Positions 1-64,000 of a stretch of 64,000 nt of DNA are shown piece by piece. A model generated the notes under the pieces. The model was not told the DNA's origin, did no database searches, and was given only the letters and a program-made list of their open reading frames with translations. The stretch is from Cephalotus follicularis. Lineage: Eukaryota > Streptophyta > Magnoliopsida > Oxalidales > Cephalotaceae. How positions within the stretch are numbered: position 1 is the first letter of the stretch; each line of letters opens with the position of its first letter. The translations under genes were made by a program, and so were the position numbers. The stretch covers positions 310,655-374,654 of the forward strand of contig BDDD01000980.1 in the NCBI GenBank assembly GCA_001972305.1, in the 5' to 3' direction.

Positions 1-1124
1 TGTTTGTGCTAAGTGTTTGGGCATGCAGGGATGACGTATGAGTTCGGGGGTTGTTTGACCCTGGGCAGAGGAGCAGGTCTCCCTAGCCCTGGCCTTGGTG
101 AAACTTCAGTGTCTCTCCCCGGGGCCCTTGTGCATGGCACCTCTTCTGAGATGCCGGGGGAGGGGTGGCAGTGTTCATGGTTGGTTAAACCTTAGGTTGA
201 CTTCGCAGCTCAGGTTGGTTGACCCTAAGCTAGGATCTGGTGGCGTCCCCGGGTGTTGTCCCCGGACATGCCGTAGGCGTTAGGTGGGTGTAAGCAGTTT
301 TCTTCAGTTTTGCCCATCCTTCCGACTTTGGACCAGCTCGGTCCCTGGAGATGTTTTTGTGGGTGAGCCCTGGTGGATCCCTTGGGTACCTGGCCGGGGT
401 GAGATTCCATCTCCTTAGTGTAAGTTGAGCGTTTGGGGGCCCTCGGGTAGTGGTCCCATGCTAGGCGTTTGTCCCCAGGTCCTTGTGTTTATCCTAGGCT
501 TAGCTTGTATTAAACGTTGTCGTTTTCTTGTGCCCGGGCATACCCTTGTTTGTATGGGTCATGCCTGGGGAGGACATGCCCGGGGAGGACATGTCCAAGG
601 TTGTCATCCAATGAGGACATGCCCGGGGATGGCTCGTCCGGGGAAGGCATGTCTTAGGATGTTGATGCAGGCCTGGCTTGTGTTACGTCATGTTGTGTTG
701 GGCGGTGTTGGCATCCCTTGCCCAGGACCCCAGGCAAGACGTAGTGTTATGTTCTCTACCCTGGCTCTTTCCCATGGCATGTTCCTTTAGTGGAACAGTG
801 CGTTTGGGCAGTGGTGGTTGTGTGTGTTCCCTTTAGTTAAACAATGAGTTTTTGGAATGGTTTTATGTAAGGGTTATTTACAGTTTTACCCTTCCTTCTT
901 TGTCCCTTCTCTACTTTGTGTTTCTTCGGGCATTTCTTGTCTTTATGCCTTAGGTGAGTTTGGCCTGGGGAGCGCGGCTCTCCTCGGCAGCGTGTTTTTA
1001 ACGCCTGCCTTGGCCTTAGCATCGGCCTTTGTTTGTTGTGATTTTGGTTAAGGATCTAGGTGGGGGATACTTCCACCTGGCACGGCCGTCCTTGGGAGAG
1101 GGTGCTCAGGAACGAGGTGTGTCA
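1..1124 (+). repeat. A1 5' LTR, 3' portion only
   Basis: This 1,124 bp aligns with the last ~1.1 kb of the A1 3' LTR (from about 53558) and ends in TGTCA six bases before the primer binding site. Short open frames inside it are chance frames of a GC-rich LTR. It holds several diverged GGACATGCCC-type repeats around 565-640. No gene is present. Confidence 0.92.
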
Positions 1125-1130
1125 GGTTTT

Positions 1131-1142
1131 TGGTATCAGAGA
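1131..1142 (+). other. A1 primer binding site (tRNA-iMet type)
   Basis: TGGTATCAGAGA lies just after the LTR end; TGGTATCAGAG matches the 3' end of plant initiator tRNA-Met by complementarity. The same motif follows the LTR of A2 at 7438. Confidence 0.85.
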
Positions 1143-1253
1143 GACCGATTTAGTTTCTTTGTGTTTTCTTTGGAGACTTTTGGGGGGTATGCATGCATTG
1201 CATTTCATGTAGTATACATGTTAGTAATGCCCTAACCTTGCATGTGAAGATAG

Positions 1254-2436
1254 ATGGTCCCTCAGCGTCAGACTCGAGGAAGTGGCTTGGGTAGGGGACG
1301 AGGGGTCTCCCCAGCCAGAGAACGTGGTCAGGGTAGAGGAAGAGAGACCTCCCCACCACATGTGGATCAAGAACTGCCTCATGTTAAACCTGGTGTGCAG
1401 GTTAACCCTGGGATGGTTGAACAAGAGACTGGACCAGCTGCGGCAGCTGAGGTCCCGGTAGCGCAGGTATCTCCTTCGATTGGCACTGGTGGTCAAGCAG
1501 AGTGGATGCAGTTTGCTACGATGATAGCACAACTTTGATTAGTTCTCGACCTCAGGCTTTACCGGTTGAACGTTTGCAACGTTTAGGTGCTGCAACCTTT
1601 GAGGGAACGGATGATCTAGCGGATGCAGATGAATGGTTGAATCATCTTGAGATGCTCTTTGTACAGATGGGAGTTTCCGATGACTCACAGGTTGGACTAG
1701 CCGTCTTCTTTGTAAGGAAGAATGCTCTTCGATGGTGGGAAGCTCTCCAAGCTAGGCATAATGATGTTGCTATGATCGCTTGGGATATTTTCAAGTGAGA
1801 GTTTCGTCAGTATTTCTTCCCTGCTACCTTCGTGAAGGGGAAGAGGAGAGAGTTTTTGCACTTACGTTAGGGAAGTATGACTAAACCCAATATGAATACC
1901 GCTTTATGGAGTTGTCTCATTTTGTTCCGGCTTTGGTTGCAAACCATGAGGAGAGGTGTGAGAAATTCTAGGATGGGTTGAATCCCGAGGTGAGATATAC
2001 TGTGGCAGCAACCAACTGGACTATCTTTGGAGATTTGGTGGAATCTGCCAAAAGGGTTGAGCAAAGTATTATGGAGCAAAGGAATCGCCAGGAAAGGGGA
2101 CAAAAGAGAGATGGACAGCAAGCTGCTCAAGGGGAGGGTTTCTCCAGAGGACAAGGGAAACAAAGGAAACGGTACCCCAACAAGCAAGCTGACGGTGGAA
2201 ACCAGGGACAGGCCAGGTGTGATGGCCAAGGGACATTTTCTTCCCAGCAGATTAGTCCTCCTGTAGCCAGTGGTTCGCAGCAGAGCAGGCACCAGAGTTC
2301 ATCAGTTTCTCAACAGCCTCCCAAGTGCCAGATGTGTGGTCGTTTCCACTTTGGCAACTGTAAGGCAGATACCCGTGGATGTTTTCAGTGTGGCCAGGTC
2401 AGGCACTTCAAGGCGAATTTCCCACAAGCTCAGTAG
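1254..2436 (+). pseudogene. A1 gag (broken)
   Basis: Gag of a Tekay-type chromovirus. The ATG at 1254 opens an Arg/Gly-rich N-terminus (MVPQRQTRGSGLGRG), shared with the A2 copy. The capsid-like part (ATFEGTDD, EWLNHLEMLF, RWWEALQARH) follows in another frame after a frameshift near 1520, with a TGA at about 1796. The C-terminus has two zinc-knuckle-like motifs, CQMCGRFHFGNC and CFQCGQVRHFKANF; in the second, the final Cys is Phe. At least two frameshifts and several stops make it nonfunctional. Confidence 0.8.
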
Positions 2437-2556
2437 ACCTCGACGACACCTAGATCAACTGCTTCTAAAAGACAACCTGCGGGAGCCAGAGGTAGATCAA
2501 TGGCTTCGCAAGTGGGATCATCCAGGGCTGGTGGAAGTCGTCAGTAGGGTAGACCA

Positions 2557-4238
2557 GTGCCAACCGCTAGAGTCTATGCTCTGAACAGAGAAGATGCTCT
2601 TGGATCCACAGACGTGGCTATAGGTAAGGCTCTTATCTTAGGCAGAGATGCCACGGTTTTTTTTGACACAGGAGCCTCTTTATCTTTTGTTGCCCATGCA
2701 TTTTGCACACATGCATGTGGGCTATTGAGTTCCTTGAACGAAGAGATCGTTGTATCTGTTCCTACGGTCCAGAGTTACCGTGTAGAATGAGTCTACAGAG
2801 GTTGTGATGTTGTGATCAAGGAACGGAGTTTTGTAGCCGACCTTATTCCCTTCAAGATTGAGGACTTTGATGCCATCCTGGGCATGGATTGGCTGGTAAG
2901 GCACCGAGCAGTGGTCGATTATTCGCGTAAGGTTGCTTGCTTTTGCTTGCCCGACGAGTCAAGCATGGAGTTAGTTTGCGAGAAATGCTCGGCACCTCTG
3001 AAGTTGATCTCGGCTCTGGTTGCACGTAAGGCTTTGGGTAAAGGTGCGCTAGGATTCTTAGCTCATGTGGTGGATACTCGGATGACTAAGCCAAAGGTAG
3101 GGGACATATCCATGGTTTGTGAGTTTCCCGATGTCTTCCCAGACGAGTTACCAGGTCCTCCTCTGGATAGGGAAATAGACATTGGGATTGAGTTGATCCC
3201 TGGTGCGGCCCCTATATCCTTTGCTCCTTTCCGTATGGCACCTGTAGAGTTGAAAGAGCTAAAGGTACAGTTGGAAGACTTGGTGGATAAAGGATTTATC
3301 CGACCTAGTAGTTCTCCATGGGGTGCTCCGGTCCTGTTTGTGAAGAAGAAGGATGGAGCTATGCGCTTGTGTATCGACTATAGGCAACTCAACAAGATAA
3401 CTGTGCGTAACAGGTATCCGTTGCCAAGGATAGATGACTTGTTTGATCAGATGCGAGACGCCTGTGTGTTCTCTAATATAGATCTTCGGTCTGGATATCA
3501 CCAGTTGAAGGTGAAGGAAGAGGATGTTCCGAAGATAGCCTTTAGATCTCGTTATGGTCACTATGAGTTCTTAGTTATGCTGTTTGATTTAACCAATGCA
3601 CCTGCTGCTTTCATGGATTTGATGAATCAAGTGTTCCAACCCTTCTTGGACACCTTTGTGGTGATGTTCATAGACGACGTGATGGTATACTCGCGGAGTA
3701 TTGGCTGAGCACGAGGAACACCTGAGGATTGTTTTGCAGACCTTGAGAAACCACGAGTTGTATGCTAAGCTCAGTAAATGTGAGTTTTGGTTGGACAGGG
3801 TTGTGTTTTTGGGCCATGTGATCTCGAGCCAAGGTGTTGAAGTTGACCCGAGGAAGGTTGAAGCTGTGTTGGCTTGGGAAAGACCCAAGAGCGTACATGA
3901 AGTGCACAGTTTCCTTGGACTTGCTGGCTATTACTGAAGGTTCATGGAGGGATTATCGACAATAGCAGCTCCTCTATCGAAGTTGACAAGGAAGGATGTG
4001 AAGTTTGTTTGGCCAGAAGACTATGAGAAGAGCTTCCAGACGTTGAAGGATAAGTTAACATCAGCTCCGGTGTTGACCCTTCCTTCTCCGGGGGTTGGTT
4101 TTGTGGTTTATAGTGATGCTTCTTTGCATGGTCTTAGTTGTGTGTTGATGCAAGAAGGGAAGGTTATTGCCTATGCTTCTTAGAAGTTGAGGTTCATGAG
4201 CTGAACTACCCTATGCATGACTTAGAGTTGGTTGCGGT
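2557..4238 (+). pseudogene. A1 protease, reverse transcriptase and N-terminal RNase H (5' half of pol)
   Basis: The frame 2557-3708 is interrupted only by TGA 2788-2790. The protease motif FFDTGASLSF is intact and is followed by [12 protein letters not shown] carries [10 protein letters not shown], the fingers/palm blocks and the catalytic FIDDVMVYS near 3670-3690. A frameshift follows at about 3700, and a TGA at 3935-3937 interrupts the [11 protein letters not shown] region. RNase H begins with [11 protein letters not shown] and stops at 4238, where A2 inserted. The rest of this gene lies at 49748-51543. Confidence 0.88.
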
Positions 4239-7200
4239 TGTAACGGCTCGCATTAATTTTGGGTAAATTTATGTTTGGGCTTGGGGGAATTTTTTTTACT
4301 TTTCTCCTTGGTTGTGTTTGGCTTGGGATCTTTCTTTGATAATGATGTTACTTTGGTTTGGGCTTGGTGGAGGCCCAAAGGTTTGTATATGGTTAGAGAT
4401 AAGAGATGTTTAGTTGGTGTTAGGATAAGTGCAAAGCTTGCTTAGGAAGCTTGGCAGTTGACTTTCGGCAGATATCAAATCCATCTTTTCACGCCTGAAG
4501 AAGCATTTGGAAGAGTGAGCTTTCATCTGTCATCTTTCTTCTTCATCTTTCTTCTGAAGCTTTGATTACTATTTGAGGTTGGGACTTTCTTTCACCCGTC
4601 TACGCGTCTACAGGTGAGTGTCCTCCTCAGCACGTTTTGGTGTGTCGCATGGTTTATGCATGCATGATCTTTGAGGCTGAGGAAGAGCTTCGCCTTGGTT
4701 TTCATGGATGTATGTGGTTCATACATAGCTTCAGAGATGTTGTTCATGGTAGCTAAGCGTTGTTGTGTGTTGGTCTTGCAGAGGAAGATCTAGGCAAGGA
4801 GTCCGCACAGCAAGGAAGCTAGCTGAGAAAGCTACTGATACTAGTGAGTGGGATGTTCTTCTTTCTATCAGTTGATAACTGAGAGTTTATTGTCTATATG
4901 CCTTTCCATGATATTATCTTTGACTAGGACTTCTTCTCCTATCATCTTGCTGATATTGCATGTGAATATTGTGTTTTCAAGCTGAGGGCTCAATGCTTGG
5001 GTTGAACTTGTTGTTTCCCTTTCTGTTTAAGTATCCATGCTTCATTTTGATATCATGTGTTGTTGTCCTCGGGTACTGGTTACTGGGTGCTGGTTACTTG
5101 GTTATGTATGAGATTGCCGGCACAAGATGGTCTAAGTGGTGATACAATTACCTCTGAGCTGAGGTTCTCCTTTGTCATCTCGTCAAGGGTGGAGCTGAGA
5201 GGTGATTCGAGGTCCCCTTAGACGATACTAATGCTATGTGATTGCCGACGAGGTAGCTTCTCGATCGAGGTTCACCTGGTGTAGTGCTGAGCTCATGATT
5301 GCCGACGGGGGTGGGCTTGCGTAGCCCCTCGATCGAGGTTCATGTAGTGAGGTGCGCCAACGTGTGATTTGCCAGGGGAGGAGTGCTTGTGTAGCCCTTA
5401 TACCGATGTTCATACAGGGCTCTCGAAGTGGGTATCTATATGAGTATATGAGGGATGTGTTCAGTCCTGTAGCCTAAGACCGCATTGATAGAAAGACAAC
5501 GGAGTTGTTATTTATGCTACCAAGGTGGTTCTGGCTATGGAAGTGTGTGAGTTTGATGTGTGCATGTGCGTGTGTTGAATGTGCTTGTGATTGATGCATT
5601 ACCAGTAGTCCCCTTAAGAATTGTTAATCCTTAGAGTTGATCTTTTGTTGATCCTTGGATCGCTGGCATGTTCTGACATATAACCTGTTGGTTATCTTCT
5701 TTCCTCGAGGTCAGTCATTGAGTTGGTAGCTCTTACGTCTCCTCGGGTTTTCCTTTTTATTGGTATCCTTGTATATTTTTCACCCCTGCCTTGTTTTGTT
5801 CAGCAGTGGATATGGGTTATCCCCGACCCAATTGGGGCAGGGCACATTCAACTTGGCTCTTGGCACCCCGGTCGAAGTGGGTTTGCCCAGGATATTCCTT
5901 AATCTTCCTCACTAGTCAGTTGGACTAATCCCCTCTCAGTTTTGTGTGCAAAGGGTACGGGGCAGCGGTGTTCTTTAGATCCACTAAGGACAGTGTGTCG
6001 AAAGAGGTAGACGCCGGACGTAGCACCTTAGGATGGCTCCTAGGCCACGGGCACCTTCATGCATTTGGGGACATTCATGGGGTTTTTGTATAGACTTGTT
6101 GATGCCTATGTTTGTAAAACCTTCTTTTTGTAAACATGTATATGCTTTTTGGATGTTGTGGGTCCTTGTCATTTTTCCCGGGACCGTGTATATAATTCGC
6201 TTGTTTTATATACTTGTTGTTTGAGTTGTTTTCCCAGCCCTGGCGGTGTTTTTGCTAAGTGTTTGGGCGTGCAGGGATGACGTATGTGTTCGGGGGTTGT
6301 TTGACCCTGGGCAGAGGAGCAGGTCTCCCCAGCCCTGGCCTTGGTGAAACTTCAGTGTTTCTCCCTGGGCCGTTTCTTGCGTGGCACCTCTGCTGAGATG
6401 CCGGGGGAGGGGTGGCTTTGGTCATGGTTGGTCAAACCTTAGGTTGACTTCGTAGCTCAGGTTGGTTGACCCAAACCTGGGGTCTGGTCGAGTCCTCGGG
6501 TGTTGTCCCCGGGCATGTCGTAGGCGTTATGTGGGAGTAAGCAGTTTTCCTTAGTTTTGCCCGTCCTCCCGACTCAGACCAGCTCGGTCCCTGGAGACGT
6601 TTTGGTGGGTGAGCCCTGGTGGATCCCTTGGGTACCTGGTCGGGGTGAGATTTCATCTATGTAGTGTAGTTTGAACATTTGGTGGGACCTCGGGTGGTTG
6701 CCCTACGCTTGGCATTTGTCCCCTGGCCCTTGTGTTGATCCCAGGCTTAGCCTATGTTAAACGTAGTCGTTTTCTTGTGCCCGGGCATAACCTTGTTTGT
6801 GTGGGTGATACCCTGAGGAGGACATGCCCAGGGAGGACATGTCCAAAGTTGTCGTCCAATGAGGACATGCCCGAGGATGGTTCGTCCAGGGAAAGCATGT
6901 CTTAGAATGGGGCGCAGGCCTGGCTTGTGTAACTTCATGTTGTGTTGTGGTGTGGTGTTGGCATTCCCTGCCCAAGACCCCAAGCAAGACGTAGTCTTAT
7001 GTTCTTCCCCCTAGCTCTCTCCCCTGGCATGTTCCTTTAGTGGAATGGTGCGTTTGGACAGTGAGTGTTGTGTGCGTCCCTTCAATTAAACGGTGAGTTT
7101 TGGGTATGGTTTTATGTAAGGGTTTTTTTTACAGTTTTACCCTTCCTTCTTAGTCCCTCCTTTGCCGCGTGTTTCTTCTGGCATGCGGGGCTTTTTTGCC

Positions 7201-7431
7201 TTTAAGGAGATGGGAAATTCCTCCTTCTTGCTCGGACATTCCTTGTTTTTATGCCTTGGGTGCGTTTGGCCTGGGGAGCGCGGCTCTCCTCGGCAGTGTG
7301 TTTTTAACGCCTGCCCTGGCCTTAGCATCAGCCTTTGTTTGTTGTGGTTTTGGTTAGGGATCCAGGTGGGAGATAATTCCACCTGGCATGGCCGTCCTCG
7401 GGTGAGCGGTTCCCGGGAAATGGGTGTGTCA
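4239..7431 (+). repeat. A2 5' LTR (3,193 bp, complete)
   Basis: It starts TGTAACGG and ends GTGTCA, seven bases before the primer binding site at 7438. It contains a candidate spliceosomal intron at 4614-4781, diverged ~75-bp repeats with the palindrome CCTCGATCGAGG (5259-5270 imperfect, 5327-5338 perfect), and GGACATGCCC-type repeats near 6815-6870. No coding region. Confidence 0.9.
4614..4781 (+). other. Candidate LTR leader intron (168 bp)
   Basis: Donor CAG|GTGAGT at 4614 and a T/G-rich tract ending CTTGCAG at 4781. The equivalent intervals in the other LTRs, 46930-47097 and 51927-52094, are also 168 bp with donor and acceptor kept. Splicing is inferred only. Confidence 0.4.
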
Positions 7432-7437
7432 GCTTTT

Positions 7438-7449
7438 TGGTATCAGAGA
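7438..7449 (+). other. A2 primer binding site (tRNA-iMet type)
   Basis: TGGTATCAGAGA follows the A2 5' LTR, identical to the A1 site. The A2 leader continues to 7503, is interrupted by B, resumes at 16525, and reaches the gag ATG at 16582. Confidence 0.85.
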
Positions 7450-7498
7450 GACCGATTTGGTTTCCTTGTGTTTTCTTTGGAGATTTTTGGGGGGTATG

Positions 7499-7503
7499 CA
7501 TGC
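7499..7503. repeat. Target-site duplication of element B (left; right copy 16520-16524)
   Basis: CATGC occurs immediately before TGTCACACCCC at 7504 and immediately after GGCGTTACA at 16519. Removing B and one copy restores the A2 leader, which matches A1 at about 1190-1215. Confidence 0.93.
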
Positions 7504-8815
7504 TGTCACACCCCGTTCAAGAGAAACGTAACATTAAAGCGGTAAAGGCAATTAACATAGAACACAGCTTATGCAAAAACCATAAAACTTAAAACTTTTT
7601 CCAAAGTACAACAGTTGCGGAAGCATAACATAACATAAGCTGTAAACATGTAACGTGCGTCCCATACCGCACGCCACCCCATATAATCCAACATTGTTAA
7701 TCGCCCGTAAACGGAGCGTGAATTACAGTACAAGATAAAAATCCTTCAGAAACAAAACTATAACAATGGTACATCCGAAAACCATAACCCACATAGGTTT
7801 AATACAAAGCAGAAGAATAAGCAAAAATAAGATCATAATAACTTGATCTTCATCCATGTCAGTCCAACCGGTCCACTGCATCAATCTGTAAGGTAGGGGG
7901 TTAGCCTTTGTCCTCACTCGGCTAAGTCATAAAAGCAGTTCGGGATTAACATTAAATGCATGTCATGATATGAATGCATAAATGATGCAGAGTAAGAAAA
8001 CCAGTTCTTATATATATCAGAAATATATATATTTTAACAGTACAGTAAAATAACAGTGGGTACATATATAAGAAAATATATGTATGCAGGATCAGTACGG
8101 TCGTAACCCGGCCAGGGCTACATCAACAAACACAGGAATGTCCAAGAAGGACCAACAGGTAGTACAGGATGTCCACATAGGACTACAACAGGCAGGATGT
8201 CCACATAGGACCACAACAGGCATTATGAGTAGCGCCGCCAACTCCTGGCCCCATGCTACACTCCCACTCCGGCCCCTACATCAGGCAACCGAGCGAGGCA
8301 ACAGTATAGTGAGTCACCCAGCCATACTCCTGGCCCCTAGGTCAACCCTCCACTAGTCGACGCTGGCAGTCTCTGCCATGCAACTAGTGGTTCAAGCACA
8401 ATCACATAGCAATTCACAGAGCACACAATGAATTCAAGCAGTACAGTACAGTAAACAGTAGTGATCGATTTGATCCACAATAGGCAGGTTATTTCCAAAA
8501 TGTTTCCAAAGGTGACAACATTTGAAATATATATTTTCTATAGAAAATACTTTTAAACAGTTTCAGTAGTGTGAATTGTTTACCAGTTCGTTCGAAAATA
8601 CGTTATTAATCATTACGTATTTCCATACTCAAAATATCACATTTCGAGTTCATAAATGCATTTCTAAATATCCAAACTTTAGAAATCATAAACAATTCAC
8701 AAACAGTATACAATCAGACAGTAAACAGTGCATATGCAATGCATACAAATGCTCCAATGCATTCCAACAGGAATTGGGATCGTTTTGTATCGTTTTAGGC
8801 CAAACAGCAGCCAAC

Positions 8816-9075
8816 CAGTCGACTGGAATCCTCACCAGTCGACTGTTCTGGGTCGAGCAATATGAGTAGTCGACTGGTTCCTTCTACCAGTCGACTGTCC
8901 ATTAGGCAGTCGGCTGTTGTACTTCAACAGTCGACTGTTCCAGTACTCATACACGAGAAATTTCCCAGATTTCCATCTTTTGGGCAGGAGGAAGTATGAG
9001 TAGTCGACTGCTTTCCATTGGCAGTCGACTGGTATCGATGAGTAGTCGACTGTCTTCCTTCGACAGTCGGCTGCT
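8816..9075 (-). repeat. Phased palindrome array, cluster 1 of B LTR
   Basis: About ten copies of CAGTCGACTG or one-base variants; starts at 8816, 8836, 8867, 8888, 8907 and 8928 give mostly 19-21 bp steps. The asymmetric variant reads CAGCCGACTG in element sense. Confidence 0.85.
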
Positions 9076-9897
9076 CTGCAGTCCAGTGGCATACAATCGT
9101 TCTAATTACTCCCACGGATCATGTCAAGTAGATAAAATTAATTTCGGAACAGGTAATACAACTTACAGGTTATCATATCAACCATATAACAACTCATTAA
9201 CACTCATTTCATCATGCAAGCCAAAGTCATGAGAGGTTCAACATGCATGCACAATGATCACATTGATTCTCAGTAACAAACATAACAACTCCCAATAACA
9301 GTGACGATTACATCCTAAAACCAGTAGCTACAAGTCACATAACCAGGCATTGCAATTCATGGAACATGCAGTAAATTTAAACTCATAGTGCCATTACAAC
9401 TTTCCGCTACCTTTGATTCCAAGTTAGGAATCTGTAAGTCCACCTCTTTTAGTTCCAATCAGTATCTTTTCGAGCTCCCCAGAAGCTCCAACTCCAAGTC
9501 CAGCTGCTCCAAGGACAGCTACCACCTTGAGCTCCAAGCTTCAACAATGGACAACCACTCTCTTTTCTCTTTCTTTGTGGTTTTATCTCTATTGTCTCTG
9601 TGATTCTCCACTCAACAGTACCAGGACGAGGGAGAGTGAGTGGGACAGCTTTATGAAGAGCTTTTCCTCTCTTTCTTCCTCCCCTCTTCACATGGCACTA
9701 AATGCCACATTCATCTACTCACATGCAAGCACACACACACACAAGGCCAATTTCTCTGGCCCATGAGGTCTTGCATGGTTCACAGGTATCCTTTCTCTCC
9801 ATCCTCTTGGCTGCATGAAGCACAGATGGCCTCCTCTTCCCATGTCAGTTATAACATGTGATTCCTGTCACATGCAATAAAAACAAAGCATGATCCA

Positions 9898-10047
9898 GTC
9901 GACTGCCTTTCCCTGGCAGTCGGCTGGTCGCCTGGCAGTCTGTTGCCAAGTGTCTCTACAGTTGGCCAGTCAACTGGTTCATCCCACCAGTCGACTGCCC
10001 CCATATGCAGTCCTCCAGTCGGCTGGCCCTCCATACCAGTCGACTGC
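9898..10047 (-). repeat. Phased palindrome array, cluster 2 of B LTR
   Basis: About six copies of the same 10-bp palindrome and its variants near the 5' end of the LTR in element sense, upstream of the presumed transcription start. The 5' LTR of B has lost most of this cluster through the 1,067-bp deletion. Confidence 0.85.
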
Positions 10048-10193
10048 CTCCAGAATAATCACCAAGTAATCACACTTCTAAGTACATAAAAGATTAAAAC
10101 AATGTCATCCAATTCGCCATCTTTTATTAATTCCACAATTCAAAATACAATTACATTGTAAAATTACAATACAGGAAAATCTCGGGCGTTACA

Positions 10194-10207
10194 TTCACCC
10201 CTCCTTC
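10194..10207 (-). other. B polypurine tract
   Basis: In element sense, GAAGGAGGGGTGAA directly precedes the 3' LTR start TGTAACGCCC. It is the expected primer for plus-strand DNA synthesis. Confidence 0.85.
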
Positions 10208-10238
10208 AAGGAATTTCGTCCTCGAAATCAAAACAAAT

Positions 10239-13159
10239 CTAGAACAAGTGCGGGTAGCGTTCTCGGATGTCCTCCTCACGCTTCCAAGTTGCTTCATCCA
10301 GTCGGTGGAATTGCCATTGAACCTTGACCATGGAGACGGTTCGGTTCCTCAAAGTCTGCGTCTTCCGGTCAAGAATCCGCACAGGCAACTCCTCACAGGA
10401 TAGATCATCTCGCATCGGAACAGTATCATGATCCAGGACATGTGACGGGTCCGGGACATATCTCCTCAGCATCGATACATGGAAGACGTCGTGCACGTTT
10501 GACAGTGCAGGAGGTAAGGCAAGCTGGTAGCTACCTCCCCAACTCTCTCTAGAATCTCGAAAGGACCAATGTAGCGAGGAGCTAATTTGCCCTTTCTCCC
10601 AAACCTTCGCACGCCCTTCCATGGTGAAACCTTCAAGAACACATAATCACCCACACTGAAGGTTAAAGGCCTTCTCTTGACACTGTTCGTATAGCTCTTC
10701 TGCCGACTCTAAGCAGCAAGCAGCTTCTTCTTGATCGACCTGATCTTCTCTGAAGTTTCCTCCACTAACTCGGTCCTGAGTAAAGGTCGCTGCCCGACCT
10801 CATCCCAACACACAGGAGATCTGCACTTCCTCCCATACAGTGCCTCAAACGGTGCCATGCCGATACTGGAATGATAGCTGTTATTGTAAGAGAACTCTGT
10901 CAGAGGGATGTGATCCTCCCAGGTACCAGCAAAATCAATAACCCAAGCCCGCAGCATATCCTCCAAGGTCTGGATGGTACGCTCAGACTGCCCATCGGTC
11001 TGAGAGTGGAAGGCAGTACTCAAGTTCAGCTTCGTCCCGAAAGCTGTTTGAAATCTCTTCCAAAAGTTGGAAGTGAAGATAGCATCTCTATCACATACGA
11101 TGCTGACTGGAACCCCGTGTAGCCTCACTATCTCCTTCACATACAACCGAGCCAACTTGCTCGCAGAATCAGTAACGTGTGTAGGCAGAAAGTTCACTGA
11201 TTTGGCGAGTCTATCCACGATAACCCACACGGCGTTATGACGGTTCCGAGTCAGAGGAAAACCTAAAACAAAATCCATCATAACATGTTCCCACTTCCAC
11301 TCTGGAATTGGCAAAGGTTGCAGCAACCCTGTCGGTCTCTGGTGCTCGGCCTTAACTGTCTGGCAAGTCAAACACCTTGCCACATACTCTGCGATCTCCC
11401 ACTTCATGTCGGGCCACCAATAACACTTCTTCATGTCTTGGTACATTTTAGTGCTACCAGGATGAATACTGAACAGAGATTTATGAGCCCCGCAAAGTAG
11501 TTCACCCTTCAACCTCGGTTCGTTCGGAAGACATACACGTCCCCGATACCTCAGAATACCATCGTCATGCTCTCGAAAATCGGACTCCGAATCCAGGTTC
11601 TCTCGGATCCGCTGCAATTCAGGATCATGTGGTTGTGCATCTTTGATGTGATGCATTAACTCAGGTTGTACCTGCATGTCAGCTAAAAAGATCCTCGGTG
11701 CCTGATTAAATGGAGACCACTCTTGGAAGTCTTCCAGCATCTTCCATTGCAACACCAACGCACTGGCAAGCATAGCCTTGCGGCTCAGGGCATCAGTGAC
11801 TACATTCGGCTTCCCCGGGTGATACTGTACACTGTAGTCATAATCATTGAAAAACTCTACCCACCCGCGCTGTCTCATGTTCAGAGTGTCCTGACAAAAT
11901 AGGTACTTCAAGCTTTTATGATCGGTAAAGATCTCAAACTGCGCCCTATAAAGATAGTGCCTCCACTTCTGAAGGGCGAAGACAATAGCTACAAGCTCAA
12001 GGTCATGAGTCGGGTAGTTTTCTTCATACGGCTTAAGCTTCCACGAAGCATAAGCGATCACTCTGCCTCGCTGCATCAAGACACAGCCCAATCCCTTACC
12101 CGATGCATCACTGTAGACTGCGAAGCCTTCATTACCCTTAGGTAATGCCAAGATAGGAGCGAAAACCAACCGATCCTTCAGTTCACGGAAACTGGCTTCA
12201 CAATCTTCGTCCCAGACAAACAAGGTTTTCTTCTGGGTAAGTCTAGTCAAGGGCTCAGCTATCCTTGAGAAGTTCTGGATAAACCTCCTGTAATACCCTG
12301 CCAATCCAAGGAAACTGCGCACTTCTGTCACATTCTTCGGTTGTGGCCAGTCCCGCACCACTTCAGTCTTTGACGGATCCACCATCAAACCTGCTCCAGA
12401 TACGATGTGACCAAGAAAGATCACATGGTCAAGCCAGAATTCACACTTGCCGAACTTGGTGTACAACCGATGCTCTCTGAGAACCTGCAATACTAGTCTC
12501 AGGTGATGAGTGTGCTCCTCCTCACTCCTCGAATATACCAGTATATCATCAATGAACACCATGACAAACTGGTCCAGGTATGGCCGAAATACGTCATTCA
12601 TCAATGACATAAAAGCTGCCGGTGCATTGGTAACACCAAATGGCATCACCAAGAACTCATAATGACCATACCGTGTTCGAAAGGCAGTCTTCTCAATGTC
12701 TCCTTCCCTTACTCTCACTTGGTGATATCCTGACCTCAAGTTGAGCTTGGAAAACACCCTCGATCCCTGCAACTGATCAAACAAATCCTCAATGTGGGGT
12801 AAAGGATACTTGTTCTTGATAGTTGCCTTGTTCAACATTCTGTAGTCGATGCAGAGCCTCATCGACCCATCCTTCTTCTTAACAAACAAAACAGGCGCAC
12901 CCCATGGAGAAACGTTGGGCCTTACAAAACCCTTATCAATCAGGTCTTGTAACTGTAGCTTCAGCTCTCGCAACTCAGCCGGAGCCATCCGATAAGGTGA
13001 TTTAGAGATAGGAGCCGTTCCAGGAACAAGATCAATAACGAACTCCATACTCCTCTTCGGTGGCAAGGATCCCAAGTCATCAGGAAACACATCCAAAAAT
13101 TCGTACACAACTGGAATTTCCTCCAAGCTCACGCTTTTCTCCTTCCTTCGATCAATCAC
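10239..13159 (-). pseudogene. B pol: RT, RNase H, integrase with chromodomain-like tail
   Basis: One frame from 13159 to 10709 carries RT (catalytic FIDDILVYS), RNase H ([22 protein letters not shown]), the integrase HHCC zinc finger ([10 protein letters not shown] ... CLTCQ) and the DDE core with the glutamate in DGQSERTIQ intact. TAG 10709-10711 stops the frame where AAQSRQKSY is expected (Gln to stop). The frame continues to about 10530, where a frameshift precedes the C-terminal YQLALPPALSNVHDVFH part, ending in a chromodomain-like tail (DEATWKREEDIRERYPHLF). Two lesions make this the best preserved pol in the window. Confidence 0.9.
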
Positions 13160-13168
13160 ATAGGCCAG

Positions 13169-13795
13169 TTATCCCTCGCATCCCTTCTCTAGGTATCTCG
13201 ATTCTCGGATAAAAGATATGATCGGTGTCGAGAACCCCTTGTCTCCCTTGAACTGAAAAGTCGTTCCGTCGGGCAGACAAAAATCCACAGTCTTATGGTA
13301 ACAATCCATACGAGCACGGTGCGCTGATAGCCAATCCATTCCCAATATAACATCGAAGTCACGGATAGGCAACACTATCAAATCTGCATACAAAGGAATG
13401 CCTGCCATAGACATCTCACAACCTCTATATACTGAGTCAGTATACATAGAAGTCCCAATCGGTGTGCTTACATCAAGTATATAAGACATGTAGTCAGGGG
13501 TGACATCTAAGCAAGATGTAAAATGTGCAGATATAAAGGAATGCGATGCTCCAGAATCCATCAGTACTCTAGCAGAAAAACCATATATATACAGAGTACC
13601 TCTAACAACAGAAGTTGACTCTGGAACCTCAGTCTGAGCAAGTACAAAAACTCTACCTTTTGCGATGCCCTTGCCGGTGTACCTCCTCTGGGATGGTCCC
13701 GCAGCAGCACCACTACTGCTCCCCGGCCCAGTAGGCGCTGTAGCAGAACTCTTAGGGCAATCCTTCACTGAATGACTCGGTGCCCCGCACCTCAA
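13169..13795 (-). pseudogene. B protease and second zinc knuckle
   Basis: In the same frame as gag and pol. It starts with an intact zinc knuckle CGAPSHSVKDC (the leading CLR lies just upstream), then the retropepsin motif VLMDSGASHSFI with its aspartate intact, then FDVILGMDWLSAHRA. TAA 13169-13171 separates it from RT. The active site is undamaged, so the lesion is only the stop codon. Confidence 0.88.
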
Positions 13796-13816
13796 ACACC
13801 AGCCGTTGAACCTCCA

Positions 13817-14821
13817 TCATTCTTTCTGTTGGTGACCAGTACGACCACAATAATAGCATCCTCCAGATCTAGCATTACTCCCCTGGCTGGGAGTACCCTG
13901 CGAAGCTGTCTGTTGAGTCTTGTTCTGTGACGACTTCGTTGGAGAACCACCATCTTGCCATTTCAACGATGCTGGTCGGGACTGTGTAGGACTCTGTTTA
14001 CTCTCTTTTGTGCGAGCTCTCTCAGCCCGGTCCTCACTGGATATCGTCTCCAAAAGTCTAGCTTTCTGAGCAACCTCCACAAAAGTCCTCAGCTCCATTG
14101 CTCTAATCCTTGACAGAAGATCCGGTCGCAACCCTCTCAGGAACCTCCGTATCTTCTTCACTTCGTCAGCTACCAGATAAGGTGAATGTCTGGCCAGCTC
14201 CATGAACCTTCCTTGATACTCAGCAACAGTCATCTCTCCCTGTCGTAACTCCAAGAGCTCAGTCTCTCATCGCTCTTGCTCAATACCTGGAACATAAGTC
14301 TCCAAGAACTCTGCCTGGAATCTGTCCCAAGTGGTGTCCAGTCTCTGTGATTCCTACTTTGCTTTAACCATTTCCCACCAATGAGTGGCCTCACCCCATA
14401 GGCGATACACAACAAACTTCAACTTCTGAGCATCAGTACAGCCCATCACTGCAAAGATCTTCTCCAGGTCTTGCAGCCATCTCTCAGCAATCGTAGCATC
14501 AAGTTCTCCCTTGAAGCTGGGTGGATTCAGCCTCATGAACTTCTCAATATCTCTCCCAAAACCATCCTCTCCCGGGCAGTGGTCGGGAGCTCCGCGTTGC
14601 GGTCGAGCCTGCGTGTGATACTGGCGCATCTCCTCCGCATTAGCCCGATTAAAGGCCATCTGCTGCTGAAAGTAGTCTGCGATCCGAGCCATCGGATCTC
14701 TGTCATCTTGGGGAAAATTCATCCCTTGCGGAACATTTTCCTCCTCAGGGGCATTAGCTCTAGCCCTTGCACGAGTTCTCTTTCTGTCCATTTTCCTATA
14801 AGAAGATTGACGGTTAGTCAC
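13817..14821 (-). pseudogene. B gag with three nonsense codons
   Basis: A likely start is the methionine of MDRKRTRARARA (about 14791). Capsid motifs are RFMRLNPPSFKG, ERWLQDLEKIF, VVYRLWGEATHWWEMV and RFLRGLRPDL. TAG 14354-14356 replaces the Trp of KAKWE and TGA 14267-14269 replaces an Arg. TGA 13817-13819 falls at the last Cys of the first zinc knuckle (CYYCGRTGH). No frameshift occurs in gag or protease. Confidence 0.88.
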
Positions 14822-14886
14822 GACTTTAGGAAAAAAAATTCATTAATTTCCAAGGAAAGTATCCTAGCTAAGCATATATGGAATAT

Positions 14887-14898
14887 GCTCTGATACCA
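14887..14898 (-). other. B primer binding site (tRNA-iMet type)
   Basis: In element sense TGGTATCAGAGC, three bases after the 5' LTR end. It matches the complement of the plant initiator tRNA-Met 3' end over 12 bases. Confidence 0.9.
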
Positions 14899-14901
14899 CT
14901 C

Positions 14902-16519
14902 TGTCACACCCCGTTCAAGAGAAACGTAACATTAAAGCGGTAAAGGCAATTAACATAGAACACAGCTCATGCAAAAACCATAAAACTTAAAACTTTTTCC
15001 AAAGTACAACAGTTGCGGAAGCATAACAGAACATAAGCTGTAAACATGTAACGTGCGTCCCATACCGCACGCTACCCCAAATAATCCAACATTGTTAATC
15101 GCCCGTAAATGGAGCGTGAATTACAGTACAAGATAAAAATCCTTCAGAAACAAAACTATAACAATGGTACATCCGAAAACCATAAGTTTAATACAAAGCA
15201 GGAGAATAAGAAAAAACAAGATCATAATAACTTGATCTTCATCCATGTCAGTCCAACCGGTCCACTGCATCAATCTGTAAGGTAGGGGGTTAGCCTTTGT
15301 CCTCACTCGGCTAAGTCATAAAAGCAGTTCGGGATTAACATTAAATGCATGTCATGATATGAATGCATAAATGATGTAGTGTAAGAAAACCAGTTCTTAT
15401 ATATATCAGAAATATATATATTTTAACAGTACAGTAAAATAGCAGTGGGTACATATATAAGAAAATATATGTATGCAGGATCAGTAGAGTCGTAACCCGG
15501 CCAGGGCTACATCAACAAACACAGGAATGCCCGAGAAGGACCAACAGGCAGTACAGGATGTCCACATAGGACTACAACAGGCAGGATGTCCACATAGGAC
15601 CACAACAGGCAGTATGTGTAGCGCCGCCAACTCCTGGCCCCATGCTACACTCCCACTCCGGCCCCTACATTAGGCACCCGAGCGAGGCAACAGTACAGTG
15701 AGTTACCCAGCCATACTCCTGGCCCCTAGGTCAACCCTCCACTAGTCGGCGCTGGCAGTCTCCGCCATGCAACTAGTGGTTCAAGCACAATCACATAGCA
15801 ATTCACAGAGCACATAGTGAATTCAAGCAGTACAGTACAGTAAACAATAGTGATCGATTTGATCCACAACAGGCAGGTTATTTCCAAAATGTTTCCAAAG
15901 GTGACAACATTTGAAATATATATTTTCTATAGAAAATACTTGTAAACAGTTTCAGTAGTGTGAATTGTTTACCAGTTCGTTCGAAAATACGTTATTAATC
16001 ATTACATATTTCCATACTCAAAATAGCACATTCCGAGTTCATAAATGCATTTCTAAATATCCAAACTTTAGAAATCATAAACAATTCACAAACAGTATAC
16101 AATCAGGCAGTAAACAGTGCATATGCAATGCATACAAATGCTCCAATGCATTCCAACAGGAATAGGGATCGTTTCGTATCGTTTTAGGCCAAACAGAAGC
16201 CAACCAGTCAACTGGAATCCTCACCAGTCGACTGTTCTGGGTCAAGCATTATGAGTAGTCGACTGGTTCCTTCTACCAGTCGACTGTCCATTAGGCAGTC
16301 GGCTGTTGTACTTCAACAGTCGACTGTTCCAGTACTCACACACGATGGCCCTCCATACCAGTCGACTGCCTCCAGAATAATCACCAAGTAATCACACTTC
16401 TAAGTACATAAAAGATTAAAACAACGTCATCCAATTCGGAAACCCATATTTTATTAATTCCACAATTCAAATACAATTACATTGTGAAATTACAATACAG
16501 GAAAATCTCGGGCGTTACA
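14902..16519 (-). repeat. B 5' LTR with 1,067-bp internal deletion
   Basis: Same ends as the 3' LTR but 1,618 bp long. The junction at 16345/16346 joins the equivalents of 8956 and 10024. LTRs are identical at insertion, so the deletion came later. A 10-bp loss near 15186 is also seen. The deletion removes much of the upstream palindrome array, probably disabling the promoter. Confidence 0.92.
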
Positions 16520-16587
16520 CATGCATTGCATTCCATGTAGTATACATGTTAGTAATGCCCTAACCTTGCATGTAAAGGTAGATGGTG

Positions 16588-16592
16588 CCTCC
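16588..16592. repeat. Target-site duplication of element C (left; right copy 24682-24686)
   Basis: CCTCC on the left and CCTCT on the right, one transition apart. C inserted 11 bases into the A2 gag ORF (ATG at 16582), and the reading frame resumes at 24687. Confidence 0.8.
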
Positions 16593-16947
16593 TGATAAGC
16601 ATTAAAATGTGTGATTTTAATGATTTATTTATTATCTTTTTATGCTTGGAATAGACTATTGTGGTGGTGTTTATGAGATTTTCGGGTATTATGATTATTA
16701 TTTCGGAATAAGAAAAAATGGAGCTAAAACGTTACTTTTCGAGTTAAAGTGGTTTGAAGTCAACGATCGGTTAAAGAGTGCACCCACTTAAGTGAGAGAA
16801 GTCAAAATTTAAGGCTCAGAAGATATTGAATATTGGGCTCATTTTGTGCGTAGAATTATTTGGAGCACTTTTAGTTGTTGGTCCGATTTATTCTGAAGTT
16901 CCGATGAAAAGATATTGCAAGAAAGTCAATGTTGAAACATTTGAAGC

Positions 16948-17231
16948 CATGCGCCACGTCTCGTCATCTGCATTAATGCCGCAATTAGTCCATTCTTCAT
17001 CATGCGCCTCACGAATGCAGTGTCTTCAATTAACACGTCAGGAACCCATGCATTGATACGTCACACCCCCATGCATACATTCAAGCCGCAATTCAAAGTC
17101 CATGCAGCATCCATGCGCGCTTCAAACATGAACAAAATGGCCATGCATGAATCATCCAATACACTCGAACCCATCAGCATACATATGCTCATCCCATGCA
17201 AACAATTAAAAAGCCACGACCCACCCATGCG
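16948..17231 (+). promoter_or_regulatory. RY-like CATGC cluster upstream of TATA in C LTR
   Basis: CATGC begins at 16948, 17001, 17047, 17070, 17101, 17112, 17142, 17195 and 17226; the 17142 site is the full CATGCATG. CATGCA is the RY core bound by plant B3 factors such as ABI3/FUS3/LEC2 (established). The cluster is largely kept in the 3' LTR (about 23390-23670). Confidence 0.55.
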
Positions 17232-17255
17232 AATAATAGGGTTTAGTCGGCTACA

Positions 17256-17264
17256 TATATATAT
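17256..17264 (+). promoter_or_regulatory. Candidate TATA box of C
   Basis: TATATATAT followed by GGCATAAAA, 25-30 bases after the last CATGC motif. The 3' LTR has the equivalent at 23693-23702. Confidence 0.5.
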
Positions 17265-18218
17265 GGCATAAAACGAGAAAGACGACAGAATTTTGAGAAC
17301 ACAGTAATAAATAATGGAGACCGGACAATTAGAGAGCAGTACGTAAGAATAGCAGCATGGCAGTGGAGAAGATTGAAGGCAGAAGGTGGTTTTTAATGAA
17401 GAATTATATACGGAAAGTCGTCGTCATCTTTACCATACTCGGCTAAGTTTCTCTAATCCCTAGATGTAGATGAACCAATGTTATATATATACATTTCAGT
17501 TTTGGTTTCAAGTTTAATTGCATGTTTATGAGACATTTTTTCTTGTTAATGTAGTGACAACATTGATGAGAAGAATTTTTAATATATAAAATCTGTTTTG
17601 ATGATTTATTGTTAGTAGCTTTATTTCATCTATATCATGCAATATCTTTCTATGTGATTGAACCAATGATAGCCTTTAACCAATCAACCTTTTGAGAGTA
17701 TCAAGGTGTGACAGGATAGGTTGTACCTAGGTAAATCACTAGTTTGTTGTGTTAACCAAAGACACCCTTTAACCAATCAACCTTTTGAGAGTATCGAGGT
17801 TTGACAAGATAGGTTGTACCTAGGTTAATTCGGTAATTTTCTGCGCTAAACTGAAACTTGTGCCATGAATTTGAATATATATATACATGTAGGGATTCTC
17901 ACATCTACGAGATTTCTGTTTCATATTACTTTTCTTATTTATTTATTTTGTTAGTTTACGTTAGATATTTAATTTGAATTGTTTAGTTTTTCATTAAATT
18001 AGTTTAATTCAAAACCAATCCTTTTTTCAATTCATTCTATTTGCATTGTTAACTTAGATTAAATTAATTTCGTATTTGTTATTTTTGTTTAGTTGCATCC
18101 AAAGTTTATTTTTATAGCATCTCCTTTCAGCTCTTCGTGGGAACGATCCCTACTTCCACTTGCTAAATTGTTAGATTAGGGTAATTTTGATTCGGCCTAA
18201 CGACACCCATCAAAATTT

Positions 18219-18236
18219 TGGCGCCGTTGCCAGGGA
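18219..18236 (+). other. C primer binding site (tRNA-Asp type)
   Basis: TGGCGCCGTTGCCAGGGA; plant tRNA-Asp ends ...CCCCGGCAACGGCGCCA, so the match is near complete, with one mismatch. A tRNA-Asp primer is typical of Athila-type elements. Confidence 0.9.
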
Positions 18237-18324
18237 GCGAAGTGAGTGTCATAAAAATAGCTAAGGGAGCTTAGTTATTAAAAAAAACCTTAGGAAATTT
18301 TCTTTTTTCATTGTAGATATATGC

Positions 18325-19770
18325 ATGCTAGGCCGCCGATCGTTGGATGCCGAAGTAGTTACTTGCGACCTAGAGATTGAAATAACTTTAGCTGGTATTA
18401 GAGCGAATAACAGAATGGGTGAAAATTATGACGCACCCCAAAGAAGGCCCTTAATCAAACATTTTACCCCGCGTGCATATACCACCGCTTCATGTATTAG
18501 GGTGCCTACTGTCCAAGCTGCTCAATATGAGATTAAGTCCAGTATTATTCAGATGTTACCATCCTTTTATGGACTTGCTAATGAGGAACCGTACAAGCAT
18601 TTGGATGAATTCATTGAGACTTGCTCCACGTTTAAAATTCAGAATTTGTCGGTGGATGCCCTTAAGTTGATCTTATTTCCATTCTCATTGAAAGATAGAG
18701 CTAAACAATGGGTACATTCCTTAGACTCCATAATCATCACCACGTAGGCACAATTATAGCACGAGTTCCTCAAGAAATATTTTCCCATAGGCCGAACTAA
18801 CCAGATAAGACGAACTCTCACTAGCTTTTTGCAACAAGATGGTGAGCAGTTCCATGAGTCATGGGAAAGATTAAAGGAACTCGTTCGAAAATGTCCCCAT
18901 CATGTCGTTCCTAAATGGCAGTTAGTCCAATGCTTCTATGATGGACTGATCGCACAAAATAAACAGATGGTGGATGCTTCTTGTGGAGGTATATTCATGC
19001 ATAAAAGTGCAGATGAAGCTTGACAATTATTTGAGGCCCTTAGCGAGAACTCTTTACACCATTTATCATCCAGAATAGAGTCCTCTGCAATGGGTACTCA
19101 AAATAAAGGAGGCATATACGAGGTTAGCCAATTTGAGACTATCAATGGCAAGGTCGACATCCTATCTCATAAATTAGATAAAGTGCTTACTATAGGGACG
19201 CTTCCTACGCAATTTACTCAGACTTCTACTGCACACGAGGCTTGCGCCTTATGTGCTAATCCGACACATTACATGAGTGATTGCCCGCTTGCTGTGCAAT
19301 ATCCAGAATTTATTCAAGAACAAGCGCAAGCAGTACAAGGATTCCAACGACCGGAAAATGACCCATATTCCAACACGTATAACCTGGGATGGAGGAATCA
19401 CCCCAATTTTTCATGGAAGTAGCCCAATACTAGCCAGAATCCCCCGTATAGGCAAGACAATTCCTTTCCTTATCAGAATGCCTATAGGGATGTGCAACAA
19501 TCGAATTTTCCACCTCAAGTGCCCTTGTCAAATAAAGATAAATTGGATAAGGTACTATTTGCGTTAGATGGGATCAAGAAGAATAGAAAAAAATATGATC
19601 AGATCATTCACTCCCATACCCAATCCATATCCAAATTGGAAACGCAAATAGGACATCTAGCTGATATGTTAAGAAAGAGATAAGAAAGCCACCTACCCAG
19701 TCAAGTGGTAAGAAATCCGAGAAATCAGGCTGGATAGTGTTCCTATGTAGAACAAGCCCAAGCAATTACT
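18325..19770 (+). pseudogene. C gag (Athila-type) with nonsense codons only
   Basis: One continuous frame carries MLPSFYGLANEEPYKHLDEF, KLILFPFSLKDRAKQWVHSL and FLKKYFP, recognisable as Athila gag, then the intact zinc knuckle CALCANPTHYMSDC near 19250. Stops at 18745 and 18757 (TAG), 19021 (TGA), 19420 (TAG), 19681 (TAA) and 19735 (TAG) interrupt it; several fall where Trp or Gln is expected. No frameshift separates this part from the protease frame downstream. Start choice (18325) is uncertain. Confidence 0.85.
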
Positions 19771-19773
19771 ACC

Positions 19774-21120
19774 TTGAGAAGTGGTCGAGTAATCGAAGGA
19801 ATGCAAGAAACTATCTCAAATCCTAATTCGATTCATGAAAAGAATCCTGGAGAGAGTATGTCCTATGAGAGTGGTGAGAAAGAGACCATTGGCCAATATG
19901 AAACGGAAGTCACTAAAGCATCCACGTCTAAAGAAAGTGAACAAAAGGGGAAGGAAAAAGACATTACCTTTGCCACACCTAAAGCACCTTTCCCCGAGTG
20001 TTTGCGATCTCTGACTTTAGTTCCTACGTTAGGTAAAAAGTTAGCAAGAATGGACGAGATGATGGAACTGTTCAAACAAGTCCAAATCAACCTTCCTCTC
20101 TTAGATGCGATACGACAAGTTCTAGCTTATGCCAAGTTCTTAAAGGACTTATGCACCACGAAGCGTAAGTTGAAAACATACATTCCAAAAACGGTCCATC
20201 CCACAGAGCAGGTGAGCGTAGTACTTTCTAACAAGTTGCCACCTAAACTAAAAGATCTTGGAGCTCCTCTGATATCGTGTAAGATTGGAAATTTACTCAT
20301 AGATAGAGCACTCTTGGATTTAAAGGCCAGCGTTAACATCCTCCCTAACTCAGTTTATAATCATTTCGGATTTGGAGAATTGAAACCCGTTGAGATAACC
20401 CTTCAACTTGCTGATAGATCATTGAAAATTCTGAAGGGATTCATTGAGGACGTGCTAGTGAAAGTAGACGAGCTTTATTTTCCAGTGGATTTCCTCGTGC
20501 TTGATATGGAAACACATGCGAATGGGAAGGCGCAATCAATTATCTTAGGTCGTCCTTTCTTAGCAACAGCAAATGCATGCAAAAATTGCCGATCTAGAGC
20601 CATGGACATATCCTTTGGTAATAAGAAGTTGAGACTGAACATCTTCAATGCAGCCCTAGGACCGCAAGATGAGGAAGTATGTTTTTCCATAGATAGGATA
20701 GATAGGACATATCCTCAGAGTTTCGTTGATGACTATTGTGAGGTAGATTCAGACACTGTTGAGATTAATGCCCTATTGGATTCTCCTTTGATACACTCGA
20801 CTCTTGATAGGATTGACACACAGTGGTTAGAAAATGAAGCAGAGTTAGCATGGCTAGAAAATAAGCTCAATGACCCAAGATCAGATAGCAAATGGGATCA
20901 TCTATCCCATTACACTCACAAAATTTCCACGCATGACCAAATTTCCTTTGACATAGAGTTTGATAGCAACTTCAGTGAATGCTTGAAAGAAATAGAGGAT
21001 GAGGAAGCAGTTCAACAAGAATTTTTGAAATGGTTAGATAATGAGGTTATTGAATCCATCTTAGATAGGGAACGTAAATTTGATGAAATCATCAGTGAGT
21101 GTATGAGGGAATTTGAGTAG
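19774..21120 (+). pseudogene. C protease region (448 codons open)
   Basis: In frame with gag. It begins with the gag-protease linker TLRSGRVIEG, then an acidic/Lys-rich spacer, the LPPKLKDLGAPLISCKIGN block and the protease. The active site reads LLDLKASVNILP: Gly of the expected D-x-G-A/S is Lys (AAG 20323-20325), so catalysis is doubtful. ILGRPFLATANA follows. The C-terminal third is acidic and ends at TAG 21118-21120. RT should follow but does not. Confidence 0.85.
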
Positions 21121-21648
21121 ATTGAAAAAGGAGATTTCTTTAAGGTGTTAGGTCCACAACCATTAGAATCAGTGGGTCCATTGCCCACATCTTGGCATAA
21201 ACCATTCATAGAAAAGTCTCTGAAATTTGAATTAAAAGAATTTCCTTGTAATTCATTCATGGGTCATTGTTCCACCTTATTTGAAATTGTGAATGTTCTT
21301 TGGGATTGGGAGACTAGTAATTTGGTATATTGCATTCTTGACAGTTTTTACTGGTGGAATTCTTGTTGGGATGGTTCTTATATTGTAAAAGTTGTTTTCT
21401 CCCATTGTGTTGATGCACTTAAATGTTATGGTTCTATTGATGGATTTTAATGGTGGAAATATTTTTGGGATGCCATTTATATTGTTGAAACTGTGCTTTC
21501 AATTGGTATTTTTGAGTTTGCTTGGACAAGTTTTAAAGACACATTTAAGGTCCATGGGCCGCGTTTGAAACCATATGTGGATGAAATTACTGATGGACAA
21601 ATCATTGAGTCTGTTGACTTGAATGATCCTGTCTACACTTCTCTTTGA
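21121..21648 (+). pseudogene. C Trp-rich linker fused in frame to an integrase C-terminal remnant
   Basis: Same frame as the protease. It starts with the pre-RT segment LESVGPLPTSWHKPFIEK, then two similar Trp-rich repeats (FYWWNSCWDGSYIVKVVFS and WWKYFWDAIYIVETVLS, separated by TAA 21448-21450), then FKVHGPRLKPYVDE and a stop at 21646. FKV-G-R-LKPY resembles the C-terminal end of Athila integrases (from memory). RT, RNase H and the catalytic integrase are absent. The linker is not recognised. Confidence 0.7.
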
Positions 21649-21695
21649 TATCCACACCAGCTGCGTCTAGCCAAAGAAGTTAAAGCAAAGCGCTT

Positions 21696-21713
21696 AGTGG
21701 GAGGCAACCCACT
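21696..21713 (+). other. Stem-loop after the C pol stop
   Basis: AGTGGG and CCCACT form a 6-bp stem around AGGCAA, 48 bases after the stop codon. A GGGAGGCAACCC hairpin at this position is recurrent in Athila-type elements (from memory). Confidence 0.6.
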
Positions 21714-21936
21714 GTTTTTGTTTTATTTATGTATCTCGTTTCTTTTACGTTTTTGTTTTTGTTTTTGTAGGTAATTTAAGTGCGGATTGATAATCTTCAA
21801 CAAAAATTAGCTACACCGATAGAATATTTCGAGCTCTATGATAATATCCGGTAAATCCTACCCCATTGTTCTTTTATTTATTTGCATTGTTTGATTATTT
21901 TTGCTCATTTATTGTTATTTTTATATTTGTGTTTCA

Positions 21937-21974
21937 TTGCATTGGGGACAATGCAACGTTTAAGTATGGCGGGG
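21937..21974 (+). other. Hairpin plus internal polypurine-like module 1 in C
   Basis: TTGCATTG / CAATGCAA make an 8-bp stem with loop GGGA, followed by TAAGTATGGCGGGG. It resembles the module beside the 3' LTR (22998-23035). Confidence 0.6.
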
Positions 21975-22997
21975 TTTAGTACCGTAGTTCATTTTAATTT
22001 TGAAAGTAGGAATAAATGTTGATATACTTAGAAATAATAGAAAACCCCATATGAGAAATAATAAAATTTTCATTTTCGGGGAAAAGAAAAGAAATATATC
22101 TCAAGGTAGGAGTTTATGCGAAAAATAAATGAAAATAATTAATAAAAGACCGTCTTGTATGTTTTCAAAGTTTCATAAATTTTAGTGAGGAGAAGAACGA
22201 TGAATGGATGTTCTTACATATATATGTAAAAAAAAAAAGAAGAAAGAAAGAAAGAAAAAGAAAAGGAATGTTTATTTTACCTTATTGAAGTCAGTCTTGG
22301 TCTGTAGCATATTTGATTCGAGTAATTAAATCTGAGGGGTGTTTTACACCTAGTTCCTTAAAGCCAACTGGTTTGAGAGTAACTGGTCAAAAGCTCGCTA
22401 CATGGGTCTTGTAGAAAGCTTAAGAGATCAAGACATTGCACGAATTTAAGTTGGTAAAATTCGAAGCTACTTAGTACTTTGAGTGTCTGGTGTTTGCTCC
22501 ATCCATGACATTTCAGATGGAAAAGAGTGGAAGAATGAAAAAAAAAGAAAAGCAAAAGAAAAGCAAAAGAAAGAAAATGTGTGTAAGCGCTAAAGTTCTT
22601 TGTCCGACTCCGAACTATGATTTTATGTTGCTAAGAATGCATATTTTGATTGGTTTATATATTGTGGAATAATAAAAATATATATTAAATCTCCTTAATT
22701 GAGATGTGTTTTGATTGTCGAACTTGAAACGAGATAATAAAATTCAAGTATGGGGTGTTCTATGAATTTTTAAGTAGAGATACATTTAACCTATTGTCAA
22801 ATTTTTGATGAACTGAATTTTGTTTGTTCATTGGAAAACACTCACGAGACTAAAACTCGTCCACTAGGACCACCTAGGAGTTTAAAGGCTTGTTGCATCC
22901 GCTAAATGCAATCGTGATTCCTACGAAAGTGAGTTAGGTTTTTGTTTCTGTTTGCTGTTTATGTTTTTGTTTTCATGTTCTTAGTTTTCCATTTTGT

Positions 22998-23035
22998 TTG
23001 CTTGAGGACAAGCAAAGTGTAAGTATGGGGGTATT
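22998..23035 (+). other. Hairpin plus polypurine tract next to C 3' LTR
   Basis: TTGCTTG / CAAGCAA stem with a GGACA-type loop, then TAAGTATGGGGG and the LTR start at 23036. The region 21975-22997 between the two modules is AT-rich, with purine-rich runs at about 22229-22267 and 22540-22580, and no gene. Confidence 0.75.
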
Positions 23036-24315
23036 TGATAAGCATAAAAATGTGTGATTTTAATGATTTATTTATTATCTTTTTATGCTTGGAATAGACT
23101 ACTGTGGTGGTGTTTATGTGATTTTCAGATATTATGATTGTTATTGCGGAATAAGAGAAAATGGCGCTAAAACGTTACTTTTTGAGTTAAAGTGGTTTGA
23201 AGTCAACGATCGGTTAAAGAGTGCACCCACTTAAGCGAGAGAAGTCAAAATGTAAGGCTTAGAAGATATTGAATATTAGGCTCATTTTGTTCATAGAATT
23301 ATTTGGAGCACTTTTAGTTTTTGGATCGATTTATTCTGAAGCTCCGATGAAAAGATATTGCAAGAAAATCAACGTTAAAACATTTGAAGCCATGCGCCAC
23401 GTGTCGTCATCTGCATTAATGCCGCAATTAGTCCATTCTTCATGCATGCGCCTCACGAATGCAGTGTCTTCAATTAACACGCCAGGAACCCATGCATTGA
23501 TACGCCCCATGCATACATTCTAGCCGCAATTCAAAGTCCATGCAGCATCCATGCGCGCTTCGAACATGAACAAGATGGCCATGCATGAATCAGCCCATAC
23601 ACTCCAATCCATCAGCATACATCTGCTCAACCCATGCAAACAATTAAAAGGCCACGATCCACCCATGTGAATAATAGGGTTTAGTCGGCTACATATATAT
23701 ATTGCATAAAACGAGAAAGACGATAGAATTTTGAGAACACAACAATAGATAGGGGAGACTAGAAAATTAGAGAGCCGTACGTAAGAAGAGCAGCACGGTA
23801 GTGAAGAAGATTGAAGGCAGAAGGTGGTTTTTAATGAAGAATTCTATACGGAAAGTTGTCGTCATCTTTACCATGCTCGGCTAGGTTTCTCCAATCCATA
23901 GATGTAGATGAACCCATGTTATATATATATTTCAGTTTTGGTTTCAAGTTTAATTGCATGTTTATGAGACATTTTTTCTTGTTAATGTAGTGACAACATT
24001 GATGAGAAGAATTTTTAATATATAAAATCTGTTTTGATGATTTATTGTTAGTAGCTTTATTTCATCTATATCATGCAATATCTTTCTATGTGATTGAACC
24101 AATGACAGCCTTTAACCAATCAACCTTTTGAGAGTATCAAGGTGTGACAAGATAGGTTGTACCTAGGCTAAATCAGTAGTTGTTGTGTTAACCAATGACA
24201 CCCTTTAACCAATCAACCTTTTGAGAGTATCAAGGTTTGACAGGATAGGTTGTACCTAGATTAATTAAGTAATTTTATGCGCTAAACTAAAACTTGTGCC
24301 ATGAATTTGAATATA

Positions 24316-24353
<38 letters not shown>

Positions 24354-24681
24354 CATGCGGGGATTCTCACATCTACGGGATTGCTGTTTCATATTACTTT
24401 TCTTATTTATTTATTTTGTTAGTTTACGTTAGATATTTAATTTGAATTGTTTAGTTTTTCATTAAATTAGTTTAATTCAAAACCAATCCTCTTTTCAATT
24501 CATTTTATTTGCATTGTTAACTTAGATTAAATTAATTTCGTATTTGTTATTTTTGTTTAGTTGCATCCTAAGTTTATTTTTATAGCATCTCCTTTCAGCT
24601 CTTCGTGGGAACGATCCCTACTTCCACTTGCTAAATTGTTAGATTAGCGGTAATTTTGATTCGGCCTAATGGCACCCATCA
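23036..24681 (+). repeat. C 3' LTR (1,646 bp)
   Basis: Begins TGATAAGC and ends CACCCATCA. The 93-bp-spaced repeat is kept (24109 and 24202). An expanded TA run at 24310-24353 accounts for most of the length difference from the 5' LTR. Confidence 0.93.
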
Positions 24682-24686
24682 CCTCT

Positions 24687-25856
24687 GCGTCAGACTCGAG
24701 GAAGTGGCTTGGGTAGGGGACGAGGGGTCTCCCCAGCCAGAGGACGTGGTCATGGTAGAGGAAGAGAGACCTCCCCACCACATGTGGATCAAGAACTGCC
24801 TCCTGTTAGACCTGGTGTGCAGGCTAACCCTGGGATGGCTGAACAAGAGATTGGACCAGCTATGGCAGCTGAGGTCCCAGCAGCGCAGGTACCTCCACCT
24901 ATTGGTACCGGTGGTCAAGCAGAGTGGAGGCAGTTTGCTACGATGATAGCACAAGCTTTGAGCGGTTCTCGACCTCAAGCTTTACCGGTTGAACCTTTGC
25001 AATGTTTAGGTGCTACAACCTTTGAGGGAACGGATGATCCAGCAGATGTAGAGGCATAGCTGATTCATCTTGAGATGCTCTTTGTACAGATGGCAGTTTA
25101 TGAAGACTCACGCATTGGACTTGCCATCTTTTTGGTAAGGAAGAATTCTCTTTGATGGTGGGAAACCCTCCAAGCTAGGCATGCTGAGGTTGCTATGAAT
25201 ACTTGGGATGTTTTCAAGCAAGAGTTTCGTCAGTACTTCTTCCTGGATACCTTCGTGTAGGGGAGGAGGAGAGAGTTTCTGCATTTATGTCCAGGGACTA
25301 TGACCGTAACCCAGTATGAATACCGCTTTATGGAGTTGTCTCATTTTGCTCCGGCTTTGGTTGTAGTCCAAGGGAGAGGTGTAAGAAATTCTTGGATGGG
25401 TTGAATCCCAAGGTGAGACATACTGTGGCAGCAACGAATTGGACTATCTTTTGAGATTTGGTGGAATCTTCCAAGAGGGTTGAGCAGAGTATTATGGAAC
25501 AGAGGAATCGCAAGGAAAGGGGACAGAAGAGAGATGGACAGCAGTCTGCTCAAGGTGAGGGTTCCTCCCGAGGACAAGGGAAACGAAGGAAACAATACCC
25601 CAACCAGCAAGCTGAAGGTGGAAACTGAGGACAGGCCAGGTCTGATGGCCAAGGGATGTTTTCTTAGCAGCAGACGAATCCTCCTACAGCCAGTGGTGCG
25701 CAGCAGAACAGGCACCAAAGTTCATCAGTTTCTCAACAGCCTCCCAAGTGCCAGAAGTGTGGTCGCTTCCACTTTGGCAACTACAAGACAGATACCCGTG
25801 AATGTTTCCAGTGTGGCCAGGTTGGGCACTTCAAGAGGAATTGTCCACAAGCCTAG
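24687..25856 (+). pseudogene. A2 gag (broken; ATG at 16582 separated by C)
   Basis: Continues the frame started at 16582. It shows the same domains as the A1 gag: Arg/Gly-rich N-terminus, ATFEGTDDPAD, HLEMLFVQM, then a zinc-knuckle region (CQKCGRFHFGNY ... CFQCGQVGHFKRNC) in which the first knuckle ends in Tyr and the second is intact. Stops include TAG 25057-25059, and others lie near 25150 and 25260. Nonfunctional. Confidence 0.82.
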
Positions 25857-26036
25857 CAGACCATGACGACACCTGGATCAGCTGCTTCTCATAGACAACC
25901 TGCGGGAGCAAGAGGTGGATCAACGACCTCGCAAGCAGGATAATCCAGGGCTAGTGGAAGTCAACAGCAGGGTAGACCAGCGGCAACAGCTAGAGTCTAT
26001 GCTCTGAACAGAGAAGATGCTCTTGGATCCGCGAAC

Positions 26037-28366
26037 GTGGCTATAGGTAAGGCTCTTATCTTTGGCAGAGATGCCATGGTTTTGTTTGACACGGGAGCCT
26101 CTTTATCTTTTGTTGCCCATGCATTTTGCATACATGCATGTGGAGTGTTGAGTTCCTTGGATGAAGAGATCGATGTATCTGTTCCTACGAGCCAGAGTTA
26201 CCGTGTAGAACGAGTCTACAGAGATTGTGATGTTGTGATCAAGGGACATAGTTTTGTAGCCGACCTTATCCCCTTCAAGATTGAGGACTTTGATGCCATC
26301 CTGGCCATGGATTGGCTAGTAAGGCACCGAGCAGTGGTCGATTGTTTGCGTAAGGTTGTTTCCTTTTGCTTGCTTGACGAGTCAGGCATGGAGCTGGTTT
26401 GCGAGCTGCGCTCGACACCTCTGAAGTTGATCTCGGCTATGGTTGCACGTAAGGCTTTGGGTAAAGGTGCGTAAGGATTCTTAGATCATGTGGTGGATAC
26501 TCGGATGACTAAGCCATAGGTAGGGGACATACCCGTGGTTTGTGAGTTTCCCGATGTTTTCCCCGATGAGTTACCAGGTCTTCCTCCATACAGGAAAATA
26601 GACTTTGAGATTGAGTTAATCCCTGGTGCGGCTCCTATATCCCTTGCTCCTTACCGTATGGCACCTGTAGAGTTGAAAGAGCTAAAGGTACAGTTGGAAG
26701 ACTTGTTGGATAAAGGATTTATCTGGCCTAGTAGTTCTCCATGGGGTGCTCCGATCCTGTTTGAGAAGAAGAAGGATGGAGCTATGCACTTGTGTATCGA
26801 CTATAGGCAACTCAACAAGGTCACTGTGCGTAACAAGTACCCGTTGCCAAGGATCGATGACTTGTTTGATCAGTTACTAGATGCCTGTGTGTTCTCTAAG
26901 ATAGATCTTTAATCTGGATATCACCAGTTGAAGCTGAAGGAAGAGGATGTTCCGAAGATAGCTTTCAGATCTCGTTATGGTCTCTATGCGCTCTCAGTTA
27001 TGCCGTTTGGTTTAACCAATGCACCGGCCGTTTTCATGGATCTGATGAATCGTGTGTTCCAACCCTTCTTGGACACCTTTGTGGTGGTGTTCATAGACGA
27101 CGTGATGGTATACTTGCGGAGTATGGCTGAGCACGAGGAACACCTACGGATTGCTTTGCAGACCTTTAGAAACCATGAGTTGTATGCTAAGCTCAGTAAG
27201 TGTGAGTTTTCGTTGGACAGGGTTGTGTTTTTGGGCCATGTGATCTCGGGCCAAGGTGTTGAAGTGGACCCAAGGAAGGTTGAAGCTATGTTGGCCTGGG
27301 AAAGACCCAAGAGCGTATCTTAAGTGCGCAGTTTCCTTGGACTTGCTGGCTATTACCGAAGATTCATGGAGGGATTCTTGGCTATTGCGGCTCCTCTGTC
27401 GAAGTTGACAAGGAAGGATGTGAAGTTCGTTTGGTCAGAAGACTATGAGAAGAGCTTCCAGAGGCTGAAGGATAGGTTGACGTCAGCTCCGGTGTTGACC
27501 CTTCCTTCTCCGGGGGTTGGTTTTGTGATTTACAGTGATGCTTCTTTGCATGGTCTTGGTTGCGTGTTGATGCAAGAAGGGAAGGTTATTGCCTATGCTT
27601 CTCGGCAGTTGAAGGTTCGTGAGCTCAATTACCCCACATATGACTTGGAGTTGGCTGCGGTGGTGTTTGCTTTGAAGATATGGCATCACTATTTGTATGG
27701 TGAGGTCTGTCAGATCTTTACTGACCACCAGAGTTTGAAGTATTTGTCTTCTCAACCACATTTGAACATGAGGCAGAGGGGATGGATCGAGCTTATCAAG
27801 GATTATGATTGTACCATCGAGTATCATCCTGGTAAGGCCAACATGGTTGGTGATGCATTGAGCAGGAAGTCTTCCGCTTCCCTGGCTCATGTACGGTTGG
27901 TTTACTTGCAGATGTTGGAACAGTTGAGGTCTTTGAGGGCAGAGCTATCTGCCGGGGATAGTGGAGCAGTGTTGGCTTCTCTGCAAGTGAGGTCTGTTTG
28001 GGAAGAGTAGATCCGGCGATTGCAAGAGAAGGACTGGAGGTTGGCCAAGTTGATGAAACAAGTCAAAGAGGGTTCTAGGACTGACTTCCACATTAGGGGT
28101 GACAGTGCTCTGATGTTTGGGGAGAGGATATGTGTGCCACATGTCGAGATGATTAAACAGGAGATCCTGGAAGAAGCTCATCGTTCTCCTTGGTCAATGC
28201 ATCTTGGGAGTACCAAGATTTATCGTGACCTAAGGCAGTCTTTTTTGTGGTGGGGTATGAAGCGTGACATTGTCAGGTTCGTGGCAAGGTGCTTGACGTG
28301 CCAGCAGGTGAAGGCTGAGCGACAGAAGCCTTCAGGTCTTCTTCAACCGCTTTCTATTCCAGTGTG
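26037..28366 (+). pseudogene. A2 protease, RT, RNase H and N-terminal integrase
   Basis: A single frame for 2.3 kb. Protease LFDTGASLSF, FDAILAMDWL (Gly to Ala), RT with [11 protein letters not shown], RNase [13 protein letters not shown] and [11 protein letters not shown], and the HHCC finger HRSPWSMHLG ... CLTCQQ. Nonsense codons at 26472 (TAA), about 26517 (TAG), 26910 (TAA), 27321 (TAA) and 28008 (TAG); no frameshift. The frame is cut at 28366 by element D and continues at 31984. Confidence 0.88.
28362..28366. repeat. Target-site duplication of element D (left; right copy 31979-31983)
   Basis: GTGTG flanks TGTAGGAAG ... GGCCAACA. Removing D and one copy rejoins the integrase codons LSIPVWKWDN as in the A1 copy. 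Confidence 0.9.
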
Positions 28367-29395
28367 TGTAGGAAGTCTAGAGGGGGGGGGGGGGGCTCCA
28401 ACCGAGCAATACAAGAGACAACCTCTCTTGTATGTGTGAAATAAGTGTTTAAATGGTTACAAATTCGTAGTGAATTTGTTTACAATAAAGCACAACTCTA
28501 AACAAAGCTTCTAGTAAATGTGGAATGTAAAAAGTGAGCTTTGTAATGTATTGGATTGCTTTGAAATGATCTCTTTTGATTGTTTGAAAGCTTGGTATTG
28601 TACTTGAGATAGCTTGGAAGAATATGCCACTTGAATGCTTAATCACTTGTGCAAGAGCTCCAAATTTCTTTATATAGTTGAGCCTCCAACGGATCTATTT
28701 TTAAGGGTCTGTTACAAATCCAGTCGGCTGAATTTGTACGGCAGTCGGCTGGATTGATGGAGCGTACATTTGAATATAGCAGTTGGTGTTGGACAGTCGG
28801 CTGTCTCCTCTAGGCAGTCGACTGGTAACACTGGCAGTCGACTGGATACTCTGTTCCAGTCGGCTGTTGAGGCTAAATAAGAAGTTACAGAACCTACTGC
28901 CTGATTTTCCATAATCGAAAACAGTCGGCTGGATTCTCTGGCAGTCGACTGGATCCTCTGGCAGTCGACTGGTCCCCTACTTCAGTCGGCTGGATTGGGT
29001 GTTAAAAAGTTACAGAAGCTTCTGCCTGAAGTGTGCACCCATGGCAGTCGACTGGTGTCCTGTGACAGTCGACTGGATTGGCCTGGCAGTCGACTGGACC
29101 CCTGTGGCAGTCGACTGGATTGGTGTTCCTGCAGATTCTGAGTTTGGTTGAAGAATCAGTCAACTACATAACCTCTGGAAGTCGACTACTTAACCTTGGG
29201 CAATCGACTGGATTGCTTTCCAGTCGGCTGTCTTGACCTGTTTCTGCATAAAAGTTCTTGGCACAACTTTGGACATTAAATCAAGTGAGTATATGAAGTT
29301 ATAACTTAAAGAATTATGCATACAAGTAATCTATGTTTGTTAATCATAAAAATAACATATGTAAATGCAATTAAACGGGGTGGCAAAGGCCAAAA
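28367..29395 (-). repeat. D 3' LTR (1,029 bp)
   Basis: Complete LTR. It contains a G14 run at 28382-28395, a TATA box (CTATATAAAG, element sense) at 28668-28677, and the palindrome array 28720-29231 just upstream of the TATA box. The terminal TG is changed to TT. Confidence 0.88.
28720..29231 (-). repeat. Phased palindrome array in D 3' LTR
   Basis: About 15 CAGTCGACTG/CAGTCGGCTG sites plus three degenerate ones. Starts 29045, 29066, 29087 and 29108 are exactly 21 bp apart; others (28815, 28835, 28857) step by 20-22. Spacers vary. It ends about 45 bp upstream of the TATA box. Confidence 0.9.
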
Positions 29396-29969
29396 ATCTC
29401 CCCCTTTTTGATGATTGACAAAACATGCATATTTTGCATAAATCTTGACAAATTTTACCCAATTTAGTTCCAAAGTCCAAATTTACCAATATAGGCATAT
29501 CCAATGCATTTGTCATAACAAAATACACTTGCTCAATGCAAGATTACAACCCATCTCATCAATATGCAATATATTCCCCTCAACTTCATTTATGCAACCC
29601 AACTTCAAAGCAATGTGCAATGCATATAAATCTCTCCCCCTTTTTGTCAAACAACAAAAAAGAGAGACGGAAGCTCCCCCTCAATCATAGCACGGATTGA
29701 AGAGCTCCCCCTCAACTTATGCATACATATACAATTTTATCAATAAGAGCAATGCAATAAGAGACATTTATATAAATGACATTCATCCAACACAAAGCAT
29801 TAAACATTAAAACACTTTGGCATTCAACACATAAATCCTCAATCATAAACCACATTCATGTAACCCAAAACATTAAAGATCAACGCATTTTAACATTAAA
29901 TACTTAAAGCTTCAAGTACATAATCCACATTGTCTTATACATAAAAACATATGAGATGCAACTGTAAGC
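29396..29969 (-). other. D 3' untranslated region with repeated G-rich tracts
   Basis: Noncoding. In element sense it carries several GGGGGAG tracts (near 29398, 29634, 29673 and 29705), the last next to the LTR. No gene seen. Confidence 0.6.
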
Positions 29970-31019
29970 TCAAGAGGGAGGAGGATGCTGAGGGAAAGCA
30001 TTTTGAAACATCTGAATGATGTTTGCTTGTCCCTGAAGGAGATCGGCTTGAGTTTGAATGATGTTTGATTGTCCCTCACGAAATTGATGCATTTCCCCTT
30101 TGAGAAACTCGATGTCGGCTTGGGCAAGATCCATCCTTGCCTGAAGAGACTCCATGGCAGGCCTGCTGCTGCTGCTGCTGCTGCTGCTCGGGCCAACATT
30201 CGGACGCATCTCAAACTGTTGAGGATCGTCCTCATCATCATCCTCATCATCTCCAACCCTTACATTGGCTTACTCTCTCCTTGGCTCTCTACCCCTTCCT
30301 TGCAATTTGACCCACTCACCATCCTCAAAAACAATGTTACACTGTCTAAGCCCTGCCTTGTTAACCAACTACTTATGGGAAGGTTTAATACTTTGCTCAT
30401 CCTCAGGAATGTCTAGGTTAAGAGTTTCAAAAATCCTACTCAAGAGCATAGGGTAAGGGGTATGATTGGGTCTAAAAAGCAAATGATTGACAATAAGATA
30501 GGGAAGGTTAATTGGAGTTCCATTTTTAACACAAGCAACGAATTTAAGGTCTCGCTCGGAAGGAAGAGTGTGCGAGCCTTCTTTTGGGAGGAATGTGTTT
30601 GTTACAAGGAGGAGAATGATCCTAGAGGCAATAGGCAAATGGCTACTAGTCACATTCATAAGAGGATTGACATTAGGTTGTTCTAAACAAATTCCTAGGG
30701 CCTCCGTTTTTTCAACGTCATTAAAATTAGTAATGCCGGCATTAGGAATTCCTAGTGTTTCGGCTACTAAATCAGGAGTAATGGAAATCGGATTGCCTAG
30801 AATGAAAGAGTTAGCAATGCAAGTGGTAGAGGATTCTAGATTAGCATAAAACAATTTAACTAATCTAGGGTATATAACATTAGATGAGCAAAGATATTCA
30901 AACCATCCCATTCCTTCCAACCAAGTCATTACTATAGCAAGATTGCTAATCAATACATCTCTACTCAACCATTTCTCAAAATGAAGCTTAACGGAGCTAA
31001 AAACGGAATTGTACCTCAT
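29970..31019 (-). pseudogene. D ORF: plant transposon-associated domain protein, Ser run, Gln-rich coiled coil
   Basis: One frame of about 350 codons with stops only at 30369-30371 (TAG) and 30270-30272 (TAA). The first ~215 residues (LEGMGWFEYL, YPRLVKLFYANLESS, LVAETLGIPNAG, LSRIFETLNLDIPEDE) resemble the plant domain catalogued as Putative plant transposon protein (Transposase_32-like; from memory). Then come an acidic Asp/Glu tract, eight Ser from (CTG)8 at 30163-30186, and a Gln-rich helical tail. Function is unknown. It is neither gag nor pol. The N-terminus may be truncated by the LTR-ORF junction. Confidence 0.65.
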
Positions 31020-31032
31020 CTCTTTCTCTTTT

Positions 31033-31978
31033 GTATGTGTGAAATAAGTGTTTAAATGGTTACAAATTCGTAGTGAATTTGTTTACAATAAAGCACAACT
31101 CTAAACAAAGCTTCTAGTAAATGTGGAATGTAAAAAGTGAGCTTTGTAATGTATTGGATTGCTTTGAAATGATCTCTTTTGATTGTTTGAAAGCTTGGTA
31201 TTGTACTTGAGATAGCTTGGAAGAATATGCCACTTGAATGCTTGATCACTTGTGCAAGAGCTCGAAATTTCTTTATATAGTTGAGCCTCCAACGGACCTA
31301 TTTTTTAGGGTCTGTTACAAATCCAGTCGGCTGGATTTGTACGGCAGTCGGCTGGATTGATGGCGCGTACATTTGAATATAGCCGTTGGTGTTGGACAGT
31401 CGGCTGTCTCCTTTAGGCAGTCGACTGGATGCTTTGTTCCAGTCGGCTGTTGAGGCTAAATAAGAAGTTACAGAACCTACTGCCTGATTTTGTATAATCG
31501 AAAACAGTCGGCTGGATTCTCTGGCAGTTGACTGGATCCTCTGGCAGTCGACTGGTCCCCTGCTTCAGTCGGCTGGATTGGGTGTTAAAAAGTTACAGAA
31601 GCTTCTGCCTGAAGTGTGCACCCATGGCAGTCGACTGGTGTCCTGTGACAGTCGACTGGATTGGCCTGGCAGTCGACTGGACCCCTGTGGCAGTCGACTG
31701 GATTGGTGTTCCTGCAGATTCCGAGTTTGGTTGAAGAATCAGTCGACTACATAACCTCTGGAAGTCGACTACTTAACCTTGGGCAGTCGACTGGATTGCT
31801 TTCCAGTCGGCTGTCTTGACCTGTTTCTGCATAAAAGTTCTTGGCACAACTTTGGACATAAAATCAAGTGAGTATATGAAGTTATAACTTAAAGAATTAT
31901 GCATACAAGTAATCTATGTTTGTTAATCATCAAAATAACATATGTGAATGCAATTAAACGGGGTGGCAAAGGCCAACA
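31033..31978 (-). repeat. D 5' LTR, 3' end missing
   Basis: 946 bp. It lacks ~66 bp at its 3' end (the G-run segment) and one palindrome unit relative to the other LTR. A TATA box CTATATAAAG (element sense) lies at 31271-31280. Confidence 0.88.
31323..31811 (-). repeat. Phased palindrome array in D 5' LTR
   Basis: About 14 clear and three degenerate copies of the same motif, ending about 45 bp upstream of the TATA box at 31271-31280. Confidence 0.88.
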
Positions 31979-32971
31979 GTGTGGAAATGGGACAACATAT
32001 CGATGGACTTTGTCACTGGTTTTCCTCGGACGAGGAGTAAGCATGATGCAATAATGGTGATTGTCGACCGTTTGACCAAGTCTGCTCACTTCATACCTAT
32101 AAGAAAGAACTTCAGTTTGGACAAGTTAGCTCGGTTGTATGTGGATGGTGTGATAAGGTTACATGGGATCCCCAGCAGCATAGTTTCGGATAGAGACCCG
32201 AGGTTCACATCAATATTCTAGCTGAGCTTACAGAGGACGTTGGGTACGGAGTTGTGACTCTATACGGCGTACCATCCTCAGACCGATGGGCAGTCTGACC
32301 ATGCTATCCAGATTCTTGAGGACATGTTGAGAGCCTGTGTCATGGATTTATGAGGAAGTTGGGATGACCATTTGACTTTGATCGAGTTCGCCTACAACAA
32401 AAACTATCAGGGGAGCATTGGTATGGCTCCTTATGAAGCATTGTATGGAAGACATTGTCGAACTCCTTTGTGTTGGAATGAGGTGGGAGAACACCAGTTG
32501 TTAGGACCATAGTTGGTACAAGACGCAGCAGAGAAGGTGAAGGTGATCCGAGATCGTTTGCGTGCGGCCCAGAGTAGGCAGAAGAGCTACACATACAAGC
32601 GTCATAATGACTTGGAATTCTATGTACGTGACAAGGTTTTCCTCAGGGTATCACCTTACACGGGGATTGTTCATTTTGGCAAGCGTGGGAATCTTAGCCC
32701 AAGGTACATAGGTCCCTTTGAGGTTCTGCAAAGGATCGGACCAGTGGCTTATCGTCTAGCGTTGCCTGAGGGGATGGCTAGAATGCATGACGTGTTCCAT
32801 GTATCTGTGCCGAGGAAATACATTGCTAATCCTTCCCATGTGTTGATCGAGCCAGTGGTGTTGTCCGGAGAGGATTTACCAGTGTTGGCTTATGAGGAAG
32901 CCCCAGTGCAGATCTTAGACCACCGAGAATAGATTTTGAGGAACAAGACTATTCCCTTGGTGAAGATCTTG
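31979..32971 (+). pseudogene. A2 integrase core and C-terminus, up to element E
   Basis: Continues the integrase after [41 protein letters not shown], then [13 protein letters not shown], where the catalytic Glu is Asp (GAC 32297-32299). Stops occur near 32219, 32254, 32351, 32510 and 32930. The C-terminal GPFEVLQRIGPVAYRLALP block is present. E inserted at 32977, and the chromodomain-like tail lies at 46642-46710. Confidence 0.87.
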
Positions 32972-32976
32972 TGGAG
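32972..32976. repeat. Target-site duplication of element E (left; right copy 46642-46646)
   Basis: TGGAG before TGTTGACATTT and after GTAGTCTTTCA. It brackets the whole LTR-internal-LTR-internal-LTR structure, showing one insertion event. Confidence 0.92.
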
Positions 32977-33090
32977 TGTTGACATTTATGTCTCAATTCC
33001 TAATTTTGATGATAACACATTTGCAACTAATGAGTTTGATTTGTGAAAAATGAGCAAGAAGACATATCAGATAAAAATCAGATTAACTCG

Positions 33091-33410
33091 ACAAAGCGTC
33101 GACAATTAATTTAAAAGCGTCAGCGCTTCTGGGCTTGTGAGGTTGAAGGCGTCGAGAATTACTATGAAAGTGTTGAAGACACTAATTGCACAAGGCGCCA
33201 GCTCTCAAATTGAAAGTGGCGACAGTTTCAGCACAAAGCGCCAGCAGTTATATGTACAAAACGTTATCAGCACTCAAATTCACAACGTCAGCGTTTTAAT
33301 TCAAAGCGGCAACATTTATATTCAAGCGGCAGCAATTGCACAAAGAGAAGGAAAATTGAGTCTAACAATGACTATTAAGCGTCGACGCTTATATTGAAAC
33401 TGGCGACGCT
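33091..33410 (+). repeat. ~21-bp-phased AAGCG(T/C/G)CGAC array in E LTR
   Basis: About 13 degenerate units. Core starts near 33096, 33117, 33149, 33170, 33195, 33216, 33238, 33261, 33285, 33306, 33326, 33379 and 33400 give steps mostly of 20-25, often 21. One unit is the perfect palindrome AAGCGTCGACGCTT (33377-33390). Confidence 0.75.
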
Positions 33411-33526
33411 TTGATCGGGAATTATAGTCAGGCGATATCTTATCAACGCACAAATTAAGGACAAATTTTCCCAAACAGGTCCAACGGCTACAAGACAAGT
33501 CACAACGGCTATATCACCAAAAACAC

Positions 33527-33534
33527 TATAAAAA
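33527..33534 (+). promoter_or_regulatory. Candidate TATA box of E LTR1
   Basis: TATAAAAA in CACTATAAAAAGGGG, about 120 bp after the array. LTR2 has the same at 45973-45980. Confidence 0.7.
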
Positions 33535-34025
33535 GGGGCTCAAGAACAACAAATGAAGTATCAAGTCACAAAGCAATTATCCTTACATTTGTTAGCATCA
33601 TTCTTGAGTTGCTTTTGTCTTGTTAAGCTATTATTGTGAGCATATTTAGTCAATATCTAACCTTTGAGAGGTTGCACAAAAATCACCCATCTTTGTATTT
33701 GTTCAACTATTGTGTATGTGATTGAGAGCAATCACAACTATTGTAAAGGTGCATCGAATAGTTCCTGGAGGTTATTCGAAGTTTTGTATTCGAGGTCGAG
33801 TACTAGTGGAAACTCAAGAAGGTCCTTGAGAAAAGTGGACGTAGGCAAGAGATTAAGCCGAACCACTATAAAACTGTGTTTGCATTCTTCTTCTCTATCT
33901 CTTTATATTGTTAGTATAATTGTTATTTTGAATTGTTTGTTTAATTTTTATTTTGGCTAATTTTTCGAAAAAGTTCATAATTTATTTAAAGTCTACAATT
34001 CACCCCCCTCTTGTAGTCTTCCAAT

Positions 34026-34037
34026 TGGTATCAGAGA
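34026..34037 (+). other. E primer binding site (tRNA-iMet type)
   Basis: TGGTATCAGAGA two bases after the LTR end; repeated after LTR2 at 46486. Confidence 0.85.
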
Positions 34038-34083
34038 CAGTACTCTCATTATTGTTAAGTGTTAGAGATTAAAAGATCAAAAA

Positions 34084-35606
34084 ATGGCCATGAACTTGAA
34101 TGTTAGTGAAAGTCAAAATATTTCAAAACCTCCTTTCTTTGATGGTAACAATTACAGTCATTGGAAAGCCAAAATGACTATTTTTATTCAGTCTTTAGAT
34201 TATAATTTATGGGATTTAATTGTTGATGGTCCTGACTTGCCTACCACCATTAATGAAAGTGGTGAAAAGTACCTAAACCAAGAACAAGGTACAATGATGA
34301 AGATAGGAAAAAGATTCAAATGAATGCAAAAGCCAAACATATCATAATATGTGCTATTAATTCTAAAGAGTTTAATAGAGTATCTTCTTGTGTGTCTGCC
34401 AAAGAAATGTGGGATAGACTTGAGGTAACATATGAAGGTACTAATCAAGTAAAAGAGGCAAAAATAAATATGCTTGTTCATGAATATGAAATGTTTACTA
34501 TGCATGATAATGAGGATATTAAGACTATGTTTACTAGATTTACTAATATCACTAATGCTCTGCAAGCTCTAGATAAAGTTTATACTAATAGTGAGATGGT
34601 AAGAAAAATTCTCAGATGTTTACCAAGAATGTGGATGCCTGAAGTGACAGCTATCGAGGTAGCTAAAGATCTTAATACTCTGCCTCTGGAGGATCTTCTC
34701 GGATCCTTAATCACACATGAATTGTCGATCTTAAAAAGAGACGATGAAGAAGAAACAGAAAGGAAAAAGAAGAAAGTGATAGCTTTAAAATCTACATCTA
34801 ATGAAGAAACTGACAATGAAAGTGATCAAGAGCTGGCATTGATCACGAGAAAATTCAAAAGGTTTCTTGAAAGCAAAAAGAAGTTTGGAAGAAAACCATT
34901 CAGGAAAGGTAACACTCAAAAAGCGGAGTCAAGCAAAATTGAAGAAATAATTTGTTACGAATGTAACAAACCAGGGCATTATAAGAGTGATTGTCCGAGA
35001 CTAAAAAAGAAGGAGCAGTTTAAGAAAAAGAAAGCTATGCTTGCCACATGGGATGATAGTGATGAATCGAGCTCCGATGAAGAATCTCCTGAAGAAGTAG
35101 CTCAATTAGCACTAATGGCTATCGAGGAAGAGGAAGAAGAAAATGATGAGGTAACTTATGATGAACTTATTTTGTTAGTAGAAAAATATAGTTGTATTAT
35201 TTCTGATTCAAAGAAAAAAATTAAAATTTTAAATATTGAAAATAGTGATTTAAAAAGGGCTAATAATATGCTTAACAATAAATATGAAAATAAAATAGAA
35301 ATATTAGAAAAAGAAAATGGATATCTTAAAATAGAAGTAGATGCATTAAAGAAAGCTTTTTCAAATTTTTATAATAGTAGTGAAAAACTAGAAAAACTAT
35401 TAGGCATGCAAAGATGTGTGTTTGATAAAGCTGGATTAGGGTATGATGAAATGAATAATGTAAAGCATTATCAAAATTTTTTTGAAAGAAAAATAAAAAT
35501 TGAAAAAGAAAAAGTTGAAAAAGAAATTGTTAGAAAGACAAATACAAATGTTTTTTGTAATTATTGTGGTAAAAAAAGGTCATATATCTTCAACATGTTT
35601 TTATAA
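34084..35606 (+). pseudogene. E gag (copia), frameshifted
   Basis: Starts ATG at 34084 with the copia gag N-terminus (KPPFFDGNNYSHWKAKM). A frameshift near 34290 moves to the frame with QMNAKA, YEMFTMHDNEDI and the intact zinc knuckle CYECNKPGHYKSDC. An acidic region and a coiled coil (residues from about 35170 to 35400) follow. A second knuckle, CNYCGKK, is broken by an A7 run at 35571-35577, one A too many. The long Lys/Glu-rich C-terminus fits SIRE-type gag. Confidence 0.85.
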
Positions 35607-35639
35607 GAGAAATATTAAATATAAATCAACAACTGATTT

Positions 35640-37309
35640 TATTAAAGTAAAGAAAATATGGGTTCCAAAAGGAATCATTGATACTAACCCGAAAGGACCC
35701 AAAATTAGTTGGGGACCTCAAACGAAAATTTGATATTATTTTTGTAGGTATGCCTAAAGGCACTATCCAAAAAAACACAATGGTATTTGGATAGTGGATG
35801 TTCAAAGCATATGACGGGTGATAAAAGTTTATTTATCAAATTCGAATTAAAGCAAGGAGGTGATGTTACGTTTGAAGACAACGCAAAAGGAAAAATCATG
35901 GGAGTTGGCTCCATAGGTAATGAACATACCTTTATTTCTAATGTATTATATGTAGAAGGACTTAAACCCAATTTGTTGAGAATAAGTCAATTATGTGACA
36001 AAGGTTGTAGAGTAATTTTTGAAAATGATTTATGCAAAGTAATAAACATAAAAAATAACCAAATTAAATTTATAGGATACAGACATGGAAATGTTTATAT
36101 TGTAGACATAAACGATTTACAAAATGTAAAATGTCTAGTATCTATTAATAATGATAGTTGGTTATGGCTTAGGAGACTTGGTCATGTTGGTATGACAACA
36201 ATTTCAAAAATTTTGAAACATGATCTAGTCAAAGGTCTTCCCAAAATTACTTTTGAAAAAGATAAAATTTGTGATGCTTGTCAGCATGGGAAGCAAACTA
36301 GAGAGTCTTTTAAAACTAAATATTTTGTCTCTACAACCAGGCCATTACAACTATTACATATTGACTTATTTGGACCTATAGATGTTAGAAGTTTAGGAGG
36401 AAAATCATATGCTATGGTTATAGTAGATGATTATTCACGATACACATGGACAATTTTTCTTGCTCATAAGAGTGATACTTTTAAAAAATTCTCAATTTTC
36501 TGTAAAATGATTCAAAAAGAAAAAGGCACTTCTATTTTAACTATAAGAAGTGAGCATGGTAGAGAATTTGAAAATAATCTTTTCGAAAATTTTTGTAATG
36601 AAAATGGTTTTGTACATGAATTTTCTACTCCTAGAACACCTCAACAAAATGGGGTTGTTGAAAGGAAAAATAGAACTCTAGAAGAAATGTGTAGAACTAT
36701 TTTAAATGAAAATAAATTACCAAAATATTTTTGGGCTGAGGCCATAAATACTTCAACTTATATTTTAAACCGAACATCAATAAGGCCTATTCTCAAAAAG
36801 ACTCCATATGAATTATGGAGGGGGAGAATCCTAATATTGGATACTTTCGTGCTTTCGGATGCAAGTGCTTCATTCACAACAACGGAAAAGAGCATCTCGG
36901 TAAGTTCGATTCCAAAGTCGACGAAGGTAAATTTCTCGGTTATTCTAATACAAGTAGAGCATATAGATGTTTTAATAAAAGAACTTTGCTTGTGGAAGAA
37001 TCTATGCATGTAGTTTTCGATGAATCTAATTCTATGCATCCAAAAGATATAGTTGAAAATGATAGTATAGAATTTGTTGAAAATAAGATTAGAGACTTAA
37101 GTCTAGAAGATAGTCATCATGAAGAATCAAAACAAAAAATAAAATCTCAAGATAGTTATCAAGAAAATCTTTCTAATAAAACTTTGAAGGACGTTAAAGG
37201 ACATCCTCATGAAGCAATTATAGGTGACCCTAGACAAGGTATAGTTACTAGATCTTCAGTTAATCATAATTATATATCATTTCTTTCTCAAATAGAACCC
37301 AAAATATAA
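35640..37309 (+). pseudogene. E protease and integrase (copia)
   Basis: Protease: QWYLDSGCSKHMTGD, catalytic aspartate intact. The GAG-pre-integrase segment has LRRLGHVG and CDACQHGKQ (zinc finger). The integrase core has LLHIDLFGPI and VDDYSRYTWTIF, but RSEHGREF has Glu for the second catalytic Asp (GAG 36552-36554); the Glu in PQQNGVVERKNRTL is kept. A frameshift near 36825 moves to GYFRAFGCKCF, and another near 37306 precedes RT. Enzymatically dead. Confidence 0.88.
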
Positions 37310-37312
37310 AAG

Positions 37313-38812
37313 AAGCAAAAAAAGATGAAAACTGGATAGTGGCTATGCAAGAAGAGTTAAACCAATTTGAACGTAACAAAGTTTGGTTTCTAGTACCTAG
37401 ACCTTGTGATCATAACATTATTGGAACTAAATGGGTGTTTAGGAATAAAATGGATGAAAAAGGAATAGTTGTTAGAAATAAAGCTAGGTTAGTAGCTAAA
37501 GGGTATTCCCAAGAAGAGGGAATTGAATTCGATGAATCTTATGCACCTGTAGCTCGATTAGAATCTATTAGAATCTTTCTTGCATATGCATCTTTTAAAG
37601 ATTTTACACTTTATCAAATGGATGTAAAAAGTGCCTTTTTAAATGGTTTGATAAAAGAGGAAGTTTATGTTGAACAACCACCTGGTTTTGAAAATCCACA
37701 TTTTCCAAATCATGTTTTTAAGCTTTCAAAAGCTTTGTATGGTTTAAAACAAGCTCCTAGAGCTTGGTATGAAAAATTGAGTGGTTATTTACTTAAAAAT
37801 AATTTTAAAAGAGGATCAGTAGATATAACTTTATTTACAAAATCTTTAAATGAAGATATTTTAATTGTACTAATATACGTTGACGATATTATATTTGGAT
37901 CAATTAATGAAAGTTTGTGCAAGGATTTTGCTAAGATTATACAGGATGAATTTGAAATGAGTATGATGGGTGAATTGAATTTCTTCCTCGGACTTCAAGT
38001 TAAACAACTCAAAGATGGAATATTCATCAACAAATCCAAATACGTGAAAGATTTACTCAAGCGGTTTGGGATGGATAATGCAAAGAAAAGTAAAACTCCA
38101 ATGAGCACAACAACAAGGTTAGATAAATATGAGCAAGGTAAGTCTATTGATCAAAAACTATATAGAAGTATGATTGGTTCTTTACTTTATCTAATTGCTA
38201 GTAGACCAGATATTTTATTTAATGTATGTTTGTGTGCTCGTTTTCAAGCATGTCCAAAAGAATCACATCTTCATGCTGTAAAACGTATCTTTAAATATTT
38301 AGCATATACTACATCCTTAGGTTTATGGTATCCTAGGAATTCTACCTTTGATTTGCATACATACTCGGATGCTGATTTTGGAGGATATAAGGTAGATAGA
38401 AAGAGCACTAGCGGTACTTGTCAATTTTTAGGGAATATGCTTATTTCATGGTTTAGCAAAAAGCGAAATTCGGTAGCACTTTCTACTACCGAAGCTAAAT
38501 GTATAGCAGCTGGAAGCTGTTGTGCACAAGTTATGTGGATCAAACAGCAACTTTTAGATTATGGTTTTAATTTTAAAAAGGTACCTATAAAGTGTGACAA
38601 TACTAGTGCAATTTGTTTAGAAAAAAATCATGTTCATCATTCTAGAACCAAACATATAAACATTCGATAACATTTTATTAAAGATCACATAGAACGAGAA
38701 GATATCGAACTTGTTTTTATGTCTACGAAGGATCAAATAGCAGATATTTTTACAAAACCCCTAGATGAACATACTTTCTCAATTTTTAGGATGGAATTAG
38801 GATTATGTGAAA
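37313..38812 (+). pseudogene. E reverse transcriptase and RNase H (copia)
   Basis: [60 protein letters not shown] and the intact catalytic [10 protein letters not shown]. RNase [19 protein letters not shown], then [11 protein letters not shown], where the expected Glu-Tyr is Lys-Cys (AAA at 38497), so RNase H is probably inactive. Stop TAA at 38668-38670, then DQIADIFTKPL and FRMELGLCEID, ending where G begins. Confidence 0.9.
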
Positions 38813-41800
38813 TTGACGGTGTATCCCTTTCGAAGGCGAGATCTTCAGGAAAACATGATCTCCCTTTTCAAATTCCAGTTTCCTTCGCTTGCTATCTGCG
38901 TAACTCTTCTGCCGACTTTGTGCGGTTAGCAGTCTCTTCTTCATCATTTCCACTTTATCAGTGGTCTCCTGTACCAAGTCCGGTCCAAGCGCTTGTCTCT
39001 CACCTACTTAATCCCAGCAAATAGGTGATCTGCATTTTCTTCCGTACAAAGCTTCATACGAAGCCATTCCAATGCTGGTGTGAATACTATTATTGTAGGA
39101 GAACTCAATCAGTGCTAGATGATCCTCCCAACTCCCAGCAAAATCAATCATACAAGCCCGTAACATATCCTCCAGAGTCTGAATAGTACGCTCAGACTGT
39201 CCGTCGGTCTGTGGATGAAACGCAGTGCTAAAGTTCAAGGTTGTTCCCATTCCTGATTGGAACTTCTTCCAGAACCTCGAAGTAAATCTAGCATCTCGGT
39301 CGCAGACAATACTGACCGGCACCCCATGCAATCTCACTATCTCCCGAATATACAATATAGCAAACTTCTCGATAGAATGTGTCATGTTCATCGGAAGAAA
39401 GTGTGCAGACTTAGTAAGTCTGTCCACAACAACCCGCACGGCCTCATGCTGATTCCGTGACCTCGGCAATCCTGACACAAAGTCCATGGTCACATGCTCC
39501 CATTTCCATTCAACCACTGGTAGCGATTGTAGCAGTCCCGTAGGTTTCTGATGTTCAGCCTTCACTCGCTGACAGGTCAAACATCTTGCTACATATTCAG
39601 CAATTTCCCATTTCATACCGCTCCACCAGTAGTTCTTCTTCAGGTCGTGCCACATCTTGGAACTCCCTGGGTGAACACTGTATCTTGATTTATGAGCTTG
39701 TTGCAACAGCTCATTCTTGATACTCTCGTCATCCGGAACACATATCCTTCCTCGGAACCTCAATATGCCATCAGTATGAATGGAGAACTCCGAATCAGTG
39801 TCTAGGTTCTCACGAATACTCCCCAATTCAATGTCACTATACTGAGCAGTCAAAATACGCTCGAGAAGTTCTAGTTGTGCTCTCATACTTGCCACAATCA
39901 CTCCTCGGGAAACCATGAACGGATTCCATCTCTGAAATTCCTCCAATAGATTCCACTGTGACACCATAGCTCCAGCAATCATTGCCTTGCGACTCAGCGC
40001 ATCAGCCACTACATTTGCCCTTCCCGGGTGGTATTGAATATTGCGGTTGTAATCATTGAAGAATTCCACCCATCGCCTTTGTCTCATGTTGAGTTCCTTC
40101 TGGGAAAACAAACACTTCAAGCTTTTATGATCAGTGAAGATCTCAAACTGAGCACCGTAGAGGTAGTGCCTCCATTTCTACAAAGCAAACACTATGGCTG
40201 CCAACTCAAGATCGTGTACGGGATAATTTTCCTCGTACAGTTTTAACTTCCTCGATGCGTATGCAATCACCCTACCATGTTGCATCAGAACGCATCCCAA
40301 TCCTTTCCCAAAAGCATCTGTGTAGACAGTAAAACCCTCATTACCTTTCGGTAATGCCAATACTAGAGCCGAAATCAACCGACCCTTCAACTCTTGGAAA
40401 CTTGCTTCACAGGAATCATGCCACACAAAACTGGGCTTCTTCTGAGTCAACTGTGTTAGTGGTGTAGCAAGTTTCGAAAATCCCTTGATGAACCTTCGGT
40501 AGTAGCCAGCCAATCCCAAGAAACTACGAACCTCCGTCACGTTCTTCGGCTGGGGCCAATCAACAATACTCTCAATCTTCGAAGGATCCACTGACAATCC
40601 TTCACTCGACACTATGTGACCTAAGAAAGTCACATGATCCAGCCAAAATTCACACTTGCTGAATTTGGCGTACAGTTGTTCCTTCCGTGGTGTCTGCAGT
40701 ACAATTCTCAAGTGCTGCATGTGTTCCTCAGTGCTCTTTGAGTAGATCAGGATGTCATCTAGGAATATAACGACAAACTGATCAAGATAGGGTTGGAACA
40801 CTCTGTTTATCAGACACATGAAGGCTACAGGAGCATTAGTCAAACCAAACGGCAGTATCAGAAATTCGTAATGCCCATATCTGGTTCGAAATGCGGTTTT
40901 CTCCACATCACCTTTTCTAATCCTCAACTGATGGTAACCTGTTCTTAGGTCAAGTTTGGAGTATACACTTGAGCCTTGCAATTGGTCGAACAATTCCTCA
41001 ATATGTGGCAGAGGATATTTGTTCTTCACCGTTACCTGATTCAGCAGCCTGTAATCAATGCATAGCCGCATCGATCCATCCTTCTTCTTCACAAACAAAA
41101 CCAGTGCACCCCACGGTGATACACTCGGTCTGATAAACCCTTTGTCAAGGTAATCTTGCAGTTGAACTTTCAACTCCTTCAGCTCAGCAGGAGTCATTCG
41201 GTACGGCGCTCTAGATATAGGAGCAGTTCCAGGTAATAACTCAATACTGAACTCGATATCTCTCTCTGGCGGTAACGAAGTGAGTTCATCTGGAAATACA
41301 TCAGGAAATTCACATACAACAGGCACTTGTTCAATACTAGGCGTACCTTTCGTATGATCAATCACATACGCCAAATAGCCTCGCATCCTTGCTTGAGATA
41401 TCTCTGTGCTCGTGTATATGAAATGATCGGAGCAGTAACATTCTTCTCCCCGATAAACTTGCACTCAGTCCCATCTTGCAGGTAAAAGGTCATCATCTTG
41501 TTGTAGCAATCAACACAAGCATGATGAGCATACAACCAATCCATCCCCAAGATTACATCAAAATCTTGGATAGGTAACACTATCAAGTCAGCGAATAGTT
41601 CAATCCCAGCTACCATGATTTCACAGTCTTTCATAACAGTATCAGATAAAAGGCAAGTACCCGCAGGAGTACTCACTTACAAAACATATGATAGTCTAGA
41701 AGTAATACCATGCAATTTGCAAGCAAATTCAGATGCAATGAATGAATGTGTCGCACCAGGGTCAATCAATACATGAGCTAATATGCCAGATATATAGATA

Positions 41801-41825
41801 GTACCTCCCACAAATTTCAGTACTC
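38813..41825 (-). pseudogene. G/H protease, RT, RNase H and integrase (3' truncated)
   Basis: Protease LIDPGATHSFI intact, FDVILGMDWLYAHHA. A frameshift near 41460 leads to a frame open to 38813 except TAG 40178-40180 (Gln expected before KWRHYLYG) and TAA 39008-39010. RT has FLDDILIYS; RNase [12 protein letters not shown] and [11 protein letters not shown]; the HHCC finger ([10 protein letters not shown] ... CLTCQ) and a complete DDE ([26 protein letters not shown]) are present. It ends in FLKISPSKGI, before the chromodomain-like tail. Confidence 0.9.
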
Positions 41826-43021
41826 AAATCAATCCAATGCAATGAGAAAATTAACACACACATATGCATAATCATATCTTCCAATACATAACACTACCCC
41901 TACCTCAATATGCTATCCCAAGATCAATTGAATGATCTTTCTCTTTGAAGCTTTCCAAGTCTCTTCCAAGCTTTTTACCAAATCAATTCTTTTCAATCAC
42001 AGGAGGTTCAATCTATGCATGTTATAGGTGCATGCATCAGTAGCAGATAAACATTCCAATCAGTAGCTTAAGTTATTATTTCATTAAGCTTTATGTCCCT
42101 CCATTTTACTACTTCTTATGCATGAACAACTACCTCAATTCTTAATTTCTTAATGGACAGAAGATGAGTAGGTATATACATAAGAATTTCAGTAGCTTAT
42201 CATGGCATTAGTAACAACCTTCTAACCAATTTAGAGATTGCATGTTCATATGCTTGAGCCAAAGTTACATTCCTTATCAATTCATCCTCTTAGGATGTTA
42301 ATCAAACGTTATACAGTAGATTAAACATCCTCCTAACCTCAATGTCAACTTACAACAACCCAGAAGTTAGGATTCGAACTTACCAGGAATGTCAAGGATT
42401 CCAAGTTCCCACTTTGAGCTTCAAGCTCCAAACTCTCCAATGCAAGCTTTCAATCAATTTCTCCAGCAACTCTCTCAATATTTTGTGTTTCTAACACTCA
42501 TAATATCCTCACATTCAGATGATATAGGCCATGAATTCGCCAGAGATTATTAGCTCCACATTTCCTCCATTTCCTCTCACTCACATGCAAATGTCTCATA
42601 TGCTTTTCTTTCTTAATTCTTGTAAATTGCAGGTTCTGCACATGCAGGTGGAGCAGAGGACATGCAAGGCCTCTACTTGCATGTTATGGCAGCTTAGGAC
42701 ACGTGCCCCCATTGTTTGCCACGCCAAGCTCAGTCCTACACCTGTACAGACACATGTTCTGTCGAAATTACAGTCGACTGGATTCATCAGGCAGTCAACT
42801 GGACATTCCACAAGACAGGCAGTCGACCGTTCCCCTATGGCAGTCGACTGTCAAGAGTTAAATTAGGGTTTCTTGAGTGGATTTCCACCAATTTGAATCC
42901 CAATTCATTTCAAACATTTCTATTAACCACAAATTACAATAATTGGACATTAAATTCAAATAAGTGCACATTTTATTAATTATTATTACAATGTACACGA
43001 ATTAAATTTGCGGTTCTTACA
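41826..43021 (-). repeat. H: LTR inserted in G gag, 3' end missing
   Basis: In element sense it starts TGTAAGAACCGC at 43021, directly after gag codons RQNPP. It resembles the G LTR in its end (GTAA-AACCG), its palindrome motifs (42771-42851) and a conserved GGTAAGT donor-like site, but is clearly diverged. The usual LTR end GGGGTGTGACA is missing. The 41826 border is approximate. Confidence 0.7.
42771..42851 (-). repeat. Palindrome motifs in H LTR
   Basis: Four copies, two exact CAGTCGACTG and two one-base variants, at 20-35 bp steps. Confidence 0.8.
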
Positions 43022-43316
43022 ATGTAGGTGGATTCTGCCTCATGAACCGCTCCAGGTCTCTGCCAAAATCACCAACGTGATTGACTTCTGGAACACACTG
43101 TCAGGCTTGGGTAGCCTCATACATCTGTCTCATCTGTTCCATGTGTGCAGCATTGGCTTGGATCTACTGTTGGAAAAGATTAGCCATGCGTTCGAAGTTA
43201 CTCCTCTCATCGTGTACTCGAGGGACATTCACTTCTAGGGCATTTCCGTGAACAGGCGGGGCATTGTTCCCCTCGTCAGCTCTACGCCTTCCATGTCTAC
43301 CTCTCCTTAGACCCAT
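43022..43316 (-). pseudogene. G gag N-terminal fragment
   Basis: ATG at 43316: MGLRRGRHGRRRADEG, then ERMANLFQQ and a TAG near 43163, then motifs ending GRDLERFMRQNPP at the H border. It aligns with the start of the B and I gags. The rest is lost. Confidence 0.78.
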
Positions 43317-43406
43317 TCTGTTTCCTATATGGAATGACAAAATCATTAGGAAACAATTTACTTAATTTCTGAGAAACTTATCCCAGCTTAGCATATATGG
43401 AACCTC

Positions 43407-43418
43407 GCTCTGATACCA
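43407..43418 (-). other. G primer binding site (tRNA-iMet type)
   Basis: TGGTATCAGAGC in element sense, three bases after the LTR end, the same spacing as in B. Confidence 0.88.
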
Positions 43419-43421
43419 TGC

Positions 43422-44628
43422 TGTCACACCCCGTGTTTCGGATCACGTTAAGACGAGCATATGTGGTGATATCAGAATTAAGCATAAATAATATTCCAGC
43501 ACAATTCTTAAATAAATTTACGGAAGCATTCGATAAGCCGGAATATAAATACAAGCCATCCGCACGCATCCCGTACTACGTGCGGGTAAAACCAACACTT
43601 ATCCTTACATAAAAGGAAAAAATAACACAACACAGGATGTGATCCGTTCGATACAATACAATACATCATAAAGGAAATAACAACCTTAAATAGTTCCCCA
43701 AGTCTTAACTCCCATTTAACAACTTCCTTTAAACTCTATGTCAACTATTATTCAATCTTGGATTCATTGATCTTAAGTGTGTTGATAGAAGATGCATTTA
43801 CATTTAGGAACTAGTAAGCATATATCCCAACATTAACAACAACTATAATCCCTTCTAGAGGTTATAGTCACTATTTCCACTTGATCCATTTACCAATTTC
43901 CCTTTCAATTCTAGAATTTGTTATCTTTAGTTATGTTAACAGTAGGTATTCAACATTATCCAGGTATATTATCATATCATGGCAGTGAGCTCGAGTTTAG
44001 AAACTTACCAAGAGTCTAAAGCTTCCAAGTCCTCCTTTGAGCTCTCTAAATCATCCAATGCAAGCCTTCAATAATCCTTAGCAACTTCTCACTTCACTCA
44101 GTATTTTCTAACACTCATTTCACCATTCAATCAGCTGATATAAGGTCAAAAGTCTTTTAAATTCGTCAGATTCCTTCTCTAAGTCACATGCACTCACTTT
44201 TCTCTCTTTTCTTTCCATCACATGCATCCATCTCTTCACCTTTCTCTCATTATTTTTCAATTTGTAGGTTGTAGGTCTACAGAGAACATGCAAGAATTCC
44301 CTTTTGCATGTTCTGGCAGGTGGTGAAATGCATGTGCCACACCGACCCCTGTCATTCTTGTCTCTGCACATGCCAGGAGTCTGTCCTGGACTAATCCAGT
44401 CGACTGGCTATAGTGGGCAGTCGACTGCCTTCAACATGCATCAAACAGTCGACTGTTGCCCTGTGACAGTCGGATGTTTGGGCTGGTTTAGGGTTTCCTA
44501 ATTTTGATACTTCACCCAATGTACATCCATTCATTCCAAGCATTTACCAATCATAGAAATTAATATAATTGAACAATTAACTCAATTAATTGAATCAATA
44601 TACATTAATTGAAGTTACGGTTATTACA
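43422..44628 (-). repeat. G 5' LTR (1,207 bp)
   Basis: Element sense TGTAATAACCG ... CACGGGGTGTGACA. It has four palindrome copies at 44397-44473 and a donor-like GGTAAGT near 44010. No coding region. Confidence 0.88.
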
Positions 44629-44795
44629 AGAGCATTAAAAGGAAACAAATAAGACTTGAAAGAAAATTATTTGATCAAGGACTTATTGGAAATGAAGGCA
44701 TAACATCTTCGTCAAGTCCAGAAGATGAGGTCGAAGATCAAAACACCGATATTGAAGATCTCGAAGATCACGATGATGATCAAATGGATGATTGA
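44629..44795 (+). pseudogene. E post-pol ORF, C-terminal tail
   Basis: After G, one open frame reads SIKRKQIRLERKLFDQG, then a very acidic tail (EDEVEDQNTDIEDLEDHDDD) and a TGA at 44793-44795. Its position between RNase H and the 3' LTR is where SIRE-type elements carry an extra (env-like) ORF. The N-terminus was lost with the G insertion or deletion. It resembles the D ORF only in its acidic tract. Confidence 0.55.
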
Positions 44796-45422
44796 AGCAT
44801 TATTTTTTGTCTCTTCATATTATTTTCTTTTATGCTTTGGAATATTAAATTTTCCACTACTTATGTTTAAATGTCGGATATTGCTTAGTAGTTGATATTT
44901 TACTGTTTTAATGTTATGATTTATTTTTTATCACTGCTCACTTCTTAATGATTTAATTATTTGATGATCACTTTTTGATGTTAACAAAAAAGGGGGAGAA
45001 TTGCTCAACTTTTTATAAGGGGCAGGAGTTGCTACTATACTTACTGATGCTTATACAGTGACACAGGGGGAGTATGATGCATTACTTACTGTTGTCATAA
45101 TGCTAGCTGATATATATGTTATGCTATGTTATTTGCAGCTTATATTGTTTATAACTGCTATTGCTATGTTTATAATTGCCACTATAATGCAGCTGCTACT
45201 TGAATGTTTATGATGGGATGTCATATTGGTATGCTTATGTTGCACAGGGGAAGTAAAATGCAGCTGCTACTTGAATGTTTATGAGGGGCTATCATATTGG
45301 TAAGCTTATGCTGCACAGGGAAGTAAAATGTTTGAGTAATGCTTATGGCAAAGAAACAGGAAGAGCATAAGTTGAGGAGGAGAGAAAAGCTAGCATAAGT
45401 TCATCATGAAAAAGGGGGAGAT
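44796..45422 (+). other. E 3' untranslated region, G-rich tracts and polypurine tract
   Basis: Noncoding. GGGGGAG tracts occur near 44990 and 45066, and the final AAAAAGGGGGAG at 45409-45420 abuts LTR2 and is the likely polypurine tract. Confidence 0.7.
45187..45327 (+). repeat. 71-bp tandem duplication in E 3' UTR
   Basis: Two copies starting ATGCAGCTGCTACTTGAATG at 45187 and 45258, with a few differences and one deleted G in the second. Confidence 0.9.
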
Positions 45423-46483
45423 TGTTGACATTTATGTCTCAATTCCTAATTTTGATGATAACACATTTGCAACTAATGAGTTTGATTTATGCAATATGAG
45501 CAAGAAGACATATCAGATAAAAATCAGATTAACTCGACAAAGCGTCGACAGTTAATTTAAAAGCGTCAGCGCTTCTGGGCTTGTGAGGTTGAAGGCGTCG
45601 AGAATTACTATGAAAGTGTTGAAGACACTAATTGCACAAAGCGCCAGCTCTCAAATTGAAAGTGGCGACAGTTTCAGCACAAAGCGCCAGCAGTTTTATG
45701 TACAAAGCGTTATCAGCACACAAATTCACAACTTCAGCGTTTTAATTGAAAGCGGCAACATTTATATTCAAGCGGTAGCAGTTGCACAAAGAGAAGGAAA
45801 ATTAAGTCTAACAATGACTATTAAGCGTCGACGCTTATATTGAAACTGGCGACGCTTTGATCGGGAATTCTAGTCAGGCGATATCTTATCAACGCACAAA
45901 TTAAGGACAAATTTTCCAAAACAGGTCCAACGGCTACAAGACATGTCACAACGGCTATATCACCAAAAACACTATAAAAAGGGGATCAAGAACAACAAAT
46001 GAAGTATCAAGTCACAAAGCAATTACCGTTACATTTGTTAGCATCATTCTTGAGTTGTTTTTGTCTTGTTAAGCTATTATTGTGAGCATATTTAGTCAAT
46101 ATCTAACCTTTGAGAGGTTGCACAAAAATCACCCACCTTTGTATTTGTTCAAATATTGTGTATGTGATTGAGAGCAATCATAACTATTGTAAAGGTGCAT
46201 CGAATAATTTCTGGAAGTTATTCGAAGTTTTGTATTCGAGGTCGAGTACTAGTGGAAACTCAAGGTGGTCCTTGAGAAAAGTGGACGTAGGCAAGAGATT
46301 AAGCCGAACCACTATAAAACTGTGTTTGCATTCTTCTTCTCTATCTCTTTATATTGTTAGTATAATTGTTTTAATATAATTGTTATTTTGAATTGTTTGT
46401 TTAATTTTTATTTTGGCTAATTTTTCGAAAAAGTTCATAATTTATTTAAAGTCTGCAATTCACCCCCCTCTTGTAGTCTTCCA
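45423..46483 (+). repeat. E LTR2 (1,061 bp)
   Basis: Near copy of LTR1, with a 14-bp local duplication (TTTTAATATAATTG) near 46369. It carries the same array and the TATA box at 45973-45980. Confidence 0.93.
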
Positions 46484-46641
46484 ATTGGTATCAGAGACAG
46501 TACTCTCATTATTGTTAAGTGTTAGAGATTAAAAGATCAAAAATGGCCATGAAATTGAATGTTAGTGAAAGTCAAAATATTTCAAAACCTCCTTTCTTTG
46601 ATGGTAACAATTACAATTCACCCCCCTCTTGTAGTCTTTCA
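46484..46641 (+). repeat. Second E leader/gag start fused to a 26-bp LTR3 remnant
   Basis: After LTR2 come the PBS (46486), ATG at 46543 and the first gag codons, then at 46615/46616 the sequence jumps to the last 26 bp of an LTR and the TSD TGGAG. Both parents have ACA at the junction, i.e. a 3-bp microhomology deletion. Confidence 0.85.
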
Positions 46642-46710
46642 TGGAGAAACCATGTAGCAAAAGAGGCTACCTGGGAACGTGAGGACCAGATGAGGGAACG
46701 TTACCCTGAC
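46642..46710 (+). pseudogene. A2 integrase tail fragment (chromodomain-like)
   Basis: Resumes after E with VAKEATWEREDQMRERYPDL, aligning with the A1 end at 51450-51525. About 200 bp (the end of the ORF, the polypurine tract and the first ~144 bp of the LTR) is deleted at the join to 46711. Confidence 0.82.
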
Positions 46711-49700
46711 TTGTATGTGGTTAGAGATAAGAGATGTTTAGTTGGTGTTGGGATATGTGCAAAGCTTGCTTAGGAAGCTTGGCAGTTGACTTTCGGTAGA
46801 TATCATATCCATCTTTTCACGCCTGAAGAAGCATTTGGAAGAGTGAGCTTTCATCTTTCATCTTTCTTCTGAAGCTTTGAGCGCTGTTTGATGTTGGGAC
46901 TTTCTTTCACCCGTCTACTCGTCTAGCAGGTGAGTGTCCTCCTCAGTACATTTTGGTGCATCACATGTTTGGTGCAGGCACGATCTTTGAGGTCGAGGAA
47001 GAGCTTCGCCTTGGTTTTCATGGATGTATGTGGTTCATACATAGCTTCAGAGATGTTGTTCATGGTAGCTAAGCGTTGTTGTGTGTTGGTCTTGCAGAGG
47101 AAGATCTAGGGACGGAGTCCGCACAGCAAGGAATCTAGCTGAGAAAGCTACTGATACTAGTGAGTGGGATGTTCTTCTTTCTATCAGCTGATAACTGAGA
47201 GTTTATTATCTATATGCCTTTCCATGATATTATCTTTGACTAGGACTTCTTCTCCTGTCATCTTGTTGATATTGCTTGTGAATACTATGTTTTCGAGCTG
47301 AGGGCTCAATGCTTCGGTTGAACTTGTTGTTTCCCCTTCTGTTTAAGTATTCATGCTTTATTTTGATATCATGTATTCTTGTCCTCGGATACTGGTTATT
47401 GGGTGCTGGTTACTTGGTTATGTATGAGATTGCCGGCACGAGATGGTCTAAGTGGTGATACACTTACCTCTGAGCCGAGGTTCTCCTCTATCATCTCGTC
47501 AATGGTGGAGCTGAGATGTGATTCGCGGGCCCCTTGGATTACACTAACGCTATGTGATTGCCGACGAGGTAGCTTCTCAATCGAGGTTCACCTGGTGTAG
47601 CGCTGAGCTCGTGATTGTCGACAGGAGTGGGCTTACGTAGCCCCTCGATCGAGGTTCATGTAGTGAGGTGCGCCAACGTGTGATTTTTCGGGGGAGGAGT
47701 GCTTGCGTAGCCCTTCTACCGATGTTCATACTGTTCTCTGGAAGTGGGTATCTATATGAGTATATGAGGGATGTGTTCAGTCCTGTAGCCCATGACCGCA
47801 TTGATAGAACGTCAACGAAGTTGTTATTTATGCTGCCAAGGTGATTCCGGATATGGAAGTGTGTGAGTTTGATGTGTGCATGTGCATGTGTGGAATGTGC
47901 TTGTGATTGATGCAGTACCCGTAGTCCCCTTGAGAATTGTTGATCCTTAGAGTTGATCTTTTGTTGATCCTTGGATCCCTGGCATGTTTTGACATATAAC
48001 CTGTTGTTTATCTTCTTTCCTTGAGGTTAGTCATTGAGTTGGTAGCTCTGACTTCTCCTCGGTTTTTCCTTTTATGGGTATCCTTGTATATTTTTCACCC
48101 CTGCCTTGTTTTGCTGAGCATTGGATATGGGTTGCCCCGGCCCAGTTGGGGCAGGGCACGTTCACCTTGGCTCTTGGCACCCCGGTGGAAATGGGTTTGC
48201 CCATGATATTCCTTGATCTTACTCACTAATTAGTTGGACTAATCCCCTCTCAGTTTTGTGTGCAGAGGGAGCGGGGCAGCAGTGTTCTTGAGATCCACTA
48301 AGGACAGTGTGTTGAAAGAGGTTGACGCCAAACGCAGTAACTTAGGATGGCTCCTAGGCCACGGGCACCTTCATGCATTTGGGGACATTCATGGGGTTTT
48401 TGTATACACTTGTTGATCTCTATGTTTGTAAAACCTTCTTCTTGTAAACATGTATATGCCTTTTGGATGTTGTGGGTCCTTGGCATTTTGCCCGGGACGG
48501 TGTATATAATTCGCTTGTTTTATATAATTGTTGTTTGAGTTATTTTCCAAGCCCTGGCGCTGTTTTTGCTAAGTGTTTGGGTGTGCAGGGATGACGTATA
48601 TGTTCGGGGGTTGTTTGACCCTGGGCAGAAGAGCAGGTCTCCCCAGCCCTGGCCTTGGGGAAACTTTAGTGTTTCTCCCCAGGCCCTTTCGTGTGTGGCA
48701 CCTCTGCTGAGATGTCAGGGGAGGGGTGGCTTCGGTCATGGTTGGTCAAACCTTAGGTTGACTTCGCATCTCGGGTATTTTGACCCTAAGCTGGGGTCTG
48801 GTGGCGTCCTCGGGTGTTGTGCCCGGGCATGTCGTAGGCGTTATGTGTGAGTAAGCAGTTTTCCTTAGTTTTGCCCGTCCTCCCGACCTCGGACCAGCTC
48901 GGTCCCTAGAGACATTTTGGTGGGTGAGCCGTGGTGGATCCCCTGGGTACCTAGCCGAGGTGATATTTCATCTCCGTAGTGTAGTTTGAGCGTTTGGTGG
49001 GACCTCGGGTGGTTGCCCCATGTTTGGAGTTTGTCCCCGGGCCCTTGTGTTGATCCTAGGCTTAGCTTATGTTTAATGTAGTTGTTTTCTTGTGCCCGGG
49101 CATAACCTTGTTTGTGTGGGTCATACCCTGGGGAGGACATGCCCGGGGAGGACATGTCCGAAGTTGTCGTCCAATGAGGACATGCCCAAGGATGGTTCGT
49201 CCGGGGAAGGCATGTCTTAGGATGGGGCGCAGGCCTGGCTTGTGTTACGTCTTGTTGTGTTGTTGTGTGGTGTTTGGATTCCCTGCCCGGGACCCCAGGC
49301 AAGATGTAGTCTTACGTTCTTTTCCCTGGCTCTCTCCCCTGGCATGTTCCTTTAGTGGAACGGTGCGTTTGGACAATGAGTGTTGTGTGCGTCCCTTTAG
49401 TTAAACAGTGAGTTTTGGGTATGGTTTTATGTAAGGGGTTTTTTTTACAGTTTTACCCTTTCCTTCTTAGTCCCTTCTTTGCCGCGTGTTTCTTCTGGCA
49501 CACGGGGCGTTTTTGGGTTTAAGGAGATGGGAAATTCCTCCTTCCTACTCGGGCATTCCTTGTTTTTATGCCTTGGGTGCGTTTCGCTTGAGGAGCGCGG
49601 CCCTCCTCGGCAGCGTGTTGTTAGCACCTGCCCAGGCCTTAGCGTCAGCCTTTGTTTGTTGTGGTTTTTGTTAGGGATCTAGGTGGGGGATCCTTCCACC

Positions 49701-49747
49701 TGGCACGATCGTCCTCGGGCGGGGGTTCCCGGGAACGGGGCTTGTCA
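46711..49747 (+). repeat. A2 3' LTR, first ~144 bp missing
   Basis: Aligns from TATGTGGTTAGAGATAAG to the end TTGTCA. Same diagnostic block as LTR 4239-7431. Candidate intron 46930-47097; palindrome CCTCGATCGAGG at 47643-47654. No gene. Confidence 0.9.
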
Positions 49748-51543
49748 GCGGTGGTGTTTGCTTTTAAGATATGGCATCATTATCTGTATGGTGAAGTCTG
49801 CCAGATCTTTACTGACCACCAGAGTTTGAAGTATTTGTCTTCTCAACCACGTTTGAACATGAGGCAGAGGAGATGGATCGAGCTCATCAAGGATTGTGAT
49901 TGTACGATCGAGTATCATCCTGGTAAGGCCAACGTTGTTGCTAATACATTGAGCAGGAAGTCCTTCGCTTCCTTGGCTCATGTAGGTTTGTTTACTTGCC
50001 GATGTTGGAACAGTTAAGATTTTTTAGGGCAGAGCTGGCTGCCGGGGACAGTGGAGCAGTGTTGGCTTCTCTGCAAGTGAGGTTTGTTTGGGAAGAACAG
50101 ATCCGGGGATTGTATGAGAAGGACTGGAGGTTGGCCAAGTTGTTGAAACAAGTTAGAGAGGGTTCTCAGACTGACTTCCACATTAGGGGTGACGGTGCTC
50201 TGATGTTTGTAGAGAGGATATGTGTACCACATGTTGAGATGATCAAGCAGGAGATCCTAGAAGAAGCTCATCGCTCTCCTTGGTCAATGCATCCTGGAAG
50301 TACCAAGATGTATCGTGACCTAAGGCAGTCTTTTTTGTGGCGAGGCATGAAGCATGAGATTGCCAGGTTCGTGGCAAGGTGCTTGACGTGCCAGCAGGTG
50401 GAGGCTAAGCGACAAAAGCCTTCAGGTCTTCTTAAACCGCTTCCTATTCTTGTGTGGAAATGGGACAACATATCGATGGACTTTGTCACTGGTTTTCCCT
50501 GGAAGAGGAGCAAGCATGATGCAATCTGGGTGATTTTTGATCGTTTGACCGAGTCTGCTCACTTCATACCTATAAGGAAGGACTTCAGTTTGGATAAGTT
50601 AGCTCAATTGTATGTGGACGGTGTGATCAAGTTACATGGGATCCCCAGCAGCATTGTTTCGGATAGAGACCTCAGGTTCACATCAAGATTCTGGAGGAGC
50701 TTGCAGAGGACGTTGGGTACGGAGTTGTGACTCAGTACGGCTTACCATCCTCAGACCGATGGGCAGTCTAAGCGTGCTATCCTGATTCTTGAGGACATGT
50801 TGAGAGCCTGTGTCATGGATTTTTGATGAAGTTGGGATGACCATTTGACTTTGATCGTGTTTGCCTATAACAACAGCTACAAGGCGAGCTTTGGGATGGC
50901 TCCTTATGAGGCTTTGTACGGCAGACGTTGTCAAACTCCTTTGTGTTGGAATGAGGTGGGAGAAAACCAGTTGTTAGGACCAGAGTTGGTACTGGATGCA
51001 GCAGAGAACGTGAAGGTGATCCAAGATCGTTTGCGTGCGGCCCAGAGTAGGCAGAAGAGCTTCGCAGACAAATGCCATAAGGACTTGGAATTCTCTATAG
51101 GTGAAAAGGTTTTCCTCAGGGTATCACCTTACACAGGGATTGTTCATTTTGGCAAGTGTGGGAAGCTTAACCCAAGGTACATAGGACCCTTTGAAGTTGT
51201 GCAAAGGATCAGACCAGTGGCTTATCGTCTGGCGTTACCCAAAGGGACGGCCACGGTGCATGACGAGTTCCACGTATATGTGCTGAGGAAATACGTTGCT
51301 AATCCTTCCCATGTGTTGACTGGGCCAGTGGTGTTGTCCGGAGAGGATTTACCAGTGCTGGCTTATGAGGAAGCCCCAGAGAAGATCTTAGACCGTCGGG
51401 AGCAGGTGTTGAGGAACAAGACCATTCCCTTGGTGAAGATCTTGCAGAGAAAACATGTAGCAGAAGCGGCTACCTGGGAACGTGAGGACCAGATGAGGGA
51501 ACGTTACCCTTACTTGTTAACTGGACTAGAGATGGAATTTTGA
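49748..51543 (+). pseudogene. A1 RNase H 3' part, integrase and chromodomain-like tail
   Basis: Second half of the A1 pol. It begins [19 protein letters not shown], completing the RNase H interrupted at 4238, then YHPGKANVV, the HHCC finger HRSPWSMHPG ... CLTCQQ and the integrase core. DGQSKRAIL has Lys for the catalytic Glu (AAG 50770-50772). Stops at about 50728 (TGA) and 50823 (TGA). A frame with GPFEVVQRIRPVAYRLALP ends in EAATWEREDQMRERYPYL and a stop at 51541-51543. Confidence 0.9.
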
Positions 51544-51556
51544 GGACAAAATTCCT

Positions 51557-51570
51557 TAAGGGGGAGAGGA
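51557..51570 (+). other. A1 polypurine tract
   Basis: AAGGGGGAGAGGA immediately before the LTR start TGTAACGACC. Confidence 0.88.
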
Positions 51571-54500
51571 TGTAACGACCCGCATTAATTTTGGGTAAAT
51601 TGATGTTTGGGCTTGGGGGAATTTTTTTTCTCCTTCTCTCCTTTGTTGTGGTTGGCTTGGGATCTTTTCTTGGAGAAGTGTTTGTTGGCTTGGGCTTGGT
51701 GGAGGCCCAATGTTTGTATGTGGTTAAGAGATAAGAGATGCTTAGTTGGTGTTGGGATATGTGCAAAGCTTGCTTAGGAAGCTTGGCAATTGACTTTCGA
51801 CAGATGTCATATACATCGTTTCACACCTGAAGAAGCATTTGGGATAGTGAGCTTTCATCTTTCTTCTGAAGCTTTGATCGCTGTTTGAGGTTGGGACTTT
51901 CTTTCACCCGTCTACGCTTCTAGAAGGTGAGTGTCCTCCTCAGTACGTTTTGGTGCGTCGCATGGTTGGTGCAGGCATGACCTATGATACCGAGGAAGAG
52001 CTTCGTCTTGGTTTTCATGGATGTATGTGGTTCAAGCATAGCTTCAGAGATGTTGTTCATGGTAGCTAAGCGTTGTTGTGTGTTGGTCTTGCAGAGGAAG
52101 ATCTAGGCATGGAGTCCACACAACAAGGAAGTTAGCTGAGGAAGCTACTGATACTAGTGAGTGGGATGTTCTTCTTTCTATCAATTCATAACTGAGAGTT
52201 TATTGTTTATATGCCCTTCCATGATATTATCTTTGACTAGGATTTCTTCTCCTGTCATTTTGTTGATATTGCATGTGAATACTGTTGTTCCTGAGCTGAG
52301 GGTTCAATGCATGGGTTGAACTTGTTGTTTCCTCTTTCTGTTTAAGTATTCATGCTTTATTTTATATCATGTGTTGTTGTCCCTGGGTACTAGTTACTGG
52401 GTAATGGTTACTTGGTTATGCATGAGATTGCTGGCAGGAGATTGTCTAAGTGGTGATACACTTACCTCTAAGCCGATGTTCTCCTCTATCATCTTGTCAA
52501 GGGTGGAGCTGAGCGGTGATTCGTGGGCCCTTAGACGATGCTAACGCTATGTGATTGCTGACGAGGTAGCTCCTCGATCGAGGTTCACCTGCTGTAGTTC
52601 TGAGCTCGTGATTGCCGACGTGGGTGGGCTTGCGTAGCCCCTCGATCGATGTTCATGGAGGTAGGTGCGCAACCGTGTGATTGTCGGGGGAGGAGTGCTT
52701 GCGTAGCCCTTCTACCGATGTTCATACGGTACTCTGGAAGTGGGTATCTATATGCATATATAAGGGATGTGTATAGTCCTGTTGCCCATGACCGCGTTGA
52801 TGGATTTCAACGAAGTTGTTATTTGTGCTCACGGAAGTGGTTCCGACAATGGAAGTGTGTGAGTTTGTTGTGTGCATGTGCATGTGTGGAATGTGCTTGT
52901 GATTGATACAGTACCAGTAGTCCCCTTTAGAATTGTTGATCCTTAGAGTTGATCTTTTGTTGATCCTTGGATCCCTGGCATGTTCTCAAATATAAACTGT
53001 TGTTTATCTTCTTTCGTTGAGGTCAGTCATTGAGTTGGTAGCTCTGACGTCTCCTCGGGCTTTTCCTTTTTATCGATATCCTTGTACATTTTCAACTCCA
53101 CCTTGTTTTGTTGAGCAGGCGGTGTGGGTTGTCCTTTGGCCCAGTTGGGGTAGGGCACGTTACCTTGGCTCTTGGCACCTCGGCAGAAGTGGGTTGCCCA
53201 GGATATTCCTTGATTTACTCACTATTCAGTTGGACTAATCCCCTCTCAGTTTTGGGTGCAGAGGGAGCGGGGCAGCTATGTTCTTGAGATCCACTAAGGA
53301 CAGTGTGTGAAAGAGGTAGACACTGACGTAGCACCTTAGGATGGCTCCTGGCCACGGGCCCTTTCATGCATTTGGGGACATTCTTGGCAGTTTTGTTGTC
53401 TAAATTTTGTTAGTGTCTATGCCTTGTAACCCTTTTGTTGTAACATGTGTATTTACTCTTGGACGTTTGGGGTCCTTGGCATTTTTCCCCGGATCGTGTA
53501 TATAATTCACTTGTTTTATATACTTTGTTGTTTGAGCTATTTTCTCAGCCCTGGCGTTGTCTGTGCTAAGTGTTTGGGCATCCAGGGATGACGTATGAGT
53601 TCGGGGGTTGTTTGACCCTGGGCAGAGGAGCAGGTCTCCCCAGCCCTGGCCTTGGTGAAACTTTAGTGCTTCTCCCCGGGGCCCTTGTGCGTGTCACCTC
53701 TTCTGAGATGCCGAGGGTGGGTTGGCAGTGTTCATGGCTGGTCAAACCTTAGGTTGACTTCGTAACTCGGGTTGGTTGACCCTAAGCTGGGGTCTGGTGG
53801 CATCCCCGGGTGTTGTCCCCGGGCATGCCGTAGGCGTTAGGTGGGTGTAAGCAATTTTCTTCAGTTTTGCCCGTCCTCCCCACCTTGGACCAGTTTGGTC
53901 CCTGGAGATATTTTGGTGGGTGAGCCCTGGTGGATCCCTTAGGTACTTGGCCTGGGTGAGATTCTATCTCCTTAGTGTAAGATGAGCGTTTTGGAGCCCT
54001 CGGGTAGTGGTCCCATGCTTAGCGTTTGTCCCCGGGCCCTTGTGTTGATCTTAGGCTTAGCTTGTGTTAAACGTTGTCGTTTTCTTGTGCCCGGGCATAC
54101 CCTTGTTTGTATGGGTCATGCCTGGGGAGGACATGTCCAAGGTTGTCGTCCAATGAGCACATGCCCGAGAATGGGTCATCCAGGGAAGGCATATCTTAGG
54201 ATGGCGATGCAGGCCTGGCTTGTGTTACGTCATGTTGTGTTGGGCGGTGTTGGCATCCCCTGCCTGGGACCCCAGGCAAGACGTAGTGTTACGTTCTCTG
54301 CCCTGGCTCTCTCCCCTGGCATGTTCCTTTAGTTGAACGGTGCATTTGGGCAGTGGTGGTTGTGTGTGTTCCCTTTAGTTAAATGGTGAGTTTTGGGAAT
54401 GGTTTTATGTAAGGGTTATTTACAGTTTTACCCTTCCTTCTTTGTCCCTTATCTGCCATGTGTTTCTTCGGGCATTTCTTGTTTTTATGCCTTAGGCGTG

Positions 54501-54666
54501 TTTGGCCTGGGGAGGGCGGCTCTCCTCGGTAGCGTGTTTTTAACGCCTGCCTTGGCCTTAGCGTTAGCCTTTGTTTGTTGGGGGTTTTTTTAGGGATCCA
54601 AGTGGGGGATCCTTCCACATGGCACGACCTTCCTTGAGCGGGGGTGCTCGGGAACAGGGCGTGTCA
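51571..54666 (+). repeat. A1 3' LTR (3,096 bp, complete)
   Basis: TGTAACGACC ... GCGTGTCA. Its 3' portion matches 1-1124. Candidate intron 51927-52094; palindromes CCTCGATCGAGG at 52572-52583 and a variant at 52639-52650. The next base is interior LTR of element I. No gene. Confidence 0.93.
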
Positions 54667-56742
54667 AAGAAAGAGAGGAGGGAGAAACGCATTTTCTCCA
54701 TAAAAACACATTTTCTCTTCTCTTCCCATCAGGAATCCAAGGAGATAAAGAGTAGTGGGGAAAAGGGGGAAGAAAAGAGAGAGGGAGGTTGAGCCCGAAT
54801 ACTCCGCGCTTGAACCGGAAGCTTGGAGACTCGAACCAATGGGAGGGCCGGACCTGTTGGAGTCGCTGGCCTGACCTGGGAGCTTTGAACGCTTCGGATT
54901 GGAACTTAAAGAGGTGGATTGAAATTCCTAACTTGGAATTCAAAGGTAGGGGAAATTTCATAATTGTTATTTAAAATCCGTTATAATGGACGTTTATGAA
55001 TGAAATGCATGCAATGGACTGTGATATGAGCATGAAATGTGTTGATGATGATAAATGCTCTGTTGTGTTTGGATTTGGATTGATGATTCCATGTTTTTTT
55101 TGTTGTTTTTGTGCACTGCGTGTAGGACCAGCCGACTGTCCAAAGACGACAGCCGACTGTTCAAGGCTACCAGTCGACTGTTCAGTGCAAACAGCCGACT
55201 GCTCGAGGGGAACAGCCGACTGCGCTAAGGAGCTAGTTGACTGTTCATGCGTTTTAATGGAGGTTTTCTCCTGCTGTATGATTACCAGACTACCAAGAGA
55301 AGGCATCCGACTGATTGATGGCACAGTTGACTGTTTGGGATGACAGTCGACTGTCCACGTGTCCCTTTAACCGGATTCGCTGAGGTGGCAATGCTTGGTT
55401 GAGTGGCGATGTAGAAGATACGTGTTGTTCACGAAACAGCCGACTGTCTTGAAGAGACAGCCGACTATTATGCGAGCAGTCGACGGTCAAACATGAGACA
55501 CCCGACTGTTGAGGGAGGCAGCCGACTGCCAAATCTGGGACAGCCGACTGCTAAGAGGAAACAGCTGACTGTCATGAAGAGGCAGCCGACTGTTGAGGGA
55601 CTAACTTGCATTTTGAGCATATGTTTGCATCTCATTTTGATATGAAATGAATTGATGATTGAAATGCGAATGATTCTAAAGTGTTTTATTCATTTTAGAA
55701 ATCTAAACATGATTTTATAAAAATCATTATTTGATATGAAAATGTATATTTTGATAAATGTATGTTTTCGACGGATTGAAACATGGTTTCAAAGATGCAA
55801 TAAATTTTAAAATAAATGTATTATTTCCAGTATTTTATAAATTACTTGGGAACGATTAGATTTGAATTGATTTGTTGATTGTGATTGATGTCGTACTGGA
55901 TGGGGTGACGGAGTGTCGTTGATGGCTGGTGGCGGGATGTTCTCCTAGGTGCCAGTAGATGGCTAGGGACACCCAAATACAATGTTACTACACACATAGT
56001 TCAAGTAACACAGGTTACCATGATTGCTAAACACAGAGTGCGAGCATCATGAGTTTGATTTGTTGCCTTGCTTCGTGACCCGGGAGTCGGGGGCTGGAGT
56101 AAGAGTATGACGTCGGGCCAGCAGATGGCGGTGCTCTTCGTACCGATTCGATTCGATTTGATTTATCCTTTGAGACATGATTGATGATTTGATGGTTGTA
56201 GCCACTTGGCATGGTTGCACCTATTGGCATAGATACATATATATATATTGTGATATACTATGTATTGCATCATGGATGCATTCATTACATCACAATCATT
56301 ATCATCGACCCTAAATTACACTTATGATTTAGCTGAGTGAGGACAAAGGCTAACCCCCTAATATTACAGATTGATGCAGTGGCTTGGATTTCGACCGTGC
56401 ACGGCCGAATCAGAGGGGAGACGGAGTTTTATCTGCTTAAATAAATGTTAAACGATGTTTTGAGACACGTTTTGTTTTGGATTACTGTACTAATGTTTTA
56501 ATGTTGTTGATCGACTTTTGGATCACGCGCCGTTTGTGGGTGTTTTAACAATGACTTAATGATGATGTTGTGGGAATCATGTGGTATGGGACGCATGATT
56601 CGGTTTATTTTCAGCTTATATTTAAATGCTTCCGCAAGATGTCAATGGTATTTAAAGTTTTAAATTTACCGTATTTGCATAAGCTGAATATTTATGTTAA
56701 AATGCCATGACCTTTATGTTGTCAATGAAACGGAGTGTGACA
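54667..56742 (+). repeat. I 5' LTR, 3' portion
   Basis: Homologous to the B LTR in reverse: GATTGGAAC-TAAAGAGGTGGA, CCTAACTTGGAAT-CAAAGGTAG, GAGGACAAAGGCTAACCCCC and the end GTGTGACA. It contains the best phased palindrome array. No gene. Confidence 0.85.
55129..55592 (+). repeat. 21-bp-phased CAG(C/T)CGACTG array in I LTR
   Basis: Six units start at 55129, 55150, 55171, 55192, 55213 and 55234, exactly 21 bp each, with unrelated 11-bp spacers. Further units at 55324, 55344, 55437, 55458, 55477, 55499, 55519, 55541, 55562 and 55583 step mostly 19-22 bp. Confidence 0.92.
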
Positions 56743-56746
56743 ACAG

Positions 56747-56758
56747 TGGTATCAAAGC
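56747..56758 (+). other. I primer binding site (tRNA-iMet type, one mismatch)
   Basis: TGGTATCAAAGC, a single G-to-A change from TGGTATCAGAGC, five bases after the LTR end. Confidence 0.82.
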
Positions 56759-56883
56759 CTATAAGCATTATATGCTTAGCTAGGATACTATCCTTGGCAA
56801 TTAAATAAGTGTTCCTGTAAGGAAAGTTCATTAATGATTTAATATTGTTCCTGATGGTTAATGTTATTCTATTATAGGAACAA

Positions 56884-58114
56884 ATGGACGGTCAGAGAAG
56901 ACGCGGAAGGCGTAGAGTTGTTGATGAGGATGTTCCCGAGGAGGCAAATCTTGGGGGAGATCCAATGAATAATATTCCACAGGGGGCTGCCAACATGAAT
57001 GTTCCAGAGGCGGCACCTAATTTGAGAGATCCGATGGACCGCATCGCTGACTACATCTAGCAGCAGATATCTACTAATCAACAGCAGATGGCTGCTAATG
57101 TGGCGAACATGGAGGAGATGCAGAGATTGTATGCTCAAGCTCAACCTCAGCAGATGGCTCCTGTTCAGGGTATACATGATGACGGTAATCGGTTTGGAAG
57201 GAACCTTGAGAGGTTCATGAGACAGAATCCTCCCAGTTTCAGAGGGGAGCTTCACGTCACTATTGCAGAAAGGTGGTTACAGGATCTATAGAAGATCTTC
57301 AAGGTGATGGAAGGCACCAACAGACAGAAACTGAGATTTGTTGTGTACCGATTATGGCGTGAGGCCACTCACTGGTGGGAGATGGTCAAAGCTAAATGGG
57401 AGGCCACTGGAGTTGCTAGTACTTGGGAGGGGTTTCAGGAGCAGTTCTTGGAGGCTTATGTACCCCGGATAGTGCGGGAAAGGAGAGAGACGGAGCTCTT
57501 GGAGCTGTGTCAGGGTGACATGACTGTGGCCGAGTCTCAGGCCCGATTTGTGGAGCTTGCCAGACATTTACCCTATCTTGTGGCCGATGAAGAAAAGAAT
57601 ATTCGGAGGTTCTTGATAGGCCTGCGACCGGATCTTCAGTCTCGGAGTTATGGAGCTGGGTACCTTTGTGGAGGTTACCTAGAAGGCGAGGTTAATAGAA
57701 AGTGTATTGGGTGAAGACCGGGCCGAGAGGGCCCGAGCACAGCAGAGTAAACAGACTTCTACTCAGTCTAGGCCAGCATCATCGAAATGGTCGGGCAGCG
57801 GTTCACCATCAAAGTCACCAAAGAATAGATCCAGTCAGTCTGCCAGTCAGGGGAGTAACACGAGGCCCGGAGCTTGTTCTGCCTGCGGCCGTATGAGTCA
57901 CATTCAGAAGGACTGTTGGTTGCAGAAATGGATGTGTATGAGATATGGGGAGTCTGGCCACATGGCGAGGGATTGCCAGAGGGGTCAGATAACAGCACCT
58001 ACTGGGCCAACGGGTGGTAGCGGTTCTGCACCTGGACCGTCACAGCGGAGAGATATCGGCAAGGGTATCGTGAAAGGTAGAGTTTTCATTCTCACTCAGA
58101 CAGAGGTTCCATAG
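56884..58114 (+). pseudogene. I gag (broken)
   Basis: ATG at 56884, MDGQRRRGRRRVVDEDV. TAG 57058-57060 (Gln expected) and a TAG at about 57289 (Glu expected) break the first frame. Capsid motifs: RFMRQNPPSFRGE, ERWLQDL, VVYRLWREATHWWEMV, RFLIGLRPDLQSR. A deletion frameshift near 57650 precedes a Ser/Gln-rich region and two zinc knuckles: CSACGRMSHIQKDC intact and CMRYGESGHMARDC, with Tyr for the second Cys. Confidence 0.85.
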
Positions 58115-58126
58115 TCTACTTCTGTT

Positions 58127-58741
58127 ATGGGAGGTACTATATATGTTTATAGCTTTTCTGCTAGAGTGTTGATAGACTCGAGAGCATCGCATTCTTTTAT
58201 TGCTTCTCGTTTTGCATCATGTTTAAATGTGTCTCCTGATTGCATGCCCTATGTTCTTGATGTGAGTACACCTACTGGAGGTTCCAAGTGTACAGATTCA
58301 GTGTATAGAGGTTGCGAGATTTCTATGGCAGGTGTTCCACCATATGCAGATTTGATTGCATTGCCCATACATGATTTTGATGTCATCTTGGGTATGGACT
58401 GGTTGTTAGCTTACCGTGCATACATGGACTGTTATAACAAGACTACAGATTTTGCTTACCTGATGGAACTACTATGCAGTTCAAAGGAAACAAAAGGGTT
58501 CTCGACGCCGATTATATCTTTTATTCGGGCATCGAGGTACCTAGAAAAAGGGTGTGAAGGGTTTCTGGCGCACGTGGTTGACAAAAGAAAGGAGAAAGGT
58601 AAGAGCCTGGAGGAAGTTCCGGTTGTGAATGAATTTCCAAATGTGTTTCCTGCAGACTTGGTGTCTTTAACACCGAGGAGGAGCATGGAGTTTGTGATTG
58701 ACCTAGTGCCAGGGACGGCTCCTATCTCTAAGGCACCTTAG
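58127..58741 (+). pseudogene. I protease
   Basis: LIDSRASHSFI has Arg for the Gly of the D-S-G motif (AGA 58181-58183), so it is presumably inactive. FDVILGMDWLLAYRA is present. It ends at TAG 58739-58741, where Tyr is expected before RMAPAELRE. Confidence 0.88.
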
Positions 58742-61484
58742 CGAATGGCTCCTGCAGAGTTGAGAGAGATGAAGTTACAGCTGCAAGACCTGATTGATAA
58801 GGGTTTTGTACGGCCCAGTGTTTCTCCGTGGGGCGCGCCAGTGTTATTTGTGAAGAAGAAGGATGGGTCGATGAGGCTTTGCATCAACTACAGGATGTTG
58901 AATAAGGCTACTATCAAGAATAAGTATCCTCTTCCACAGATTGAAGATTTATTTGATCAGTTACAAGGGTCAAGGGTGTTCTCCAAACTCGATCTAAAGT
59001 CGGATTATCACCAGCTGAGAGTGAAGGAAGGAGATATAGAGAAGACTGCCTTCCGGACTAGGTATGGTCATTATGAGTTCTTGGTAATGCTGTTTGGTGT
59101 CACCAATGCATCGGTAGCATTTATGTCACTGATGAACGATGTGTTTCGACTGTACCTGGATCAATTTGTGGTAGTGTTCATTGATGACATACTGGTGTAC
59201 TCAAGGAGTGAGGAGGAGCACGCCTATCATCTGAGATAAGTTTTGCAGATTCTCAGAGAGCATCGGTTGTATGCCAAGTTTGGCAAGTGTGAGTTTTGGC
59301 TCGATCATGTGATTTTTCTTGGTCACATTGTATCTAGAGAAGGTTTGGTGGTGGATCCGTCGAAGACTGAAATGGTGCGAGATTGGCCGCAACCAAGGAA
59401 TGTAACTGAGGTGCGCAGTTTTGTTGGTTTGGCGGGATATTACCGGAGGTTCATTCAGAACTTCTCGAGGGTAGCTGCACCGTTGACGAAGCTTACCCAA
59501 AAGAAGACCTTGTTTATCTGGGATGATGAATGTGAAGCCAGTTTTTGTGATTTGAAGGATCGGCTTGTTTCCGCTCCTGTTTTGGCGTTACCTGAGGGTA
59601 ACGAGGGCTTCGCAGTCTATAGTGATGCTTCGGGTAAGGGATTGGGTTGCGTGTTGATGCAACGAGGTAGAGTGATCGCTTATGCTTCTCGGAAGCTAAA
59701 GCCGTATGAGGAGAACTACCCGACGCATGATCTTGAATTGGCCATGATTATTTTTGCTCTTCAGAAATGGAGACATTATCTATATGGAGCACAGTTTGAG
59801 ATTTTCACTGACCACGAGAGTTTGAGGTATCTTTTCTGACAAGATACACTAAACATGAGACAACCGCAATTGGTTGAGTTCTTTAATGACTATGACTGTA
59901 GTATTCAGTACCATCCTGGGAAAGCGAATGTGGTCGCAGATGCCTTAAGCCGTAAGTCTATGATTGCTAGCATGATGATATCTCAGTGGAAGATGCTAGA
60001 GGATTTCCAACAATGGTCTCCGTTTAATCAGTCACCGGTGGTCTTTGTGGCTAGCATGCGAGCGTAGCCAGTACTACTGGGTGAAATAAAGGATGCTCAA
60101 GTGCTTGATCCTGAGTTGCAAGAGATTCTAGAGAATCTGGGACCAAAGTCTGATTTTCGGGTACATGATGATGGCATATTGCGATTTCAGGGACGAGTGT
60201 GTCTCCCAAATGATGATGCGCTAAAAGTGAGTTGCTTGATGGGGCTCACAAATCCCAGTATAGCATACATTCTGGTAGCACCAAGATGTATCAAGATCTG
60301 AAGAGAAACTATTGGTGGTCCGGTATGAAGAAAGAGATTGCTGACTATGTTACAAAGTGCTATTCTTGTCAAACTGTCAATGCTGAGCATCAGAGGCCAG
60401 CTGTTACAGCCTTTACTGATTCCAGAGTGGAAATGGGAGCATGTAACGATGGATTTTGTTTCGGGTTTTCCTTTGACCCAAAACCGTCACAACGCGGTAT
60501 GGGTTATTATGGATCGACTTACTAAATTGGCACACTTTTGCCTACCCATGTCACTGATTCAGCGAGCAAGTTAGCTCGGTTATACATAAGGAGATCAAGA
60601 GGTTGCACGGTGTTCCTGTGAGTATAGTTTGTGACAGAGATTCGATCTTCACTTCCAACTTTTGGAAGAGGTTTCAGACAGCTTTTGGGACAAAGCTGAA
60701 CCTTAGCACTGCCTTCCACCCACAGACAGATGGCCAGTCAGAGCATACCATCCAGACTTTGGAGGATATGCTCTGAGCTTGTATTATTGACTTTACTGGT
60801 GCTTGGGAGGACCACATTCCTCTGATAGAGTTTTATTATAATAACAGCTATCATTCCAGTATTGGTATGGCACCAGACGAGGCTCTGTATGGAAGAAAGT
60901 GCAGATCACCCATTTGTTGGGATGAGGTTGGTGAGCGACCTTTGCTTAGGTCGGATCTAGTGGAGGAGACTTCTAAGAAAGTCAGGTTTATCAGGGAGAA
61001 ACTGCTTGCGGCTCAAAGCAGGCAGAAGAGCTATATGGACAGCATCAAGAGGAGGCCTCTGACCTTCGATGTTGGTGATCATGTGTTTCTAAAGGTTTCT
61101 CCATGGAAGGGCGTGCAGAGATTTGGGAAGAAGGGCAAGTTAGCTCCGAGCTACATTGGTCCTTTTGAAATCTTAGAGAGAGTTGGGGAGGTGGCTTATC
61201 AGCTTGCCTTACCTCATGCACTGTCAAATGTGCACGATGTTTTTCATGTGTCTATGCTGAGGAGATATATTCAAGACCCGTCACATGTCCTGAATTATTA
61301 TTCAATTCCTGTGCGAGATGACCTTTCTTGCGAGGAGTTACCGGTACAGATTCTAGATTTGAAGACACAGGTATTGAGGAACCGAACCATTCCTATGGTG
61401 AAGGTTCAGTGGTAGTTCCATCGACCCGATGAGGCGACTTGGGAACGCGAGGACATTAGAGAGCGTTACCCTCTTTTGTTTTAG
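58742..61484 (+). pseudogene. I pol: RT, RNase H, integrase and chromodomain-like tail
   Basis: RT with intact FIDDILVYS; stops at 59237 (TAA), 59837 (TGA) and 60065 (TAG). RNase H has [11 protein letters not shown] and [11 protein letters not shown]. Frameshifts near 60225 and 60400 break the integrase finger (HKSQYSIHSG ... CYSCQ) and core; DGQSEHTIQ keeps the catalytic Glu. The C-terminal GPFEILERVGEVAYQLALP block leads to TAG at 61413 and then DEATWEREDIRERYPLLF, stop 61482-61484. Confidence 0.88.
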
Positions 61485-61529
61485 TACTGTTTTAATTTCA
61501 AGGACGAAATTCCTCGAATGAGGGGTAGA

Positions 61530-61754
61530 TGTAATGCCCGAGATTTTCATTAAAGTGTAATATTGTATTTCCAATGTAATTTACGCTTTGAATTAATGAG
61601 AATCATGATTTTCCTCTCTTGTGTATTGAAAAGTTGCAAGAAAGGATGTGAAAGTGTGTGTTATGCAGGGTGGGCAGCCGACTACCTGAAGGAGGCAATC
61701 GGCTGGACCCTAAGGGAAGGAACCAGCCCACTGCTGTGACAAGCTAGCTGGGAG
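61530..61754 (+). repeat. I 3' LTR, first 225 bp
   Basis: TGTAATGCCCGAGATTTTC after the purine tract GAATGAGGGGTAGA, comparable to the B LTR start. It holds three degenerate palindrome copies near 61676-61730. Cut by J at 61755. Confidence 0.82.
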
Positions 61755-64000
61755 TGTAATACCCTGTTCGTTCGTAAATGTATTTTTACGGGTTCGTAAA
61801 TATATTTTTACGAATTTTATATTTGTGTTTTCGGGCTTTTAATTTTGTTTAATTTTAAGGTCCGGTTGCCCAATGATCGGGTTATGTGAATTGTGCGGTA
61901 TGATACCGGTCCGATATTTGGGTATGTTATGCTATGTTGGGTTTTATAAATTCTTATTTTAATCCAAAATTATTTTATTAAAAACAAATTATTATTCTTT
62001 TATTTTAATATTCCTTATTTTTCCTTTTCATTATTAATTCATTTTGTTATTATTTCTTTTTCTTTTCTTTTTCCTATTTTATCATTTTCTACCATTTTCA
62101 CCTACTTCCTTCCACCACCCTTCTCCTTTCCAGCAGATTTCTCCTTCCCACCATCTGAAAAGCCATGTTAGAATCTCTCTTTTTCATTTCATAATCCAGA
62201 AAAGTCTCATTCCATTTCCCTTTCTCAAATCTTGTCTCCCCCTTTCTTCATATTTGAGTGCCATTGCCATTTTTATATGATGCCACCATCCCTATTGCAA
62301 ACAAATCCGAATCTGCCTTGTTATTGTGCAAAACTTTGCTGTGTAATTCATTCTCCAACATTCAGAAGGTAATCTCAATCCCTTAATTGTTTCCTTGGAT
62401 TGAATCCTTTTAATTTGCTATGTATGTCTAAAAATACCATGGTTTTGTATTCGTCTTTCTTTGTTTCTGTTCACAGCTGAATTGTGTGTTGTACTGTGTT
62501 CTTCCTACTGTTTTCTGGGTTATCTAACATCATTAAAGGTCAGTGAATTCATTCCCTTTAATTATGGTTTTGTTTCAATGCCTTACTATGAGTTTTTGTG
62601 CTCTTGGTATCTTGGAGTCTTTGATTCTTGCCTAAACATGTTGTCAATGTATTAGTGATGTTATCTGCACGTTTTATGCTTCTATATATGTCACAAACTA
62701 AGTTTATAACATCTGTATTTAATAAAACACAGAATCTGGACATGTTCATGCAATGTCTCCTTACTTCCTTTTTCAAGTTAAATCATTAAAAAGTCCGAAA
62801 TGTTAAGGTACGAATTCTTCGTTCCTTGACAAATTCTTACTGTTTCAGTTCTGTTTTAGATTTAAATACAGATTCTGGTTTGATATCACTCAGTTTGTAA
62901 ATATGTTTACCTTGGTTTATAAATTCCGTATGTTTGTGTTTTTGGAAATAAAGTCATTTGATATTTTATGAAGTAAATATTCTGACTTTATGAAATCAGT
63001 TACGATATGTTTACGAAATGATATGCAATCATCTCCTTATTGTGAAATTAAATAAGTTGATTTTTCTGATTATGAAAGTATATGAAACTATATCGTTTGA
63101 ATACGATTTGTGGTAATGGTTTGGGAAACATTTTTTTGTTTTAAAATGATTTGATGAAATCATGTTTTCGGAAATGGTTGGACATGAGCATGACTTTCAC
63201 TATCGAGAGTATGTTAAATGGGCATGACTTTCCCTATCAAAAGTATGCTGGTTTTATGAAACGATATGTATATGTTTTGAATTGATTTTGGAGTGAACCA
63301 ATATATGAAATGATTTTGATAAATCATTATTTTCGAAATACTAAGTTTTTGAAATGGTGAAATACTGAGCTTTTATATCCACCTATGGGGGTACCATAGG
63401 CATGCTGTGGGCCTGGCACGGGGGCATGACACTTTCCGTAACGGTGTGATTTGTTTACGGCATCTCTCTGTGATATCCATAGATCGGATTTGTGATAGAG
63501 GCGTATGGATCGATCCTAATTATATGTTTTGGGATATGTTATGATATAGGAATTGTATGTGTAGTGTTGTACACTGCAATTCTATTTGGCAATGTGGGTG
63601 TCGCGAACCCCTTGCTATTATGTGTTTCTGATATGTTATGGGATTTGGTGCTCAGTTTATGGAACCTATGTTTTGGAAAAGATATGCTTTACATTTTGAA
63701 AGTTTATGGAACCTATGTTTTGGAAAAGATATGCTTTACGTTTTGAAAGTTTATTGATCCTATGTTTTGGAAAGGTACACTTTATGGTTTATATGTTTTG
63801 CTGTGGGCATTTATAAAACATGTTTAAATTATTTTATTGCTAACATTTCAGTTTTAAATGTACTTTTTGGAAATCTTCCTGCTTTAAAATATTATTTACT
63901 GTTTTATATTCTATATCCGTACTGAGGTTTGCTCAGCCGCGTTTTTGTTTCCATGCGGCAGGTTATCGGGAGCAAAGGGGCAATGTGTGATGAGAGTGAC
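61755..64000 (+). repeat. Element J: probable LTR start of another retrotransposon (incomplete)
   Basis: TGTAATACCC starts abruptly inside the I LTR and more than 2.2 kb of noncoding, AT-rich sequence follows. TTCGTAAAT-type inverted repeats lie near the start, a donor/acceptor-like pair at 62369 and 62476, and a TGCTCAGCC ... GCAGGTTATCGG segment near the window end, as in some long gypsy LTRs. No coding region is convincing. The right end is outside the window. Confidence 0.55.
63654..63785 (+). repeat. 47-bp tandem repeat in J (about 2.8 copies)
   Basis: Units start AGTTTATGGAACCTATG at 63654 and 63701, and a diverged copy starts at 63748. Confidence 0.88.

Follow-up and report, generated by a model that had tools for sequence, protein, structure and literature searches.

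The 5′ LTR of a gypsy element of Cephalotus follicularis, element C, carries a dense array of a ten-base motif with the consensus CAG(T/C)CGACTG (CAGYCGACTG), and this array exemplifies a pattern found throughout the genome. Such arrays are probably a promoter/enhancer module of LTR retrotransposons, in which repeated, putative CAGYCGACTG sites at fixed spacing would be recognised by one sequence-specific DNA-binding factor. The window, that is, the whole stretch of 64,000 nucleotides that was analysed, is plant DNA built of nested LTR elements.

Between 55129 and 55592, 17 sites with at most two mismatches to CAGTCGACTG were found, with successive gaps of 21, 21, 21, 21, 21, 70, 20, 20, 93, 21, 19, 22, 20, 22, 21 and 21 bp. 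The sites of element C are as follows:

55129–55243, plus strand: run 1 in the 5′ LTR, six CAGYCGACTG-type sites at exact 21-bp steps
55304–55353, plus strand: run 2, three sites at 20-bp steps, with a CACGTG box behind them at 55356–55361
55437–55592, plus strand: run 3, eight sites at 19–22-bp steps
61675–61733, plus strand: three decayed sites with gaps of 21 and 28 bp, about 145 bp inside the 3′ LTR

The core starts of run 1 (55129, 55150, 55171, 55192, 55213 and 55234) confirmed the preliminary description, which had reported six starts exactly 21 bp apart; the exact step held for this run but not for the later ones, where it varied from 19 to 22 bp. One of the six sites is a perfect palindrome, four have the form CAGCCGACTG, and the sixth is TAGTTGACTG. 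The start of the 5′ LTR seems to be cut by neighbouring sequence, and the start of the 3′ LTR was placed by eye at the TG at 61530. Exact CAGTCGACTG, present 34 times, was the commonest 10-mer in the window; 60 dinucleotide shuffles averaged 0.05 copies and never exceeded 1.

Ten conserved positions with sharp edges were evident from 62 sites of the window (one LTR per pair) and from 80 sites of nine representative arrays. Among the 80 sites, position 4 was T or C, and CGAC at positions 5–8 was kept in 75, 80, 79 and 77 sites, respectively, matching the CRT/DRE core RYCGAC/GTCGAC. The flanking CA and TG were conserved equally to the centre, which is partly by construction, as the sites were chosen by ten-base similarity; this selection does not account for the sharp edges, the asymmetry between T and C at position 4 or the random spacers.

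Further arrays were found in other elements of the window, together with an ORF of element D that encodes a PF20167 protein:

9896–10046, minus strand: element B (gypsy), 3′ LTR, first array with a 21-28-21 layout and then an extra pair
8816–9073, minus strand: element B, 3′ LTR, second array with runs of four, four and two sites
16205–16368, minus strand: element B, 5′ LTR, seven sites, without about 1.07 kb present in the other LTR
28721–29230, minus strand: element D, 3′ LTR, 18 sites in runs of 4, 4, 4, 4 and 2, the last ending 44 bp before TATATAA
31324–31813, minus strand: element D, 5′ LTR, 17 sites, likewise ending 44 bp before TATATAA
30369–31082, minus strand: PF20167 ORF of element D, stop to stop
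42771–42850, minus strand: E1, gypsy-type LTR array with a 21-28-21 layout, LTR start at the TG at 43021 (by eye)
44397–44476, minus strand: E2, gypsy-type LTR array with a 21-28-21 layout, LTR start at the TG at 44628 (by eye)

The length difference between the B LTRs lies between arrays (8956–10024 versus 16345–16346), and one end of it falls inside a core (10016–10025), which suggests a recombination involving array sites. About 57 terminal bases of the D 3′ LTR are absent from the D 5′ LTR (28367–28422; 31026). The latter passes directly into the ORF and lacks an obvious primer-binding site, as though a spliced transcript had been its template. The LTRs of window families A, F and G were devoid of sites with at most one mismatch. 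LTR family H is present at the right end of the window (61757–64000), where no array was seen, and around positions 3450 of locus L037 and 2535 of locus L035; in copies other than the one in the window, the LTR of this family carries an antisense array.

The surroundings of the B, C and E arrays lacked a clear TATA. By eye, the second arrays of B and C lie downstream of a conserved block resembling a splice donor and are probably within the transcribed LTR, which implies that not every array is upstream of the start site.

Comparison of the flanks resolved the arrays of the window and of a 200-kb sample into eight groups. The sample consisted of 20 stretches elsewhere in the genome that had been picked for 21-bp pair matches. 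The motif is not confined to a single LTR family: several Ty3/gypsy families carry it in their LTRs, as do LTRs that flank copia gag, and it is also present in the proximal promoters of PF20167 genes. D-type LTR array loci contain copia gag PF14223 (L020, L030 and L036) as well as PF20167 ORFs, and in L035 the copia reverse transcriptase PF07727 lies upstream of the PF20167 ORF. Gypsy pol accompanies the E, B, C and H arrays; for H, the flanks of array group 3 match the LTR family that follows gypsy pol in L037. Searching with the ORF of element D, the best 120 of 352 protein matches were all from Cephalotus follicularis, the top ones being 97–98% identical.

The PF20167 gene of the copia lineage has an array-bearing promoter of its own with a CT-rich leader (L026 9089–9183, L030 9574, L035 4487–4582). 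Of 20 D-type PF20167 ORFs drawn from 111 genome places, 19 were preceded by three to seven sites, in sense orientation only and typically at −189 to −126 from the ATG. Upstream of the twentieth (L052), the sequence resembles, by eye, the end of a gypsy E LTR, and the array of the L066 promoter is laid out differently. For another PF20167 subfamily, none of 12 upstream regions (the 12 highest-scoring of 150 places) contained a site. At 1900–3315 of L039 lies a divergent PF20167 ORF that shares 20% identity with the D type and has no array immediately upstream. A CGACAGA-like sequence after the last core, recognised by eye, is common to the gypsy E, gypsy H and PF20167 promoter arrays (E1 LTR past 42771, minus strand; L035 around 2535, minus strand; L026 9160).

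The spacing was quantified by counting exact core pairs at fixed steps (10–18, 20, 21, 23–27 and 28 bp) on both strands over the 1,577,397,061 bases of the C. follicularis genome, with pairs of perfect palindromes entering on both strands. At 21 bp, 55,531 forward and 55,829 reverse pairs were obtained versus 165 and 160 for a reversed-pattern control (1.58 Gb), and at 20 bp, 20,492 and 20,544 pairs. Requiring T in the first core, we counted 5,352/5,343 pairs at 28 bp and 3,122/3,092 at 23–27 bp pooled, where all but nine of about 100 matches listed had a step of 27 bp; steps of 10–18 bp (spacers of 0–8 bases) gave only 45/43 pairs when pooled. Core-to-core distances, whose tabulation had been proposed as a check, are therefore sharply quantised rather than random. 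The 200-kb sample contained 274 sites with at most one mismatch, 271 of them in clusters. Within clusters, 172 of 232 gaps measured 19–22 bp and 18 measured 27–28 bp, many copies being related; the remainder fell at 40–43, 49–52, 60–65, 73 and 93 bp, and gaps of 10–18, 23–26 or 29–39 bp were absent from the sample. An even number of sites was counted by eye in 22 of 24 runs of 19–22-bp steps (P = 1.8e-5 at one half), in a post hoc tally in which runs within families are non-independent and further odd runs appear when the L026 copy of D or the C 3′ LTR is used.

The 21-28-21 layout was repeated in gypsy E, B and H and was not seen among the copia arrays examined. The proposal that all sites lie on the same face of the DNA fails where these gypsy elements keep the 27–28-bp step. 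Among the matches listed, 23 of 37 distinct 28-step spacers contained CACG or CGTG, compared with 3.8 expected from shuffles (maximum 10), and in 21 of these 23 the box was exactly central; the 37 spacers come from related copies, so that descent inflates the figure. For the 27-step spacers, the corresponding value was 22 of 38 versus 3.6 from shuffles.

Comparing exact 21-bp units within elements (73 pairs), cores were 94% identical and spacers 37%, versus 27% for shuffled spacer letters. The claim of unrelated spacers was thus nearly right, the within-element excess being what it had missed. Between copia (9 units from D and the PF20167-promoter arrays) and gypsy (20 units), core identity was 0.896 and spacer identity 0.294, with 0.263 expected for spacers. 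These values bear on whether the arrays are ordinary tandem repeats, a functionless minisatellite spread in LTRs by slippage and recombination. In support of such an origin, units have been gained and lost, as seen from the 5′ LTR of D being one site short of its 3′ LTR and from the 1.07-kb difference of the B LTRs between arrays, and the spacers within an element retain a weak residual similarity. A minisatellite would, however, be alike over the whole unit, and this is not what was found: between families the spacers are near random and the cores are not, and the E1 and E2 spacers diverge far beyond their cores (core 4/40, spacer 23/40, flank 291/704), with 21-28-21 kept in both arrays free of indels. 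We consider a minisatellite very improbable, in agreement with the preliminary description.

Near-identical spacers, as expected of a plain tandem repeat, were encountered for comparison in those three of the bacterial loci read that contain several spacers (L002, L011 and L012). The two-core pattern had returned 13 bacterial loci, which were set aside after five had been read; in these five (L002, L007, L010, L011 and L012), the same 10-mer as in Cephalotus is repeated at 21-, 22- or 23-bp steps. Two exact cores with a 9–13-base spacer gave no match in IMG/VR, and the LTR of element C none among plasmids. A coding repeat was rejected, as steps of 19, 20 and 22 bp and stops break the frames; a protein search with the array translation yielded 11 candidates, none with E ≤ 1.

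The contrast between cores and spacers, together with the quantised distances, supports the idea of a homotypic array with its core under selection and its spacing held. Among the PF20167 promoters, the pairwise difference was 6.9% for the core, 13.9% for the spacer and 24.8% for the leader (17 of the 20 promoters; L052, L063 and L066 left out). Between the two LTRs of element D, 3/170 core, 10/320 spacer and 19/477 flank positions differed, and between those of element B, 1/60 core versus 2/62 spacer positions. Protection of the cores after insertion is thus not clear; the LTR pairs of single insertions should be neutral. The little core protection in these pairs fits a selection that operates only in active lineages, during their replication, and spares dead copies. 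Part of the sharing between families could be explained by common descent or by an exchange of array cassettes.

The site itself has a direction. The palindrome and the dimeric binding first proposed hold only in part, with position 4 being T or C and its mirror position 7 being A in 79 of the 80 sites. The CAGCCGACTG form faces one direction within an array, and none of the 39 clusters of the 200-kb sample combined CAGCCGACTG with CAGTCGGCTG. Genome-wide, 19,109 same-direction CAGCC pairs at 21 bp (9,549 + 9,560) compare with 270 convergent pairs. This implies that the site is polar and no strict palindrome, and the strict polarity within arrays argues against a symmetric site as well as against hairpins. 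Relative to transcription, the motif has the sense orientation in elements B, C, D and E as well as in the PF20167 promoters, and the antisense orientation in gypsy H; use of either orientation could be the behaviour of an enhancer.

The orientation is also relevant to an action at the RNA level, where the sites would serve in the transcript as hairpins, as targets of an RNA-binding protein or as a packaging signal. The sense orientation in all of these groups but gypsy H is compatible with this, and array RNAs folded below core-letter shuffles in five of five cases, by about −1 to −8 standard deviations. The fold stability is, however, a consequence of the near-palindrome, and pairing would favour CAGCC beside CAGTCGGCTG, the arrangement represented by just the 270 convergent neighbours. 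Considering further that the gypsy H array is antisense to its LTR and that arrays occupy promoter positions of an internal gene (PF20167), we regard an RNA-level element as extremely improbable.

The binding-site reading explains the data best because it accounts for the promoter placement, the fixed spacing, the conserved polar core, the occurrence in either orientation and the sharing between superfamilies. A protein would bind the motif, and the arrays would activate transcription. The putative module has steps mostly of 20–22 bp and, in gypsy LTRs, also one of 27–28 bp in which a CACG/CGTG box is frequent; the motif is common to the LTRs of several families and, in one copia lineage, stands also before the PF20167 gene. 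The candidate factor is probably a host regulator rather than a transposon protein. The leading named candidate is a host stress regulator, a DREB/CBF-type AP2/ERF factor, because GYCGAC matches a catalogued core. MCIRE is an element of Medicago. In excerpts of the respective papers, it is named as a CCGAC-bearing LTR element (PMC5059998), and GTCGAC and RYCGAC are catalogued as CRT/DRE cores (PMC9138379, PMC7570135), with PLACE entries in PMC9138379. Conservation of the CA and TG flanks is not required by a 6-bp DREB core, and these flanks and the strict grammar appear to demand more than a DREB monomer.

Alternatively, the factor may be encoded by the transposons, in a VANC-like system of LTR elements: the copia PF20167 protein would bind the motif, autoregulate its own array promoter and activate or un-silence the LTRs of its lineage, with gypsy families exploiting it. 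The array before D-type PF20167 genes and its absence from the other subfamily are in line with this, as are the clustering of sites in the sampled stretches and, by eye, the basic N-terminus, acidic stretch and coiled-coil-like C-terminus of PF20167 proteins. Dense motif arrays of uniform orientation in the noncoding DNA of transposable elements, as observed here, moreover resemble VANC targets as excerpted from PMC5735166. Against this, the AF2 model of the PF20167 protein was unusable (mean pLDDT 40.5), no PDB relative was found by sequence (best match E = 0.058, irrelevant), and the domain is also present in an extra ORF of sunflower Athila, according to an excerpt of PMC11728184. Among the ORFs scanned, none with PF20167 was seen in gypsy B, C and E of the window. 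We hold a transposon-encoded factor to be unlikely. Quite unlikely, too, is a full regulon, in which the copia PF20167 protein would recognise CAGYCGACTG arrays as a dedicated activator or anti-silencing factor and control its own gene and LTRs, and which several gypsy families would have hijacked via a converged or captured grammar.

Title-level literature searches returned no earlier description of this array, and among papers with the literal motif string, no title concerned transposable elements. If one binding grammar is common to both superfamilies, with very many copies in a single genome, families would compete for or exploit one factor. In that case, convergent transposon control and cross-family driving by a transposon-coded factor would become directly testable, and the host genome would be seeded with ready-made arrays.

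Among known systems, ONSEN/COPIA78 and other heat-responsive COPIA elements of Brassicaceae are alike in that the LTRs of several families contain clusters of host transcription factor sites which have expanded through duplication (PMC5059998, in excerpt), and the D array shares the ONSEN-type position of a cluster near TATA within the LTR. The Cephalotus arrays differ in that the present motif is CAGYCGACTG, with up to 18 sites at 19–22 or 27–28 bp, and in that the arrays are common to copia LTRs, gypsy LTRs and an internal gene promoter. VANC targets in VANDAL elements are, in the part of PMC5735166 available, likewise short motifs with C/T-variable positions that are dense, noncoding and of the same orientation, with a tandem-type gain and loss. 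VANDAL is, however, one DNA-transposon family, whereas LTR retrotransposons of two superfamilies are concerned here: the motif is not confined to a family encoding its binder, being present at both copia-type and gypsy-type loci, and PF20167 is a candidate binder. The CRT/DRE elements (RYCGAC, GTCGAC), reported in the MCIRE LTR, are matched exactly by GYCGAC, as far as excerpts of PMC9138379 and PMC5059998 go; the present motif comprises ten conserved bases instead of six and is organised in strict arrays with defined spacing.
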